Positions 1 to 64,000 of a stretch of DNA of 64,000 nt are shown here, piece after piece. A program made the translations under genes and the position numbers. The stretch comes from Hydrogenobacter thermophilus TK-6. GTDB lineage: Bacteria; Aquificota; Aquificia; Aquificales; Aquificaceae. The stretch is taken from NCBI RefSeq assembly GCF_000010785.1, contig NC_013799.1, positions 186,001 through 250,000 on the forward strand, read 5' to 3'. The notes below the pieces were generated by a model that did not search any database, was not told where the DNA came from, and was given only the letters and a program-made list of their open reading frames with translations. Every line of letters begins with the position of its first letter. Position 1 is the stretch's first letter.

Positions 1-574
1 TACCAATCATAGGCATCATCTTCTCCTGAAGGTCTATCTCTATAACCTTCTCATCCAGCTCACCACTTCTTAGCTTTTCCCTCATTAGCTCTCTTTTACC
101 TGTGTCCTGCTGCTCCCTTACACCAAAGCTGAGCTGTTGAGGGACAAGATAGTCCAGTATTCTCTCTTCCGCAGCTCTTTTGGCTCTCTCTTTTACCTTC
201 TGGATCTTTTCCTGCTTTACCATCTGGTAGGATACCTCTACCAGCTCCCTCACCATAGATTCTACATCTCTTCCCACATAACCTATCTCTGTATACTTGG
301 TTGCCTCCACCTTTATAAAGGGTGCTTTTATAAGCTGAGCCAGTCTTCTGGCTATCTCTGTTTTGCCTACACCAGTAGGACCTATCATAAGTATGTTTTT
401 GGGTGCTACCTCTTCCCTTATGTGCTGGGGAAGTTTTTGCCTTCTCCATCTGTTTCTGAGAGCTATGGCTACCGCCTTTTTTGCTTGCTCCTGACCGACT
501 ATGTACTTGTCCAGCTCCTCTACGATCCTCTTGGGTGTTAATTCTTCCAGAAGGTCAGAAAGGGATTTCGTCAT
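1..574 (-). CDS. hslU: HslU, ATPase subunit of the HslUV protease (partial, C-terminus off window)
   Basis: This is the N-terminal ~191 residues of the AAA+ unfoldase that feeds substrates to the HslV peptidase in the cytoplasm. The reading frame is open to the window edge. It starts [12 protein letters not shown] and then shows the [21 protein letters not shown] segment typical of HslU, followed by the Walker A motif [15 protein letters not shown] and the conserved [22 protein letters not shown] stretch in consecutive pieces. Three in-frame ATG codons (572-580) could each be the start; I chose the innermost. The start overlaps the end of the upstream gene by about 20 bases, suggesting translational coupling. 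The Walker B region and sensor domains lie outside the window. Confidence 0.93.
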
Positions 575-1022
575 CATCATTAAATTCGCTCCTGGTTATC
601 TCCTCTTCTGTTTCTCTCACTATCCTATCAAGGAAAAGGTCCAGGTCCTCAGGAAAAATTTCAAACTCAAAGCTCACAGGAAAAACTCTTTTTATCACAT
701 CAATTGGTGGACTTCCTATGCCTATGGACGGTAATGTACTTTTGGGAACTCTTCTTGAGGCTTCCGTGTAAGCCATTCTGTATGCTGTCCTCAGAGCTGT
801 TTCTATGTCGTTGAACCTTTCCACCTCGTCGCCAAACTCGTAAAGCACTATGTCGTAAGCGCTCTCTTTAAAAGCCTCCCAATCTTTTATGTCAGTTATA
901 TACTTTCTACCTTCCCACTCTTTGGTGCTGACTACGCTCTCGTCAAGGAGCTTAAAAGACACTATGTAGTAATCTATAAGGTATCTGTCTGCATAAACAT
1001 CTGTGAAGAAGAAAAATTCCAT
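555..1022 (-). CDS. Conserved hypothetical protein upstream of hslU
   Basis: A 155-residue protein I do not recognise. It begins [19 protein letters not shown] and ends with a strongly acidic tail (NDDDEIPF). No signal peptide, membrane segment or enzymatic motif is evident; it looks like a small soluble cytoplasmic protein rich in aromatic and acidic residues. A longer reading adds seven residues from an upstream codon, but the ATG at 1022 fits the divergent intergenic space better. It overlaps hslU at its 3' end and is divergent from tsaE with only 21 bases between the start codons. The location suggests co-expression with hslU but gives no function. Confidence 0.7.
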
Positions 1023-1028
1023 AGTTTT

Positions 1029-1034
1029 TATAAT
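1029..1034 (+). promoter_or_regulatory. -10 box for tsaE
   Basis: A perfect TATAAT lies 9 bases before the tsaE ATG, so transcription would begin about three bases before the start codon. I see no good -35 box at the usual distance. The gap shared with the divergent gene is only 21 bases. Confidence 0.5.
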
Positions 1035-1043
1035 ATAGCACAC

Positions 1044-1424
1044 ATGGAAGTAATTTCCAGTTCTGATAAGGAAACTATTGAAATAGGAAGAAGACTCGGG
1101 AAGTCGCTAAAAGGCAACGAAGTTATATGCCTTTTGGGGGAATTGGGAGCTGGCAAAACCACCCTGGTGAAAGGTATCGCCCAAGGTATGGGTCTGCTGG
1201 AAGGCTATCAGGTAAGGAGTCCCACTTTTACCATTGTTAATGAGTATCCTACCCAAAAGGGCAGACTCATACACATAGACCTTTATAGAGTCAATGACTT
1301 TGACATAAAGGAGTTCATAGGACAGGGAGTATTGGTGATAGAGTGGGCAAAGAATATAAATTGTTGCGACATAACTATAAGCATTGAGTTTGTACCACAG
1401 GGTAGGCTCATTAAAATCAGGTAA
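1044..1424 (+). CDS. tsaE: TsaE, ATPase for tRNA threonylcarbamoyladenosine synthesis
   Basis: This is the P-loop ATPase that partners with TsaB and TsaD to make t6A at position 37 of ANN-decoding tRNAs. Its 126 residues are slightly short for the family (about 140-160). Visible are the Walker A motif GELGAGKTT (residues 32-40), the SPTFTIVNEY segment (59-68) that follows the switch region, and the HIDLYR motif (77-82), all diagnostic. The tail ends shortly after the VLVIEWA segment. It is divergent from the gene at 555-1022 and overlaps the convergent phosphatase by 8 bases. mtaB, which modifies t6A further to ms2t6A, is also in this window at 29635. Confidence 0.93.
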   Translation: MEVISSSDKETIEIGRRLGKSLKGNEVICLLGELGAGKTTLVKGIAQGMGLLEGYQVRSPTFTIVNEYPTQKGRLIHIDLYRVNDFDIKEFIGQGVLVIEWAKNINCCDITISIEFVPQGRLIKIR

Positions 1425-2028
1425 GCTGTCTTGTGTGGCAAAGTTTGTTTAGATAAACCAGTGTGCTTTTTTCACCTTCCATGTGGATCTCGGTTATACC
1501 CGCGTTGTCCATGTGAATGTTCCAGAGGTTTTCAAGACCTATGCCCGTAAGCAGGCACACTATGGCGTGAAGCGTCCCACCGTGTGCAACTATGAGCATG
1601 TTTTGGTAATGGCTACTTTTCACATCTTCCAGAAAGCTTCTTACTCTCTTTTCAAACTCCTCCATGCTCTCCTGTGTAGGTAAGGGATGCTTTACAGGGT
1701 TTGAAAGCCAGTTTAAAAATACATCTTTATGAGCCTCCAACATACTCCAAAAATGTTTTCCTTCGTATTCTCCAAAAGACATTTCCCTTAGGCGCTCATC
1801 TACCACCAACTGAGTACCCAGCATATCACTTATGGTTAAAGCAGTCTTGTAAGCTCTCCTCTGAGGTGAAGAGTAAATAATATCCACTTTCTTTTTTAAA
1901 AATTCCCGTGCCAAGAGTCTTGCTTGAACAAAGCCCAGAGGCGTAAGGTCGCTATCAAGCCTACCCTGAAATATGCCCTTCTCGTTATACTCGCTCTGCG
2001 CATGCCTGACCAAATACAAACGCTTCAT
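1417..2028 (-). CDS. pspB: Histidine phosphatase superfamily protein, PspB-like phosphoserine phosphatase
   Basis: A 203-residue branch-1 histidine phosphatase. The phosphate-accepting motif LVRHAQSE is at residues 6-13 with the catalytic His9; the second catalytic His is in VAHGGTLHA (His149), and the acid is probably Glu82 or Glu87 around REMSFGEYE. From family knowledge, Hydrogenobacter thermophilus uses cofactor-independent phosphoglycerate-mutase-like proteins PspA and PspB as a metal-independent phosphoserine phosphatase in serine synthesis. The C-terminal region (MDNAGITEIHM...LNKLCH) resembles that group. It could instead be a phosphoglycerate mutase or alpha-ribazole phosphatase. Its start overlaps the end of the DUF429 gene upstream by 4 bases. 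Confidence 0.75.
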   Translation of the reverse strand: MKRLYLVRHAQSEYNEKGIFQGRLDSDLTPLGFVQARLLAREFLKKKVDIIYSSPQRRAYKTALTISDMLGTQLVVDERLREMSFGEYEGKHFWSMLEAHKDVFLNWLSNPVKHPLPTQESMEEFEKRVRSFLEDVKSSHYQNMLIVAHGGTLHAIVCLLTGIGLENLWNIHMDNAGITEIHMEGEKSTLVYLNKLCHTRQLT

Positions 2029-2654
2029 AAAGTATATTTTAAAAGTTCAACACACTCCTCACTGGCAAGCACTATCTGACCGTCCTTGCCCACAAAAAGC
2101 CTTGCCTTTCCTAAGGTGTAGCACACGCCTGAAAGCCAGCAGGCAACCGCATCCAGCTCGTCCTGAAGGTATTCTCTCACCTCCAAGTTCAGGTTTATAT
2201 GCCTGTAAAACCTTACTATGGCTTCCCTGTCCCTTCTACTTATTCCAGCACTATCATAAAAGGCTCCCGGGTAGGTTTCAAAGACTCTCTTATTCTGTTT
2301 TTTGAAAAGGTTTGCAAGGAAAATGGCTCTCTTGGTTAGCATCCTCATGGGTCCTAGGGATAGGGGAAAAAACTTTATCCCTGCTTTTCTTAGCTCCATG
2401 TCGCACTCTCTAAAGTGAGGTCCGGGCGTTTCTAAGTCTTTCCTACCTTCGGGTAAAGATAGAGGAGCGTCTATCATGATGAGGTCAAAACTCTGAGCAA
2501 GGCTCAGAATCTCCTCGTCCTTATACACGCACCCAACTTCCAGCTTTTTATCCTTCCAAAAGGCATAGCCGGTTGGTCTTTTGGGACTTCCTGCAAGATC
2601 AAGACCGAGAATTTTATCCAAAGTATCTCCTGAGAATGTCAAGATATCTATCAA
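2025..2654 (-). CDS. DUF429 family protein (RNase H-like fold predicted)
   Basis: A 209-residue protein with features of the DUF429 family, a predicted RNase H-like nuclease or hydrolase group with no settled function. Near the N-terminus is ILGLDLAGSPKRPTG, containing the first acidic residue of the fold. Further on are IMIDAPLSLPEG, FETYPGAFY and DELDAVACWLSG, which carry the other conserved acids. The first ~14 residues overlap kdpD by 41 bases, so the true start could lie further in, near the ILGLDLAG segment. It sits between kdpD and the pspB-like gene with overlaps on both sides, so it is probably co-transcribed with the kdp genes, but the link to potassium is only positional. Confidence 0.75.
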   Translation of the reverse strand: MIDILTFSGDTLDKILGLDLAGSPKRPTGYAFWKDKKLEVGCVYKDEEILSLAQSFDLIMIDAPLSLPEGRKDLETPGPHFRECDMELRKAGIKFFPLSLGPMRMLTKRAIFLANLFKKQNKRVFETYPGAFYDSAGISRRDREAIVRFYRHINLNLEVREYLQDELDAVACWLSGVCYTLGKARLFVGKDGQIVLASEECVELLKYTL

Positions 2655-3840
2655 AGCCCTTCTTTTCTATGCTTTTAGGAAGTTCCGCTTTTACCCTTGG
2701 TGCTATAAGATAAATGTCTATTCCCTCCGTCTCTAAGATGAGATTTTTGTAAATGCTTCCCGTGAGTGCTCCTTCTCTTCTGGGCTTTCCAAGAACTATC
2801 TTTGTTATACCCTCTCTCTTGGCGTAGCTTATAATTTCCTGAGCCACATTTTTGCCCTTTATGCACTCCACCCTGCCCCCGAGCCTTCTTGCCAAATCCA
2901 GAGCCTTTTCCAGCCACTTTTTCTCCTCTTCTGTAAAGTCCTTGCTTTTCTCGGTTTCTACAAAAAGCGCTATCCATTCAACTCCCCCAAGCTCAGAAGC
3001 AATTCTGTATGTAGCTCTCACCAGCTGGCTGGCATACGGACTTGCATAAACTCCCACAAGGATTTTCTCTTTGAGCCCCAGAGGAGTGGTGATACCTCTC
3101 CTGCGCAGGTAGTTTTTCAGCTTCTGGTCAAGCTGGTCCGCCACAACTCTCAGAGCTAATGTCCTTAGAGCTATGAGATTGCCTATCTTGAAGAACCTTC
3201 TTCTTGCCTCCTCCGCCATATCTTTCACGTACACTTTACCTTCGCTCAGTCTCACCAGAAGCTCCTCAGGCGGAAGGTCTATAAGTTTTATCTCCTTTGC
3301 ATCCTTTATAAACGGGTCAGGCACACTCTCTCTGACTTCTACTCCCGTTATTTGATATATAAGGTCTTTTAGGCTCTCAAGATGCTGGACGTTCATGGCA
3401 GTAAAAACGTCTATGCCAGCCTGCAGAACTCTCTTTATACTCTGGTATCTCTTCTCCTCTGAAAAGCCCGGAGGATTAGTGTGGGGAAGCTCGTCTATTA
3501 TAACTATCTGGGGCTTTCTCTGGATTATCTTCTCGTAATTTACCTCCCTCAGCTTTAGTCCCTTGTAATCGTAAATGACCGGCTCTATAATCTCTAAATC
3601 TTTCAGAAGAGCCTCAGTTTCCGCTCTGCCATGAGTTTCCACATAACCCACCACTATGTCAATGCCTTTCTCAAGCAGAAGGTGCGCATCGTAAAGCATA
3701 GAATAGGTTTTGCCCACTCCCGGTGCGTATCCAAAGTAAACGGTAAGGTAGCCCTTACCCACATCAAATTCCACATTTTCAACGGACTCTACCAGCTCAA
3801 GGAGCTCTTCGGGACTTGGTCTTTCTTCAAGGTCTTCCAT
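2614..3840 (-). CDS. kdpD: Short KdpD: N-terminal ATP-binding and Usp-like domains without histidine kinase
   Basis: A 408-residue protein corresponding to only the N-terminal cytoplasmic part of the usual ~900-residue KdpD sensor kinase. Walker A is GYAPGVGKT (residues 37-45), followed by the family motifs DELPHTNPPGF and MNVQHLESL. A universal-stress-protein-like domain begins near residue 255 (LVGVYASPYA) and ends with IVLGKPRR and a GSIYK loop. The four membrane helices and the kinase core are absent, and the frame ends cleanly before DUF429. No KdpE response regulator is adjacent. The gene overlaps kdpC by 14 bases. It may sense potassium or nucleotides, or modulate the pump directly, rather than act as a kinase. 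Such short forms exist in other bacteria. Confidence 0.88.
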   Translation of the reverse strand: MEDLEERPSPEELLELVESVENVEFDVGKGYLTVYFGYAPGVGKTYSMLYDAHLLLEKGIDIVVGYVETHGRAETEALLKDLEIIEPVIYDYKGLKLREVNYEKIIQRKPQIVIIDELPHTNPPGFSEEKRYQSIKRVLQAGIDVFTAMNVQHLESLKDLIYQITGVEVRESVPDPFIKDAKEIKLIDLPPEELLVRLSEGKVYVKDMAEEARRRFFKIGNLIALRTLALRVVADQLDQKLKNYLRRRGITTPLGLKEKILVGVYASPYASQLVRATYRIASELGGVEWIALFVETEKSKDFTEEEKKWLEKALDLARRLGGRVECIKGKNVAQEIISYAKREGITKIVLGKPRREGALTGSIYKNLILETEGIDIYLIAPRVKAELPKSIEKKGFDRYLDILRRYFG

Positions 3841-4384
3841 GAGTGCTAATCTCCATGAGTTTTAAAAGTTCCATGTTTAGCTTCAGTATATTTACCCTTT
3901 CCTGTCCCATTATGCCAAGAGTCCTACCCTCAGTGTGCTTCTCTATAAGCTTTTTCAGCTCTTCTTCCGTCAATCCTGTCTCTTTTGAAACCCTCTTTAT
4001 CTGAAAGTATACAGCGGAAGGTGGGAGGTGTGGGTCAAGACCGCTCCCTGAGGCAAAAACCAGGTAAGAAGGCACAGGCATTTCATTGAAAAGCTTTACT
4101 CTCTGGCTTACCCGTCTGTAAAGTTCGGGGTTGGTGGGTGCTAAGTTGGAACCCCCACTGCTGAGGGGGTTATAGTCCACTGCGGACGGTCTGCTCCAGA
4201 AGAGACCTCTGCTGACAAAGGGCTGAGCTATGAGCTCAGAACCCACAGGTTTGCCATCTTTATAAATTATGCTTCCCTTTGCCTTTTCCTTAAAAAGGAG
4301 CTGGGCAAGACCGGTAATCACGAGAGGGTATATCAACCCAGTTATGGCGAATAAGAAGATATAAACTCTAAAGGTCTTCCACAT
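3827..4384 (-). CDS. kdpC: KdpC, accessory subunit of the potassium-transporting ATPase
   Basis: A 185-residue subunit that stabilises the KdpFABC complex and raises its K+/ATP affinity. It has the expected single N-terminal membrane helix (about residues 7-28, ending in LITGLAQLLF). A periplasmic domain follows with the conserved FVSRGLFWSRPSAVDYNPLSSGGSNLAPTN region read in consecutive pieces, and the ASGSGLDPHLPPSA motif. Length is normal for the family (about 190). It lies three bases after kdpB and overlaps kdpD, in the standard A-B-C-D order. Confidence 0.96.
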   Translation of the reverse strand: MWKTFRVYIFLFAITGLIYPLVITGLAQLLFKEKAKGSIIYKDGKPVGSELIAQPFVSRGLFWSRPSAVDYNPLSSGGSNLAPTNPELYRRVSQRVKLFNEMPVPSYLVFASGSGLDPHLPPSAVYFQIKRVSKETGLTEEELKKLIEKHTEGRTLGIMGQERVNILKLNMELLKLMEISTHGRP

Positions 4385-4387
4385 GGC

Positions 4388-6448
4388 TTACCTCACAAAG
4401 AGTTCTATAAGGTGATATATGAGCTTTATAAACACGAAGGGAGCTATTATCCCACCAAGACCGTAGACCAGAAGGTTGTAGAGAAAGAGCCTGCCGGGAG
4501 AGATAGGCTTGTAAAAGGCTCCTTTCAGTGCCAGAGGGGTTAAAGCTGGAATCACCAGAGCGTTGAAAATGACCGCAGACAGGATGGCTATGTATGGATT
4601 TTCAAGATGCAGAATGTTTAATTTATTAAGGTCTGGATAGATGGGTGCAACTGATGCAGGAACTATTACAAAGTACTTGGCTATATCGTTAGCTATGGAA
4701 AAGGTGGTGAGGGTTCCTCTGGTGATAAGCATGCTTTTGCCTACTTCCACGATGTCAAGGAGTTTGGATGGGTCTGAGTCTAGGTCTATTATGTTGGCAG
4801 CTTCTCTTGCAGCCTGAGTTCCTGCGTTCATGGCAACTGCCACATCCGCCTGTGCAAGAGCGGGAGCATCGTTGGTCCCGTCCCCCGTCATGGCAACTAC
4901 ATAACCCTGAGCCTGAAGCTCTTTCACGAGTTTTAGCTTGTCCTCCGGCTTTGCCTCAGCCACAAAGTCATCCACTCCCGCCTCCTTGGCTATGGCAGCA
5001 GCAGTAAGGGGATTGTCTCCCGTAATCATTATGGACTTTATGCCCATGCTTCTGAGTCTGGCAAGCCTTGCCTTTATGCCTTGTTTGAGAACATCTTTTA
5101 GAGCCACCACTCCAATTACTTCTTTGTCCTTTACCACCACCAGAGGGGTTCCTCCCGACATGGCTATCTTTGCCACCACAACTTCCACCTGGTGAGGTAC
5201 CTCTCCTCCAAGTTTTTGGATGTAGTCTCTTACCGCGCTAAAGGCTCCCTTACGGTAGCTGTGTCCGTCTACCTCCACACCGCTCATCTTGGTTTCTGGT
5301 GTAAAGGGGATGACTTTAACATTTCTGGGAAGCGCATCTGAGCGCACTCCAAGGGTTTTTTTGGCAAGTTCCATTATACTCTTACCTTCTGGAGTCTCGT
5401 CCGCTATGGAAGCTATCATAGCTGTCCAGACACAATCCTCAAAGCTGTGATTACCAACGGGTATAAACTCTGAAGCCATACGGTTGCCAAGGGTTATAGT
5501 TCCCGTCTTGTCTAGGAGCAAAACGTTGGCATCTCCCGCTGCCTCTATGGCTCTTCCGGAGAGAGCTATCACATTTCTTCTAAACAGCCTGTCCATACCC
5601 GCAATACCTATGGCTGGCAGGAGTGCCGCTATGGTGGTGGGTGCAAGACTCACAAAAAGGGAAGCCAGCACAGCAAGAGACATGGGTTCTCCCCTATTGC
5701 TGACAGCAACAAGATACTCTGAAATAGCCCGAGCGTTGAAGGCTACCAGGAGAAATACAACGGTCAGAGATACCAAAAGTACCTCAAGAGCAATCTCATT
5801 GAGTGTTTTTCTGCGTTTTGCCCCCTCTATCATGCTTATCATCTTGTCCAGGAAGGTCTCTCCTGGATTTGCGGTGATACGCACCACTATGTTTCCGGCC
5901 ACCACCTTGGTGCCTCCCAAAACTGCGCTCCTGTCAGAGCCTGCCTCTCTTAAAACTGGTGCAGACTCTCCCGTGACCGCTGCCTCATTTACAAGGGCAG
6001 CACCCACCACTATCTCACCGTCGCCGGAGATTAGCTCTCCTTCCTGCACCAGCACAAAGTCTCCCTTTTTCAGCTCTGTAGAGGGTACTTCCACAAAGGG
6101 AGCGTTTGGATCAGGACTTTCCAGCTTTTTTGCCATGATGGTGGTTTTATAACTTTTTAGAGACTCTGCTCTTGCCTTACCTCTGATTTCTGAAAGACTT
6201 TCCGCAAAGTTAGAAAATATCACAGTAAGCCACAGCCAGAAAGCGGTCCATCCACTGAACCACGCAAGACCTTTTTTAACTCCGGAAAGCTCCAGGAAGA
6301 ACTCAATAGTTATTATCAGGCTTGCCACTTCAACGAGGAAGATTACGGGGTTGCGCCAGAGCTCTAAGGGATTTAGTTTCCTGAAGGAATCCAGCAGAGC
6401 CTCTATTATAATATCCCTGTTAAATACAGATACATCCCGTTTTTTCAT
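4388..6448 (-). CDS. kdpB: KdpB, P-type ATPase subunit of the potassium pump
   Basis: The 686-residue catalytic subunit of KdpFABC, an inner-membrane P-type ATPase that hydrolyses ATP to drive high-affinity K+ uptake. The phosphorylation motif DKTGTITLGN, the actuator motif VTGESAPV, the nucleotide-domain segment KGAFSAV, and the hinge TGDGTNDAPALAQADVAVAM are all present, with membrane helices at both ends. I chose the start MKKRDVSVF at 6448, two bases after the kdpA stop. A longer in-frame reading would run back into kdpA and is not credible. The gene looks intact, in contrast to kdpA, so pump function depends on whether the kdpA lesion is real. Confidence 0.96.
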   Translation of the reverse strand: MKKRDVSVFNRDIIIEALLDSFRKLNPLELWRNPVIFLVEVASLIITIEFFLELSGVKKGLAWFSGWTAFWLWLTVIFSNFAESLSEIRGKARAESLKSYKTTIMAKKLESPDPNAPFVEVPSTELKKGDFVLVQEGELISGDGEIVVGAALVNEAAVTGESAPVLREAGSDRSAVLGGTKVVAGNIVVRITANPGETFLDKMISMIEGAKRRKTLNEIALEVLLVSLTVVFLLVAFNARAISEYLVAVSNRGEPMSLAVLASLFVSLAPTTIAALLPAIGIAGMDRLFRRNVIALSGRAIEAAGDANVLLLDKTGTITLGNRMASEFIPVGNHSFEDCVWTAMIASIADETPEGKSIMELAKKTLGVRSDALPRNVKVIPFTPETKMSGVEVDGHSYRKGAFSAVRDYIQKLGGEVPHQVEVVVAKIAMSGGTPLVVVKDKEVIGVVALKDVLKQGIKARLARLRSMGIKSIMITGDNPLTAAAIAKEAGVDDFVAEAKPEDKLKLVKELQAQGYVVAMTGDGTNDAPALAQADVAVAMNAGTQAAREAANIIDLDSDPSKLLDIVEVGKSMLITRGTLTTFSIANDIAKYFVIVPASVAPIYPDLNKLNILHLENPYIAILSAVIFNALVIPALTPLALKGAFYKPISPGRLFLYNLLVYGLGGIIAPFVFIKLIYHLIELFVR

Positions 6449-6450
6449 GG

Positions 6451-8113
6451 CTACCTCATCCCATAAAGCAGAAAGTGCTCCAGCACAGGACCCATAGAGA
6501 GCGCAGGGAAGAATCCCAGCACATTGAGTAAGAGCACGGTAAAGACCAGCCACACCGCAAAGGTAAGGCTGTCTTCTCTCAGGCTTCCGGAAGCCACTGG
6601 AACCAGCTTCTTCTGGGCAAAACTTCCTGCCAGCACAAGCACCGCAAATATCACCACAAACCTGCCTGCAAACATGGCAAAGGCGGTGGTTAGATTGTAA
6701 AATACAGTGTTGGCGTTTAGTCCTGCAAAAGCACTGCCGTTGTTGTTGGCAGTGGAGGTATAAGCATAAAGCACCTCGGAAACGCCGTGAGGACCAGGGT
6801 TAAGGATAGAACTTGTTCCCGCTTTAGTTAAAAGAGCTATGGAGCTCAAAACCAGAACCAGGAGAGTAGGAGTAAGAGCAGTCACTACACTTGCCCACAT
6901 GTCCTTTGGGTAGAGCTTTTTCTGGAGAAATTCAGGCACCCTTCCAACCATAAGCCCTGCTATAAAGGAGGCTATTATCATATAGGCAAGCATTCCATAA
7001 AGACCAGCTCCAACTCCTCCAAAGACCACACCCGCACCCATAAGCATAAGGAGAACCATACCCGCTAAAGGAAGGTAAGAGTCAAACATACCGTTTACCG
7101 CACCCGTCTCTGTAGAGTCTGTGACCACTCCAAAGAGAGCAGAACCACCAAGGCCGAACCTCGTTTCCTGACCTTCCACATATGGACCGCTTATGCCAAG
7201 TTTTTCGAAGCTGGGTGGAAGCTGGCTCATAGCCCAGTACTCTGTAAGGTACGCACTTGTAAAGAAAAAGAGCATGACGCCAAATATCACCCAGCCAAGC
7301 TTTTGCCTACCTGTTAGCTTTCCGAAGGTGTAGGTAAGGGCGGTGGGAATCAGAAGCATAAGAAGACACTCAAAGAAGTTGGAAAGGGGTGTGGGATTTT
7401 CAAAGGGATGAGCAGAGTTAGCCCCGAAAAATCCACCCCCGTTGGTTCCAAGGAGCTTTATAACCTCCTGAGAAGCTACCGGTCCCATAGGTATTATCTG
7501 CTCTTTACCTTTAAGAGCAGGGTCTAATAGCTCCACTTTCAAATAAGGGTCAAGGTTTTGAATAACCCCCTGACTTACCAGAAAGAGCGCGCCGGCTATA
7601 GATATGGGTAAAAGCACATAAAGGGTAGCTCTGACCATGTCCACCCAGAAGTTGCCTATGTATGGCGTTTCTGTTCTCTTTAGCCCTCTTATGAGAGCCA
7701 CAGCTACCACTATGCCCGTAGAGGCAGAAAGGAAGTTCTGGACAGTAAGACCCAGCATCTGAGATGCGTAGCTGGCTGCACTCTCTCCCGAGTAAGCCTG
7801 CCAGTCGGTGTTGGTGACAAAGCTAACTGCTGTGTTGAGAGCCATGTCCCACGAAAAACCATTAAAGCCCTGCGGATTGAGAGGCAGCAGGTTTTGAAAG
7901 AAAAGCACTAGAAACATAACCACCAGACCTATCACGTTGAAAGCAATCCGATGGGTCTATATTAAGGACTCTGTAGATGAGCCTCTCACCCGGCAGGGAC
8001 TCTGCACCAAACACCTTTGCCATATAACTACCCAGCAGGGGTGTGGTTATGAGGAGGATTAAGATAAAAAGAAGAAACTGCAGAAGGTCTCTTATGCAGG
8101 ATTCACCACACAC
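6451..8113 (-). pseudogene. kdpA: KdpA, potassium-translocating subunit, broken by an internal deletion/frameshift
   Basis: KdpA forms the K+ channel-like part of the Kdp pump. The gene is split over two frames. The N-terminal piece (GTG at 8113, preceded by AAGGAGG) reads IRDLLQFLLFILILLITTP... to RVLNIDPS and ends out of frame at 7862. The rest resumes near 7947 as IAFNVIGLVVMFLV and runs to 6451 with intact selectivity-filter segments (TNTDWQAYSGE, TNGGGFFGANSAHPFENPT, STANNNGSAFAG). Compared with the family, roughly 10-12 residues containing the conserved W-x-x-Y stretch are missing at the join near 7947-7957, so this looks like a deletion of about 35 bases rather than a one-base error. 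It may be a real mutation or an assembly fault. Confidence 0.85.
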
Positions 8114-8236
8114 GGCTTTGCCTCCTTTTTGGTAGAGAATACTCCATAGTTAATACTAAAGCTTTGAATTATCAAATTGCTCATATCCATGATGCTTGTT
8201 GGGCATATATTTAATGTTGTAAAGGAGGAGGGTAAT

Positions 8237-8548
8237 ATGGGTATTTATGTAATGTTGACTAAAATATCGCCGTACGCAGTTAAAAATCTGGAAAAGCTAA
8301 AGGAGATAGAACAGCACGCCGAAAAGCTTATTGAGGAGAACTGCCCGGGTGTGAAGTGGCTTATGAATTTGGTGGTTTTCGGTCCTTATGACTACCTTGA
8401 CATCTTTGAAGCCAGTAGCGATGAAGAAGCGGCAAAGGTTGCCATGATAATAAGATCCTTTGGTCATGCTACCACAGAAACTTGGCCTGCCATAGACTGG
8501 AAGGACTTTAAAAGCTTATTGGATAAGATCAAGATAGACTACTCCTGA
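8237..8548 (+). CDS. GYD domain protein
   Basis: A 103-residue protein of the GYD family, small alpha/beta proteins of unknown function. The name-giving motif appears as VVFGPYDYLDIFEA, where GPYD replaces GYD, and the family ending SFGHATTETWPAID is present. I chose the ATG at 8237 because it is preceded by a strong AAAGGAGGAG site. A longer reading from 8177 adds 20 residues with no support. It is divergent from kdpA and overlaps the 3' end of trpF by 20 bases tail to tail. No signal peptide is seen, so it is probably cytoplasmic. Confidence 0.8.
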   Translation: MGIYVMLTKISPYAVKNLEKLKEIEQHAEKLIEENCPGVKWLMNLVVFGPYDYLDIFEASSDEEAAKVAMIIRSFGHATTETWPAIDWKDFKSLLDKIKIDYS

Positions 8549-9143
8549 CAGCCCTCACAAAAGCTTCCATCTTTTGGTGGTCCTTTGTGCCCGGCTGCAC
8601 TTCTATACCTGATGAGACATCAACTCCATAGGGATTTACCTTTCTTACTGCCATTTGCACATTCTCAGGAGTTAAGCCACCAGATAGAATTATGCGAAAC
8701 CCATTTTTGACAAGCTCCTCTGCTATGCTCCAGTTGAAAGTCTTGCCAGTCCCACCGTAAAGGTATTGTGAGTAAGTGTCCAAAAGCACTGCATGAACTT
8801 GTCTCCACTCTTGAGATATATAAATCTTCTCCTTGACTCTGAAAGCTTTTATAACCCTTTCAAATCCCACCTTCTTTGCAAAGTCAAAGCTTTCCTCACC
8901 GTGAAGTTGGATGAGATCAACACCTATATCAAGAACTTTTTTTACATCTTGATAGTCAGGATTGACCATGACCGCCACCTTTTTAACAGAGTTTGAAAGG
9001 CTTACCAGAGCTTTTAGCTCTTCAGAGCTTACATATCTGGGGCTTTTGGGATAAAGCACGAAACCCACATAATCAATTTTTAGAGATATAGCCTTTTCCA
9101 AGTCTTGAATTCTTTTGAGCCCGCAAAACTTTATCTTAACCAT
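8529..9143 (-). CDS. trpF: TrpF, phosphoribosylanthranilate isomerase
   Basis: The enzyme converts N-(5-phosphoribosyl)anthranilate to the carboxyphenylamino-ribulose phosphate in tryptophan synthesis. The 204-residue TIM barrel shows the catalytic cysteine in KIKFCGLKR at the N-terminus, the motif IDYVGFVLYPKSPRYV, LIQLHGEE, LLDTYS with the catalytic Asp, and the phosphate-binding ILSGGLTPENV and GVDVSSGIE segments. Length and motif order are normal. It overlaps aroD by 8 bases, giving an aromatic amino-acid pair (aroD-trpF), with argG immediately upstream. Confidence 0.96.
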   Translation of the reverse strand: MVKIKFCGLKRIQDLEKAISLKIDYVGFVLYPKSPRYVSSEELKALVSLSNSVKKVAVMVNPDYQDVKKVLDIGVDLIQLHGEESFDFAKKVGFERVIKAFRVKEKIYISQEWRQVHAVLLDTYSQYLYGGTGKTFNWSIAEELVKNGFRIILSGGLTPENVQMAVRKVNPYGVDVSSGIEVQPGTKDHQKMEAFVRAVRSSLS

Positions 9144-9795
9144 AGAAGAGACTTCTGAGCCTTACCATCTCCCTTAGATGTATCTGGCCTTCAGCCACCG
9201 CCTCATCCACAAAAGCGTAAGATATCACTGAACCAAAAGCAAAGCCTGCAAGTCTTGATACGCTACCCATCTTACCCATACATATGAGTATCTTCTCTCC
9301 TTCTTCTTGATGACCTACACATAAAAGCCTTGCCACATCTTGGTAGGAGTTTGCTTTGGTAGCCACCTTGACTATGTCCGCACCCCATCGTCTTGCTTCT
9401 CTAAAGATTTCTCTGAGGATCCAATCGGATGGAGTCATCTCAAAGTTGTGATAAGAGATGATGAGCTTTTTGCCTGAGGATTTTACTGCTTGCCTTACAA
9501 CAGGTATTATATCCTGCGAGGAAAGCTCTATGTCTGTGTAATCACTGATAGGTGATAGCTCTCTAAAGAGCTCCTCGCGATTTTCTATGTGCGTGCCACC
9601 TTCTTTTTCGCTCCTTATGGTGAGGATGGTTTTCAGTCCTACTTTATGCACCTCTTCTATGAGATTTTTTATGCGCTTTACATCAAGCTTTTCAAACATA
9701 TCAACTCTGAGCTCTACCATGTCAGCTCCAGCCTCTTGACAAGCTTTCAAACCTTCCTGAAAGTTTCTGTCGTTTAGAGGTACGGCTATGAGCAT
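9136..9795 (-). CDS. aroD: AroD, type I 3-dehydroquinate dehydratase
   Basis: A 219-residue class I (Schiff-base) dehydroquinase that makes 3-dehydroshikimate in the shikimate pathway. Visible are GADMVELRVDMFE near the N-terminus, ILTIRSEKEGG with the substrate-binding arginine, IISYHNFEMTP, and the Schiff-base lysine in ADIVKVATKA. Near the C-terminus are the MGKMGSVSRL and FVDEAVAEGQI segments. It lies between argG (2-base gap) and trpF (8-base overlap) and is probably transcribed with both. aroC is elsewhere in the window at 31711. Confidence 0.95.
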   Translation of the reverse strand: MLIAVPLNDRNFQEGLKACQEAGADMVELRVDMFEKLDVKRIKNLIEEVHKVGLKTILTIRSEKEGGTHIENREELFRELSPISDYTDIELSSQDIIPVVRQAVKSSGKKLIISYHNFEMTPSDWILREIFREARRWGADIVKVATKANSYQDVARLLCVGHQEEGEKILICMGKMGSVSRLAGFAFGSVISYAFVDEAVAEGQIHLREMVRLRSLFYG

Positions 9796-9797
9796 GA

Positions 9798-10994
9798 TTA
9801 TCTTCTTACTCTTCCCAATACTTTAAGCGGTAATCCAAACACTTTGGTGAAAGCAGCACCAGCTTTGTGGTCAAAAGCATCTTTCTCCGAGTAAGTGGCA
9901 AGCTCCTCCACATAAAGGGAGTTGGGTGAGCTTCTTCCTACCACCACTGCAGAGCCTTTGTAAAGCTTTATTCTTACACTCCCACTTACCAGCTTTGATA
10001 AGGTTGATGTAAAGGCGTCCAAGGCTTCCCTGAGAGGGGAGAACCAAAGCCCTTCGTAAACTATCTTTGCATACTCGTGGGGCACATGGCTCAAAAAGTA
10101 GTGGTAGGTAAATCTGTCGGTGGTCAAAGAGAGAAGCTCTCTGTATGCCAGATAGAGCAGCGTAGCACCCGGAGCTTCGTAAACTTCTCTGCTTTTTATA
10201 CCTACCAATCTGTTCTCCACCATATCTATCCTTCCAACACCGTGCCTACCTGCCAATGTGTTAAGCTCAGAGATAAGCTGGCTTAGAAATTCGTATCTCT
10301 TTCCATTTATGGATGTAGGCAGTCCTTCCTCAAAGCCTATCTCCACATACTCTGGTTCATCGGGTGCTTTTTCTGGAGATGTAGTCCACTCAAAGGCGTC
10401 TTCTGGGGGTTCTCTGAGGATGTCCTCTATAGGTCCGCACTCAATTGACACACCCCAAAGGTTCTTATCTATGGAATAAGGCTTTTCCTTGGTGACCTTT
10501 ACGGGGATGCTGTGCTTTAGTGCGTACTCTACCTCCTCTTCACGAGATTTAAACTCCCACTCTCTCACGGGTGCCAGCACCTGCACGTTGGGGTCGAGCG
10601 CCCAAACAGAAAGCTCAAACCTCACCTGATCGTTGCCCTTCCCGGTTGAGCCATGAGCTACAAAGTCCGCTTTGAACTTCTGCGCATAATACACCAGCTT
10701 TTTGGATATTAGAGGTCTTGAAAGAGACGCGCTGAGAGGATACCTACCTTCATAAAGCGCCAGAGCTCTCAAGGTGGGTAAGCAGTACTCCCTGGCAAAC
10801 TCCTCCTTGAGGTCCTCCACTATTGCCTCAACGGCACCAGCCTGCCTTGCTTTCTCAGGTATATGGCTTAGTTCCTCTCCCTGCCCCACATCCGCCGTAT
10901 AAGTTATGACTTCATAACCTTTTTCTGTGAGCCATCTTACCATCACAGAAGTGTCCAGTCCGCCCGAATAAGCTAAAATAACCCTCTTTGACAT
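9798..10994 (-). CDS. argG: ArgG, argininosuccinate synthase
   Basis: The enzyme joins citrulline and aspartate using ATP in arginine synthesis. The 398-residue protein begins MSKRVILAYSGGLDTSV, the N-type ATP pyrophosphatase PP-loop. It continues with HGSTGKGNDQVRFE, the segment SIDKNLWGVSIECG, and RHGVGRIDMVENRLVGIKSR read in pieces. The tail EKDAFDHKAGAAFTKVFGLP is also family-typical. The ATG at 10994 gives the standard N-terminus; a second ATG three codons upstream is possible. It is divergent from the PhoX gene with a 119-base gap that carries the PHO box. Confidence 0.97.
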   Translation of the reverse strand: MSKRVILAYSGGLDTSVMVRWLTEKGYEVITYTADVGQGEELSHIPEKARQAGAVEAIVEDLKEEFAREYCLPTLRALALYEGRYPLSASLSRPLISKKLVYYAQKFKADFVAHGSTGKGNDQVRFELSVWALDPNVQVLAPVREWEFKSREEEVEYALKHSIPVKVTKEKPYSIDKNLWGVSIECGPIEDILREPPEDAFEWTTSPEKAPDEPEYVEIGFEEGLPTSINGKRYEFLSQLISELNTLAGRHGVGRIDMVENRLVGIKSREVYEAPGATLLYLAYRELLSLTTDRFTYHYFLSHVPHEYAKIVYEGLWFSPLREALDAFTSTLSKLVSGSVRIKLYKGSAVVVGRSSPNSLYVEELATYSEKDAFDHKAGAAFTKVFGLPLKVLGRVRR

Positions 10995-11032
10995 AATCAA
11001 CATTATAGCAGTAAACACACTGGTGTGAGTTT

Positions 11033-11070
11033 TTAACCATTTCTTAACCGTTCCTTAACCTGTTTTTAAC
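11033..11070 (+). promoter_or_regulatory. PHO box: four TTAAC repeats at exact 11-base steps
   Basis: TTAAC occurs at 11033, 11044, 11055 and 11066, each 11 bases from the next, with the first three extended to TTAACC. Direct repeats of about one helical turn with this core are the known binding pattern of PhoB/PhoP-type regulators. A weak -10 candidate (TAAACT, 11081-11086) follows at the distance expected for a PhoB-activated promoter that lacks its own -35. The gene downstream is a phosphatase, which fits phosphate-starvation control. Confidence 0.82.
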
Positions 11071-11113
11071 GCTCTATCCGTAAACTAACGCCAAGATCAA
11101 AGGAGGTAAAAAA

Positions 11114-13039
11114 ATGAAGAGAATGATATTTTTCAGCGCAGTGTTGGGAATTGGTGCCGTCTCCGCCTGCGGTGGCGGTGGAGGTAGTTCTGCACAGCCC
11201 ATTGCCATAGATTTTGCACCCCTTGGCATACCAAACACAGACCAGGAGCATGTAAGCTACAAGGTGACGGACAAGCTTATAGTCACTTACAGCGACGGAA
11301 GCAAGAAGGAGTTTCCTCTTAGCTACGAGGTGCTTCTCCAGTCTGGGGACCAGATGGGAAGCTATAAGTGGGGACAGCTGCTGGATGTAAACGCGCAACC
11401 CATGTCTAACATAGCTTACACAAAGGGTGAAATATCTTGGAACCCTGATGCCAACAGCCTAATAAAGACCTCTGATGGTAAATACTTCATAATTACCCAC
11501 TTTGAAGAGCCTCCCGGCATGCTATACGCCTCAGAATTAGACCCTAACACTCTCAAGGTAAAAAGCATCACTCCCATAGACTTTAGCTCAGTAGGTGGTA
11601 CTATCATCAACTGTGCAGGTTCACAAACTCCTTGGAACACTCACTTAGGAGGTGAAGAAGACTACGACTTAAACAGCATATACTCAGTCAGCGCAGGGGG
11701 TAAAAACCCAGCCTATGTTCAGTGTACAAAAGATAGCAACGGCTACTTTACAGGAAACGATGTAAATGGTAAGTCTAATTACTTCTGTGGTTATGTAGGT
11801 GGGGTACAAAGATATCTTAAAGACCTTAACATAGATCCAAGCAATGGCTACTTGGGAGATAAGTTTAACCTCTACAACTACGGTTATATAGTGGAAGTGG
11901 CTTACACAAACGGAAAATGGGATGTGGCAAAACACTACATTACTGGCAAATACACACCAGAGATGGCAGTAGTGATGCCAGACAGGAAAACACTTTATAT
12001 GAGTGACGACGGGGACTACAAGGGACTCTACAAGCTGGTCTTAAACCAACCGCAAAACGGTTTTAACAAAAACTGGTGCGGAACACTTTATGCAGCAAAA
12101 GTAAAACAACTATCAGACCAAAACGGTGGTACCTTTGATGTAAGCTGGATAGAGCTGGGTAAAGCCTGCGACAGTGAAGTAAAAGCCATTATAGACAAAA
12201 AGCCCCTTCTTACTGACATATTTGACGTAGAAGACCCCAGCGCATGCCCTACCGACCAAGGCTTTAAACTTATAACAGAAGATAGAATAAATGAATGCTT
12301 AAGGCTAAAGGTAGGTCAGTACAGGTCTTCTAAATTTGCTTCCGATGATGAGGTGAAAAAGGCTGCCGCGTTCCTAGAGACCAGAAAGTATGCAGCTTAC
12401 CTTGGTGCCAGCATAGAGTTTAGAAAGGGTGAGGGGCTTGCCTACGACCCAGATAACAACGTACTCTACTATGCCATCACCGAGATAGGCGGTTCTATGG
12501 CCGATGGTAAAGGAGATATAAATCTACCTAATAACATGTGCGGTGCTGTTTACAGACTGGTGTTAGACCAAAACTACAACGCCTACAAAATGGAAGGTAT
12601 TGTAATAGGTAAACCAATAAATAGAGATCCAAACGACCCTGATTACCAAAAGTACGGACAAAAATGGGCATGCCACCCTGACTACGTAGCCAACCCAGAC
12701 AACCTCAAATACATAGGCTACAACACCCTCCTAATAGGTGAGGACACATCTTATCACATAAACAACATGGTGTGGGCTTACAACGTAAAAACTGGCAAGC
12801 TTACCAGAATAGCTTGGGTGCCTACAGGAGCTGAAGTTACTGGTGTATTTGCCCACGGACTGGTAGGAAACAACTACACCATGACTCTAAACATCCAACA
12901 TCCATTTGTAGACACTTTCAGAAATGCAGATGGTAATCCAGTAAACTCAACCTACAACGACCAGAACAAGGACAAAAGAAAAGGTATACTTGGCATCATC
13001 AAAGGTATACCAGCAGGGCTTTTAAAACTAACTCACTAA
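11114..13039 (+). CDS. phoX: PhoX-family (DUF839) alkaline phosphatase lipoprotein
   Basis: A 641-residue exported protein. The N-terminus MKRMIFFSAVLGIGAVSAC is a lipoprotein signal with the lipobox cysteine at residue 19 followed by a poly-Gly linker, so it should be membrane-anchored outside the cytoplasm. The body has the repeated beta-propeller-like pieces of the PhoX/DUF839 family, such as PEMAVVMPDRKTLYMSDDGD, IEFRKGEGLAYDPDNNVLYY and NTLLIGEDTSYHINNMVWAY, which supply the acidic and Glu metal ligands known for calcium/iron PhoX enzymes. The start has a strong AAAGGAGGT site. The PHO box upstream supports a role in releasing phosphate from organic esters. Family assignment is by pattern; substrate is inferred. 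Confidence 0.85.
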   Translation: MKRMIFFSAVLGIGAVSACGGGGGSSAQPIAIDFAPLGIPNTDQEHVSYKVTDKLIVTYSDGSKKEFPLSYEVLLQSGDQMGSYKWGQLLDVNAQPMSNIAYTKGEISWNPDANSLIKTSDGKYFIITHFEEPPGMLYASELDPNTLKVKSITPIDFSSVGGTIINCAGSQTPWNTHLGGEEDYDLNSIYSVSAGGKNPAYVQCTKDSNGYFTGNDVNGKSNYFCGYVGGVQRYLKDLNIDPSNGYLGDKFNLYNYGYIVEVAYTNGKWDVAKHYITGKYTPEMAVVMPDRKTLYMSDDGDYKGLYKLVLNQPQNGFNKNWCGTLYAAKVKQLSDQNGGTFDVSWIELGKACDSEVKAIIDKKPLLTDIFDVEDPSACPTDQGFKLITEDRINECLRLKVGQYRSSKFASDDEVKKAAAFLETRKYAAYLGASIEFRKGEGLAYDPDNNVLYYAITEIGGSMADGKGDINLPNNMCGAVYRLVLDQNYNAYKMEGIVIGKPINRDPNDPDYQKYGQKWACHPDYVANPDNLKYIGYNTLLIGEDTSYHINNMVWAYNVKTGKLTRIAWVPTGAEVTGVFAHGLVGNNYTMTLNIQHPFVDTFRNADGNPVNSTYNDQNKDKRKGILGIIKGIPAGLLKLTH

Positions 13040-13040
13040 A

Positions 13041-13476
13041 ATGAAAAAGTACCTTCTTCTTTCTCTAGCTTTTATAACTTCATGTGGTGGGGGAGACAAG
13101 GAGAGCTTCATAAAAGAGTTAGAGCAAAAAAATAACATCAGCTATACAAAAGTGGAGAACTTCGGTGCTTACATACCACCACAGTGCTACACTAAAACCC
13201 TTGATTCTGATGGAACGGTTCACAATCCCTGCTACACCTGCCACACACAGGGAACTCCTCCTAACTTCTGGAACGATACAGATCTTCAAGAATCTTATAA
13301 TTTTTAATTTTCCAGAAAAGATGCTAAAGAATCCATACATTAATCTCTTCATAGACAAAACAGCATTTGTAAATTCTATCTCCGACCAGGAGATAATAAA
13401 CTACGTAAGAAACTCTAACTATCTGGACAAGGTAAACCCCGGTCAGGAGACGGGAATAAAAGAGCTCATATATTGA
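13041..13476 (+). pseudogene. Cytochrome-like lipoprotein fragment with one CxxCH haem site, frameshifted
   Basis: The reading frame begins MKKYLLLSLAFITSC, a lipoprotein signal, and contains NPCYTCHTQG, a c-type haem attachment site. It stops at 13307. The protein continues in another frame as PEKMLKNPYINLFIDKTAFVNSISD... to 13476. At the join the sequence AATTTTT is followed by AATTTT, so a 7-base tandem duplication would explain the frameshift. Even the joined product (about 140 residues with one haem site) looks like the start of a larger multihaem protein, so this is probably a decayed remnant. It lies one base after phoX and may once have worked with it. Confidence 0.7.
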
Positions 13477-13522
13477 GTCTGCTTTGGCTTTCTATGAAAG
13501 ACTATATTATCTTATTTAACTG

Positions 13523-15367
13523 ATGCTGGTGGATGAGTTTGATGTAGTGGTAATAGGTGGGGGTCATGCTGGCATAGAGGCAGCTCTTGCATCTGCCAGA
13601 ATGGGTGCAAAGACGGTTATGTTTGTCCTTAACGCAGACACAATAGGGCAGATGTCTTGCAATCCTGCCATAGGTGGTATAGCCAAGGGGATAGTAGTCA
13701 GGGAGATAGATGCTCTTGGTGGTGAGATGGGTAAAGCCATAGACAGCACGGGCATACAGTTTAAGATGCTAAACACTCGCAAAGGCAAGGCGGTATGGTC
13801 TCCAAGAGCTCAGGCGGATAAGAAACTTTATAGGGAGTATATGAAGAAAGTCTGTGAGAGACAGGAAAATCTATACATAAAGCAGGATGAGGTGGTAGAT
13901 ATCATAGTAAAGGACAACAGGGTGGTAGCCGTAAAAACCAAGCTTGGTCTGGAATACAAAACTAAGACGGTGGTGGTCACAACTGGCACTTTTTTAAACG
14001 GCACCATATACATAGGAGACAAGACTTTTCCCGCAGGTAGAGCTTGGGAACCAAGGTCAGAGGGACTTGCGGAGTTCTACAAAAGGCACGGCTTCCCACT
14101 CATGAGGTTCAAAACTGGTACTCCTGCAAGGCTTGATGGAAGAACCATAGATTACTCAGGACTTGAGATAGCACCTGGTGATGATCCTCCACCCAAGTTT
14201 TCTTTTTGGACGGAGCCTGTTGGCACTTACTGGTTTCCCAAAGGTAAAGAGCAGATAAACTGCTATATTACATACACAACACCAAAAACTCACGAGATAA
14301 TACGCAAAAACCTTCACAGAACAGCACTTTACGGTGGACTCATAAAAGGCATAGGTCCAAGGTACTGCCCATCCATAGAGGATAAAGTGGTAAAGTTTCC
14401 TGACAAAGACAGACATCAGGTCTTTTTAGAACCTGAAGGCTTAGATACGATAGAAGTTTACCCCAACGGTCTTTCCACATCACTGCCGGAGGAGATTCAG
14501 TGGGAGCTATACAGAAGCATACCCGGGCTTGAAAATGTAGAGCTGATAAGACCAGCTTATGCCATAGAGTACGATGTAGTGCCACCTACAGAGCTTTATC
14601 CTACTCTGGAGACAAAGAAAATAAGAGGACTCTTTCATGCGGGGAACTTTAACGGCACCACAGGTTATGAAGAGGCGGCGGGTCAGGGCATTGTTGCAGG
14701 TATAAACGCAGCTCTCAGAGCCTTTGGAAAAGAACCTATATATCTGCGAAGGGACGAAAGTTACATAGGCATAATGATAGACGACCTTACCACTAAGGGG
14801 GTTTTAGAACCATACAGACTCTTCACCTCAAGGTCTGAATACAGACTACACCTGAGACAGGATAATGCCATCCTGAGGCTCTCTAAGCTGGGCTATGAGC
14901 TGGGCCTCTTAACACAGGATCAATACAAAATCATAAAAGAGCTTCAAAGACAGATAGAAGAATGGATGAGCTTTTACAAGTCCCAAAGAACAGCTTTGGC
15001 TATAGGTTCTGAAGTAAAGAGCTATACACCTTCACAGCTACTCACATCTGACTTTACATTGGATGACCTTAAAACTTTTGGCTTTGATGTACCCACGCAT
15101 CCTTTCGTCAAGGAGGTGGTAGAGATAGAGCTAAAGTATGAGCCTTACATGGAAAGGGAGCTAAAAATTAACGAAAGGCTAAAGAAACTGGAGGATGTCA
15201 AAATTCCAGAAGACTTAGATTACGATAAAATACAAGGTATAAGCAAAGAGGCAAAGGAGAAACTAAAGCGCTTTAGACCCATCACAGTGGGACAGGCATC
15301 ACGCATAGACGGTATAACACCTGCCACCATAACCTCTTTATTGGCTTATCTGGGAAAGCTGGACTAA
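13523..15367 (+). CDS. mnmG: MnmG (GidA), tRNA uridine-5-carboxymethylaminomethyl modification FAD enzyme
   Basis: A 614-residue flavoprotein that, with MnmE, modifies U34 in the wobble position of several tRNAs. The N-terminal dinucleotide-binding motif is VVVIGGGHAGIEAA (GGGHAG at residues 12-17), followed by the family signatures SCNPAIGGIAKG, MLNTRKGKAVWSPRAQAD, VVTTGTFLNG and GTPARLDGRT. Near residue 370 are LFHAGNFNGTTGYEEAAGQG and the RSEYRLHLRQDNA stretch. The C-terminal helical domain ends EDLDYDKIQGISKEAKEKL. Length is normal. A -10/-35-like stretch lies in the short gap after the cytochrome remnant. Confidence 0.97.
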   Translation: MLVDEFDVVVIGGGHAGIEAALASARMGAKTVMFVLNADTIGQMSCNPAIGGIAKGIVVREIDALGGEMGKAIDSTGIQFKMLNTRKGKAVWSPRAQADKKLYREYMKKVCERQENLYIKQDEVVDIIVKDNRVVAVKTKLGLEYKTKTVVVTTGTFLNGTIYIGDKTFPAGRAWEPRSEGLAEFYKRHGFPLMRFKTGTPARLDGRTIDYSGLEIAPGDDPPPKFSFWTEPVGTYWFPKGKEQINCYITYTTPKTHEIIRKNLHRTALYGGLIKGIGPRYCPSIEDKVVKFPDKDRHQVFLEPEGLDTIEVYPNGLSTSLPEEIQWELYRSIPGLENVELIRPAYAIEYDVVPPTELYPTLETKKIRGLFHAGNFNGTTGYEEAAGQGIVAGINAALRAFGKEPIYLRRDESYIGIMIDDLTTKGVLEPYRLFTSRSEYRLHLRQDNAILRLSKLGYELGLLTQDQYKIIKELQRQIEEWMSFYKSQRTALAIGSEVKSYTPSQLLTSDFTLDDLKTFGFDVPTHPFVKEVVEIELKYEPYMERELKINERLKKLEDVKIPEDLDYDKIQGISKEAKEKLKRFRPITVGQASRIDGITPATITSLLAYLGKLD

Positions 15368-15417
15368 GATGAGCCAAGTCAGTGCGATATACTTACTTTA
15401 GTGTAGAATAAAAACCT

Positions 15418-15708
15418 ATGGCAAAGGTAAAAATAAACAAGAAGATCATTGAGATCCCTGTAGGAGTTAGGTTTGGTGAGCTTCACCATGAGATAGAAAA
15501 GGCAGGTGTTGAATTTGGTTGTACAGACGGACAGTGCGGTGTATGTGTATGCACTGTAAAGAAGGGCTTGGAGTACCTTGCAGAACCTTCTGAAGCGGAA
15601 GAGGAGACCCTCTGGAGAATAGGTGAATATGATGAAAACAGAAGGCTCACCTGTCAGTTAGTTATAGAGAAGGAGCCACCAGAAATTATAGAATTAGAAA
15701 CTGATTGA
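15418..15708 (+). CDS. 2Fe-2S ferredoxin
   Basis: A 96-residue plant/mitochondrial-type [2Fe-2S] ferredoxin. The cluster ligands are in EFGCTDGQCGVCVCTV (Cys35, Cys40, Cys43; Cys45 is an extra) and the distal Cys79 in RRLTCQLVIE. The order C-x4-C-x2-C...C matches the family. It is an electron carrier in the cytoplasm, but nothing in the neighbourhood (mnmG before, tRNA-Ser after on the other strand) identifies its partner. Autotrophic Aquificales use several ferredoxins to drive reductive carboxylations, which is background rather than evidence for this one. Confidence 0.92.
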   Translation: MAKVKINKKIIEIPVGVRFGELHHEIEKAGVEFGCTDGQCGVCVCTVKKGLEYLAEPSEAEEETLWRIGEYDENRRLTCQLVIEKEPPEIIELETD

Positions 15709-15709
15709 T

Positions 15710-15800
<91 letters not shown>

Positions 15801-15818
15801 TAATAAGGATATTATATT

Positions 15819-17198
<1,380 letters not shown>

Positions 17199-17295
17199 TT
17201 AACAAATGGTTTTATAAATATCTTTCACTGCACGAAACTTGCAATATGATCCTTTTCCAGTTTACAATGTTTGAAACTCCCAAGGAGGTGAAATT

Positions 17296-18129
17296 ATGAG
17301 GGAGTACATCACCATAATAATAGCTCATCATGAAGGAAAGCCTCCCAAAACGCTGAAGATACGCAAGAGCCACCTGAAAGCCTTTGTTGCATCTGCTGTG
17401 AGCTTCTGTTTTCTGTCGCTTTTATCTTACGCCACAAGCTGGCACCTTCTTTCCGAAAGGCAAAAGCTCAAAGCAGAGGCAAAAAAGCTTTTTGAAGAAA
17501 AGAAAATGGTCCTTACCCAAAAGGAACGGCTCAATCAGGAGAAGGAAGTTATGAAAGAAAAACTGAGAGCTATTGAAACTAAAATGGCTACAGTGGAAGA
17601 ATATCTGTCCAAGAGGGGGGTGATAGGAAAGACCTTAGCGGTGGGAGGTGCAAGCTACAAAGATGTTTCTTACCGAGATGTTTCTTACCTTGAGTTTCTT
17701 GAAGATAGAGCAGAATATCTTCTTTCAAAGGTCAAAGCTACCCCTCTAGGCTATCCTATCTTTGGCAGGATCACCTCCCATATGGGCTGGAGGAAAAACC
17801 CCTTTGGAAGAGGTTATGAGTTTCACTCGGGTATTGATATAGAAGCACCTATAGGTAGCAAGGTAAAGGCAACAGCGGACGGTGTGGTGGAGTTTGCAGG
17901 CAGATACTTTGATTATGGAAAAGCCGTCATAATAAGACATCCATCGGGATACATTACTTTATACGGACACCTCTCGCAGATTGATGTAAAGGAAGGTCAG
18001 AAGATCAAAGCAGGGGACATTGTAGGAAGGGTTGGGTCTACGGGAAGAAGTACGGGACCACACCTTCATTACGAGGTGATAAAAAACAACAGGCCTATAA
18101 ATCCTCTTGATTTTATCGCATGGAGATAA
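17296..18129 (+). CDS. M23-family metallopeptidase with membrane anchor and coiled coil
   Basis: A 277-residue protein for cell-wall turnover. It has a single N-terminal membrane helix (about residues 30-50), a charged coiled coil (about 52-104), and a C-terminal LytM/M23 peptidase domain. The zinc-binding motif HSGIDIEAP carries His177 and Asp181, and PHLHYE carries His256 and His258, so both halves of the active site are intact and catalysis is expected. The start follows a near-perfect AAGGAGGTG ribosome site. The layout resembles periplasmic wall hydrolases such as MepM; the exact bond cut cannot be told. Confidence 0.9.
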   Translation: MREYITIIIAHHEGKPPKTLKIRKSHLKAFVASAVSFCFLSLLSYATSWHLLSERQKLKAEAKKLFEEKKMVLTQKERLNQEKEVMKEKLRAIETKMATVEEYLSKRGVIGKTLAVGGASYKDVSYRDVSYLEFLEDRAEYLLSKVKATPLGYPIFGRITSHMGWRKNPFGRGYEFHSGIDIEAPIGSKVKATADGVVEFAGRYFDYGKAVIIRHPSGYITLYGHLSQIDVKEGQKIKAGDIVGRVGSTGRSTGPHLHYEVIKNNRPINPLDFIAWR

Positions 18130-18153
18130 GGTATAATATCTACGGAGGTAAGC

Positions 18154-19188
18154 ATGGAAAGAAGGTGGAAGATAGGAACGCCATACCTCAACGACAGCAC
18201 AAGAATCATAGTTATGGGGATAACAGGAAGGGAAGCATCCCAAGTGGTGGCAGAGTCAGAGGCACTTTACCCCGGCTTTGTGGTAGCAGGAGTGACACCC
18301 GGTAAAGGAGGGTCAGAAGTTGCCGGTGTCCCAGTTTACAATACGGTAAGAGAGGCACAAGAGAGGCATCCAGAGATAAATACGGGAATAGTTTATGTGC
18401 CACCTGCATCTGTAAAAGACGCAGTTATAGAGCTTATAGATGCCGGCATTGGCGTCATATTTATAATAACGGAACATGTACCCATAAGGGACACGGTTTA
18501 CTTTTACCACTATGCAAAGGAGAGAGGCACCATCATAGTAGGTCCTACCTCGTTGGGATGTATAATACCGAAGATACCTGCCAGGATAGGTGCCATAGGT
18601 GGAAAAGACCCATCGGTGGCTTACGCTGATGGAGGGCTGGTGATACTTTCCAAATCGGGCGGACTTACCACCACAACAGCAGAGATGTTCAAAAGGAGGG
18701 GTTGGGGTGTTTATATGGCTTTAGCACTTGGAGGGGATGTCATATCTTGTACCACATTTGCAGATGCCATAGAGAATTTAGCGGATGATCCTAATGTGAA
18801 GGGCGTTATCATACAGGGTGAGGTGGGAGGATCATACGAAGAGCAAGCTGCCGAGACCATACTCAGACTCTGGAAGGAAGGCAGATGGAACAAGCCTGTT
18901 GCGGCCTTTGTAGCAGGAAGATTCCAAGAGAGCTTGGAGGGGGTTTCCTTCGGGCATGCAGGTGCCATAGTGGAAAGGGGCAAAGGAAAAGCCACTGACA
19001 AAATAAGAGCTTTTAACGAGGTGGGTAAGATAACGGGATTGGTAAAAGTTGCAGAATTCTATCACGACCTTGTACACTGCATAGAGGAGCTAGGTGTCCC
19101 CAGAGACTTTGAAGACAGCACACCGGAAGGAAAAGTAAAACCCCTTTACTCTACCATCAACGAGGAGAACTGCCAATTTAAGGCTTAA
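18154..19188 (+). CDS. ccsB: SucD-like CoA ligase alpha subunit, probable citryl-CoA synthetase small subunit CcsB
   Basis: A 344-residue ADP-forming acyl-CoA ligase alpha subunit. It shows the CoA-binding start (IIVMGITGREASQ), VIFIITEHVPIRDT, GPTSLGCIIP, LSKSGGLTTTTAEM, and the phosphohistidine motif SFGHAGAIVE with His268. SucD proteins are usually about 290-305 residues; the extra C-terminal 40 and the predicted mass near 37 kDa agree with CcsB of Hydrogenobacter thermophilus. There CcsAB makes citryl-CoA in the reductive TCA cycle and citryl-CoA lyase then splits it. No beta subunit gene is adjacent, as expected for CcsB, since SucC and SucD are normally paired. It could still be a divergent SucD. 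Confidence 0.78.
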   Translation: MERRWKIGTPYLNDSTRIIVMGITGREASQVVAESEALYPGFVVAGVTPGKGGSEVAGVPVYNTVREAQERHPEINTGIVYVPPASVKDAVIELIDAGIGVIFIITEHVPIRDTVYFYHYAKERGTIIVGPTSLGCIIPKIPARIGAIGGKDPSVAYADGGLVILSKSGGLTTTTAEMFKRRGWGVYMALALGGDVISCTTFADAIENLADDPNVKGVIIQGEVGGSYEEQAAETILRLWKEGRWNKPVAAFVAGRFQESLEGVSFGHAGAIVERGKGKATDKIRAFNEVGKITGLVKVAEFYHDLVHCIEELGVPRDFEDSTPEGKVKPLYSTINEENCQFKA

Positions 19189-19198
19189 CTTACTTTTG

Positions 19199-21688
19199 AT
19201 GGAAGTTGACCTGAAGAAAGGTACGGTGGTCCCAAGGCTGAGGGAAAGGGGTAAAACTGCCCTAATACACAAAGCTAAAAGCATCACCTACAGAGAGCTG
19301 ATAGAAAATATAAAATCCTTCGCTTACCTTTTGGATGTAGCGCCAGGAGATAAGGTTGCCATAATTTCAGAAAACCGCCCCGAGTGGGTCTATGCCTTAT
19401 TTGCTGTGTGGCAAAGAGGAGCTATAGCAGTTCCCATAGACTTTATGTCATCACCTCAAGAAATTGAATACATCTTAAAAGAGACAGAACCCTCTGCCAT
19501 TTTCTTCTCGCAAAGCACCCGTGCCCACCTGCTTAAAGCCCTTGAGAACTCAGATAAATTTCCCCAGCTTTTTGAATTTGACAGCATAGCTCTGCCCGAG
19601 AAAAAGCTTGAACACTTTTTTCAGCTAAGTCTTCACGATACAGCTCTTATTCTCTATACCTCTGGAACCACAGGAGAGCCAAAAGGTGTGATGCTAAGCT
19701 TTAAAAACCTTCTCTCTAACATAAAAGCAATAGAAAAACTCCAGATAGCCACTGAAAGAGATATAACTCTTGCCTTGCTACCCTTTCATCACTCTTACCC
19801 CCTTATGGTAACCTTGCTGGTGCCTCTTTATATAGGTGCAACGGTGGTTTTTTTGGAAAAGCTCAGCTCAGAGGAGCTTATAAAGGCTTTAAAGGATTAT
19901 AAAGTAACCATCTTGGTGGGAGTCCCAAGGCTTTACCAGCTTATGCAAAAGAAAGTGCAAGAGAGAATAAGCACGAACCCTTTAGCGTCAATACTTTTTA
20001 AACTTTCTGCTTATCTACCAAAGGCTTTAAGGAAGTGGCTGTTTTGGAAGGTTCATCAGAGCTTGGGCGGACACATAAGATTTTTGGTAAGCGGAGGTGC
20101 CAAGCTACCTATAGATACAGCTTGCTTTTTTGATAGACTCGGCTTTACCGTCATAGAAGGCTATGGACTTACCGAAACCTCACCCATAGTCTCTTTTAAT
20201 CCTCCTCACAGAGTAAAGCTTGGTTCTGTTGGAGTACCTATAGAGGAAGTGTATGTAAAGATAGCGCAGGATGGTGAGATTATGGTGCGTGGTGTGAATG
20301 TGATGCAAGGCTACTTCAAAAAGCCTCAGGAGACAGAAAAAGCCTTCAAAGATGGCTGGCTTCTCACAGGGGACCTAGGATACATGGACGAAGACGGTTA
20401 TCTTTACATCACGGGCAGGAAGAAGGAGGTCATAGTTCTGGCAGGTGGGAAAAATATAAACCCAGAGGAGATAGAAAACCTTATACTCAGCAAAAGCGAC
20501 CTTATAAAAGAGGTGGGTGTTCTGGAAGTGGATGGCTTTTTGCACGCTCTTATACTTCCTGACATGGAGAAGGCAAAAAAGATGGGTATTCTCAATGTAA
20601 GGGAGTATATAAAGTGGACTGTCCTAGACAGAGTAAACAGGGAGCTTCCCGAGTGGAAGAGAATAACAGGCTTTAAACTCACCAGCAGGGAGCTTCCCAA
20701 AACAAGGCTGGGAAAGATAAGAAGGTTCCTGCTTCCCAGACTATACTCTGAAGAAGAAAAGGTCAAAGAGGAAAAACTGCAAATGCCAAGCACAAAAGAG
20801 TGGGAAGTGCTTTCTGATTACCTGTTTAGGCTATCTGGCAGGAAGGTAAGCCCTTCGGACCACATTGAGATAGACTTAGGTCTTGATTCTCTCGCAAAGG
20901 TTGAGCTCATAAGCTTCATAGAGAGCGCTTTCGGTGTGAAGATTGATGAGGAGGAGCTTTTAAGTCATAGCCTAATCCATGAGCTTGTAAGTCTCATCTC
21001 GGAAAAAAAGGAAAAAATTGAAATAGCTCAAGTGGATTGGGGAACAATCCTCAGGTCCGCACCACCTTACAGGCTGGAGCACTACCCTCTTGTCTTTGGA
21101 TTGGGACGCTTGCTTTTGCTTCTCTTTTTCAAGTTTTATAACAGGCTGGAGGTGAAAAACTCGGAGTATCTTCCCAATCCCCCCTTCATTTTGGCATCCA
21201 ATCATGCCAGCTATCTTGATGGTTTTGTACTGGCTGCATCTCTGCCCCATAGCATGGCTCAAAACACTTACTTTTTGGGAGAAGAGGCTTACTTTAGAAA
21301 TCCTATTACATCCACTTTTGGAAGATTGGCACATGTTATCACAGTGAATTTGGACAAAAAGCTCAAAGAGTCTCTCCAGAAAACTGCATGGGCTTTGAGG
21401 CTTGGAAAGGCTGTAGTTATATTCCCCGAAGGTGCAAGAACTCGCGATGGCAAACTCTTACCCTTTAAAAAGGGCTTTGCAGTGCTAAGCAAGGAGCTAA
21501 ATGTTCCTGTCTTGCCTGTTGCTCTGGTGGGAACCTATGACTCCATGTCTCTTAGAGACAGATTCCCAAAGCCTAAGAAGATAAAGGTTATTTTTGGAAA
21601 GCCCATACATCCAGAAGGCAGGTCCTACGAGCAGATAGTAGAAGAGACCAGAAGGAGCATAGAAGAGTTGATGAGGGAAGGCAGATGA
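19199..21688 (+). CDS. Fusion of acyl-activating enzyme, acyl carrier domain and PlsC-like acyltransferase
   Basis: An 829-residue three-part protein. Residues 1-510 are an AMP-forming acyl-CoA/acyl-ACP synthetase with LILYTSGTTGEPKGVM, GYGLTETSPIVSFNPP and the LLTGDLGYMDEDGYLYITGR segment in pieces. Around residue 560 is a carrier domain with the phosphopantetheine attachment LGLDSLAKVEL. The last ~220 residues are a glycerolipid acyltransferase with the catalytic NHASYLDG (HxxxxD) and FPEGARTRDG motifs. It may activate free fatty acids, hold them on its own carrier, and pass them to a lysophospholipid or glycerol phosphate at the membrane. E. coli Aas fuses the same two activities in the opposite order. 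The thioesterase and MFS genes overlap downstream. Confidence 0.9.
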   Translation: MEVDLKKGTVVPRLRERGKTALIHKAKSITYRELIENIKSFAYLLDVAPGDKVAIISENRPEWVYALFAVWQRGAIAVPIDFMSSPQEIEYILKETEPSAIFFSQSTRAHLLKALENSDKFPQLFEFDSIALPEKKLEHFFQLSLHDTALILYTSGTTGEPKGVMLSFKNLLSNIKAIEKLQIATERDITLALLPFHHSYPLMVTLLVPLYIGATVVFLEKLSSEELIKALKDYKVTILVGVPRLYQLMQKKVQERISTNPLASILFKLSAYLPKALRKWLFWKVHQSLGGHIRFLVSGGAKLPIDTACFFDRLGFTVIEGYGLTETSPIVSFNPPHRVKLGSVGVPIEEVYVKIAQDGEIMVRGVNVMQGYFKKPQETEKAFKDGWLLTGDLGYMDEDGYLYITGRKKEVIVLAGGKNINPEEIENLILSKSDLIKEVGVLEVDGFLHALILPDMEKAKKMGILNVREYIKWTVLDRVNRELPEWKRITGFKLTSRELPKTRLGKIRRFLLPRLYSEEEKVKEEKLQMPSTKEWEVLSDYLFRLSGRKVSPSDHIEIDLGLDSLAKVELISFIESAFGVKIDEEELLSHSLIHELVSLISEKKEKIEIAQVDWGTILRSAPPYRLEHYPLVFGLGRLLLLLFFKFYNRLEVKNSEYLPNPPFILASNHASYLDGFVLAASLPHSMAQNTYFLGEEAYFRNPITSTFGRLAHVITVNLDKKLKESLQKTAWALRLGKAVVIFPEGARTRDGKLLPFKKGFAVLSKELNVPVLPVALVGTYDSMSLRDRFPKPKKIKVIFGKPIHPEGRSYEQIVEETRRSIEELMREGR

Positions 21689-22086
21689 AGCACACATATG
21701 TAAGGAGGGTACAGTTTTATGAAACGGATGCTCAGGGCATCGTACACCACTCTAACTATTTTAAATACTTTGAGGAGGCAAGGGGGGATCTTCTTCGCAG
21801 TGTAGGACTTGCTTATTCTCAGCTCAGAAAGGAGGGCTACGAAGTTGTACTTTTGGAAGCCTTCTGCAAGTATAAAAAACCCCTTGTTTATGATGAGGAG
21901 GTGCACATAGAAGTCTCTCTCACACACATGGATAGGTTTACCTTCTCCTTTGATTACAGGGTGGTTGTCCAGAGAGAGCTTAGAGCTACAGCTTATACCA
22001 AGCACTGCCTTCTCAAAAACTCAAAGCTATACTCTATTCCTGATAAAATAAAGGAAGTTTTGACCTATGGAAGAAAAGACACTTAA
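21685..22086 (+). CDS. YbgC-type 4-hydroxybenzoyl-CoA thioesterase family protein
   Basis: A 133-residue hot-dog-fold acyl-CoA thioesterase. The N-terminal motif VQFYETDAQGIVHHSNYFKY holds the catalytic aspartate (Asp16) of the 4HBT/YbgC group, and the rest (EEARGDLLRS, YDEEVHIEVSL) follows family pattern. It overlaps the upstream fusion gene by four bases (ATGA) and the MFS gene by 20 bases, so all three are probably translated together. A role in hydrolysing or proofreading acyl-CoA or acyl-ACP made by the upstream protein is inferred from position. Confidence 0.88.
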   Translation: MKHTYVRRVQFYETDAQGIVHHSNYFKYFEEARGDLLRSVGLAYSQLRKEGYEVVLLEAFCKYKKPLVYDEEVHIEVSLTHMDRFTFSFDYRVVVQRELRATAYTKHCLLKNSKLYSIPDKIKEVLTYGRKDT

Positions 22087-23245
22087 AAAGAGAGCTTACA
22101 GAATAGTTCTCCTTTTTGGAATAGTTAGCCTTCTTGCAGACCTGACTTACGAAGGAGCCAGGTCTATCGTAGGTCCTTACATGTCTCTGCTCGGGGCTTC
22201 GGCTTTTGCGGTGAGTTTTATTGCTGGTTTGGGTGAGTTTGTAGGGTATGCTCTGAGACTGGTCTTTGGCTATTTGGCAGACAGAACGAGACTTTACTGG
22301 GGTATTACCATAACGGGCTATCTTATAAACCTATTTTCTGTGCCGCTGTTGGCTCTGGCTCCCAGTTGGCAGTGGGCAGGTTTTCTACTTCTTTTGGAAA
22401 GGATGGGAAAATCTGTAAGAGCGCCATCAAGGGATGCTCTTCTTTCCTTTGCTACCAAAAGGATGGGACACGGTTTAGGTTTTGGCGTGCATGAGTTTTT
22501 TGATCAGATAGGTGCTTTATCGGGTCCACTTTTGGTAAGTGCTGTTATGTTCCTTACTGGAAATTACCGCCTTGCCTTTGCTCTTCTGGGTGTTCCTGCC
22601 TTCATGGCTCTTCTGACACTCATATACACTAGAATAAGCTACACAGAGAGTGTAAAGAAGGACGCAGAGGAGGAGCGGGATCAGCTAAAATCTACATTTT
22701 TTCTGTATATACTTGCCTCCTCCCTTGTGGCAATGGGCTATGCAGACTTTGCCCTTATGGCTTATCACATCAAAACAAGCGCCCTACTGCCTGATGGCTG
22801 GGTACCTCTCCTTTATGCCGCAGCTATGGGGGTGGATGCCATCTTTGCCTTACTCTTTGGGGTACTATTTGACAGGATAGGTTTTTATGCTCTTATGTTA
22901 GGAGTGCTTCTCGCTTCGCCTTTTTCACTCTTTGCCTTTTCATTAAGTGTTCCAGCCGTGTGTATAGGCATAGCCTTGTGGGGTCTTGGTATGGGCATTC
23001 AGGAGTCCATCATGAGATCAGCCATAGCAAAACTCACCCCACCTCAGGCAAGGGGTAAAGCCTTTGGTATTTTTCATTTCTTTTACGGTCTCTTTTGGTT
23101 CATAGGAAGCGCCATCCTGGGCTATCTTTATCAAGTATCCTTAGCTTATCTTATGACGTTCTCAGTCCTCTGTCAGATCATCTCCTTAGTGCCTCTTTTC
23201 ATCCTCTCTAAGAGGGTCTCCGCCACGTACAGGTCTTCAGGATAA
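22067..23245 (+). CDS. MFS transporter
   Basis: A 392-residue major-facilitator protein with about 12 predicted membrane helices. The first helix pair is joined by LADLTYEGARSIVGPY, and the loop after helix 3 reads GYLADRTRLYWG, a form of the MFS signature. ERMGKSVRAPSRDALLS is another conserved loop. The substrate cannot be told from sequence. Because E. coli pairs Aas with the lysophospholipid transporter LplT, also an MFS protein, a lysolipid transporter is one possibility for this neighbour of the acyl-activating fusion. Its 3' end overlaps convergent ispD by 73 bases. Confidence 0.85.
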   Translation: MEEKTLKKRAYRIVLLFGIVSLLADLTYEGARSIVGPYMSLLGASAFAVSFIAGLGEFVGYALRLVFGYLADRTRLYWGITITGYLINLFSVPLLALAPSWQWAGFLLLLERMGKSVRAPSRDALLSFATKRMGHGLGFGVHEFFDQIGALSGPLLVSAVMFLTGNYRLAFALLGVPAFMALLTLIYTRISYTESVKKDAEEERDQLKSTFFLYILASSLVAMGYADFALMAYHIKTSALLPDGWVPLLYAAAMGVDAIFALLFGVLFDRIGFYALMLGVLLASPFSLFAFSLSVPAVCIGIALWGLGMGIQESIMRSAIAKLTPPQARGKAFGIFHFFYGLFWFIGSAILGYLYQVSLAYLMTFSVLCQIISLVPLFILSKRVSATYRSSG

Positions 23246-23832
23246 GTGATCTTTATGTTCCAGAAAGAGCCTTCCACTACTCCTACCTTAAAGCCGTACC
23301 TTTCCAAAAGAGCAGCATCATCCGTTGCATAAAAGCCTTCATTCCTTGCCTTAAAGTGGCACTCAAGTAGCACCTTTCTAACAAAAGCCTGTGGAGTCTG
23401 GGAAAGCCACACATTGCTCCTGTCTATGGTTTTTATTACCATATGACCTGCCACCTCTTTAAGGGTGTCTCTTGAAGGTACTGCGGTGATCTTTCCGTGA
23501 TAATCATTTAGCTTACAGACTTTTTCAAAGAGTTTAGCATCCGCAAGGGGTCTTGCACAGTCATGAATCACAACTATCTCACCTTTAGCATGTAGCAGGC
23601 CTTCCAGTACCGAATCCTGCCTTTCTTTCCCTCCCTTCACCTTCCGGACGCCCGAAGGCACCTTTACTCTCTCTATGTCTTCCTCTGGAAGCACCAGCAG
23701 AATATCTTCAAACCTGCCTATTACCTTTTCAAGGGAATGAAGATAGATAGGCTTGCCTGCAAGCTCTACAAACTGCTTCTTTCTTCCAAAGCGCCTTCCT
23801 TCCCCCGCAGATAGCAGGATAACGCTGATCAT
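23173..23832 (-). CDS. ispD: IspD, 2-C-methyl-D-erythritol 4-phosphate cytidylyltransferase
   Basis: A 219-residue enzyme that attaches CMP to methylerythritol phosphate in isoprenoid synthesis. It begins VILLSAGEGRRFGRKKQF, the nucleotide-binding Gly/Arg loop with the catalytic Arg and Lys. GGKERQDSVLEGL, VIHDCARPL, PSRDTLKE, WLSQTPQAFV and FYATDDAALLERYGF are all family signatures. The N-terminal methionine is followed immediately by the conserved strand. It overlaps the small gene upstream by 4 bases and the MFS gene tail to tail by 73 bases. Confidence 0.95.
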   Translation of the reverse strand: MISVILLSAGEGRRFGRKKQFVELAGKPIYLHSLEKVIGRFEDILLVLPEEDIERVKVPSGVRKVKGGKERQDSVLEGLLHAKGEIVVIHDCARPLADAKLFEKVCKLNDYHGKITAVPSRDTLKEVAGHMVIKTIDRSNVWLSQTPQAFVRKVLLECHFKARNEGFYATDDAALLERYGFKVGVVEGSFWNIKITYPEDLYVAETLLERMKRGTKEMI

Positions 23833-24179
23833 TCCTCCTTTAATTGCTCTATCATTTCTTTTATCTCTTCCTTCAGCTCTTCAGAGATCTCCTCTTGAGA
23901 TGAAAACACATAATCTCCATCTTTTTCCAGCACCATAGCTATAAGTCTAAGTCCCTTGACCTCTTGTTCCAATGTCTCCCTGGTAGTTCTGTCCAGAAAC
24001 TTCTTTATGGCTTCTCCGTCGGAAAAATCAACCCTTACGTCTACCATCTCCAAAATATTTCCCTCCTTGGCGTAAACATTAAAAACCAAATACTCTCCTC
24101 CATGCAGCTTTTCCTTTAGTCCTTCAAAAAGCTTCTCCACATAACCTCTAACTTGATGTCTTACGCTCATAACCATCAT
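23829..24179 (-). CDS. Small conserved hypothetical protein upstream of ispD
   Basis: A 116-residue protein I do not recognise. It is charged and soluble, with a C-terminal helix very rich in Glu and Lys (EEISEELKEEIKEMIEQLKEE). No catalytic motif, signal peptide or membrane segment is visible. The start is uncertain: ATG codons at 24179, 24176 and 24170 are in frame and none has a clear ribosome site; MSVRHQVRGYVEKLFEGL from 24170 would make a tidy N-terminus. It overlaps ispD by 4 bases and is divergent from the SPOUT methyltransferase gene, with a palindromic site in the gap. Confidence 0.6.
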   Translation of the reverse strand: MMVMSVRHQVRGYVEKLFEGLKEKLHGGEYLVFNVYAKEGNILEMVDVRVDFSDGEAIKKFLDRTTRETLEQEVKGLRLIAMVLEKDGDYVFSSQEEISEELKEEIKEMIEQLKEE

Positions 24180-24204
24180 TTTAAAAACTTACGCGTTTTC
24201 GTTT

Positions 24205-24222
24205 TTATGATGATTATCATAA
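24205..24222. promoter_or_regulatory. Inverted repeat TTATGAT-N4-ATCATAA (Fur- or FNR-like operator candidate)
   Basis: A perfect 7-4-7 inverted repeat in the divergent gap. Its inner core TGAT-N4-ATCA matches the core of CRP/FNR-family sites, and the same bases also match most of a 7-1-7 Fur box. It lies about 30 bases upstream of the TATAAT that precedes the gene at 24267, so it could regulate either neighbour. Confidence 0.45.
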
Positions 24223-24251
24223 TAAAGGTGCGGCCTTCCACGCCTCTTTAG

Positions 24252-24257
24252 TATAAT
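24252..24257 (+). promoter_or_regulatory. -10 box close to the start of the SPOUT methyltransferase gene
   Basis: TATAAT lies nine bases before the ATG at 24267, implying a 5' leader of only about two or three bases. No clear -35 box is present at 17 bases, which fits a promoter needing an activator at the inverted repeat upstream. Confidence 0.5.
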
Positions 24258-24266
24258 AAAAGACTT

Positions 24267-24839
24267 ATGATAAACCAAAATGTTTTTATAGCTCTTCTAC
24301 ACTATCCGGCTTTAGACAGACACGGTAAGATAATAGTCACATCTTTCACGACTATGGACCTTCACGACATTGCAAGACCATCAAGAGCCTACGAGATAAA
24401 CACCTACTACATAGTTCAGCCGGTTGATGGTCAACGCCTTGTGATAAAAAAACAGCTGGATTACTGGCTTTCTGAAGAGGGTAAAAGGACAAATCCCACG
24501 CGGAACGAGATAGTGCAGCTTGTAAAGCTCATGTACACCTTTGAAGAAGTTGTGGAGGATATCACAAATATAAGAGGAAAAAGACCTGTGATAGTGGGGA
24601 CTGATGCAAGAAACTACCCCAACGCGGTGTCTTACGAGTTTTTAAGAAGAGAGATAGAAAATAGAGACAGGGACTTTTTAATAGTTTTTGGAACAGGTTA
24701 TGGCATTCCCCCGGACCTTATGGCTACCTTTGATTATGTGCTTGAACCCATATACGGTGCAGGCGACTGGAATCACCTCTCTGTGAGGAACGCAGTTGCT
24801 ATAATTTTAGATAGACTTTTAAGCAAAAATAGGTGCTAA
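24267..24839 (+). CDS. Predicted SPOUT-class SAM-dependent RNA methyltransferase
   Basis: A 190-residue protein that fits the predicted alpha/beta-knot RNA methyltransferase family often found fused or next to TrmD. Visible are the N-terminal [33 protein letters not shown] (read as pieces), [17 protein letters not shown], and the knot region [14 protein letters not shown] followed by [21 protein letters not shown]. The last two segments resemble the SAM-binding loops of SPOUT enzymes. The RNA target is unknown. It precedes mraY by one base and is probably co-transcribed with it. Confidence 0.75.
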
Positions 24840-24840
24840 G

Positions 24841-25920
24841 ATGCTTTACCACCTTTCCCTCTGGCTTAAGGATCACTTCTTTGCCTTCAATGTTTTTAAG
24901 TACATTACCTTCAGGTCCCTTTCGGCTGTTATTGTTGCCTTTCTCATAACCCTCATCATCACTCCCATATTCGTAAAGAAGATGAAAGCGCTTCAAAGAC
25001 TCTTTAAAGGATACATAAGAGAGTACACGCCAGAAGGACATCTTACTAAGAGATATATACCCAGTATGGGTGGGTTTGTCATAGTTCTCTCCCTTCTGCT
25101 TTCTTCCCTGCTTCTTATGAGACTTGACCTTGCCTACTTTTGGATCATCACCTTTTGTACATTAAGTTTTGCCTTTATAGGCTTTGCAGATGACTATGTA
25201 AAGCTGAGAAATAAAAAGGGCATATCCGCCAGAGTAAAGCTTACCGCTCAGGTGCTGGTGTCTTTTATCACCGTAATGCTCATACACACTTTCACTGAAG
25301 TGAATACCAAGCTATACTTTCCCCTTTTTAAAGACCTGCAGATAGACCTTGGCATTTTTTACATACCCTTTGCTGTGCTTGTGATCATAGCTACTTCCAA
25401 TGCGGTAAACTTAACGGACGGGCTTGACGGTTTGGCTATAGGACCCGTTATGACTGCAGCTGCTTCGCTTGGTACAGTGTCCTATGTGGTAGGACATTAC
25501 ACCCTGTCTAAGTATCTCAACATACCTTATGTTCCTTATGCTGGAGACCTCACGGTGCTGTGCTTTGCTATAGTGGGTGCTGGTCTTGGCTTTCTGTGGT
25601 TTAATGCTTATCCTGCCCAGCTCTTTATGGGTGATGTGGGTTCCCTCTCGTTGGGCGCAACGCTGGGAGTTATTGCTCTCATATCCAAGTCAGAGCTATT
25701 ACTTCCCATTGCTGGGGGTATATTTGTGTTTGAAACTCTAAGTGTGATCCTTCAAGTGGCTTACTTTAAGCTTACGGGGGGAAAAAGACTCTTCAGAATG
25801 GCTCCTTTCCATCACCACTTAGAACTCTCGGGCATGCCTGAGCCTAAGATAGTGGTAAGAATGTGGATAATCTCCTTGCTCCTTGGCATACTCACCGTAT
25901 CTACCCTCAAGCTGAGATAA
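24841..25920 (+). CDS. mraY: MraY, phospho-N-acetylmuramoyl-pentapeptide transferase
   Basis: A 359-residue integral membrane enzyme that makes lipid I for peptidoglycan. It has about ten helices. Catalytic acids are visible in GFADDYVK (the DD pair), [13 protein letters not shown], and [11 protein letters not shown]. The HHHLE-type motif appears as [15 protein letters not shown], which is diagnostic of MraY over the related WecA. It begins one base after the SPOUT gene and overlaps the convergent nirDL by 14 bases. No other mur/dcw genes are beside it. Confidence 0.97.
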
Positions 25921-26911
25921 GCTCCTTAAACCATCTCTCAAACTCTTCAGAAAAGTACTTTATCCTGACCTTTTTGAACTCCCTTGTGCTAAAAAGCAGA
26001 GCATACTTACTGAGTGCCTTCTCCCTGCTTATAGTTTCCGCAAGAAGCTTTATCTCCTCCTGCCCCTTCCCGTGCATCATGGCAAAGAGATTGTACCTGA
26101 ACTTTTCGGAAGTTGTCCTCTGATAGCAGTGGGAAACACCTTTAAAGCCTGCTATGTATCTGCCTACCTCTTCTATGGCATCTTCGGGAACTTCCCAGAC
26201 ACTCATGGCATTGGCAACATATCCCGCTCTTCTATGGTAAAGTACCGCGGAAATTCTCCTTAGTACTCCCCTCTCTTTTAGTGCGCTGAGCTTTTCTAAA
26301 AGCTCTTCCTCGGACATGCGAAGCCTTTTGGCATACTCAAGGAAGGGTCTTTCCACAAGAGGAAAGCTTCCCTGCGTAATACTCACTATCCTTTTCTCTT
26401 CCTCTGTAAGAGGAGTATAAGTGTAAACCTTTGTATCAACGCTTTCCTTTTCAGCGGGAGATTCGTAATCAAGCTTCACACCTATCTTAAAGAGCCTTAC
26501 TACTCTTAAAACCAGGTAGTCCTTAACTCTTTCCCTTTCAGCCATCAGTCTTACGACATCTTCAAGCTCCGAAATCTCTGGTGGGACTGCTAAGGTAAAC
26601 CACAGATTAAAGTCATGCGTCCGCTCGTAGTTGTGGCTGACACCCGGGCAGGCATTCACAAAGTTGGCTACCTCCTCCAATTTCTGTCTGTCAACCTTGA
26701 AGGCTATTAAAGCTGAATCATAACCGAGCAGTCTGCTGTCGTATATGGGTGCTATGTGCCTTACTATACCATCTTCTACAAGTTTTTCTATGGTCTTTAG
26801 AAGTTTACCTTCCTCAATGCCAACCTCCTGAGCAAGCACAGAAAAGGGCTCCTTGACTAACGGTATATCCTTCTGTATGATTTTTAGAATCTTGTCAAAT
26901 TCATTTCCCAT
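25907..26911 (-). CDS. nirDL: Fused siroheme decarboxylase NirDL (two AsnC/Lrp-like halves)
   Basis: A 334-residue protein made of two homologous halves, each with a winged-helix head and an AsnC-like core. The haem-binding pattern appears in each half: [18 protein letters not shown] and [18 protein letters not shown]. These contain histidines of the type shown to be essential in the Hydrogenobacter thermophilus enzyme NirDL, which decarboxylates siroheme to didecarboxysiroheme on the way to haem d1. A role in the Ahb alternative haem pathway is also possible, since AhbA/B are homologous. No other nir genes are nearby. It is divergent from an Rrf2 regulator with only 17 bases between the start codons, pointing to joint control. 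Confidence 0.85.
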
Positions 26912-26919
26912 GCTATAAT
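26892..26919 (+). promoter_or_regulatory. Promoter for the Rrf2 gene, inside the 5' end of nirDL
   Basis: TTGTCA (26892-26897), a 16-base spacer and TATAAT (26914-26919) form a near-consensus promoter. The predicted start of transcription, about 26926, is only some three bases before the ATG, so the mRNA would be essentially leaderless. The -35 lies within the first codons of nirDL. On the minus strand another TATAAT (26917-26922) sits six bases before the nirDL ATG. Confidence 0.7.
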
Positions 26920-26928
26920 TATAACATT

Positions 26929-27384
26929 ATGATATACTCAGAAACAGTAAAGTATGCACTCTTGGCTTTGGCTTACTTGGCGCTCAACAGGGACAGGCTT
27001 GTCAAGGTGGAGGAGATAGCTGAAGCACAGAAGATACCTAAGCCTTTTCTGTCCAAGATATTTCACAAGCTGGCAAGGGAAAGGGTGCTCAGGTCTTACA
27101 AAGGTCCTACAGGTGGTTTTGCCCTCGCAGTACCTCCCGAACAGATTACCATAATGGATGTGATACGCTACTTGGATGAGGACTACAAGCTGGATTACTG
27201 CGCCCTGAGACCTGGAAGGTGCGAAGAGTGGCAGGTGTCGCCGTGCAGGGTACACGAAAAGTGGACGCGCCTGAGAGATACTATAATGGACTATCTTAAT
27301 AACACTACCATAGCTGAGCTGGCTGAGGTGGAAGAAAAGCACAGGCATGAAAAGCCTGTGCAGTTGGAAAAGTTCTCTAAATAA
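26929..27384 (+). CDS. Rrf2-family transcriptional regulator with Fe-S-type cysteines (NsrR/IscR-like)
   Basis: A 151-residue winged-helix regulator. The helix-turn-helix is around residues 24-65 (KVEEIAEAQKIPKPFLSKIF, then GPTGGFALA, the Rrf2 wing). Three cysteines, Cys91, Cys98 and Cys106, in DYCALRPGRCEEWQVSPC have spacing close to the cluster ligands of NsrR (nitric oxide sensor) and IscR. It is divergent from nirDL with overlapping promoters, so control of nirDL and itself is likely, and NO or redox sensing would make sense. The exact effector cannot be determined. Its end overlaps nrdD by 8 bases. Confidence 0.85.
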   Translation: MIYSETVKYALLALAYLALNRDRLVKVEEIAEAQKIPKPFLSKIFHKLARERVLRSYKGPTGGFALAVPPEQITIMDVIRYLDEDYKLDYCALRPGRCEEWQVSPCRVHEKWTRLRDTIMDYLNNTTIAELAEVEEKHRHEKPVQLEKFSK

Positions 27385-29482
27385 CATACTCAAGCCTGTC
27401 CTTGAACTCCTCCTGCTTTCCTCTGTTCCACCTCTGCACAGGTCTGTAGTAGCCTACCACTCTTGAGTAAACCTCTGCAGGTTTTCCACACTCGGGACAT
27501 GTAAAATGCTCTCCCCTGATGTAGCCGTGGTCTTCACACACGGAGAAGGTAGGCGTTATGGTAATGTAGGGTACGGGGTATAACTCAAGGACTTTCTTAA
27601 CGAAGTTGGCAACAGCTAACTCGTTGGGAGATTCCTGAAGGAAGAAGTGGATAACTGTCCCGCCCGTGTAAAGCACCTGAAGGTCCTTTTGATGCTCAAG
27701 CACTTCAAAAGGGTCATCTGTAAGCCCCACAGGAAGGTGTGTGGAGTTGGTGTAGTAAGGCTCTTTTTCACCTGCGGTGATTATGTCTGGAAATTTTGCC
27801 TTGTCTATCTTTGCAAGCCTGTAAGAGGTGCCTTCTGCAGGTGTCGCTTCAAGGTTATAAAGGTGTCCCGTTTGTTCCTGAAAGTCCGCAAGCTTCTCTC
27901 TCATAAACTTAAGGACTTTTATTGCAAAATCCCTACCCTCCTTCTCCGCTATGGAAACACCCAGCAGGTTAAGGCATGCCTCGTTCATACCTATAAGACC
28001 TATGGTGGAAAAGAAAGTGTCAAAGGAGTCCAGGTATTCTCTGGTATAGGGCATAAGACCCTTCTTTAGATTTCTCTCAATGACCTTCCTCTTTATCTCA
28101 AGGCTTTCTCTGGCAAGCTCCATAAGGTGGGATAGCCTTGCGAGAAACTCCTCCTCATCCTTTGATAAGTAGGCTATTCTGGGAAGGTTTATGGTTACCA
28201 CACCTATGCTACCCGTTTTGTCCGCACTCCCAAAGAGTCCCCCCATTCTGCTTCTGAGTTCCCTAAGGTCAAGCTGCAGCCTGCAACACATACTCCTCAC
28301 ATCCCCGGGCTTTAACGAGCTGGATATGAAGTTCTGGAAGTAAGGTATGCCGTACTTGGCAGTTATCCTCCAGAGAAGCCTCGCGTTCGGAGATTCCCAT
28401 ACGAAGTCGGGCGTTATGTTGTAGGTAGGTATGGGAAAGGAGAAAATTCTTTCCATGTAATCACCTTCCATCATCACCTCAAGGAAAGCTCTGTTTATAA
28501 TGTCCATCTCCTTTTGGAAATCCCCGTAGTAGCCTATATCGGGTCGCTCTACGCCTCCTATTATGACAGGTCTTTCCTTCATGTCCTCAGGCACAGTCCA
28601 GTCAAAGGAGAAGTTTATGAAAGGTGCTTGAGACCCCCACCTTGATGGCACATTCAGGGAAAAGACCAGCTGTTGGATGAGCTGTTTTACCTCCTCGTAA
28701 GAGAGTTTGTCCACCCTTACAAAGGGAGCTAAATAGGTGTCCACAGAATTAAGCGCCTGAGCGCCTGCAAACTCCATCTGGGTGCATCCTAAGAAGTTCA
28801 CTATCTGACCAAGAAGGGAAGACAGGTGCTTTGCGGGACCTGCAGTCACCTTACCGTAGCCACCTCTAAAGCCTTTACGAAGAAGGTCTTCCAGAGACCA
28901 GCCCGCACAGTAGCCCACTATACCGTGCGAAAGGTCGTGTATGTGAAAGTCTCCCTCTCTGTGAGCTTTTGCTATCTTCTCTGGATACACATGGGTAAGC
29001 ATGTAATGAGCTATAACTGTGCCTGCAGTATGTAGCATAAGACCGGAAAAAGAGTAGCTTGCATTGGCGTTTTCCTGCACCCTCCAGTCCTGCTTATGTA
29101 TATACTCCTGAACTACCCTCTCCGCATCCACTATGGCGTTGGATATGTCTCTGAGTTCCTCCCTCCTCTTTCTGTACAGTATGTAAGCCTTTGCAGTTTT
29201 GGCAAAACCGTGCAGTATGAGAGTTTCTTCCACAAGGTCCTGAATTTCCTCCACATGCACCCTCTGCTTACCCAAGCTTAAAACTTTTGTAACTACATCT
29301 TCCACAAGCTCATCAAGTATGCTTTGCTCAACAAACTCGCCGACAGCCTTAAAAGCTTTGAACATAGCTCTCTGAATCCTTGACCTGTCAAAGGGAACAA
29401 GAATCCCGTCCCTTTTCACAACCAGAGGAAGCTCTCTCTCCACCTTCCTTTTAAGCTCTTCCACTCCTCCTATCCTGAGCAT
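27377..29482 (-). CDS. nrdD: NrdD, anaerobic ribonucleoside-triphosphate reductase
   Basis: A 701-residue class III (glycyl-radical) reductase that makes dNTPs without oxygen. An ATP-cone lies at about residues 17-110 (VVKRDGILVPFDRSRIQRAM). The finger-loop and thiyl region has DLSHGIVGYCAGWSL, and a zinc site near the C-terminus reads CEDHGYIRGEHFTCPEC. The glycyl-radical loop RVVGYYRPVQRWN is intact. The nrdG activase that creates the radical is not adjacent. For a micro-aerophilic or denitrifying organism this is the low-oxygen enzyme. It is convergent with the Rrf2 gene. Confidence 0.96.
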   Translation of the reverse strand: MLRIGGVEELKRKVERELPLVVKRDGILVPFDRSRIQRAMFKAFKAVGEFVEQSILDELVEDVVTKVLSLGKQRVHVEEIQDLVEETLILHGFAKTAKAYILYRKRREELRDISNAIVDAERVVQEYIHKQDWRVQENANASYSFSGLMLHTAGTVIAHYMLTHVYPEKIAKAHREGDFHIHDLSHGIVGYCAGWSLEDLLRKGFRGGYGKVTAGPAKHLSSLLGQIVNFLGCTQMEFAGAQALNSVDTYLAPFVRVDKLSYEEVKQLIQQLVFSLNVPSRWGSQAPFINFSFDWTVPEDMKERPVIIGGVERPDIGYYGDFQKEMDIINRAFLEVMMEGDYMERIFSFPIPTYNITPDFVWESPNARLLWRITAKYGIPYFQNFISSSLKPGDVRSMCCRLQLDLRELRSRMGGLFGSADKTGSIGVVTINLPRIAYLSKDEEEFLARLSHLMELARESLEIKRKVIERNLKKGLMPYTREYLDSFDTFFSTIGLIGMNEACLNLLGVSIAEKEGRDFAIKVLKFMREKLADFQEQTGHLYNLEATPAEGTSYRLAKIDKAKFPDIITAGEKEPYYTNSTHLPVGLTDDPFEVLEHQKDLQVLYTGGTVIHFFLQESPNELAVANFVKKVLELYPVPYITITPTFSVCEDHGYIRGEHFTCPECGKPAEVYSRVVGYYRPVQRWNRGKQEEFKDRLEYVI

Positions 29483-29613
29483 CCCTTTACCTCCTTCATA
29501 GTTTGATTACTTTAAAATCATAAAAGTTCTTTATCTTCAGTCAAGCCTCCCTGAGCCTACTCCCAAAGGGTATTACCTGTGGGGAAAATAACTCACCTGC
29601 GGAACGATACTTT

Positions 29614-29624
29614 TGTGGGATAAT
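29614..29624 (+). promoter_or_regulatory. Extended -10 promoter for mtaB
   Basis: TGTGG precedes GATAAT (29619-29624), which gives a TGn-extended -10 box. The mtaB ATG is ten bases after the box, so the leader would be only about four bases. The rest of the 150-base gap toward nrdD holds no structure I can name. Confidence 0.45.
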
Positions 29625-29634
29625 TTATTTTCTC

Positions 29635-30867
29635 ATGAGGGGCGTAGCTTTTTTTACGCTGGGTTGCAGGAGCAACGAGTTTGACACCCACTTTATAGCT
29701 CATCAGTTTCAGCTCAAGGGCTACCAAGTTGTGGACTTTGATAAAGCTGACATATATGTAATAAACACCTGCAGTGTGACTGCAGGGGCAGAAAGGTCCT
29801 CTCGGCAGGCCATATACAGAGCCAAGAGGTTAAACCCTAATAGCTTGGTGGTGGTCACAGGTTGCTACGCACAGATAAACCCACAGGCTCTGTCTGAGTT
29901 AAAAGAGGTAGACCTGGTGGTAGGAAACACTCACAAGAGGGACATACTCAGAATAGTTGAAGAATATCTGAGCGAAAGGAAAGGAAAAGTTTATGTGGAC
30001 AATGTGTTCAGACAAAACAGCGTGGAGAGTTTTGAGCTAATTACCTACTTTGAGAAGGTAAGACCTTTTGTGAAAGTTCAAGAGGGTTGCAACAGGTTCT
30101 GCAGTTTCTGTGTGATCCCCTTTGCCAGAGGCAAGTCAAGGAGCGTCCTAAAGGAGAAAGTCCTAAAGGAGGCGGAGCTTTTGGCGGAAAGGGGCTTTAA
30201 GGAAATAGTCCTAACGGGAACACAGCTCACTCAGTACGGCTGGGACATAGCAACAGACCTCTGCGACCTTTTAAAGGATCTTGTCAAGATAAGGGGGATA
30301 GAGCTTATAAGGCTATCCTCTCTCTACCCTTCGGAGATAAGTCAGAAGCTTCTGGATTTTGTGCTTTTGGAAGAGAAGATAGCCCCTCACTTTCATTTGC
30401 CACTTCAAAGTGGCTCAGACAGGATTCTACAGCTTATGAGAAGAGATTACAGCGTAAAGGACTACGTTCATCTTGTGGAGAAAGTAATAGAAAAAAGACC
30501 CCTCTCTTCTGTGGGGACGGATGTGATAGTAGGTTTCCCCTCCGAAAGTGATAAAGATTTTGAAGAGACCTACAAGCTTCTTAGCCAGCTTCCCATACAC
30601 TACATGCATGTATTCCCTTACTCGGACAGGGAAGGCACAAAAGCCTGTAAGATGAGCCGGAAGGTCAGCCAGAAAGTAAAAAAGGAGAGAGTGAAAACCC
30701 TCAAATCCCTTGACCAACAAAAGAGAGCGGAGTTTTTAAAGAAGAACGAAGGTAAGGAGCTGAGAGCTTTGGTCATAGAAGAGAACATGCTCTTGACGGA
30801 AAACTACCTGAACTTAGAAAGGGAAGGCTACACATCCATAGGTGAGCTTGTAAGGGTTAAGGTTTAA
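29635..30867 (+). CDS. mtaB: MtaB, tRNA t6A37 methylthiotransferase
   Basis: A 410-residue radical-SAM enzyme that converts t6A37 to ms2t6A37 in tRNA. The N-terminal MTTase domain has cysteines in FTLGCRSNEFDT, VINTCSVTAG and VVTGCYAQ for the auxiliary cluster. The radical-SAM motif is GCNRFCSFCVIPFARGKSRS (CxxxCxxC). A C-terminal TRAM-like domain closes the protein. MiaB differs in the first motif (GCQMN), so GCRSNEFD points to MtaB. Its substrate is made by the TsaE pathway also present in this window. Confidence 0.94.
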   Translation: MRGVAFFTLGCRSNEFDTHFIAHQFQLKGYQVVDFDKADIYVINTCSVTAGAERSSRQAIYRAKRLNPNSLVVVTGCYAQINPQALSELKEVDLVVGNTHKRDILRIVEEYLSERKGKVYVDNVFRQNSVESFELITYFEKVRPFVKVQEGCNRFCSFCVIPFARGKSRSVLKEKVLKEAELLAERGFKEIVLTGTQLTQYGWDIATDLCDLLKDLVKIRGIELIRLSSLYPSEISQKLLDFVLLEEKIAPHFHLPLQSGSDRILQLMRRDYSVKDYVHLVEKVIEKRPLSSVGTDVIVGFPSESDKDFEETYKLLSQLPIHYMHVFPYSDREGTKACKMSRKVSQKVKKERVKTLKSLDQQKRAEFLKKNEGKELRALVIEENMLLTENYLNLEREGYTSIGELVRVKV

Positions 30868-30872
30868 AAGGC

Positions 30873-30894
30873 CCACCCCCATTGCCGGGGGTGG
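30873..30894 (+). terminator. GC-rich hairpin after mtaB
   Basis: A perfect 8-base stem CCACCCCC/GGGGGTGG with loop ATTGCC begins six bases after the mtaB stop. No T-tract follows, so it is not a textbook intrinsic terminator. The rest of the 122-base convergent gap (30868-30989) is A/T-rich toward mlaE and contains a second CCCCAT/ATGGGG pairing option. It may end transcription or protect the 3' end. Confidence 0.4.
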
Positions 30895-30989
30895 TGAGGA
30901 GGTGTGCCATGGGGAGGGGTTTATAAATACCCTTTTATTAGTTATCACTTATAGGTATTATAAGAAATTTTTATAAAAAAGCAAGAGGT

Positions 30990-31727
30990 TTAGAATATGA
31001 TGGCAGTCAGGAAGTAGTCGGATATGAGTATTAGCATAGAGGAGACTACTACGCTGTTGGTGGTGGCTCTGCCTACACCTTCTGTGCCACCGCCTGTGTA
31101 AAAGCCAAAATAACAGCTAACCGCTGAGATGATAAGACCAAAGAAAACAGCCTTGTAAAGACCGCCTATAAAGTCATAAAACTCAGCTATGTCCCTCATT
31201 TTCTCCCAGAAGAGGTACTCGTTTACGCCAAAGAGCTTTACCGCAACAAACCAACCACCAAACACACCCGCTATGTCTGCCAGAATTACCAGCATAGGAA
31301 CACCTAAAACTCCTGCAAATACCCTGGGAGACACCAGATAACTCACAGGATTTATGCCCATAACTTCTAGCGCATCTATCTGCTCCGTTATCCTCATAGT
31401 GCCTATACTGGCAGTCATGGCAGAGCCTACTCTTGCCACCACCATAAGAGATGCCAAAACAGGTCCCAGCTCCCTTCCCATGGATATGGCAACCACAGCT
31501 CCTATGAGAAACTCAGCGTTAAACCTGTGGAAAGTGCTGTAAGTTTGCAGAGCAATTACACCACCAGAAAATATGGAAGTTATAACCACCACGGGGACAG
31601 TTTCCGCACCCAGGTAAGCCAGCTGGCTTATGAAGTGCCTGAGCTTTGGAGGGTTTACAAACATAAAGTATATGCCCATCAAGGTAAGGATTACTCCCCT
31701 TCCCACCTCTTCAATAACTCTTAACAT
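30990..31727 (-). CDS. mlaE: MlaE-type ABC transporter permease
   Basis: A 245-residue inner-membrane permease of the MlaE/Ttg2B (DUF140) family, which moves phospholipids between the membranes of Gram-negative cells. Family markers include VVVITSIFSGGVIALQTY, AISMGRELGPVLASLMVVARVGSAMTASIGTMRITEQIDALEVMGINP (read in pieces; the ELGPVL and EQIDAL segments are diagnostic), and YLVSPRVFAG. The C-terminal segment has SCYFGFYTGGGTEGVGRATT. It overlaps aroC by 17 bases. The partner ATPase and MlaD are not adjacent. Confidence 0.92.
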   Translation of the reverse strand: MLRVIEEVGRGVILTLMGIYFMFVNPPKLRHFISQLAYLGAETVPVVVITSIFSGGVIALQTYSTFHRFNAEFLIGAVVAISMGRELGPVLASLMVVARVGSAMTASIGTMRITEQIDALEVMGINPVSYLVSPRVFAGVLGVPMLVILADIAGVFGGWFVAVKLFGVNEYLFWEKMRDIAEFYDFIGGLYKAVFFGLIISAVSCYFGFYTGGGTEGVGRATTNSVVVSSMLILISDYFLTAIIF

Positions 31728-32874
31728 GCCTTAAGTACCTCTCGTACCTCTCCTTTACCTCCTCCATAAAGTCCCCACCAAGCTTCTCCAGAAGAGCATC
31801 CGCCAGCACTATGGCAAGCATGGCTTCAGCCACTACGGATGCTGCAGGCACCGCAACCACATCCGACCTCTCCTTTCCGGCTCTTACCTCCTCTTTGGTT
31901 TCTATATCCACACTCCTTAGTGGTTTTGTAAGTGTAGGTATAGGTTTCATTACGGCTCTTACAAGCAGTGGCATGCCGTTGGTCATTCCACCCTCCGTTC
32001 CTCCAAGGTGGTTGGAGTATCTAAAGTATCCATCTTTTTCTGACCATCCTATCTCGTCATGCACCTCAGAACCAAAGCGCCTGCCGGCTTCAAAGCCAAG
32101 CCCGAACTCCACACCTTTTATGGCATGTATGCTAAGTATTGCCTGCGCTATCCTTCCGTCTATCCTTTTGTCCCACTGGATGTGGCTACCAAGTCCTGGA
32201 GGGACACCCACAGCAAACACTTCAAATATACCCCCCAAGCTCTCGCCTTTCTCTCTTGCCTCGTCTATAACCTTCATAAACTCCTCATCCTTTGTAGGGT
32301 CGGGAAATCTTACAGAAGAAGACTCAGCAAGCTCGTGCCTTCTCAAAAGGTCCTGCTCCTTCAGAGGAGGAGAGCACTTTCCTATGCTTACCACATAGCT
32401 GCCTATCTTTATGCCGAGTTCTTCCAGAAACCTTTTGCATACCGTACCCACCGCTACCCTACCCACCGTCTCCCTCGCGGAAGCCCTCTCTAGCACATTT
32501 CTGAGGTCTCTCTGGTTATACTTTATGCCACCCACCAGGTCTGCATGACCCGGCCGTGGTCTTGTGAAAGGCACAGCACCCTCCGGTCTTTTCCCTTCTA
32601 TAGCCATCTTCTCCTGCCAGTTTTCCCAGTCTCTGTTTTGCACCAGCATGGCTATTGGACTACCCAGAGTTTTACCAAAGCGTACACCCGATAGTATCTC
32701 CACACTGTCTTTTTCTATTTTCATCCTTCCTCCCCTTCCGTATCCTCTCTGTCTTCTCTCCAGCTCCCTGTTTATGTATTCCGTGCTGATATCCAAGTTA
32801 GCCGGAATACCCTCAAGTATGCAAACTACAGCCTTTCCGTGAGACTCCCCTGCGGTCAGAAACCTTATAGGCAT
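31711..32874 (-). CDS. aroC: AroC, chorismate synthase
   Basis: A 387-residue FMN-dependent enzyme making chorismate, the last step of the shikimate pathway. Markers include FLTAGESHGKAVVCILEGIP at the N-terminus, RRQRGYGRGGRMKIE, SGVRFGKTLGSPIAM, RPGHADLVGGIKY, RNVLERASARETVGRVA, and the HLGGTEGGMTNGMPL region. Length is normal. It starts on the stop codon of rpmB (TGATG overlap) and overlaps mlaE, so rpmB-aroC-mlaE form one transcription unit. aroD is in the same window but in another operon. Confidence 0.97.
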   Translation of the reverse strand: MPIRFLTAGESHGKAVVCILEGIPANLDISTEYINRELERRQRGYGRGGRMKIEKDSVEILSGVRFGKTLGSPIAMLVQNRDWENWQEKMAIEGKRPEGAVPFTRPRPGHADLVGGIKYNQRDLRNVLERASARETVGRVAVGTVCKRFLEELGIKIGSYVVSIGKCSPPLKEQDLLRRHELAESSSVRFPDPTKDEEFMKVIDEAREKGESLGGIFEVFAVGVPPGLGSHIQWDKRIDGRIAQAILSIHAIKGVEFGLGFEAGRRFGSEVHDEIGWSEKDGYFRYSNHLGGTEGGMTNGMPLLVRAVMKPIPTLTKPLRSVDIETKEEVRAGKERSDVVAVPAASVVAEAMLAIVLADALLEKLGGDFMEEVKERYERYLRHVKSY

Positions 32875-33074
32875 CAGCCTGTTCTTACCGCCTTTACCAC
32901 CTTACCAGCCTTCAGGCACTTGGCACACACATAAACCCTCTTAACAGTGCCGTTGTTTAGCCTTACTCTCATCTTGTGAAGGTTTGGCTTGAAAGTTCTG
33001 GAGTTTCGCTCCGCGGAAAAGGTCACACTTTTGCCAAACTTGGTGGTTTTGCCACACACATAACACCTTGCCAT
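32874..33074 (-). CDS. rpmB: Ribosomal protein L28
   Basis: A 66-residue large-subunit protein. The N-terminal MARCYVCGKTTKFGKSVTFS and the segment RTFKPNLHKMRVRL are typical of L28. Four cysteines (CYVC and CAKC) make a zinc-binding version. A good AAAGGAGGT site precedes the ATG. Confidence 0.95.
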   Translation of the reverse strand: MARCYVCGKTTKFGKSVTFSAERNSRTFKPNLHKMRVRLNNGTVKRVYVCAKCLKAGKVVKAVRTG

Positions 33075-33095
33075 CTTTTACCTCCTTTAAATAGA

Positions 33096-33380
33096 TTATT
33101 TTACCTCATTTACCAGCTCCTTGATCTTCTTCTCAAGGCTACAAACCCCGTGAGAGTGGCAAAAGATGCACCTATCCTTTGCGTACTTTTTGGCAAGCTT
33201 TACCATGTTGTGCCCGCTCAAAGATGTAAATACTATTACCCAGTCCGCGCACGCCAGAGCGCTGTCTATGTTCTGCTGAGTTTCCTGATTTATGAACTTT
33301 ATGCTCAAGCGATATCTCTTAGCCATTTCCTCCACCTTAGACTTTAGCCTGTCATGACCTCCTAGAATTACCAGCCTCAT
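33096..33380 (-). CDS. DUF2325 family protein
   Basis: A 94-residue protein of the DUF2325 family of unknown function. It begins MRLVILGGHDRLKSKVEEMA, the usual start of this family, and contains ADWVIVFTSLSGHNMVKLA and the C-terminal cysteine segment RCIFCHSHGVCSLE, which could bind metal. I chose the ATG at 33380; a reading ten codons longer exists. It lies 21 bases upstream of rpmB and is probably co-transcribed. Related proteins are sometimes linked to redox or metal stress, but that is only a suggestion. Confidence 0.8.
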   Translation of the reverse strand: MRLVILGGHDRLKSKVEEMAKRYRLSIKFINQETQQNIDSALACADWVIVFTSLSGHNMVKLAKKYAKDRCIFCHSHGVCSLEKKIKELVNEVK

Positions 33381-33575
33381 CTCTACCTCCTTATTGAGAT
33401 TTAGTCTCAATTTTATATTGTAGGGATAAAGAAGGCAAGATGATAAAGCTCAGAAAATTATTATTTTCTTATACCCTTAAATTGAAAAAGCTTATCCACA
33501 GATAAGAAGATCTTATGGTAAGTTGATGGCTCTGAATTACATTTTAAACACCACCAAAGATTGGGAGGTTTAGGT

Positions 33576-34061
33576 ATGAAGTGGGTTATGTTGAGTTTTT
33601 TAGGAATTGTGGGAAGCTCCTTTGCGGTGCCTGTCTTCATGGACGGTGAGTATGCCAAAGCTTTCTGCGATGCATGGAACAAAACACCGCAACTTGTGGA
33701 AGAGCTTGGCAAGAGCGAAAGCTGGACGGCGGTGCCGGAGAGAAAAATATTCATGTACAGAGAGGACTGCGGTGAAGCAAAACAGATTCAGCTAACCATA
33801 AAAAACGAGCAGGGGAAAGCTGTATGCGTTTACGGTGGTCCAGCCAAAGACAAGAGAGGTCCCAACGACTTTCTCATGTATGCCCAAACCCAGAGATGGC
33901 TGGAGATGGGAAAGGGAGAGTACGGACCTATGAAGGCTATGATGTTTGGAAGGCTCAAGTTTGAAGGTCCCAAGTTCGTTGCCATGAAAAACATGGGACC
34001 CTTCGAAGCCTTCTTAAAATTGATAGATAAGCCTCCTCACGATGCGAGCAGGTGTCCATAA
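33576..34061 (+). CDS. Secreted SCP2-like (sterol-carrier fold) protein
   Basis: A 161-residue protein with a cleavable signal peptide (MKWVMLSFLGIVGSSFAVPV). The C-terminal half, GEYGPMKAMMFGRLKFEGPKFVAMKNMGPFEAF in consecutive pieces, looks like the SCP2 lipid-binding fold. Cysteines in the mature part (AFCDAWN, REDCGEA, AVCVYGG, SRCP) could form disulphides in the periplasm. The ATG at 33576 has a GGAGG site. It is convergent with truA, touching end to end. It may bind lipid or quinone in the periplasm; the function is a guess from fold resemblance. Confidence 0.6.
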   Translation: MKWVMLSFLGIVGSSFAVPVFMDGEYAKAFCDAWNKTPQLVEELGKSESWTAVPERKIFMYREDCGEAKQIQLTIKNEQGKAVCVYGGPAKDKRGPNDFLMYAQTQRWLEMGKGEYGPMKAMMFGRLKFEGPKFVAMKNMGPFEAFLKLIDKPPHDASRCP

Positions 34062-34787
34062 TTAAAGCAGAACTTTTTCTAAGGTCAGTCCTTTGGCTTT
34101 AGCTGTGTAGGGGCAGGTTTTTCTGTTGGAAAGGTACTCCTCCAAATGTGATAGATTTATTCTCCCCAAACCTATCTGGACCATACAGCCTACCATTCTT
34201 CTGACCATGTACCTCAAAAAGCTCCTTGCCCTGAAGCTTATCTCTATGAGGTCTTCCACCTTTGAAAGTCTCACCTCCTCCAGGTCTATCACAGTGTTTT
34301 TATCCTCCTCTTCCTTCTTGGCAAAGGCGGAAAAATCTCTCCTGCCTGCTAAAAGCTCACAAGCTTTTTGCATCTTAGAAAGGTCAAGCTTTTGTGGAAC
34401 CCTCCAGGCGAAGGGCTCTATAAAAGCGTCCCGTGAGAAGGAGTTTAGCACTCTGTAGACATACACCTTACCCCTAACCGAGTATCTGGCGTTGAACCCC
34501 TCTTGCACCCACACCCTCTTTATGCCCACATCCTCAGGTAGCAGAGAGTTTAGAGCTTTTAAAAGTTTATAAGGCTCCATCTCCTTTTTGGCATAAAAGT
34601 TTGCCACATACTCTTTTGCATGCACTCCCGCATCCGTCCTGCAACACCCAACCAGCTTGATATCCTCTCTAAACACCTTTTCTAAACTCTCCTTTATAAC
34701 ACCCTGAACGGTCCTGAGGTTTGGTTGTACCTGCCAGCCGTGAAAGTTTGTGCCCACATAGGAAAGCAAGAGTACATAGTTGGGCAT
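34062..34787 (-). CDS. truA: TruA, tRNA pseudouridine(38-40) synthase
   Basis: A 241-residue pseudouridine synthase acting on the anticodon arm. The N-terminal LLSYVGTNFHGWQVQPNLRTVQG and the catalytic motif GCCRTDAGVHAKEYVANF, which holds the essential aspartate, are plain. The segments VYVYRVLN and ARSFLRYMVRRMVGCMVQIGLG (read in pieces) follow. It is divergent from the EAL-like gene with 21 bases between starts. Confidence 0.96.
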   Translation of the reverse strand: MPNYVLLLSYVGTNFHGWQVQPNLRTVQGVIKESLEKVFREDIKLVGCCRTDAGVHAKEYVANFYAKKEMEPYKLLKALNSLLPEDVGIKRVWVQEGFNARYSVRGKVYVYRVLNSFSRDAFIEPFAWRVPQKLDLSKMQKACELLAGRRDFSAFAKKEEEDKNTVIDLEEVRLSKVEDLIEISFRARSFLRYMVRRMVGCMVQIGLGRINLSHLEEYLSNRKTCPYTAKAKGLTLEKVLL

Positions 34788-34808
34788 GGTAAAATTATAT
34801 TGAGAGTT

Positions 34809-35438
34809 ATGCTTTACATTGGAGATGACAAAAACTTAAAGGTTTATGCGGTTCTTGAAAATGTGGTAGAGATAGAAACAGGAAACCTTTATGGCTACAG
34901 ATTGGTTTCAAGAATAATTTACGGTAATGAGGAGGGGAGTTTTGCAGAAGTAGCCAACAGAGAACTCAAAATGAGGATAGAGATGGCGGTTTTGGAAGCG
35001 GTGCGATCTGCCAATAAAAGCGGTGTCATCTTCGTAAACCTCCCAGTATCCGTAAACATAGAAAGTCTGCCTCTTTATGGGAAGAACGTGGTGGTGAACC
35101 TTCCCATGGGCATGGGACTTAAAAACCTTTACATATACAGGAGCAGGATAAAGAGGTGCGGATTGGGCACAGCTCTGGATGATTTTACCACCATAGGTTA
35201 TGAACTCAGAGAGATTATGTTTGGTGCCTTTGATTATGTATTTTTCAGTGATAGCTTTTACACAAATGCCAACAAAAAGGATTTGAAAAAAGCAGTGGAG
35301 CTTGTAAAGTATTATGGTTCAAAGGTGTGCTTTAAAAAGATAGATACGACCAGTAAACTGGAGATGGCCAGAAGTGTGGGTGCACAGCTGGGGCACGGTT
35401 TCCTGTTTGGATACGAGCAGATAAAGGCTCAGCTATGA
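34809..35438 (+). CDS. Degenerate EAL-domain protein, probably catalytically inactive
   Basis: A 209-residue protein whose blocks align with the cyclic-di-GMP phosphodiesterase EAL fold: VVEIETGNLYGYRLVSRI (where EAL itself is replaced), GVIFVNLPVSVNIESL, GLGTALDDFTTIGYE (the DDFGTG loop, altered), and VGAQLGHGFLFGYEQI (the QGYLFG ending). The missing glutamate of the EAL motif and the altered loop 6 suggest it cannot cut c-di-GMP but could still bind it or act by protein contact. The ATG at 34809 is seven bases after a TATATT. It overlaps the TPR gene by 4 bases, so the two are co-expressed. Confidence 0.7.
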   Translation: MLYIGDDKNLKVYAVLENVVEIETGNLYGYRLVSRIIYGNEEGSFAEVANRELKMRIEMAVLEAVRSANKSGVIFVNLPVSVNIESLPLYGKNVVVNLPMGMGLKNLYIYRSRIKRCGLGTALDDFTTIGYELREIMFGAFDYVFFSDSFYTNANKKDLKKAVELVKYYGSKVCFKKIDTTSKLEMARSVGAQLGHGFLFGYEQIKAQL

Positions 35439-35863
35439 AAAAGGTGCTGGTTTTTATTCTCTCCTTTGCCTTCTCCTGTGCGATGCCAAGAGTCATAGTG
35501 CTTGATGACCCTCTTACTGCGGAGGAGCATCTTAACCTCGGCTACATATACGAAAGAAAAGGTGAGCTAAAGCCGGCTAAGGAAGAGTACGAAAAGGCTC
35601 TGCAAAAAGATAAGAATATGTGGAAGGCACACTTTAACCTTGGCAATGTGTATGCAAAAATGGAGGATTATGCAAAAGCGGAAAGGGAATATAAAAGAGC
35701 TTTGGAGCTTAAGCCCAACGATCCTGACATACTCAATAACTTAGCCTGGGTGCTTTACAAGCAGGGAAGGAAGGAGGAAGCCCTTTTACTCATAAAAAAA
35801 GCCATAAGCATAGATGATAGAGAGGAATATAGGAATACTCTCAGAGAGATAGAAGGAAGCTAA
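35435..35863 (+). CDS. TPR-repeat lipoprotein
   Basis: A 142-residue protein with a lipoprotein-type signal (MKKVLVFILSFAFSC, cysteine 15) and three tetratricopeptide repeats starting at about residues 28, 62 and 96 (for example AHFNLGNVYAKMEDYAKAER and ILNNLAWVLYKQGRKEEALL). Such proteins act as scaffolds at the inner or outer membrane, as in type IV pilus assembly (PilF-like). The pairing with an EAL-like gene is consistent with a motility or surface role, but this is inference. Its end overlaps ffh by 4 bases tail to tail. Confidence 0.85.
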   Translation: MKKVLVFILSFAFSCAMPRVIVLDDPLTAEEHLNLGYIYERKGELKPAKEEYEKALQKDKNMWKAHFNLGNVYAKMEDYAKAEREYKRALELKPNDPDILNNLAWVLYKQGRKEEALLLIKKAISIDDREEYRNTLREIEGS

Positions 35864-37170
35864 AACTTGAAGGGAAACCTGGGCAGTTTAGGTATCCCTT
35901 GCATGCCCTTGAGTCTCTTTATCATCTTTTTCATCTCTTCGTACTCTTTTAAAACCTTGTTTACATCCCCTACGCTCGTCCCACTGCCTTTTGCTATCCT
36001 TACCTTCCTGCTCATATTTATGATTTTTGGATTTCTTCTTTCTTCCTTGGTCATGGAAAGTATTATGGCTTCAGTTTTTTTGAATTTCTTCTCGTCTATT
36101 TTTAAATTTTTTAGTTCTGCACTCACGCCTGGTATCATGCCGAGGATCTTCTCAAGTGGTCCCATGCTCTTTATAAACCTTATCTGCTTTAACATGTCTT
36201 CAAGGTCAAACTCTCCCATCATGATCCTGGTGGCAAGCACCTGCGCTTCATCTTCGGGTATAATCTGCTGAGCTTTCTCTATAAGGCTTTGAAGATCACC
36301 AAGTCCCAGTATTCTCTGAGCTATCCTGTCAGGATAAAAAATCTCTATATCTTCCAGTTTTTCGCCTACACCCACAAACTTTATAGGTACACCTATTGCC
36401 TCCTTGACAGAAAGCGCCACCCCACCCCTCGCATCACCATCCATCTTGGTAAGGATCACTCCCGTTAAGGTAATGCTTTCGTGAAAAGCCTTTAAAGCTC
36501 GCAGAGCTTCTTGTCCCTGCATAGCATCCGCAACATAAATAACTTCAGAAGGCTTGACAGCTTCCTTTATTCGCTTTAGCTCCTCCATCAGCTCCTCATC
36601 TATGTGAAGCCTTCCAGCGGTATCAATGAGCAGGTAATCCACACCTTCCTTTTTAGCTCTTTCCAGAGCTTTTGTGGCTATTTCTACAGGTGAAGCTTCA
36701 TCAAAACTGTAATATGGTACTCCCACTTTCTCAGCAAGCCTCTGGAGCTGGAGCATGGCTGCAGGTCTTCTTACATCCGTTGAAGAGACAGCCACTTTAA
36801 AGCTCTGGTTCTTTAAAAAGTTGGCAAGTTTGCCTATGGTGGTAGTCTTTCCAGTTCCCTGCAGTCCCACAAAGATTACCACTCCCCTTTTGAGGTCAGC
36901 TTTTTCACCACCAAGTATGCTGGTAAGCTCTTCGTAAACTGTCAGCACTACGCTGTCAGCAGGGGAAAGCTTATTCTTTATATCCTCGTTTATAGCTCTG
37001 TCTCTGACCTTCTTGAGAAAGGACTTTACAACATCGTAATCTACATCAGCTTCCAAGAGTGCCATCCTTATATCTCTTAAAATGTCGTTGACTTGCTTCT
37101 CCGTTAGCTTTCTAACACCCCTTAATTTGGATAGACTCTTGCTGAATCTCTCTGTAAGCAGGTCAAGCAT
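35860..37170 (-). CDS. ffh: Ffh, signal recognition particle GTPase
   Basis: A 436-residue SRP54 homologue that binds 4.5S RNA and signal sequences at the ribosome. The N domain runs to about residue 90. The G domain shows GLQGTGKTTTIGKLA, DVRRPAAMLQL, LLIDTAGRLHID, LTKMDGDARGG and FVGVGEKLEDIE. The C-terminal M domain carries KSMGPLEKILGMIPG and RKVRIAKGSGTSVGDVNKVL, the RNA-binding part. Length is typical. It is convergent with the TPR gene. Confidence 0.97.
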   Translation of the reverse strand: MLDLLTERFSKSLSKLRGVRKLTEKQVNDILRDIRMALLEADVDYDVVKSFLKKVRDRAINEDIKNKLSPADSVVLTVYEELTSILGGEKADLKRGVVIFVGLQGTGKTTTIGKLANFLKNQSFKVAVSSTDVRRPAAMLQLQRLAEKVGVPYYSFDEASPVEIATKALERAKKEGVDYLLIDTAGRLHIDEELMEELKRIKEAVKPSEVIYVADAMQGQEALRALKAFHESITLTGVILTKMDGDARGGVALSVKEAIGVPIKFVGVGEKLEDIEIFYPDRIAQRILGLGDLQSLIEKAQQIIPEDEAQVLATRIMMGEFDLEDMLKQIRFIKSMGPLEKILGMIPGVSAELKNLKIDEKKFKKTEAIILSMTKEERRNPKIINMSRKVRIAKGSGTSVGDVNKVLKEYEEMKKMIKRLKGMQGIPKLPRFPFKF

Positions 37171-37209
37171 ACTATTAATTATAATTCAGATACACGCCTG
37201 GTGAGAAAT

Positions 37210-37821
37210 TCAGAAAGTCTGTGATAATAAAAGCTCCCTTATGCAGTTCTTCAGGTGGTCATTTCCCACATAAAAATTCCTGCTCTTGAAAGGTGGTCCT
37301 TTATCTATTACGAATACAGCAGCCATTTCGTTCTCTAAAATCGTCCTCCACTTTGCCTGCTTGTATGGGTTGTCTGGATTGTAGAGTTCAAAATCACTAT
37401 CTGGAGTGACAATTATATACTTAAAATCCCGTCCCGTTTTCTTTAATGACCAGTAAGCGGACTGTGCCCCTCTTTCCCTGAAAGACTTTTTAGAAGAAAT
37501 AACACAAACTATTCTTCTTGAGAGTTTGTGATATATAACTATGTCCGCATCCATATACATATAAACCTCTTCTCCCGTCTCTCTTGTGTATTTGACAGAA
37601 AGTATTAAATGAGGAAGCTCTACACTCTCATCTCTTTCAAAGTCCCTGAGAACAAAGGTTTCTGCTCTTACTGCCTGAGCTGGTCCATGCCCGATAATAC
37701 ACTCTTCCCTTATTTTGTTGTCCTGCGCAAGAATTTGCATTATACGCTTCTCAATAGCTTCTCCTACAAGGGATACCTCTCTTTGTCTTTTCCTTCTAAC
37801 TTCCTTTTCATCCGCATCCAT
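37210..37821 (-). CDS. Probable type II restriction endonuclease (PD-(D/E)XK, possibly BsaWI-like)
   Basis: A 203-residue protein next to a divergent DNA methyltransferase gene. It has a plausible nuclease centre: MDADIVIYHKLSRRIVCVIS followed by SKKSFRERG, where Asp and the Ser-x-Lys pair fit the PD-(D/E)XK pattern with a substituted last acid. The segment EDVYMYMDADI and the C-terminal YIIVTPDSDFELY look like typical restriction-enzyme core strands. I think of the BsaWI-type family but cannot test this. The recognition site is unknown. A TATAAT lies ten bases before its ATG. Confidence in a nuclease role rests partly on the methyltransferase neighbour. Confidence 0.7.
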   Translation of the reverse strand: MDADEKEVRRKRQREVSLVGEAIEKRIMQILAQDNKIREECIIGHGPAQAVRAETFVLRDFERDESVELPHLILSVKYTRETGEEVYMYMDADIVIYHKLSRRIVCVISSKKSFRERGAQSAYWSLKKTGRDFKYIIVTPDSDFELYNPDNPYKQAKWRTILENEMAAVFVIDKGPPFKSRNFYVGNDHLKNCIRELLLSQTF

Positions 37822-37892
37822 CGGAAGCCTAATTATAACTAAAGGAACCGCGGGTAAAGTAGCCCCCAGAATTTAGTGGTATAATTTCTTCT
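37822..37892. promoter_or_regulatory. Back-to-back promoters of the restriction-modification pair
   Basis: The 71-base gap carries TATAAT on the plus strand (37880-37885), seven bases before the methyltransferase ATG, and TATAAT on the minus strand (37832-37837), ten bases before the endonuclease ATG. The two -35 zones would fall on the same bases (about 37855-37862), so the promoters should compete. The palindrome CCGCGG (37848-37853) lies between them and could be an operator or an uncut recognition site. Confidence 0.55.
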
Positions 37893-38849
37893 ATGAAATA
37901 TCTGAGAAAAAAAGACTTCAAGGAGACAAAAGTAAGAATTCTTACAGCGTTATACGAGAGACTCAAAGAGCTCTCTATAGAAAAAGGGGTGAGTTTAAAT
38001 GTCCTGTTTAATAAAGCGTTGGAGAGTTTTTTAAGAGAGCAGGAAAAAGAGGATGCTACCGAAGCTATAGAAAAGCAAAACTTGTTTTACGATGATGGGC
38101 AGATAAGATTGCTGCTCAATGACTTCTTGAAAGTGGATCTGGAAGAGCTAAGGGGGAAAGTGAATTTAATAGTGACCTCTCCTCCTTACAATGTGGGGAT
38201 GGAGTATGGGACTATAGACGATAGCATGGGATATGAGGAGTATTTGCGCTTTACTGAGAGGTATCTTAAAAGGTTTTACCAACTGCTTGCGGATGATGGA
38301 AGAGTGTGTCTTAACATACCCCTTGACAAAAACAAGGGAGGTATTCAGAGCGTATATGCTGATGTGGTGTGCCTGGCAAAGAAAGTAGGACTCAAATATC
38401 AGAGCACAATAGTCTGGAATGAGCAAAACATCTCAAGGAGAACTGCCTGGGGTAGCTGGCTGTCTGCATCCGCTCCATACATTATAGCCCCAGTAGAGAT
38501 GGTAGTCTTGCTATATAAGGAAGACTGGAAAAGAAGAGACAGGGGAAAGACCACCATAAGCAGGGAAGAGTTCATAGAGTGGACAAACGGAATGTGGACT
38601 TTCCCAGGAGAGAACAGGAAAGCTCTTGGTCATCCGGCTCCTTTCCCTCTTGAACTACCGCTAAGGTGTATAAAGCTATTCTCCTATGAGGGAGACCTTG
38701 TCCTTGACCCTTTTGTTGGTTCAGGAACTACCATGGTAGCCTGCAGAAAGTTAAACAGAAAGGGTGTGGGGATTGATATAAATAAAAATTATCTCAAACT
38801 TGCAGTAAAGAGAATTAAGGAGGTTTCCCCAGCCATGTTCTCTTGGTAA
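37893..38849 (+). CDS. Beta-class DNA methyltransferase with ribbon-helix-helix-like N-terminus
   Basis: A 318-residue amino-methyltransferase (N4-cytosine or N6-adenine). The catalytic motif IV is VTSPPYN (residues 94-100) and the SAM-binding motif I comes last, LDPFVGSGTT (271-280), the order of the beta class. Residues 10-50 (ETKVRILTALYERLKELSIE and KGVSLNVLFNKALESFLREQ) look like a CopG/Arc-type ribbon-helix-helix DNA-binding head, which is unusual and could repress the divergent promoters. The -10 box is only seven bases before the ATG, so the mRNA is probably leaderless. It pairs with the endonuclease at 37210. Target sequence unknown. Confidence 0.88.
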   Translation: MKYLRKKDFKETKVRILTALYERLKELSIEKGVSLNVLFNKALESFLREQEKEDATEAIEKQNLFYDDGQIRLLLNDFLKVDLEELRGKVNLIVTSPPYNVGMEYGTIDDSMGYEEYLRFTERYLKRFYQLLADDGRVCLNIPLDKNKGGIQSVYADVVCLAKKVGLKYQSTIVWNEQNISRRTAWGSWLSASAPYIIAPVEMVVLLYKEDWKRRDRGKTTISREEFIEWTNGMWTFPGENRKALGHPAPFPLELPLRCIKLFSYEGDLVLDPFVGSGTTMVACRKLNRKGVGIDINKNYLKLAVKRIKEVSPAMFSW

Positions 38850-38913
38850 GACACTCTATCATGCTTGATTTCTCACCCGGCGTATACTATTAATTATAAT
38901 TTCAGATTATAAT

Positions 38914-39855
38914 TCAGAAGTTATCCTCTATGTACTTTTCCGCTTGCATACCCGCTATGCATCCTTCTCCCACCGCCACGGCTACCTGACCTGTTGACCC
39001 GCTCCTGCAATCCCCTGCAGCGAACACACCCTCAAGGCTTGTCATCATCTTCTCATCAGTGATTACGTATCCTTTTTCGTCAAGCTCAACACTACCCTTT
39101 AGAAAACCTGTGTTAGGTTCCAAACCTATGAATATAAAAACTCCTTCCACTTCAAGCTCAGAGACCTCTCCGCTCTTTGTATTTTTGAGTATTAGCTTCT
39201 CTACAAACTCATTCCCACTGATCTCTTCTACTACAGTGTCTGGGATAAACTTTATTTTAGGATTTGAAAAGACTTTCTCCTGAAGGTGCTTCTGGGCCCT
39301 CAGCTGGTCTCTTCTGTGAATAAGGTAAACTATGCTCCCAAACCTTGTAAGGAACAGTGCTTCCTGAGTTGCAGAATCTCCTCCACCTATAACAGCTATA
39401 GGCAAGCCATCAAAGAGAGCACCATCACAGGTGGCACAGTAGGAGACGCCCCTATTTAAAAACTTATCCTCTCCGGGAACTCCCAGCTTCCTAGGGTTTG
39501 AACCGCTCGCCACTATGAGGGTTTTTGCTCTGAGCATGCGCCCATCTCTAAGATGCACAAAAACCTCCTTACCGCTCTTTTCTATTTTTGTAGCTTCTGC
39601 CTTTGCCACCTTAAGCCCAAACCTCTCAGCCTGCTGCTTAAATCTCAGAGAAAGCTCTTTGCCACTTATGCCCTCGGGAAAACCAGGATAGTTTTCTACC
39701 AGGTCCGTTATGGCTATCTGACCACCAATAGTGCCCTTTTCAAGAAGAAGAGTGTTGAGTTTTGCCCTTGCTGTATAAAGACCAGCAGTCAGTCCTGCTG
39801 GTCCACCACCTATGATAATGCAATCGTATAAAACGTCTTCGGAGATCTCCAACAT
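38914..39855 (-). CDS. trxB: TrxB, thioredoxin reductase
   Basis: A 313-residue flavoprotein that reduces thioredoxin with NAD(P)H. The FAD site is [20 protein letters not shown], the redox disulphide is [11 protein letters not shown], and the second nucleotide site is [16 protein letters not shown]. The C-terminal [11 protein letters not shown] is the closing FAD motif. The start overlaps the trxA stop by one base (TGATG), so arsR-trxA-trxB form an operon. The upstream [10 protein letters not shown] segment suggests which of NADH or NADPH is used, but not decisively. Confidence 0.96.
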
Positions 39856-40181
39856 CAGATATGGCTCAGTATCATCTGCTTAAGGGCTTCCTTTGGTTGC
39901 ACACCTATTCTTGTGTCTGCTATCTCTCCCTTAGAAAAAAGCATTATGGTAGGTATAGCTCTTATACCATACTGCATGGCTATGTTGGGGTTCTCGTCGG
40001 TATTTAACTTGCCAAATTTTACCTTATCACCGAGTTCCATAGCAAGCTCTTCTATGATGGGTGCTATGATTCTGCAAGGTCCACACCAGGGCGCCCAGAA
40101 GTCTACCACAACTGGCTTGTCAGAGTTTATCACCTCCGCATGCCAGTTGCTTTCGGTAAGAACTATCACACCACCTGCCAT
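39855..40181 (-). CDS. trxA: TrxA, thioredoxin
   Basis: A 108-residue thioredoxin with the active site [20 protein letters not shown] and the cis-proline loop [16 protein letters not shown] chose [14 protein letters not shown] at 40181 as the start; a longer reading runs into arsR and is not credible. It donates electrons to cytoplasmic reductases and is reduced by the adjacent TrxB. One base separates it from the arsR stop. Confidence 0.96.
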
Positions 40182-40182
40182 T

Positions 40183-40470
40183 TTAGACCTCCTTACTGAG
40201 TATTTTGTAGATCTCCAAGACTCTCTCATCCTTGATGTAGTAGCAAACAATGGAGCCATCTCTCTTACATCCTACTATACCTTTGTTCCTTAAAATGCCC
40301 AGATGCTGAGAAACATTAGGCTGAGAAGTGTGCAAAAGCTCGCTGAGGTTTTTTACGCACTGCCTTCCTTCAATGAGAACGGAGATGATCCTGAGCCTTA
40401 TAGGGTGCGCAAGAGCCTTAAGAAACTCTGCCCATGCCTCTAACTTCTCCTCCGAGACTACTTCCACCAT
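40183..40470 (-). CDS. ArsR-family repressor heading the thioredoxin operon
   Basis: A 95-residue winged-helix protein. [20 protein letters not shown] and [20 protein letters not shown] are the ArsR recognition helices, and [15 protein letters not shown] is the wing. It has Cys38 (EGRQCVKNL) at the usual metal-binding helix plus cysteines in the wing, so a thiol- or metal-based switch is possible. As first gene of arsR-trxA-trxB it probably controls the operon in response to metal, persulphide or oxidant, which is inferred. Confidence 0.88.
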
Positions 40471-40547
40471 CTTTTCACCTCTTATGCTAATATTCTACCA
40501 TAACACAATAAGAATATCAATTGTTTTTTAAAATTTAGACCGTAGCG

Positions 40548-40553
40548 TATAAT
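40548..40553 (+). promoter_or_regulatory. -10 box immediately before lptD
   Basis: A perfect TATAAT ends six bases before the GTG start at 40560. Transcription would begin at or next to the first base of the start codon. No convincing -35 box is present. Confidence 0.5.
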
Positions 40554-40559
40554 ATTCAA

Positions 40560-42605
40560 GTGTTAAGGACCACTCTTTCTTTGATATTGAGCGCTTCCTA
40601 CGCCTTTTGTTTGGAAATACTTTCTGACTATCTTGAGAGGCTGCCAGACGAAACTGTTATTGCGGAAGGTAATGTACAAGCTTATTACGAAAAGTATTAC
40701 ATAGAGGCGGATTATGTAAAGTACCATCCTAAAAGCAGGGAAGTTTATGCGGAGGGTAATGTCTATGTTAAGTCTCTTGATGGGAGGATGGAGGCATGGG
40801 CAAAAGTAGCCTTTTTGAATTTAAAAGAGGATAGTGGATACTTTATAGACTCGCACGGGCGCTTTGAAAAGTTTTACCTGAAAGCTCAGAGGGTTGACAA
40901 AGACAGGGAAGTTTATACAGTTCAGAAGGGAGACATAACCACATGCCCACCCGACAAAAAAGAGATGACTCTTTGCTTCTCACATGCAAAAGTTACGGAT
41001 AAGTACGTGTTTTCTTATAGCAATTCCTTAAGACTCTTTAGCGTACCACTGGCATATCTTCCTCTGTCCGTATTTCCTGTGGGGGAGAGGCGGTCAGGGC
41101 TTTTGCCACCTCTCTTGGGGTCTAACACTTACAACACTTTCATATACCAACAACCTGTTTACTGGGCTATTTCCCAGGATAAAGATACTACCTTGACCTT
41201 TGACATAAGGGACAAGCAGGCATCAGGTTTCTCCTTAGAGTACAGACAGGCAATATCCCACAAAAAGGACCTTCAAGGTGCTGTAAGCATTTACAAGGAA
41301 CCTACGCCACCCGGCAAGTGGTGGGAAGGAAGGGATCTAACCACTTTTAGGGAAAACAGATACAGACTGAAGTTTGACCTTGACCTTGGGGACTTCCAAA
41401 CAGGGTTGGACACCATATCAGACCCATACCTGCTTCAGGATGTGTATTTGCACACCAAAGAGAAAACTGTGCCTTATCTGACTTCTTATGTATCTTACAA
41501 AAAAGACGCTGACAAGTTCCTTTTTACTTTCAACGCAAGAAAATTTTATGATACCACCTCACCCAACAATAAACAAACTCTTCAAAGACTACCTGAGATA
41601 GGTATATATTACAAAGATACACCAGTTTTTAAGGATCTTTACTTTAATGCCACTCTTGCCTACACCAACTTTTACAGAGAGGAGGGACCCAGAGCCAGCA
41701 GGATCATCTTCTTTCCTGAACTTTCTCTGCCGGTGAACTTCCTTGGAAGAACTTTCTACTCCAGCTTTACTTTTGAAAACGGCATATACCTGTCCTCCAA
41801 TTTATCGGGTACGGACAAGAGCTTCTCAACAGTACATTTTGTTGAGCGACTTCCTCTATTCTTTGACAGAAGGTGGGGCAAGACTGACTTTAAGAATGTG
41901 TTTGAAGTGGTATACAGCTACAGACCTAAGGGTTACAACAATCCAAGGTTTGATACTCTTGATAATATAGACAAAGAAAACCAGATAAAATTTGTCCTAA
42001 GAAACTATACTGCTTACGATGGAAGACTGTTATTAAGCTGGTACTTGGAGGGAGGCTACAGCTTCCTGGGAAGCTTTTCTTACGCGCCATTTCAGTATCT
42101 CTTGTCTTTACCTTTTGCAGGGCAACAGCTTAGCACTACTTTTAACAAAACTGTTGTAAACAAGAACCTCATGCCTATAAGAAGCATTGTATCTTTGTCT
42201 CCACTACCTTTTTTGAGCTTAAGCAGTGATACGCTATATGACCCAAATAGCTCTCGCTTTTTAAATAACACCAGCTACCTGAGCTTGAATCTAAAAAACT
42301 CCAACATTACCTTAGGTTATGTGGCATCAAAAGACTTTTTTGGAAACAGACTGACCGACCAGACGCTCCTTTCTGCAAACACATTATACAAACACATGAA
42401 CATAAACTTGGGAGTTGTGCACGACAATAGGATAAATAAAGACCTTTTGAGACAGCTGAGATTAGATTACACAGGTGCGTGTTGGAGTTTGGGAGTGCTT
42501 TTGAGAGATACTTACGACGGCAACAGGAAAAAGTATATAAAGGAAGTTTTCTTGGCTTTTAATGTGTTTGACCTGCAGAGGTTTACACTTCCTCTAAAGA
42601 GATAA
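40560..42605 (+). CDS. lptD: LptD, LPS-assembly outer-membrane protein
   Basis: A 681-residue protein that inserts lipopolysaccharide in the outer membrane. It starts with a GTG-initiated signal peptide (MLRTTLSLILSASYAFC), followed by an OstA/LptA-like N-terminal domain (VIAEGNVQAYYEKYYIEADY, VYAEGNVYVKSLDG). The remainder is a beta-barrel rich in alternating aromatic strands, with PVGERRSGLLPPLLGSNTYN at the junction, typical of LptD. No ribosome binding site precedes the GTG, which follows a -10 box closely, consistent with a leaderless mRNA. LptB is at 51436. It overlaps rpe by 23 bases at the 3' end. Confidence 0.93.
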   Translation: MLRTTLSLILSASYAFCLEILSDYLERLPDETVIAEGNVQAYYEKYYIEADYVKYHPKSREVYAEGNVYVKSLDGRMEAWAKVAFLNLKEDSGYFIDSHGRFEKFYLKAQRVDKDREVYTVQKGDITTCPPDKKEMTLCFSHAKVTDKYVFSYSNSLRLFSVPLAYLPLSVFPVGERRSGLLPPLLGSNTYNTFIYQQPVYWAISQDKDTTLTFDIRDKQASGFSLEYRQAISHKKDLQGAVSIYKEPTPPGKWWEGRDLTTFRENRYRLKFDLDLGDFQTGLDTISDPYLLQDVYLHTKEKTVPYLTSYVSYKKDADKFLFTFNARKFYDTTSPNNKQTLQRLPEIGIYYKDTPVFKDLYFNATLAYTNFYREEGPRASRIIFFPELSLPVNFLGRTFYSSFTFENGIYLSSNLSGTDKSFSTVHFVERLPLFFDRRWGKTDFKNVFEVVYSYRPKGYNNPRFDTLDNIDKENQIKFVLRNYTAYDGRLLLSWYLEGGYSFLGSFSYAPFQYLLSLPFAGQQLSTTFNKTVVNKNLMPIRSIVSLSPLPFLSLSSDTLYDPNSSRFLNNTSYLSLNLKNSNITLGYVASKDFFGNRLTDQTLLSANTLYKHMNINLGVVHDNRINKDLLRQLRLDYTGACWSLGVLLRDTYDGNRKKYIKEVFLAFNVFDLQRFTLPLKR

Positions 42606-43251
42606 GCTTTCTTTTTATCCTTCTTGTCTGCTCCTCCACATTATCACTGGAAAATATGCCCGAACCTATCACAAAAACATCTGCTCCTGCCAGTGCCACC
42701 TCTTCCAAGTTTTCCAATTTTATGCCTCCATCTATCTCTATGAGTATGCTGGGGTTTATACTATCCACCATCTGTCTGAGCCTTCTGAGCCTCTCTATGG
42801 ACCTTTCTATAAACCTCTGCCCTCCAAAACCTGGATTTACGGACATAAGAAGGACAAAGTCAGCATAATGAAGTGCTTCTTCTATTGCGCTGAGAGAAGT
42901 GCCGGGGTTTATTGCCACCCCTGCCTTTGCACCAAGGTCCTTTATGAGTTGCAAAGTTCTGTGTATATGAGGATTGTTCTCTATGTGCACGCTTATCCAG
43001 TCAGCACCTGCTTTTACGAATTCCGGAATATACATGTCCGCATTATCTATCATGAGATGGGCATCAAGGAGCAAATTGCAGTGATTTTTTATACTTTCCA
43101 AAAGTACTGGACCAAAGGTTATGTTGGGAACAAAGTGTCCATCCATCACATCAAAATGTATAAGGTCAGCGCCACCTCTTATAACTGCTTCCACCTGCTT
43201 ACCTAAGTGCCAAAAGTCAGCCGAAAGTATGGAGGGAGCCAAAAGCTTCAT
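42583..43251 (-). CDS. rpe: Rpe, ribulose-phosphate 3-epimerase
   Basis: A 222-residue TIM-barrel enzyme interconverting ribulose 5-phosphate and xylulose 5-phosphate. Markers are LLAPSILSADFWHLG, IHFDVMDGHFVPNITFGP with metal ligands His and Asp, LLDAHLMIDN, VLLMSVNPGFGGQ, and IEIDGGIK. The start at 43251 (MKLLAPS) fits the family. In frame, 51 further codons run upstream without a stop, but they belong to the repeat and TnpB debris and are probably not translated with it. No clear ribosome site precedes the ATG. Confidence 0.95.
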   Translation of the reverse strand: MKLLAPSILSADFWHLGKQVEAVIRGGADLIHFDVMDGHFVPNITFGPVLLESIKNHCNLLLDAHLMIDNADMYIPEFVKAGADWISVHIENNPHIHRTLQLIKDLGAKAGVAINPGTSLSAIEEALHYADFVLLMSVNPGFGGQRFIERSIERLRRLRQMVDSINPSILIEIDGGIKLENLEEVALAGADVFVIGSGIFSSDNVEEQTRRIKRKLISLEEV

Positions 43252-43299
43252 GGGTAAGTATTTTAACTCAACCCACGCACTAAGTCCCACAAAGGACGT

Positions 43300-43430
43300 G
43301 AGCCCGTTTAAAAAATCTTGACACATTGAGGGAAAAAGAGTAGAAAAAATCATAAGCAAAAGCCAGAATAAAAAAATGGTGTGTTTATGAGCACTCAAAA
43401 TCAAATACTTGGGATTTTTTAAACGGACTC
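43300..43430. repeat. 18-base inverted repeat pair near a TnpB remnant
   Basis: The 18 bases at 43300-43317 and 43413-43430 are inverted copies with one mismatch (core CCGTTTAAAAAATC on one strand). They enclose 95 bases with no gene. The right copy runs directly into the TnpB-like fragment, and the left copy lies in the codons upstream of rpe, so each copy encodes the residues DFLNGL on opposite strands. It looks like debris of a mobile element end. Confidence 0.6.
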
Positions 43431-43439
43431 AGGTATTTG

Positions 43440-43650
43440 GTGGAAAACTACGATTACATGAGCTTTGAAGACCTAAACATAAGAGGACTTGTTCGGGACA
43501 GCAACTTAGCCAAGCTGATACTTGTGGTTTTAGAGTTCCTAAGACTTTAGCAGAGAGGCTCCATGAGTGTCCCGAGTGCGGGGCTGTGATGGACAGGGAT
43601 TACAACGCGAGTGTGAACATACTGAGGAAAGGGCTCATCCACCTTACCCC
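43440..43650 (+). pseudogene. tnpB: TnpB (IS200/IS605 family OrfB) remnant
   Basis: Two pieces in different frames match the conserved C-terminal part of TnpB. The first reads YDYMSFEDLNIRGLVRDSNL up to a stop at 43548-43550, covering the catalytic-glutamate region (FEDLN) of the RuvC-like domain. The second, from 43556, reads LHECPECGAVMDRDYNASVN and NILRKG, covering half of the zinc finger and the last catalytic aspartate (DRDYNA). Sequence between them, including the first half of the zinc finger, is missing. The rest of the gene and a TnpA are absent, so this is a decayed fragment. Confidence 0.82.
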
Positions 43651-43655
43651 TTTAC

Positions 43656-45530
43656 TCAAAGTTCTATGCTTACCAGCATGCCAAATGGGACAGCAAGACC
43701 ATTCAAGAAGAGAGTGCCGGGTCTAAGGGAAGGGAGCACTCTAAGAAGCTCAAGCTGAGACTCCTCAAAGAACACAGAAACTGCATCAAGGTCATTTTTT
43801 GTGATTAGCCTGAAAATGGCTTGGGTATTGAGCTGGGACAAAACATACTTGCTTATGTTGGCGGGTCTTTGGGTGATGGCTATAAGACCAACTCCAAACT
43901 TTCTGCCTTCTAAAGCTATCCTTTTGGTCATAGTATAAGAGATGTTTTCCCTGCCAAAAGGAATGTCCAATGCTCCCCTTTCCGGTACAAAGTTGTGGGC
44001 TTCCTCAAGGACTATTATCCTCCTTTTGCCGTCAAGCCTTGAAAGTATGAAAATTTCCTTCATAAGAAGTCCCACTATGTTTATTCGTGCATCCAGATTT
44101 AGCACATCTTTTAGGTCATACAGGACAATATCCTTGTCCGAATACAGTCCCTTCTTTAGCATATGGTATATATCCACCTGATTTTTTATAGAGCTGTCCC
44201 CAAAGTCCCGCTTAAGTATGGTAAGAAAGTCTTCCACCTCGCTTCTCAGAGATGGTGGTGCAGACAAAAGAAGTAGCTCTTCTAAACTCTTTTCTTTGTA
44301 AGATATGAGTTCAAGGTCAGGCTTTAGGGACCTTCTGAGAGTCATAAAAAAAGTTTTCTCTTCCAAAGACCTTTCCCCTATGTCCACACCGTAAGACTTA
44401 AAAAGGTCTTTGAGATCATCCGTATGTATAGGAAAAAGTGTGTAAGGTAGTTTTATGTACTCTATCCTTTCCTTATCCACCATTAATTTTTCGTAATACT
44501 CCCCAAAAATATCAATGACAAAAAACTTAACCTCATCGCTTCCTAAATGCTCTATAAGCCTCCTGACGAAGGTAGTCTTTCCTGCACCTGTTGTGCCAAT
44601 AACCGCCATATGCATGCTGGATATCTTGGTAATATCAAGGTAAACATTAAGATTTGTATTTAGCAGTCTTCCCACATAAGCTTTTTTCTCCATAGGATAT
44701 CCAGAAAGGTTCATGCTCATGACTCTCTGCATATCTGGGTCTTCCTCTTCCATCTTGAAAAGTTGTGTGCCCACAGGAAGAGGTACCAGAGGTACTCCAA
44801 AGTAACTCTCCTTCTCTTCCTCCCTCACCTTTTTATACTCACACAAGACTCTGAGTTCACCTATCTTTACATCACCAATTTCATTGGCATATGCCTTTAC
44901 AAAGGCTAAAATCCAGTCCTTGTCCTTGTTTCTTCCAAGAAAAACTCCCTCATCAAGGCTCACAGTTTTTACTGAAGTTAACTTGCACAGCATGATACCT
45001 CTTTCGGTGGGAGTTTTTAGAAAGCACTGCTGTGGAATCTCTTCAAGAAGTAAAGCACGGGAAGAGAGAGAGTTTTCTGAAGATATGACTATTGCAACAG
45101 TATTGGGATTTAACTCTTCAGACTCTTTCTTTAGATTTTCATAGAGACTTAAAAGTTCCTCAATTTTTTCTGGCTGTGTAATCTCAACTACCGCTTCAAA
45201 GTTTTCCTGATGCGCTCCCGCATAGGTAAGATTAGCAGAACCAACAAAGGCTCTTCTGTCGTCAATTATCAAAAACTTGGCATGAAGTCTGGGATTTAGG
45301 TATATCCTTCCCCTTACGCTCCTTACAGCCCTGAACACCCTAAAGTCCGTAATTTCCATATCCTTTCTTTCACCAGCTCTTACAAAGACCTCCACCTTTA
45401 CGCCATCTTTTATACCTTTGAGCAGATTTTCAAGTATGTCCCCCTTTATCCACGCTGACACTATCTTAATGCTCTCTTGAGCAGATAGTGTTGCCTCCTC
45501 AAGCTTTTTTATAAGCTCCCCTTCTGTCAT
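43656..45530 (-). CDS. PLD nuclease-like domain fused to HerA/FtsK-type ATPase
   Basis: A 624-residue fusion. Residues 1-125 are a phospholipase-D-type domain with one HKD motif, LHAKFLIIDDRRAFVGSANL (His83, Lys85, Asp90, then GSAN), so a dimer would be needed for a full nuclease centre. A linker of about 130 residues follows. Residues 280-624 are a HerA-like hexameric ATPase with Walker A IGTTGAGKTTF (311-321), Walker B RRIIVLEEAHNFVPE, the segment GRKFGVGLIAITQRPANI, and a FRLITKNDLDAV tail. HerA partners with nucleases in archaeal end resection and in bacterial anti-phage systems. Here nuclease and motor are one chain. It overlaps the GNAT gene by 4 bases and ends against the TnpB fragment. 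Confidence 0.85.
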   Translation of the reverse strand: MTEGELIKKLEEATLSAQESIKIVSAWIKGDILENLLKGIKDGVKVEVFVRAGERKDMEITDFRVFRAVRSVRGRIYLNPRLHAKFLIIDDRRAFVGSANLTYAGAHQENFEAVVEITQPEKIEELLSLYENLKKESEELNPNTVAIVISSENSLSSRALLLEEIPQQCFLKTPTERGIMLCKLTSVKTVSLDEGVFLGRNKDKDWILAFVKAYANEIGDVKIGELRVLCEYKKVREEEKESYFGVPLVPLPVGTQLFKMEEEDPDMQRVMSMNLSGYPMEKKAYVGRLLNTNLNVYLDITKISSMHMAVIGTTGAGKTTFVRRLIEHLGSDEVKFFVIDIFGEYYEKLMVDKERIEYIKLPYTLFPIHTDDLKDLFKSYGVDIGERSLEEKTFFMTLRRSLKPDLELISYKEKSLEELLLLSAPPSLRSEVEDFLTILKRDFGDSSIKNQVDIYHMLKKGLYSDKDIVLYDLKDVLNLDARINIVGLLMKEIFILSRLDGKRRIIVLEEAHNFVPERGALDIPFGRENISYTMTKRIALEGRKFGVGLIAITQRPANISKYVLSQLNTQAIFRLITKNDLDAVSVFFEESQLELLRVLPSLRPGTLFLNGLAVPFGMLVSIEL

Positions 45531-46006
45531 AACTTCTTTACCATCCTTATCCAGTAATTAAACCTATCTTTGCTTTCAAATCCCAGCCATCTGTAAAAGT
45601 TTATAGCCTCGTAGTTTTCCTCACCTACCCAAAGTTCCGCAGTATCAAGCCCTCTACTTTTAAAGTACTCTATAACCTTCTCTACAAGAGCCTTTCCTAC
45701 ACCTTTGCTTCTATAGTCTGGAAGCACCACAAGCTCGTGAATAGCACCTACCACTTTACCCTCCCTCTTGCTAAACCAATTTCCGTCGCTGGCAACAAAG
45801 CCTATAATTTGCCCTTCATACTTTGCCACAAATATACCAGCCACATCACGCCTGAAGAGCCAGTTGAGATATGCTATCACATCATCTATGTGGGTGTAGG
45901 AGTACTCTTCAAGACCTTTGTAGCCTTTTAAGTAAACCTGCGCCAGCTCATGTATGTCCTTTTCCGAAGCTTTTTCTATAGAAAACTCCAAAGCTTGTTT
46001 CTTCAT
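45527..46006 (-). CDS. GNAT-family N-acetyltransferase
   Basis: A 159-residue acetyl-CoA-dependent acetyltransferase. The CoA-binding motif is ELVVLPDYRSKGVGKALVEKV (read as pieces), followed by AELWVGEENYEAINFYRWLGF, the C-terminal GNAT motif. The acceptor cannot be told; the form is similar to RimI-like and small-molecule acetylases. It overlaps lolA upstream and the PLD-HerA gene downstream by 4 bases each, so it is translationally coupled to both. Confidence 0.9.
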   Translation of the reverse strand: MKKQALEFSIEKASEKDIHELAQVYLKGYKGLEEYSYTHIDDVIAYLNWLFRRDVAGIFVAKYEGQIIGFVASDGNWFSKREGKVVGAIHELVVLPDYRSKGVGKALVEKVIEYFKSRGLDTAELWVGEENYEAINFYRWLGFESKDRFNYWIRMVKKL

Positions 46007-46605
46007 AACCTTTGCACCTTAACACCGCTGGGTAGCCTGATCCTAAATAGCTCTTCGGAGGGTGAAAAATTCTTACTTAAGCTCAAAAACTCCACTGTGG
46101 TGGTAGTACCATCTTTATCTTCCACCCTGATGCTTCTTATGTTAAGCTCTTCATCAAGTTCTACATAAACCCTATAAAAGTTATCGTCAATAACCTTTGG
46201 TTTAAGGACAAGTGTAGTGTTATTATCCCTTTTTATCTCTCCCACCTGGTCAAAGACCTCACTGATGGGCTTGGAAAGGAGGAAAAGTGCCTCAACCACT
46301 GCTGACCTGTTGTTTTCCACCTTGTCTATGATGGCGCTTTTTTCCTTAGGGTAGTAAAGGAGGATCTCTCTACCGTCTGATACTATCAGCATACGCTCTG
46401 GCTGTTCGTATTCTATTCTAAACTTACCACCCTTTTGCGCGTAGAAAAACCCTTTAGACACATCCGCTTTGGGATACCATGAATAAGAAACCTTCTGAAC
46501 AAAGGCAACCTTAAGGGTTTTTATCTCGCTGAGCTTCTTCTCCAGCATAGAAAAAGCCTGTCCCCAAGATATGATGGGTATTAATACCAGAAGCAGATAC
46601 CTCAT
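46003..46605 (-). CDS. lolA: LolA-like outer-membrane lipoprotein carrier
   Basis: A 200-residue periplasmic protein that carries lipoproteins across the periplasm. It has a short signal peptide (MRYLLLVLIPIISWGQAF) and the LolA pattern: LKVAFVQKVSYSW, GFFYAQKGGKFRIEYEQPER, VSDGREILLYYPKEKSAI, and a hydrophobic half-barrel with GVKVQRL at the end. Length is normal. It overlaps the M28 peptidase and GNAT genes. It fits with lptD and lptB as part of outer-membrane biogenesis in this window. Confidence 0.85.
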   Translation of the reverse strand: MRYLLLVLIPIISWGQAFSMLEKKLSEIKTLKVAFVQKVSYSWYPKADVSKGFFYAQKGGKFRIEYEQPERMLIVSDGREILLYYPKEKSAIIDKVENNRSAVVEALFLLSKPISEVFDQVGEIKRDNNTTLVLKPKVIDDNFYRVYVELDEELNIRSIRVEDKDGTTTTVEFLSLSKNFSPSEELFRIRLPSGVKVQRL

Positions 46606-47681
46606 AGTTTGTGAAACCTCCTCAAAAAGGATAAGATAAGCTCATACCACATACGGACAATATCCCAATTTACCGCCTCCAAGTTATCATAAAAGGTGTG
46701 CCTTATGGTAAAGGGATTGGAGCTCAAAAACAAGGTTTGCACCCCCACCTTTTTGAAAGGTATGTGATCGCTCTTGGCTCTTGGAGAACTTCTGAAATCT
46801 ATGGATACTTTCATGTCCTGAAGGTGTCTTAAAAACATATCCATAAGTCTATCACCGTTGTAGCCCTCCGCATCTTTGTATATGACCGCCGGATGTTGCC
46901 AACCGATGGCGTCTATGTTTATGCAGTAATAAGCATGTTTTATACCCTTGCCTACATGAAACTTGGCACCTTCAAGACCAAGCTCTTCCGCATCCGTCAA
47001 AAGAAATCTCACTCTGTAAGGTAGGTGGTAATTTCTTCTTAGCTCATCCGCCATAAAAAGAAGCAGAAGAAAACCTACTCCGTTGTCTATGGCTCCAAAC
47101 ACATAAGGTTTTGTATCCATGTGGGCAACCATGTATATAATTGGTCCTCTGCCTATATCAAAGACGATATTACTGCAAAGGATGCTTTCCTTCTTAGTCT
47201 CTATGGTGAGTTTTATGTATGCATCCTCTACAAGCTGAATGCTTTCTTTTTTCACATTCACAAGGGGGAACTCCTCATCAACGTTACCGTAATAATGGAC
47301 ATTTAAAGTCTCCAGATATGTTATGCCAGCCTTTATACCCCTCTCTCTGAGAGAAGGAAGTTTTGACCTTTCTTCTGATATACCAAGCAGGATTATATCA
47401 CCCTCCAGAGGATCCCTCTTTACGTATCCTTCATACTCTCCCTTTGGACTTCCCACATACGGCACGCAGGGGATGGTTGTGTTGTTTACTTGAATGGTAG
47501 CTTTTATGGGAAGGGACTTCTCTATTTGGAAAAACTCCTCCCGGTAGGTTATACCTTTCTCCCTGAGAAACTTTTTTATCTTCTCCTTTGTTAGTTTGTT
47601 TCCTTCGCTCCCGGCCAGCCTGTTTAGTTTTAGAAGATCCTCTGCTGTACGCTGAAGCTCTTCAAAGGTTTCACTTCTCAT
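46602..47681 (-). CDS. M28-family zinc metallopeptidase
   Basis: A 359-residue aminopeptidase-type enzyme. Metal ligands are in MVAHMDTKPYVFGAIDNGVG (His and Asp, with a second Asp) and TDAEELGLEGAKF (the catalytic Glu pair), and a later ligand in RAKSDHIPFKKVG. No signal peptide is evident, so it may act in the cytoplasm. The gene begins inside the 3' end of ilvE (11-base overlap) and overlaps lolA by 4 bases. Substrate is unknown; peptides released in protein turnover are likely. Confidence 0.88.
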   Translation of the reverse strand: MRSETFEELQRTAEDLLKLNRLAGSEGNKLTKEKIKKFLREKGITYREEFFQIEKSLPIKATIQVNNTTIPCVPYVGSPKGEYEGYVKRDPLEGDIILLGISEERSKLPSLRERGIKAGITYLETLNVHYYGNVDEEFPLVNVKKESIQLVEDAYIKLTIETKKESILCSNIVFDIGRGPIIYMVAHMDTKPYVFGAIDNGVGFLLLLFMADELRRNYHLPYRVRFLLTDAEELGLEGAKFHVGKGIKHAYYCINIDAIGWQHPAVIYKDAEGYNGDRLMDMFLRHLQDMKVSIDFRSSPRAKSDHIPFKKVGVQTLFLSSNPFTIRHTFYDNLEAVNWDIVRMWYELILSFLRRFHKL

Positions 47682-48588
47682 AAACGGGTGTAAGCCAAAC
47701 TTTGTATCGTTCTATATTTCCTCTTACCGCATTAAAGTAAAGCTCTTGAAGTTCCTTTGTCATAGGTCCCACCTTCCCATCACCCACTTTTCTGTTATCC
47801 ACTTCTACTATGGGTGTTACCTCTGCTGCAGTTCCTGTCATGAAAAGTTCGTCAGCGGTGTAAAGCTCGCTTCTGGCAACAGGTCTTTCTTCAACCTCCA
47901 CCACAAGCTCTTTTTGGAGGAGTTTTATGATGGCGCTCCTTGTTATCCCTTCAAGGATGTGCTCCGAATAAGAGGGAGTTATAGCCTTTCTACCTCTTAT
48001 GAGAAAGATGTTTTCTCCAGAACCTTCTGCTACAAAACCGTGCTGATTTAACATTATAGCTTCATCGTAGCCAGCCAGCAATGCTTCTGTTTTGGCAAGG
48101 GCACTGTTTACATACGCACCTGCAACTTTCCACCTTGAAGGTATAGAGTTGTCGTCATTCCTCCTCCAAGAGGACACCTTAACCTTTATACCTTCCGAAG
48201 TATCCAAATACCTTCCAAAGTTATAAGTGTATATGGCTACTTCGGGAGTAAATCCTAACAGCTTTGGCGTGAGGGCAAGGTCCTTAAAATAAGCTATGGG
48301 TCTTATATAGACATCCCACTTTATTTCACTTTTTCTCAGTATTTCCTTTGTGATCTCCACAAGCTCATCCACTGTATAGGGAATCTCCATAAACATGGCT
48401 TTTGCATTTTTGAGAAGCCTAAGATAGTGTTCTCTTGCAAAGAGAATGTAAAGCTGCTGCTCCTTCTCGTTCCAGTAAGCTCTTATCCCTTCAAAGACTG
48501 CCGTTCCATAGTGGAAGGAGTTGGTCTTTATGTTTATGTTTGCCTCTTCCACGGGGACTATCCTTCCCTCAAAAAAGGCGTATTCCAT
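47671..48588 (-). CDS. ilvE: IlvE, branched-chain amino-acid aminotransferase
   Basis: A 305-residue fold-type IV PLP enzyme for the last step of valine, leucine and isoleucine synthesis. Segments include NSFHYGTAVFEGIRAYWNE near the N-terminus, YIRPIAYF, WKVAGAYVNSALAKTEALLAGYDEAIMLN (read in pieces, with the PLP-binding Lys), VAEGSGENIFLIR and ELFMTGTAAEVTPI. Length is typical of the bacterial type. It starts the ilvE-M28-lolA-GNAT-PLD/HerA chain of overlapping genes. Confidence 0.95.
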   Translation of the reverse strand: MEYAFFEGRIVPVEEANINIKTNSFHYGTAVFEGIRAYWNEKEQQLYILFAREHYLRLLKNAKAMFMEIPYTVDELVEITKEILRKSEIKWDVYIRPIAYFKDLALTPKLLGFTPEVAIYTYNFGRYLDTSEGIKVKVSSWRRNDDNSIPSRWKVAGAYVNSALAKTEALLAGYDEAIMLNQHGFVAEGSGENIFLIRGRKAITPSYSEHILEGITRSAIIKLLQKELVVEVEERPVARSELYTADELFMTGTAAEVTPIVEVDNRKVGDGKVGPMTKELQELYFNAVRGNIERYKVWLTPVYEK

Positions 48589-48636
48589 AAAAATCTATTA
48601 TATCACTCACTTTACGAGAGGGATTAATTTATTCCT

Positions 48637-49431
48637 ATGAAGATAAAAAGACCTAATGTAGCAGGCATTTTCTATCCTTCAGATCCCAAAAAGTTGAGAG
48701 ATACAGTATTGGCTTTACTGAAAAATTCCAAGCTTTTCCCACTAAAGCCTGTAGGGCTTGTTGCACCTCATGCAGGTTATACTTATTCAGGCGCTGTTGC
48801 TGGAGCTGTTTACAAACAATTGGAAAACCTTGATCTCTCAAAGGACTGGATGGTTGTTATTATAGCACCTAGCCACTACTTTTTCTTTGAAGGTATCACT
48901 TTTGGAAGCTACCAAGCCTTTGAAACACCTTTGGGACAGGTGGAGGTAGACAGAAAGGCAATAGAAAGGTTTATTGACACAAGGAAAAGTTTAAGAGTTA
49001 GCTTTAGTGATATACCTTATGATAAAGAGCATTCCTTAGAAGTGCAACTCCCCTTCTTGCAAGTACTTCTAAAAAGTTTCCGCTTAGTGCCTGTATTGTA
49101 CAGCGATGCCAAACCTGAGGAAATAAAGGAAGTTCTTAACTTTTTTGAAGGAGAAAACACCCTTTTTGTTGTGAGCTCAGACCTTAGCCACTACCATTCG
49201 GAAAACACTGCAAGGTACAAAGATAGCTTTTGTCATGCAGGCATTGAAAGCCTGGATGTAAAACTATTAGGTAGATGCGAAGCATGCGGTATAACAGGTA
49301 TAACTGGAGCTATCTTCTACGCAAGGGAGAGAAATCTTAAGGGTAAACTCATAGATTACAAAACATCTGGGGAGGTTAGCGAGGAAAGGCACCGGGTGGT
49401 GGGCTACGGTGGCTACATTTTCACTTCATAA
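48637..49431 (+). CDS. Memo-like protein (AmmeMemoRadiSam system protein B)
   Basis: A 264-residue protein of the MEMO1 family, an enzyme-like fold related to nonhaem-iron dioxygenases. Markers are RPNVAGIFYPSDPKKL, VGLVAPHAGYTYSGAVAG with a conserved His, IIAPSHYFFF, KEHSLEVQLPFLQ, FVVSSDLSHYH, and GITGAIFYARER. In many bacteria this protein is encoded with an AMMECR1 protein and a radical-SAM protein (together AmmeMemoRadiSam), neither of which is adjacent here. Function is unknown. It is divergent from ilvE and overlaps sppA by 11 bases tail to tail. Confidence 0.9.
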   Translation: MKIKRPNVAGIFYPSDPKKLRDTVLALLKNSKLFPLKPVGLVAPHAGYTYSGAVAGAVYKQLENLDLSKDWMVVIIAPSHYFFFEGITFGSYQAFETPLGQVEVDRKAIERFIDTRKSLRVSFSDIPYDKEHSLEVQLPFLQVLLKSFRLVPVLYSDAKPEEIKEVLNFFEGENTLFVVSSDLSHYHSENTARYKDSFCHAGIESLDVKLLGRCEACGITGITGAIFYARERNLKGKLIDYKTSGEVSEERHRVVGYGGYIFTS

Positions 49432-50257
49432 GGTAGTAAATCATCGTTGGATAGTAATTGAGATCAAAGCTGGGAAGCTTCGCACCCAAAAGTCTTCTTA
49501 GAAAACTTTTCCTCTCCTCCATATAAAAGACTCTTGCTTCTTTTACTCCTGCAAGTTCTTTAGCTTTGTCAATAGCATCTTCAATATTGCCAAGTCCATC
49601 TACAAGACCCACCTTTTGAGCCATAAGGCCAGTCATTATTCTACCGTCTGCAATACTTCTGAGCTCATCCTCGCTTATCTTCTTTGACCTATACTTTAGT
49701 ATAGAAGACAGAAATTGTCCGTAGGCATCGTCTATAGTTTTCTTCAGATACTCCCTCTCTTCATCTGTAAGCTCCCTAAAAGGTGAAAGTGTGTCTTTAA
49801 ACTTACCCGTTTTTATTGCGGTAGCCTTTACGCCTAAGCGACTCAGAAGTTCCCTGTAATCTATGTGCTCTATGATCACTCCTATGCTACCTGTTATAGT
49901 GCCAGGATTTGCGTATATGTAATCTGCTGGTACTGATATGTAGTATCCTCCCGATGCTGCCACATTTCCCATAGAAACCACAAGGGGCTTCTTGCTGTCT
50001 TTGAACCTCTCTAAAGCCCTGTATATCTCTTGAGAAGCTCCTACCGAACCACCCGGACTGTCAACTCTCAAAACGAGAGCTTTTATGCTATCGTCTTTTT
50101 TGGCTTTCTCTATCTTTTTTATAACAGGTTCAGCATCAATTATTATACCCTCCACTTTTAAAACCGCTATCCTATTGCCTACGGGGATCCTTGACAGAAG
50201 ACTTCCTATCACCATTACACTCACCAAAAGAATCAATACTAATATAAATCTTTTCAT
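49421..50257 (-). CDS. sppA: SppA, signal peptide peptidase (short form)
   Basis: A 278-residue membrane-bound serine protease that degrades cleaved signal peptides. It has one N-terminal membrane helix (residues 3-22). The catalytic Ser is in VSMGNVAASGGYYISV, and the catalytic Lys in VKATAIKTGKFKDTLSPFRE. LRVDSPGGSVGASQEIYRAL is the S49-family core. The single-domain size is that of the short SppA form. A GGGAGG site precedes the ATG. Confidence 0.95.
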   Translation of the reverse strand: MKRFILVLILLVSVMVIGSLLSRIPVGNRIAVLKVEGIIIDAEPVIKKIEKAKKDDSIKALVLRVDSPGGSVGASQEIYRALERFKDSKKPLVVSMGNVAASGGYYISVPADYIYANPGTITGSIGVIIEHIDYRELLSRLGVKATAIKTGKFKDTLSPFRELTDEEREYLKKTIDDAYGQFLSSILKYRSKKISEDELRSIADGRIMTGLMAQKVGLVDGLGNIEDAIDKAKELAGVKEARVFYMEERKSFLRRLLGAKLPSFDLNYYPTMIYYLMK

Positions 50258-50289
50258 CCCAGCCTCCCAGTATTATAATATTATACAAC

Positions 50290-50318
50290 TTGACAATGCA
50301 TAAGTAATTACTTACTAT
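50290..50318 (+). promoter_or_regulatory. Promoter with a 14-base palindrome in its spacer
   Basis: TTGACA (50290-50295), a 17-base spacer, and TACTAT (50313-50318) form a good promoter. The predicted start of transcription is next to the ATG at 50326. The spacer contains the perfect palindrome TAAGTAATTACTTA (50301-50314), ideally placed for a repressor. Confidence 0.6.
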
Positions 50319-50325
50319 TTAACTT

Positions 50326-51459
50326 ATGTTTTATGTATCAAAGGTGAGTCCTTTTTTCTTTGCACTTGCAGTTGTAGACCTCTTTATTTCGTTAGTTTAC
50401 AAGTCCCTAAATGCTGACATGACGGCAGTATGGTTCTTGGTAGTTTTTGGTTTTGTAGCCCACACTATAATGTCTGCCATGTATCAGCTCGTTCCCAACT
50501 CTCAGAGCAGACCCATAAGGTTTCCCTTTCTTTCTTACCTTGTCTTCTCTCTGAGCCTTATCTGTTCACTACTCTTTTATGCAAGACAGTTTTATTATGT
50601 TGGCTACATTTACGCCTTGGCATCGCTTGTTTTTTCTCTTCACATGGTTTTGTCCATAAAAAACTGGCAACCTATAACTGTGAAGTTCCTTGGTCTGGCT
50701 GTGTTTTACTTCTTGCTGTCTTCTGTGTTTTTGATGCTTTCAGAGCTTGACTATCTTCCCCTTCCGCTTGCTGTCCACACTCTTACGCTGGGTCTTATGT
50801 TAAATGCTGTTATGGGTGTACAGCTGGCTTGGATTCCTATGCTCTACATGGAGCCTCTTAATGTCAAGTACGGAAAGTATCTTTTTTACTCAAGTCTGCT
50901 GGCTTTGCCTCCATTCCTCCTTTCCTTTTACACGCTAAACTACAGGCTTACAGCCTACCTGAGCATCTTACCGCTGACAGTAGTTGCTTACTTTCTCTGG
51001 ATAATCTACTCAGTATTCTCAGGCAGGCGCATGCCTAAGGAGATCCCTCTTGTGGTGAGATACTTTATACTGGCCATGATATTTCTTCCTTTTGGCATGC
51101 TGTTAGGTAGCCTTATGGCTTCGGAAAATCTGGTATCTTTCATAGTTAGGATTCATGTGGACCTTCTTGTTTACGGCTTTACCGCCATCACCATCATGGG
51201 TGGTATTGCACACCTTTACCCTCGTATAATTTATGGCTGGAAGCAGTCAGAAGGTGTAAGCATACAGGAGCTTGTGGATGAGCCCCTTCTTAGAAAGCTC
51301 CTTCCCTTTGTGCCTGTGAGCGTAGCCTGGATGGTCTTTTGCGATGCGATGGGAGGTTTTCTCCTTCACATATCCACCTTACCTTATGCAGTTTTGTGGA
51401 CTCTCTTTTTCAAAGCTGTGCTTTTGAAGCCTTTCCTAAAGAGAAAAGTCAGCACCTAA
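50326..51459 (+). CDS. Polytopic membrane protein resembling heme-copper oxidase subunit I or NnrS
   Basis: A 377-residue protein with about ten to twelve membrane helices. Histidines occur in helical positions typical of haem or copper binding: GFVAHTIMSAMYQLVP, VFSLHMVLSIKN, PLAVHTLTLGLMLNAVMG, and RIHVDLLVYGFTAITIMGGI ending AHLYPRI. The last resembles the tail of COX1-like and NnrS-like proteins, but the full six-histidine arrangement of a catalytic oxidase is not obvious. It might bind haem and take part in nitric-oxide or quinol chemistry. It overlaps the 3' end of lptB by 24 bases. A promoter with an operator-like palindrome sits directly before it. Confidence 0.6.
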   Translation: MFYVSKVSPFFFALAVVDLFISLVYKSLNADMTAVWFLVVFGFVAHTIMSAMYQLVPNSQSRPIRFPFLSYLVFSLSLICSLLFYARQFYYVGYIYALASLVFSLHMVLSIKNWQPITVKFLGLAVFYFLLSSVFLMLSELDYLPLPLAVHTLTLGLMLNAVMGVQLAWIPMLYMEPLNVKYGKYLFYSSLLALPPFLLSFYTLNYRLTAYLSILPLTVVAYFLWIIYSVFSGRRMPKEIPLVVRYFILAMIFLPFGMLLGSLMASENLVSFIVRIHVDLLVYGFTAITIMGGIAHLYPRIIYGWKQSEGVSIQELVDEPLLRKLLPFVPVSVAWMVFCDAMGGFLLHISTLPYAVLWTLFFKAVLLKPFLKRKVST

Positions 51460-52146
51460 GTATACTTCCCTCACTTCCTTTTTAGCTATAACCTCCTCGG
51501 GTGTTCCCTCCGCCAGTATGCTTCCCTCAGATATAATATAAACTCTGTCCACTATCTTTATAGTTTCCCTGACATTGTGGTCAGTTATAAGCACACCTAT
51601 GTTTTGAGATTTGAGGTTTTTTATCATAAGCTTTATATCCGCCACCAGTATGGGGTCAATACCTGCAAAAGGTTCATCAAAGAGTATGTACTTGGGTCTG
51701 GGTATGAGAGACCTTGCTATCTCAAGCCTTCTCTTTTGCCCACCTGATATGTATCTTGCCTTTGTGTCTTTAACCTCATAGAGTCCAAAATCCGTAAGAA
51801 GCTCCTCCGCTCTTGCCATTCTTGAGCTTTTGCTTTCCTCAAAAAACTCAAGAAAGATAAGCAGGTTCTCAAGCACTGTAAGGTCTTCAAAAAGAGTGTG
51901 TTCCTGAGGAAGAAAAGCTATACCCTCTCTTGCCCTTTTGTGAGCTGGCATGTGAGTGATATCTTTACCGTCAAGGAATATGCTACCTTCATCAACGGAT
52001 GTAAAGCCTACCAGACAGTTAAACAGCGTAGTTTTACCAGCCCCGTTGGGTCCCAGCAGTCCTACAATATGCCCTTTATCTATACTTATGTTTATATCTT
52101 TGAGGACTTCTCTACCTTTATAGCTCTTTTTTACACTATGCGCCAT
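51436..52146 (-). CDS. lptB: LptB, ATPase of the LPS export ABC transporter
   Basis: A 236-residue ABC ATPase. Walker A is LLGPNGAGKTTLFNCL, the signature SGGQKRRLEIARSL, Walker B YILFDEPFAGIDP, and the switch LITDHNVRETI, a string typical of LptB. Family length is about 240. It energises movement of LPS through LptFG, LptC and LptA to LptD, which is at 40560. I chose MAHSVKKSYKGREVL at 52146; two residues more are possible. It is divergent from the TonB receptor gene. Confidence 0.93.
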   Translation of the reverse strand: MAHSVKKSYKGREVLKDINISIDKGHIVGLLGPNGAGKTTLFNCLVGFTSVDEGSIFLDGKDITHMPAHKRAREGIAFLPQEHTLFEDLTVLENLLIFLEFFEESKSSRMARAEELLTDFGLYEVKDTKARYISGGQKRRLEIARSLIPRPKYILFDEPFAGIDPILVADIKLMIKNLKSQNIGVLITDHNVRETIKIVDRVYIISEGSILAEGTPEEVIAKKEVREVYLGADFSL

Positions 52147-52239
52147 CAACATCTTTGATCATTTTACAGTAAAGCTGAGCGTAATCATTTTATTCACATT
52201 CACGATATATTCACTTTAAAATTTCCTTACTTTTCATGT

Positions 52240-52245
52240 TATAAT
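52240..52245 (+). promoter_or_regulatory. -10 box upstream of the TonB-dependent receptor
   Basis: TATAAT lies inside the near-palindrome ATGTTATAATATCAT, about 25 bases before the ATG. An operator overlapping the -10 box is possible, and iron control (Fur) would be usual for such a gene, but the match to a Fur box is poor. An AGGAGG site follows before the start. Confidence 0.4.
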
Positions 52246-52270
52246 ATCATAAAATTTCAGGAGGATGGAC

Positions 52271-54364
52271 ATGAGGCGCACGGTGGGAATGCTGGGGCTT
52301 ATCATGCTGAGCACCTCCCTCGCAAAGGAGGTGCAGGTGGAGGAAGTCAGCGTCACCGCTACGAGAACCGAGAGAAAAACCGAAGATGTACCCGCAAGCG
52401 TCAGCGTTGTGGGAAAGGAAAAGTTAGAGCAAAGACCCATGCTCAACCTCTACGATGCACTCCAGGGAATACCCGGTGTAAACATAACCACGAGGAATCA
52501 GGGATACGACACAAGGCTCATCATAAGAGGTGCGGGACTAAAGGCAACTTACGGTGTGAGAGAGATAATGGTGCTTTTAAACGGCGTCCCTATCACCGAC
52601 CCGGATAGCCTGACCAGGCTTGATTTTGTAGACACTTCTCTCATTGAGAGGGTAGAGGTTGTCAAAGGACCCAATTCAACGCTCTGGGGTGTCAACTCTG
52701 CGGGTGGAGTGATAAATGTGATAACGAGGAGTCCTTTTGAGAGAAAGGGAGGGTTTATAAAACTCAGCCTGGGAGACTACAACACTCAGAACCACAACCT
52801 TTATTACTCTACACCTCTGGGCAAGGGCTTTTACATAGGTTTTAACGCAAGCAGAAGGCAAACGGATAACTCCTGGAGATCTCACAACAAGTTCTGGACC
52901 AACCAGATTACCCTACAGCCCTCTTACATGTTTGAGGACGGCAGCGCCTGGGAAAACTACATAAGCTACACAAAGGCAAGCCTTGAGCTTCCCGGCTCCC
53001 TGGTGGTAGACCCCAAAAGAAAGATAGACCAGTGGTCAGAGTTTAAAAGAACCGGCAATGTCCCACAGACTGCAGACCCCTGGAGGCACATGGGAAGGTA
53101 CTCTGAGATACTCTTTATGAGCTCAAAGCTGGACAAAACCTTGGAAAACTTTCAAATAATCCCAGTTATCTATATAAATCACTGGCAACACTACCACCCC
53201 GTTACGGGCAGGATAAACGATGCCAACACATGGATTTACGGCTTGGACTTTCAGACAAATTACAGACACAGTCTTGGTGTGCTGACGGGTGGTTTTACGG
53301 TAAGGCACGATGACCAAAACACTGACTACTTCAAGTACAGAAACATAAAAGTCGTGGGCGGAAGAATAGTCAGCACTCTGTCAGACAGCAGGGGAGAACT
53401 GCTTGAGAGACAAAACCAAAAGACAACCCTTGCGGGCGTTTTCCTTCAGGAATCCATTCAGAGAGGCAGGTGGATAGTTGATATAGGTGCGAGGTTAGAC
53501 AGGGTAAAGTTTGACATATCCGGATACAAGTGGGGGGATTACTCTTTTAGCAAAGGAAACTATGTAAGCTGTCCAGACCCGTCCATAGATAACTGCTTCT
53601 CCTACTCAAGGGAGAAAACCTACACAGCTGTCAGTCCAAGGATAGGCGTTGTGTATAAGCTTTCTCCTGTAATACACCTTTACGGAAACATCTCCACAGG
53701 TGCCACCACACCCTCCAGCAGTGAACTATCCTCAAACCCGAACCTAAAGTTGTCAAAGGTGATTAACTACGAAGTAGGTTTGAAGGCAAGACACAGTAGA
53801 TTTTCCTTAGACACAGCTCTATACCTTATGCAGGTAAAGGATGAGGTGGTAAGAGTTATACAGCCAGATGGATACACGCAATTTACCAACGCTGGCAAAA
53901 CCGAAAAGAAGGGACTGGAAATCTCTGGGTCCTACAGGCTTTTTGATGGCCTTGATGTGGGTGTGTCTTTCGCCTACTCAGATTACAAGTTTAAAGATTT
54001 TAGCGAGATTGTGGGAAGCACGAATGTAAGCAGGAACGGCAACAGACTTCCTTACATACCTATGCACCAATACTCTCTCTTTGCAAGTTATACCCATTCA
54101 TCCGGCTTCAGGTTCAGAGTTCAGACGGACACATGGGGAGAGTACTATATGGATAACGCCAATACGGAAAAGTACGGTGGCTATGACTTTCTGACGAGCA
54201 TCAGCGTAGGGTACGCAAAGAAGAACTTTGATGTGGCACTGATGGTAGACAACCTCTTCAACAAAAAGTATGCTGTTGAAGTCACTAAAGACACATCAGG
54301 CGTAAAAAGATACACTCCCGGACCACCCAGAACTTTTTTAGTAAGGGTAAGCTACAGCTTTTGA
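52271..54364 (+). CDS. TonB-dependent outer-membrane receptor
   Basis: A 697-residue outer-membrane transporter. After a signal peptide (MRRTVGMLGLIMLSTSLA) comes a TonB box-like EEVSVTATRTER, the plug domain (LNLYDALQGIPGVNI, VLLNGVPITDP, IERVEVVKGPNSTLWGVNSA), and a 22-strand barrel that ends in ...FLVRVSYSF with a terminal phenylalanine. The ligand could be a ferric siderophore, copper or another metal. The start at 52271 has AGGAGG seven bases upstream. It heads a cluster with an Fe-S membrane protein and a TonB gene. Confidence 0.93.
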   Translation: MRRTVGMLGLIMLSTSLAKEVQVEEVSVTATRTERKTEDVPASVSVVGKEKLEQRPMLNLYDALQGIPGVNITTRNQGYDTRLIIRGAGLKATYGVREIMVLLNGVPITDPDSLTRLDFVDTSLIERVEVVKGPNSTLWGVNSAGGVINVITRSPFERKGGFIKLSLGDYNTQNHNLYYSTPLGKGFYIGFNASRRQTDNSWRSHNKFWTNQITLQPSYMFEDGSAWENYISYTKASLELPGSLVVDPKRKIDQWSEFKRTGNVPQTADPWRHMGRYSEILFMSSKLDKTLENFQIIPVIYINHWQHYHPVTGRINDANTWIYGLDFQTNYRHSLGVLTGGFTVRHDDQNTDYFKYRNIKVVGGRIVSTLSDSRGELLERQNQKTTLAGVFLQESIQRGRWIVDIGARLDRVKFDISGYKWGDYSFSKGNYVSCPDPSIDNCFSYSREKTYTAVSPRIGVVYKLSPVIHLYGNISTGATTPSSSELSSNPNLKLSKVINYEVGLKARHSRFSLDTALYLMQVKDEVVRVIQPDGYTQFTNAGKTEKKGLEISGSYRLFDGLDVGVSFAYSDYKFKDFSEIVGSTNVSRNGNRLPYIPMHQYSLFASYTHSSGFRFRVQTDTWGEYYMDNANTEKYGGYDFLTSISVGYAKKNFDVALMVDNLFNKKYAVEVTKDTSGVKRYTPGPPRTFLVRVSYSF

Positions 54365-54377
54365 AGGAGGTCTAATC

Positions 54378-55793
54378 ATGCAAGTAGCAAAAGTTCACTT
54401 TATAGCAAAGAGGGACAAAAGGGATATATTGGGCATGCCTTTGCTGGGTTTTCTTTTTAAAAACAGGTATATGCTTCTTTTTTACAGGTTACTGACGCTT
54501 TTTTTACTCCTTTACGCCATAATCTACGGTTTTGTAAACCCCACCAAGGAAAATGTTTTCACAACAGCGGTCTTCTGGTCTCTCTTCTGGCCTTTCTTCA
54601 TGGTTATAAGTCTTCCCACTCTGGGAAATGTGTTCTGTATGGTCTGCCCCCACGGTTTTCTGGGGAAGCACCTGACCAGGATAGGTCTGAAGCTAAGGCC
54701 ACCTAAATGGCTTGCAAACCCTTACATAGGTCTCATAGGTTCTAACATCCTCGCTTACTGGTTTGTGCTTTACACCTTTCCGAGCTTTCTAAGATCTCCT
54801 TTGAACACCGCCCTTTTCTTTACCTTCTTTACCCTTCTATCGGCTTTGCTCTTCCTCCTTTTCAGAGGCATGGCATACTGTAAGTATGTTTGCCCTATAG
54901 GCTCTGTTAACAGTGCCTTCTCAAGAACTTCCTTTACTTGGCTTTCTACCTATCAGGAGGAGTGCAAGACCTGCAAAAAGCCAGACTGCGCCCTTGCATG
55001 CCCTTACGAGCTAAACCCCTCCAAGTTTGACAGCAGAAATTCTATGTTCAACTGCACACTGTGTATGGAATGCGCACATGCCTGCGATGCGGTGAAGCTT
55101 GAGGCAAAACCATGGGGAAGCTCCCTCTACAAGGAAATAAAACAACCAAAAATGATAGAGGTTATGGTTTACATACTACTCACCGCTGTTATCACTTTCA
55201 CTATGAGGTTTCATCATGGACTTTCAAGAAGTGGTATTTCAGACTTTATGCCGTGGGTAGTGGTTGGAAAGTACTTGCAGAGTATGTTTAATCTACCCAA
55301 GTGGATAGATATGACAGGACTCGTTGCCATGCTTATGGCTCTTTTACTGGTTTTATCGGTAGTTTACCTGAGCTTTAAGATGGTGGCAGTGGTCAGCAAA
55401 AGAAGCCTCAAAGACTCTCTTCTGGTGCTGGGCTATGCCTTTGCTCCACTTATGATTGTAGGTGGACTCTCCCATGTGCTTGAGTTTTTCTTTACAGAGT
55501 ACTACCACAACATAATGAATGGTTTTTCTCAAGCTTTTGGTCTGGGTATACATGTAGAAGCGCTTGCAAAGAGAGGAGAAGCATGGCTTCACATCTTTAA
55601 GGTTTTCCCGTTTATAGCGGGGCTCTGGAGTCTTCAGATTCTCTGGAGAAGAAGCGCGCTTTTAGCAGAGCAGAGAAGAGTTTTGGTGTTTGCTGTAGCT
55701 TCATCGCTTCCCGGGTTATACTTAATGCTGAGTATTTTCGCCCTGTGGGTGATGGTAAGCTTCCCATCGGTTCATACACACGGTGCGCACTGA
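54378..55793 (+). CDS. NapH/NosR-like polytopic membrane protein with Fe-S motifs
   Basis: A 471-residue protein with several membrane helices and cysteine motifs. FCMVCPHG and YCKYVCPIG are the CxxxCP pairs of the NapH/NosR/RdxA group. A soluble insert has CKTCKKPDCALACP and FNCTLCMECAHACD, spacing of two 4Fe-4S clusters. C-terminal histidines lie near helix ends. Such proteins move electrons from quinols across the membrane. Placed between the TonB receptor and TonB, it could reduce an imported metal, perhaps iron or copper. A GGAGG site precedes the ATG. Function is inferred from position. Confidence 0.8.
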   Translation: MQVAKVHFIAKRDKRDILGMPLLGFLFKNRYMLLFYRLLTLFLLLYAIIYGFVNPTKENVFTTAVFWSLFWPFFMVISLPTLGNVFCMVCPHGFLGKHLTRIGLKLRPPKWLANPYIGLIGSNILAYWFVLYTFPSFLRSPLNTALFFTFFTLLSALLFLLFRGMAYCKYVCPIGSVNSAFSRTSFTWLSTYQEECKTCKKPDCALACPYELNPSKFDSRNSMFNCTLCMECAHACDAVKLEAKPWGSSLYKEIKQPKMIEVMVYILLTAVITFTMRFHHGLSRSGISDFMPWVVVGKYLQSMFNLPKWIDMTGLVAMLMALLLVLSVVYLSFKMVAVVSKRSLKDSLLVLGYAFAPLMIVGGLSHVLEFFFTEYYHNIMNGFSQAFGLGIHVEALAKRGEAWLHIFKVFPFIAGLWSLQILWRRSALLAEQRRVLVFAVASSLPGLYLMLSIFALWVMVSFPSVHTHGAH

Positions 55794-55794
55794 G

Positions 55795-56553
55795 ATGCAA
55801 AGAGTATTAAAGGCTTACGGACTTTCCTTCCTCCTTCACTTTCTATTCTTTATGGCTTACATACTTCTTTTTGGAGAGGCTTTAAAGTACAAGAAGGTGG
55901 TGGAGATAGACCTGAGCCTGCAAAGTCAGGAGCTACAAAACTATACTGAAGCACCACATAAGGAAGATAAAAAGCACAGGTCAGAGGAAAAACACTCTGA
56001 GAGGAGCATACATAGGGAGGTAAAAGAGCAAGCAGTACAAAAAAACCAGAAAGCAAAAGAGTCTCGAGTACAGAACTCTCAAATGCAGGAAACACCCAAA
56101 GAGAGCGGACAGGAAAGTAAGGGGCTTGAGAGTAAGGAAACTCACAACCATGTAGGGGAAGGTTTATCTAAAACGGGAGGTTTATCATCTGAACAAGGTA
56201 CTACTAAAGGACAGGAAAGCACATCTACGAATAGGGGAAAGGATGCGAAGGAAGAGAGGGAGGCTTCTCCGGAGGCTTATCTCAGAGAGAAGCTTTCAGT
56301 AATATCCTCCATAGTCCAGAAGCACATAAGCTATCCTCTTATAGCTAGAAAGATGGGATGGGAGGGTAGGGTAGTGGTATGCTTTTTACTGAGGTCCGAC
56401 GGTAGAGTGGAGAATGTACATGTGGAAAAAAGCTCCGGTTATGAAATTTTGGATAAGAGTGCTGTAAGTACGGTACAGAAGGTATCGGGGCTTTTCCCAA
56501 AGCCACCTGTGGATGTGTTGGTAAGGCTTCCCATAAACTACAAGCTTGAATAA
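55795..56553 (+). CDS. tonB: TonB energy-transducing protein
   Basis: A 252-residue protein with an N-terminal membrane anchor (GLSFLLHFLFFMAYILLFG), a long hydrophilic linker rich in Lys, Glu and Ser rather than the usual Pro-Lys, and a C-terminal TonB domain (KHISYPLIARKMGWEGRVVV, VHVEKSSGYEILDKSAVSTV, FPKPP). It couples the proton gradient to the receptor upstream. I chose the ATG at 55795 directly after the preceding stop; a GTG start at 55783 would overlap it. ExbB/ExbD are not adjacent. It ends opposite the 5S gene. Confidence 0.9.
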   Translation: MQRVLKAYGLSFLLHFLFFMAYILLFGEALKYKKVVEIDLSLQSQELQNYTEAPHKEDKKHRSEEKHSERSIHREVKEQAVQKNQKAKESRVQNSQMQETPKESGQESKGLESKETHNHVGEGLSKTGGLSSEQGTTKGQESTSTNRGKDAKEEREASPEAYLREKLSVISSIVQKHISYPLIARKMGWEGRVVVCFLLRSDGRVENVHVEKSSGYEILDKSAVSTVQKVSGLFPKPPVDVLVRLPINYKLE

Positions 56554-56560
56554 CTTAAAC

Positions 56561-56679
56561 CCCCGGGACGACCTACTTTCCCGTGCCGTGCGTCCGGCAC
56601 AGTATCATCGGCGCTGGAGGGCTTAACTGCCGGGTTCGGAATGGAAACCGGGTGTTTCCCCTCCGCTATGGTCCCGAGG
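56561..56679 (-). rRNA. rrf: 5S rRNA
   Basis: About 119 bases at the end of the rRNA operon. The terminal helix strands CTCGGGAC and GTCCCGGG pair. The internal CCATTCCGAACCCGGCAGTTAAG region is the conserved 5S loop. Ends are estimated to a few bases. Confidence 0.95.
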
Positions 56680-56835
56680 GAAACTTTAGCAACTCAATAG
56701 GTCTTCCTTCCTGTGGGTGTGCAAGTCGAACGGGCTATTAGTACAGCTCGGCTACACCCCTTACGGAGCTTCCACCTGCTGCCTATCAACCTGGTAGTCT
56801 TCCAGGGCCCTTCAGGGAGTCCTTATCTTGGGGTG

Positions 56836-56868
<33 letters not shown>

Positions 56869-57036
56869 CGTAGCAGGATGGCTACCCGGCGCTACCTCTG
56901 GAGAGATAACCGGTACACCAGAGCCTGCCCCGTCCCGGTCCTCTCGTACTAAGGACGGACCCCCTCAAGACTCCTGCGCCCGCGGCGGATAGGGACCGAA
57001 CTGTCTCGCGACGTTCTGAACCCAGCTCGCGTCCCC

Positions 57037-57070
<34 letters not shown>

Positions 57071-57154
57071 GCTTCAGCCCCAGGATGGGGGGAGCCGACA
57101 TCGAGGTACCAAACCTCCCCGTCGATGTGGGCTCTCGGGGGAGATTAGCCTGTT

Positions 57155-57992
57155 CAACCTTTCTCCAGTTTCCTGGAGGGTTAGACTATATCTTCATCCC
57201 CACTCTTTGTTGGTGGGGAGCGCGGCGTTTTGGCTCTACCTTTTGGTAGAACCCTCGGGTAACGCACCCTCAGTCGTTACGGGGTCAGGAGAGGTTTTAT
57301 ATCTCATAAACTCTGGTACCCACGGCTTTACTATCTCCATAAGTTTCTGAGTTTCCTCTTTTGGAAAGTAAAGCACAGGGTATCCCTTTTTCCATACAAG
57401 TTTCGGCTTGAGACTAAAGTTTACTTCCAATGTCCTAATAAGCCTTTGAAGTTCCTCTTCTTCATACTTGGGTAGGTATATGTAAGCCACCTTATCCCTT
57501 CTGTAGTAGTATCCATCATCCATATACCATACCGCTAAAGAAAGGGGGGACTTCAAAAGGGCTTCTATCTTTTCAGGTACCCTTTTCTTGCCCTTCTGGT
57601 CATAAAAGAGCATTTTAAGTTTTCCCAGAAAGGGCATTGAGTGGCTTTGACACCTATAGTAGGTGTAGCTTTTCCCCCATCTCGGGTTGTACCTTTCTAT
57701 CCTTCTGGGCTTGTCCTGCATGAGGTTTTTAAGCTCTTCCCACTTCCAGAAGATGTAATCTTTTTGCCTTTCCGAGTGTTCAAGCTTTAACCTCGCGTTT
57801 CTTTTCCCTGTTGACTGCAGATATCCATCACCTAAAAGGGTACCTATGATTATCTCTTTCTGTCTTTTACTGATCATGGTGCCTCTCCTGACTTCCCACG
57901 GGATTACCCCACGCCCTGTTAGGCAGGAGGGCTCCCCCGTTATAAGCCGCGTTATTGCCTCCCAGTTGCCTGGGAGCGGGACAACACAGGTT
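57155..57992 (-). mobile_element. Group I intron in 23S rRNA at the position equivalent to E. coli 2449
   Basis: An 838-base intron. The 5' exon ends ...CCGGGGAT and the 3' exon begins AACAGGCTAAT. Visible pairings (intron numbering from its 5' end): P1 exon GGGAT with GTCCC (11-15), including the splice-site U-G pair; P10 TGTT (7-10) with 3' exon AACA; P2 CTCCCAG/CTGGGAG closed by GCAA; P3 CGCGGC (42-47) with GCCGCG; P4 ACGGGG with CCCCGT; P6 GTCAGGAGAGG (101-111) with CCTCTCCTGAC; P7 GACT with AGTC in AAGATATAGTCT; P8 CCCCAC/GTGGGG; P9 CTCCAG-GAAA-CTGGAG; last base G. An extra hairpin between P7 and P3 suggests subgroup IA. Splicing is not proven but the fold is complete. Confidence 0.93.
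57236..57877 (-). CDS. LAGLIDADG homing endonuclease of the 23S intron (I-SceI-like)
   Basis: A 213-residue protein with two LAGLIDADG motifs, [11 protein letters not shown] (residues 10-20, Asp17) and [11 protein letters not shown] (114-124, Asp120/121), so it should cut as a monomer. The layout, including [13 protein letters not shown], the [13 protein letters not shown] helix and the [12 protein letters not shown] end, resembles yeast I-SceI. The ATG at 57877 follows CAGGAGAGG; longer readings upstream run into exon sequence. The RBS is one strand of intron stem P6, and residues from about 195 on are encoded by P6, P4, P7 and P7.1 core sequence. Expected target: intron-less 23S genes around GGGGATAACAGGCTAAT. 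It could also act as a splicing maturase. Confidence 0.92.
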
Positions 57993-58370
57993 ATCCCCGG
58001 AGTAGCTTTTATCCGCTGATCACCGGCCCTTCCCCGAGGAACCGGTGGGTCACTAGGCCCGGCTTTCGCCTCTGCTCGGCATGTCTGCCTCACAGTCAGG
58101 CACCCTTCTGCCCTTGTACTCTACGGCGGATTTCCGACCCGCCTGAGGGTACCTTTGGACGCCTCCGTTACCTTTTAGGAGGCAGCCGCCCCAGCTAAAC
58201 TGCCCATCTGGCACGGTCCCGGCCGAGGTTAACTCGGCTCGGTTAGGGTCTCAGCCTGTCCAGGGTGGTATCTCACCGGCGCCTCCATCCCTCCCGGAGG
58301 AGGGACTTCACAGGCTCCCACCTATCCTGCGCAGGACAGGCTAAGACTCAGTACCAGACTACAGTGAAGC

Positions 58371-58401
<31 letters not shown>

Positions 58402-58467
58402 GCCGGCATCTTGACCGGCATTACAATTTCGCCGGGACTCTCCTCGAGACAGCGCGGCACTCGTTGG

Positions 58468-58537
<70 letters not shown>

Positions 58538-60532
58538 GCGTTTACCCGGGCTTCGGTTCAGGGCTTGCACCCTTCCCCTTAACCTACGGGCACTGGCCAG
58601 GCTTCAGACCACATACATCCCCTTTCGGGTTTGCGTAGTCCTGTGTTTTTGATAAACAGTCGGCACCGCCCGGTCTCTGCGACCCGCAAGAGCTTATGCC
58701 GCAGGGCTTCACTCCCACGGGCCCCCCTTCTACCGAGGGTACGGAGGCAATTTGCCGAGTTCCTTGAGGAGAGTTCCCCCGACGCCTTAGGCTACTAACC
58801 CAGCCTACCTGTGTCGGTTTCCGGTACGGGCAGCGGTGCTTCAACACCAGCGCCGTTGTTTCTTGGCAGTGTGGCGTCAGGAGAGTTACCCCATCAGCTC
58901 TCGGAGTATGGGGTGACGGATTTGCCTGCCACCCCCTCCTACTACCTTGGACCACCATTCCATAGGTGGCTCTCCCTAGCCTCCTGCGTCACGACTCTGG
59001 CTCCACACCGCTGGCGCGGGAATGTTGACCCGCTTCCCATCGGCTACGCCTTTCGGCCTCACCTTAGGGTCCCGGCTAACTGGCGGCTGATTTACATTGC
59101 CGCCAAAACCTGAGGCTTCCGGCGGACAGGTTTCTCACCTGTCTTCGCTGCTACTCATGCCAGGATTCTCACTTCCCTGCAGTCCATCCCACCTCACGGT
59201 GAGACTTCAACCCACAGGGAACGCTCCCCTACCGCTCGCTTGCGCGAGCCCGCAGCTTCGGTACCGGGCTTTAGCCCCGCTAAATTTTCGGCGCACGGCC
59301 GCTCGGCCGGTCAGCTGTTACGCACTGTTTAAAGGATGGCTGCCTCTAAGCCAACCTCCCAGCTGTCTTAGCAGCCGCACATCCTTCCCCACTTAGCCCG
59401 GATTTTGGGACCTTAGCTGGCGGTCTGGGCTGTTTCCCTCTTGTCCACCGGAGCTTATCCCCCGGGGACTGACTGCCGCTCTATCTTTCCCGGCATTCGG
59501 AGTTTGGCAGGGTTCGGTACCCCTTTCGAGGCCCTAGCCCAACCAGTGGCTCTACCTCCGGGAAGAAACGAGCGACGCTAGGCGTCGACCTATTTCGGGG
59601 AGAACGAGCTATCACGGAACGCGATTGGCTTTTCACCGCTACCCACACCTCATCGGACGGTTTTGCAGCACCGACCCGTTCGGGCCTCCAGACGGCATTA
59701 CCCGTCCTTCACCCTGGGCATGGGTAGATCGTTCCGCTTCGCGTCTGCCCCCAGCGACTAAAGCGCCCTGTTCGGACTCGCTTTCGCTACGGCTTCGCCT
59801 TACGGCTTAACCTCGCCGCTGAGGACAACTCCCTGGCTCATTCTGCAAAAGGCACGCAGTCGGGCCATAAAGACCCTTCCACTGGCTTGTGGATCCGGGG
59901 TTTCAGGTTCTATTTCACTCCCCTTCCGGGGTTCTTTTCACCTTTCCCTCGCGGTACTATGCGCTATCGGTCTGCCTGTAGTACTTAGCCTTGGAGGGAG
60001 GTCCCCCCTGATTCCCACGACCTTCCACGGGGGCCGTGGTACTTGGGATCGCATCCCCGGGAGACTTCTCACCTTTAGCCTACGGGGCTTTCACCCTCTG
60101 TGGCGGAGCATTCCAGCTCACTTCGGCTAAGCGGAAGTTTTGTAACTCCCTGAGAGGCTGGCAGACCTCTCCGGATGCGTCCCGCAACCCTCTGCGAGCT
60201 AAGGCTGCCACCATGGCACCCGCAGAGTTTGGGCTGGTCCCCTTTCGCTCGCCGCTACTTGGGGAGTCTCGTTTGATTTCCTTTCCTGGGACTACTAGAA
60301 GGTTTTACTTCGTCCCGTTAGGCTCCGCCTAATCGGCGGATGACAGGGCTCAACACCCTGCCGGGTTTCCCCATTCGGGCATCCGGGCCTCACAGGCTTT
60401 TTGCGCCTCCACCCGGCTTATCGCAGCTTAACACGCCCTTCGTCCCCTCAGGCAGCCGAGGCATCCACCCCGGACCCTTACTAACTTGCACACCCACAAG
60501 GAAGGAAAACCTATTCAGTTGCCAAGATAGCG

Positions 60533-60604
60533 TGGAGATGGTGGGATTTGAACCCACGACCTCCTGCTTGCAAAGCAGGCGCTCTCCCGCTGAGCTACAT
60601 CCCC
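60533..60604 (-). tRNA. tRNA-Ala (anticodon TGC)
   Basis: A 72-base tRNA in the 16S-23S spacer. The acceptor strands GGGGATG and CATCTCC pair with one G-U. The anticodon stem CCTGC/GCAGG closes loop TTTGCAA, giving TGC. The G3-U70 pair is the alanine identity element. Discriminator A; CCA is not encoded. Confidence 0.97.
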
Positions 60605-60623
60605 TCGGACCTGCCCCAGATAA

Positions 60624-60697
60624 TGGGCCTCGGTGGACTTGAACCACCGACCTTGCCCTTATCAGGGGCACGCTCTGACCAGCTGAGCTAGAGGCCC
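60624..60697 (-). tRNA. tRNA-Ile (anticodon GAT)
   Basis: A 74-base tRNA in the 16S-23S spacer. The acceptor strands GGGCCTC and GAGGCCC pair fully. The anticodon stem TGCCC/GGGCA closes loop CTGATAA, giving GAT. Discriminator A. The Ile-Ala order after 16S is the common bacterial one. Confidence 0.97.
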
Positions 60698-60765
60698 TTA
60701 GGGAGAGAGCAGCTCAATAAGGAGGAAGGACCCAAGAGTTTGATTGGCTAAAATTTCTCCGTTAT

Positions 60766-62316
<1,551 letters not shown>

Positions 62317-62403
62317 AAATCCCCACTTTTGGGGTCCTTCCTCCTTATTCAGTTGCCAAGATGACAAGGGGTTTCTAAACCCCTCAATTTTTCAGAGTTT
62401 TTT

Positions 62404-62567
62404 ATTATACATCCCATCTTTACCTTTGTCAAGGGATCTTGTGATCCCTCACAACAAGATGAATTATTATAGAGCATTTTTGGGTTTTGTCAAGTCCTTT
62501 TCAAGGGACCTTGGAAATCCCTCTTCTTCTGTGTATTTAATATATACCTAAAAAGAAAATGTGTCAA
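62404..62567 (-). promoter_or_regulatory. Three tandem promoters of the rRNA operon
   Basis: On the minus strand, in order of transcription: TTGACA (62562-62567), 17-base spacer, TATATT (62539-62544); TTGACA (62488-62493), 16-base spacer, TATAAT (62466-62471); TTGACA (62427-62432), 17-base spacer, TATAAT (62404-62409). All three are near-consensus. The stretch 62318-62403 is the leader, with a GGGGTTT/AAACCCC hairpin and half of the 16S processing stem. Confidence 0.9.
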
Positions 62568-62774
62568 GAGGATAGGAAGCCTGTTGAAAAGATCCTCAAA
62601 TACCAAATTCTCAGCTTTGGCAAAAAACAGCACAGCTCTCAAAAGCAAAAAACACAATAAAAGGAGCTTCGCAAAAACCATCAGGTTGTATAAAGCAAAC
62701 CTCCCAAGCACATAAAGGCTCGCCAGATGAAAGTCATACACCCTGTCCCCAAACTTGGCATAAATTACTTCATC

Positions 62775-63917
62775 ATGCTGGGAATTCTTAAAAGGAAGGG
62801 AGAAAAAGTAAAAAAGGATAGATCCGGCATAAAGGTAGGTATCCCCAAGTTTTTGAACATATGGGGAACACACCAATTTTGGGTCGGTTTTTTTAACCAC
62901 TTGGGAATCAAAGTAGTTTTTAGCTCAGACACTTCCGAAGAACAATACAGGCAGTACGGGAAGGGTAGGATTACCATGGACAGCTGTTTTCCTGTGAAAG
63001 CTTTAGCTGGGCATATAGGTGAACTGCTTGCAAAGAATGTGGATATACTCTTTGTACCTATGATCTACTCCCTGCCATCCTTTCTGAGAGGACATGTGTT
63101 GGATACGGTGAGCTGTACGAGGGTTATGATGGCTCCGGAAAACATAAAGGCGGGTTTCACCAGAGAGAAGGATGAGTTTTCCTCAAGAGGGGTAAGGTTT
63201 ATTTCACCCTTCGTGACCTTTGGAGAGCCAGAGCTCCTTCCCAAACAACTTTACGAAGCGCTAAAGGAATTCCTTGACCTGTCTTATCAAGAGGTGACTC
63301 AAGCAGTCAAGCATGGACTAAGATCCCTTGAAGATTTTGACGCTTACATAAGGGGTAAGAGTCTGGAAATAGTAAAGTGGTGCGTAAAAGAGAACAAGCC
63401 GGCCATACTTGTTCTTGCAAGACCTTACCATATGGATACAGGCATAGGACACGAGATAGATGTGGAGTTTCAAACTTATGGATATCCCGTCCTTTGGTAC
63501 AATTACCTACCCTTAGATGATTGGCTATTGAATTGGCTCTTTGGTCAAGAGGTGAAGGCGGGCATTATAAAGAGTCCTTTTGATATATCCGATGTTTGGA
63601 CATCTTCTTATAGTTCAAACACCAACGAAATTATATGGGCTGCCAAGTTTGCCTGCAGGTTTCCATGGATAACTGGAGTTATAAGACTTTCCAGTTATGA
63701 GTGCGGTATGGACCAGCCCACTTTTACCCCAGTGCAAAAGATAGTTGAAAGCAGAGGGACTTTGTACTTTAAATTTGGCGAGCTTGATGAGACAAAGCCT
63801 GCAGGGAGTATCAAGATAAGGGTTGAGACTATAGTCTATTACTTGGAGAAGTATTCGGCAGACATAATAAATAAGAAGCTTAGTATGCTACCGCCTCTAC
63901 CCAAAGAGCTTTCTTGA
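62775..63917 (+). CDS. 2-hydroxyacyl-CoA dehydratase/activase-related protein (DUF2229/HgdB-like)
   Basis: A protein of about 380 residues. The segment KVGIPKFLNIWGTHQFWVGF and the RITMDSCFPVKALAGHIGEL stretch match the DUF2229 domain that follows the activase domains in large HgdB/BcrC-type proteins. ILVLARPYHMDTGIGHEIDV and YECGMDQPTFTPVQKIVES are also family-typical. Full-size relatives of this type (over 1,000 residues) have activase domains first; they are absent here. Cysteines such as Cys in MDSCFPVK and SYECGMDQ could hold an Fe-S cluster. The start is uncertain: ATG at 62727 or 62775, neither with a clear ribosome site. The stretch 62568-62774 shows no other gene. Confidence 0.65.
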   Translation: MLGILKRKGEKVKKDRSGIKVGIPKFLNIWGTHQFWVGFFNHLGIKVVFSSDTSEEQYRQYGKGRITMDSCFPVKALAGHIGELLAKNVDILFVPMIYSLPSFLRGHVLDTVSCTRVMMAPENIKAGFTREKDEFSSRGVRFISPFVTFGEPELLPKQLYEALKEFLDLSYQEVTQAVKHGLRSLEDFDAYIRGKSLEIVKWCVKENKPAILVLARPYHMDTGIGHEIDVEFQTYGYPVLWYNYLPLDDWLLNWLFGQEVKAGIIKSPFDISDVWTSSYSSNTNEIIWAAKFACRFPWITGVIRLSSYECGMDQPTFTPVQKIVESRGTLYFKFGELDETKPAGSIKIRVETIVYYLEKYSADIINKKLSMLPPLPKELS

Positions 63918-63985
63918 AAAATACGGACAAAAGGTGTATAATTTTAAGCATGAAAAATGACCCTCTCTTATTGTGGGGTTTTTAA
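63914..63985 (+). promoter_or_regulatory. Strong promoter and 11-codon open frame at the right end
   Basis: TTGAAA (63914-63919), 17-base spacer and TATAAT (63937-63942) make a strong promoter. An ATG eight bases on (63950) opens only MKNDPLLLWGF before a stop at 63983-63985. It could be a leader peptide or the start of a transcript for a gene beyond the window. Confidence 0.4.
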
Positions 63986-64000
63986 GGCACACCTAAAACC

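Follow-up and report, generated by a model that had tools for sequence, protein, structure and literature searches.

What does a bacterial gene do that joins a nuclease-type domain to a DNA-pumping motor in one chain, and does it belong to repair or to defence? This question is raised by a gene of Hydrogenobacter thermophilus TK-6 lying in a stretch of 64,000 nucleotides (NC_013799.1, positions 186,001 to 250,000), which we analyzed as a whole and call the window. Its predicted product, here named PLD-HerA, combines a phospholipase D (PLD) type domain with a HerA ATPase. Our preferred answer, to which we give a probability of about one half on the basis of the comparisons below, is that PLD-HerA is a self-contained motor-nuclease, with a side branch of the family in defence loci. 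In H. thermophilus, its most likely task is the processing of chromosomal DNA ends, together with SbcCD and NurA.

Architecture, conservation, and distribution of PLD-HerA

The gene and the elements of its product are positioned as follows in the window:

43656..45530, minus strand: PLD-HerA gene, ATG start, 624 aa (ORF, translation, Pfam)
45111..45530, minus strand: single-HKD PLD nuclease-type domain, residues 1-140 (Pfam, profiles, AlphaFold2 model, Foldseek)
45231..45284, minus strand: HKD active-site motif HAKFLIIDDRRAFVGSAN (H83, K85, D90, G97, S98, N100)
44682..45089, minus strand: HAS-like beta barrel, residues ~148-283 (4d2i profile alignment, model strands)
43659..44678, minus strand: HerA/FtsK-type ATPase motor, residues 285-624 (DUF87 2.3e-21, Foldseek)
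44574..44597, minus strand: Walker A GTTGAGKT, residues 312-319 (G312, G317, and K318 identical in 45/45)
44001..44018, minus strand: Walker B region with E509 and E510 (both identical in 45/45)

The protein matches the Pfam models PLDc_2 at residues 16-131 (E = 3.2e-15) and DUF87/HerA at residues 285-493 (E = 2.3e-21), both well above the curated cut-offs, and the PLD active-site motif at residues 81-103 (1.8e-9). Each chain carries one HKD motif, H83-x-K85-x4-D90...G97-S98-x-N100. No CARF domain was seen in the window protein with Pfam. In a profile alignment, residues 148-623 correspond to residues 2-461 of S. solfataricus HerA (4d2i), and those canonical HerAs from other Aquificota that align from their start enter the alignment at model position 147-150, close to their N-termini. 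As homology to canonical HerA extends from position ~147-150 to the C-terminus, the motor is complete, including the HAS-like barrel; the latter was seen by the 4d2i alignment and in the model strands, and the Pfam HAS-barrel model had no match in the window protein. Judged from these alignments, PLD-HerA is a PLD module of ~145 residues preceding an entire HerA.

Structure predictions point the same way. AlphaFold2 modeled the full single chain with a pLDDT of 86.4 and a pTM of 0.80, and the PLD part folded alone with values of 89.9 and 0.86, respectively. The best PDB match of the chain according to Foldseek is 9x1m, the HerA of Thermococcus HerA-NurA (E = 4e-32), and HerAs of other origin follow, among them the motors from DUF4297 and SIR2 systems. 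The PLD domain matched NucT and Nuc (E = 2-4e-7) as well as other PLD proteins, and profile matches were obtained with NucT (6ehi, 3.2e-7, across the entire domain) and Nuc (1byr, 2.1e-4). A sequence-only reading of this DNA had proposed that a single-HKD PLD domain and a complete HerA share one polypeptide; the ORF is exactly as it described, and Pfam, profiles, and the AlphaFold2 model all agree. By analogy with HerA, the window protein probably forms a hexamer with six PLD modules.

H83, K85, D90, S98, and N100 are invariant in the 45 full-length Aquificota homologs, and G97 is present in 44 of them. The motor residues K318, E509, E510, R543, Q554, and R555 are likewise invariant in 45/45, and both active sites are retained even at ~33% identity. 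Since the catalytic residues are identical in all 45 sequences, both the PLD and the ATPase activities appear to be under selection. This conservation bears on the reading in which the PLD domain lacks DNase function and acts on lipids or RNA or is structural, the protein then being a membrane- or RNA-linked ATPase. PLD folds do comprise lipases and inactive proteins such as FAM83-type domains, which counts against a role in end processing as well. Against a non-DNase function stand the invariance of every catalytic residue, the identity of the nearest single-HKD structures, which are the nucleases NucT and Nuc, and the fusion of the domain to a DNA-pump family; we consider such a function very improbable. 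We infer that PLD-HerA would have nuclease activity with DNA as its substrate.

Profile searches gave matches in 48 of the 64 genomes of the family, some of them weak, partial, or canonical HerA, and in 113 of the 136 genomes of its heat-loving phylum, the Aquificota, canonical HerA and partial matches included. These numbers rule out chance or misassembly as the source of the fusion. Outside the Aquificota, an HKD motif and a HerA in one frame were found in at least three cases, in WOR-3, in a Synergistota MAG, and in an unclassified bacterium (L091, L095, and L094, respectively), the distribution beyond the phylum being a lower bound. In the tree of the HerA part, the 21 sampled PLD-HerAs, from the Aquificota and these three sources, all fall into a single clade (SH-aLRT 99) that excludes both canonical HerA and a HerA type encoded beside long NurA-like genes. 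The domain pair thus recurs in other genomes and is not a one-off, and the single clade is consistent with one fusion event. No description of the fusion was found in the literature searched, and an earlier mention is possible.

According to the full-length phylogeny, the window clade groups by genus within the Aquificaceae, the Hydrogenothermaceae form their own clade, and another clade, that we named clade 2, unites the Desulfurobacteriaceae with five Aquificaceae copies. The copy of one Hydrogenothermaceae genome (G064) falls among those of the Aquificaceae, indicating that transfers do occur. In most of the family, descent nevertheless looks vertical, and the window PLD-HerA looks like a long-inherited chromosomal gene.

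Genomic surroundings of the window gene and NurA

Three neighboring features are needed to describe the locus:

45527..46006, minus strand: GNAT acetyltransferase (Pfam 5.6e-24), ATGA overlap with PLD-HerA
46003..46605, minus strand: LolA (Pfam 1.2e-30), ATGA overlap with GNAT
~43469..43633, plus strand: TnpB C-terminal scrap (CPECGAVMDRDYNASVNIL), between PLD-herA and rpe (PF07282, E = 8.9e-7)

The gene order in the window is ilvE-type aminotransferase, M28 peptidase, lolA, GNAT, PLD-HerA, rpe, and lptD-like (ilvE and lptD named by eye). Both ATGA overlaps, GNAT/PLD-HerA and lolA/GNAT, are real, as expected from the coupling to a GNAT gene and a housekeeping chain that had been read from the sequence. 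The order lolA-GNAT-PLDherA is common to other genomes of the same genus (g1) and to one genome of genus g8 (G050). In other genera, PLD-HerA neighbors D-Tyr-tRNA deacylase, coaE and moeA, and in further genera glycosyltransferase and homoserine dehydrogenase genes, or obg (named by eye). The GNAT gene is a single-copy core gene, present in 61 of the 64 genomes of the family. Genus g4 has it as well, and PLD-HerA is missing from the complete g4 genomes; as the GNAT gene also occurs without PLD-HerA, it is probably not a dedicated partner. At one locus (L038:1577-3993), the core GNAT, 49% identical to that of the window, adjoins a clade-2 PLD-HerA, downstream and not upstream of it, which reflects either chance or a weak functional link.

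Of 80 proteins encoded around PLD-HerA at 15 loci, taken from the main clade of the Aquificaceae and from the Hydrogenothermaceae, three matched PADLOC models, one of them as an ArsR-type regulator; the yardstick for this score is the difference between clades. No SIR2 or DUF4297 partner is adjacent to the window gene, whose neighbors are GNAT and rpe, or is found among the PADLOC matches of the neighbors. No match to Csm1/Cas10 was obtained in the window genome, and PLD-HerA is its only DUF87/HerA match. Elsewhere in the window, an apparently solitary type II-like DNA methyltransferase is encoded at 37893-38849 on the plus strand (PADLOC MTase_II, 8e-88).

The decayed TnpB gene beside PLD-HerA had been taken as the mark of an accessory gene. 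The remnant itself is confirmed by its PF07282 match; its meaning is not. The gap between PLD-herA and rpe measures ~23 bp in the sister species G028, where the scrap is missing, compared with ~405 bp in the window, and the scrap is therefore a later insertion. By this comparison, it was inserted after the gene order was set and is uninformative on PLD-HerA. An inverted repeat beside the scrap (43303-43432, ATTTTTTAAACGGGCTCA / ATTTTTTAAACGGACTCA) is possibly an old transposon end.

The NurA gene of the window genome lies 28.7 kb from PLD-HerA, not adjacent to it. SbcD (Mre11) is also encoded, and PDDEXK_1, the AddB/RecB nuclease domain, had no match in the window genome, which does not encode an AddAB/RecBCD-type nuclease. 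Of the 35 Aquificaceae genomes with a completeness of 94% or more, 28 encode both PLD-HerA and NurA, three NurA alone, and four neither. As these four genomes come from a single genus and count as one event, the p value of 7e-4 for co-occurrence, computed like the other association tests from presence/absence sets compiled by hand from profile-search results, exaggerates the association.

These distributions also bear on the reading that PLD-HerA of the Aquificaceae replaced a canonical HerA that was lost and now drives NurA, with NurA as the main nuclease and the PLD domain as an accessory endonuclease or DNA clamp. Canonical HerA (HAS-barrel and DUF87, ~520 aa) is present in the Hydrogenothermaceae and Desulfurobacteriaceae; no clear one was found in the sampled Aquificaceae by the DUF87 search, the exceptions being distant HerAs of 599 aa in G010 and 679 aa in G004. 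Most Aquificaceae retain NurA. Moreover, NurA lies 1.3-2.9 kb from PLD-HerA in ten Hydrogenothermaceae genomes (genera g17 and g18), and at ~6.4-6.7 kb in G104 and G061. In the g17/g18 clusters that were read out, NurA, PLD-HerA, and obg are all on the same strand. However, most of these cases represent a single arrangement of one family, in which obg, plus at most a few small genes, separates NurA from PLD-HerA. If the barrel carries three PLD dimers, NurA might also find no room to dock. Furthermore, two small Aquificaceae genomes, G037 (L067) and G043 (L066), keep NurA with no HerA-type ATPase detected, whereas two genomes of family f3 (G110 and G111) encode PLD-HerA without NurA, so that there is no obligate partnership. 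In families f2 and f5, NurA and canonical HerA occur together, with or without PLD-HerA. We regard a takeover of the NurA motor role as quite unlikely, although a partnership between NurA and PLD-HerA is possible in view of the gene linkage.

Two further observations concern NurA. Many Aquificota genomes encode a stand-alone nurA beside obg or close to it (L058-L062, L065-L067, and L152), an unexpected conserved pairing. At four other Aquificota loci (L173:2838-6839, L174:3287-7359, L179:3429-7074, and L176:1926-5949), we identified a cassette encoding in order a ~140-aa protein (ITACGxKK...SAKYGLISG; three of the four loci), a NurA-matching protein of 548-604 aa, and a HerA of 599-651 aa; in L174, a helicase-like gene of 919 aa adjoins. 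This cassette looks like a separate HerA-NurA-like system, possibly defensive.

Clade 2 in CRISPR, restriction, and mobile settings

The relatives of clade 2 are found in different company. In two Desulfurobacteriaceae genera, PLD-HerA directly follows a type III-A operon, with the order cas10, csm2, csm3, csm4, csm5, and cas6 in G131 (L153:1503-10579) and cas10, csm2, csm3, csm4, and csm5 in G135 (L159:2788-10762). In both, the start of PLD-HerA overlaps the preceding gene, and Cas10 carries HD and GGDD motifs. A related locus (G133, L166) has the downstream flank of L159 with the csm genes missing, and there PLD-HerA is frameshifted. In a third genus (G127, L156), a type III restriction system, consisting of a methyltransferase gene and its restriction partner, lies near the gene. 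The clade-2 copy of L044 has an AbiEii-type gene nearby; a phage integrase is encoded upstream, at a distance of a few genes. Finally, plasmid ece1 of Aquifex aeolicus VF5 carries a broken PLD-HerA, annotated as two genes and 56% identical to the L153 copy (L167:10001-11942), which suggests, from this sequence similarity, a transfer of PLD-HerA onto the plasmid. It is the sole full-length match in a plasmid tblastn search.

All of these contexts, together with the separation of several Aquificaceae clade-2 copies from the vertical clade, argue for a reading in which the window PLD-HerA is a stably kept anti-phage or anti-plasmid nuclease of the SIR2-HerA or DUF4297-HerA kind, with its effector fused, and the defence and mobile contexts of this clade count against end processing. 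In SIR2-HerA and DUF4297-HerA, a HerA ring carries an effector enzyme on its barrel side. PLD-HerA has a similar motor fold and would likewise place an effector at the barrel side of a HerA ring; it differs in that the effector is fused and of the PLD type, and in that the window copy lies outside a defence locus. The NCBIfam antiphage HerA models score the window protein at 73-89 bits, with cut-offs of 800-850. The PADLOC model "HerA, type III coevolved" (PDLC01055), which like the clade-2 genes ties a HerA to type III CRISPR loci, matches the window protein (1.5e-21) and clade-2 copies (7e-19 and 2e-26); unlike PLD-HerA, this model of 532 positions, whose match begins at residue 230 of the window protein, shows no PLD domain.

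Several results weigh against this defence function in the window lineage. Its neighbors are housekeeping genes with few PADLOC matches, its phylogeny is mostly family-congruent, and no relatives were found on viral contigs or phages in two viral-contig scans and a phage tblastn search. The association between PLD-HerA and Csm1 is not significant in the Aquificaceae (Fisher p 0.69) or in families f2 and f5 (p 0.16). Together with the missing Cas10 in the window genome, these values argue against an obligate dependence on type III CRISPR and make the type III link a local feature: PLD-HerA lies with the type III cas genes in L153 and L159, not in the window nor in most relatives. The sequence-only reading had suspected a defence gene and proposed scoring the neighbors for defence functions. 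For the window clade, the score is that of a housekeeping setting and the suspicion did not hold; for clade 2, with type III-A CRISPR loci in two genera and type III restriction in a third, it held in part. For the window copy we consider defence a possible but doubtful function. A scenario for the whole family is in our view unlikely: PLD-HerA would be a previously uncharacterized family of one-chain motor-nucleases, each HerA ring having PLD active sites of its own, with the Aquificaceae copy replacing canonical HerA in end processing and the sister clade recruited as the DNA-destroying arm of type III-A CRISPR.

Proposed end processing by a fused motor-nuclease

The reading that we prefer, end processing by PLD-HerA, is supported by its being the sole HerA of the genome, by the housekeeping neighbors, by the mostly family- and genus-congruent tree, and by the presence of NurA and SbcD. 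Further points in its favor are the invariant active sites, the likeness of the PLD part to NucT and Nuc, the single PLD-HerA clade, the missing PDDEXK_1 match, the co-occurrence with NurA and the g17/g18 linkage to it, and the failure to find phage or viral-contig relatives. On the other side, PLD-HerA is dispensable, being absent from seven of the 35 Aquificaceae genomes and from many genomes of families f2 and f5.

On the HerA analogy, PLD-HerA would form a hexameric ring pumping double-stranded DNA. Single-HKD PLD enzymes such as Nuc and BfiI usually build each active site from two chains. As PLD-HerA has one HKD motif per chain and the fold of Nuc and NucT, its PLD domains are expected to pair in the same way, and a hexamer would then carry three such sites above the pore. 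The entrance of the ring might thus hold as many as six single-HKD domains, paired into three dimers of the NucT/Nuc kind. The one motif per chain and the fold are shared with Nuc and NucT, and also with BfiI, NgoFVII, and DrmC of DISARM; these proteins occur on their own or with other fusion partners, whereas in PLD-HerA a translocase carries the domain.

The resemblance to HerA-NurA, the DNA-end resection complex of Saccharolobus, Deinococcus, and Thermococcus, extends to the motor fold, the barrel and ATPase, and the catalytic residues, and NurA is encoded elsewhere in most PLD-HerA genomes. In contrast, the nuclease of PLD-HerA has another fold and is covalently joined before the barrel, the gene lies outside a nurA-mre11-rad50 operon, and the clade stands apart from canonical HerA. 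The HerA hexamer of Deinococcus bears NurA on its HAS-barrel face and feeds DNA to this nuclease (PMC9960219). The PLD module, joined just before the barrel, would lie on the same face of the ring, and the PLD dimers would cut the DNA as the motor reels it in. We infer the role in end processing, and any contact with NurA, from this arrangement and from the gene content of the genome.

Whereas the HerA motors known so far act with separate nucleases of several folds, PLD-HerA has its nuclease built in, and the coupling between pumping and cutting is testable in one gene, with no need to assemble a complex. Closely related proteins lie among housekeeping genes in one lineage but at CRISPR or restriction loci in another, a contrast by which the line between repair and defence becomes testable. 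For H. thermophilus, PLD-HerA is a candidate DNA-end processor in a genome without AddAB/RecBCD-type nucleases.
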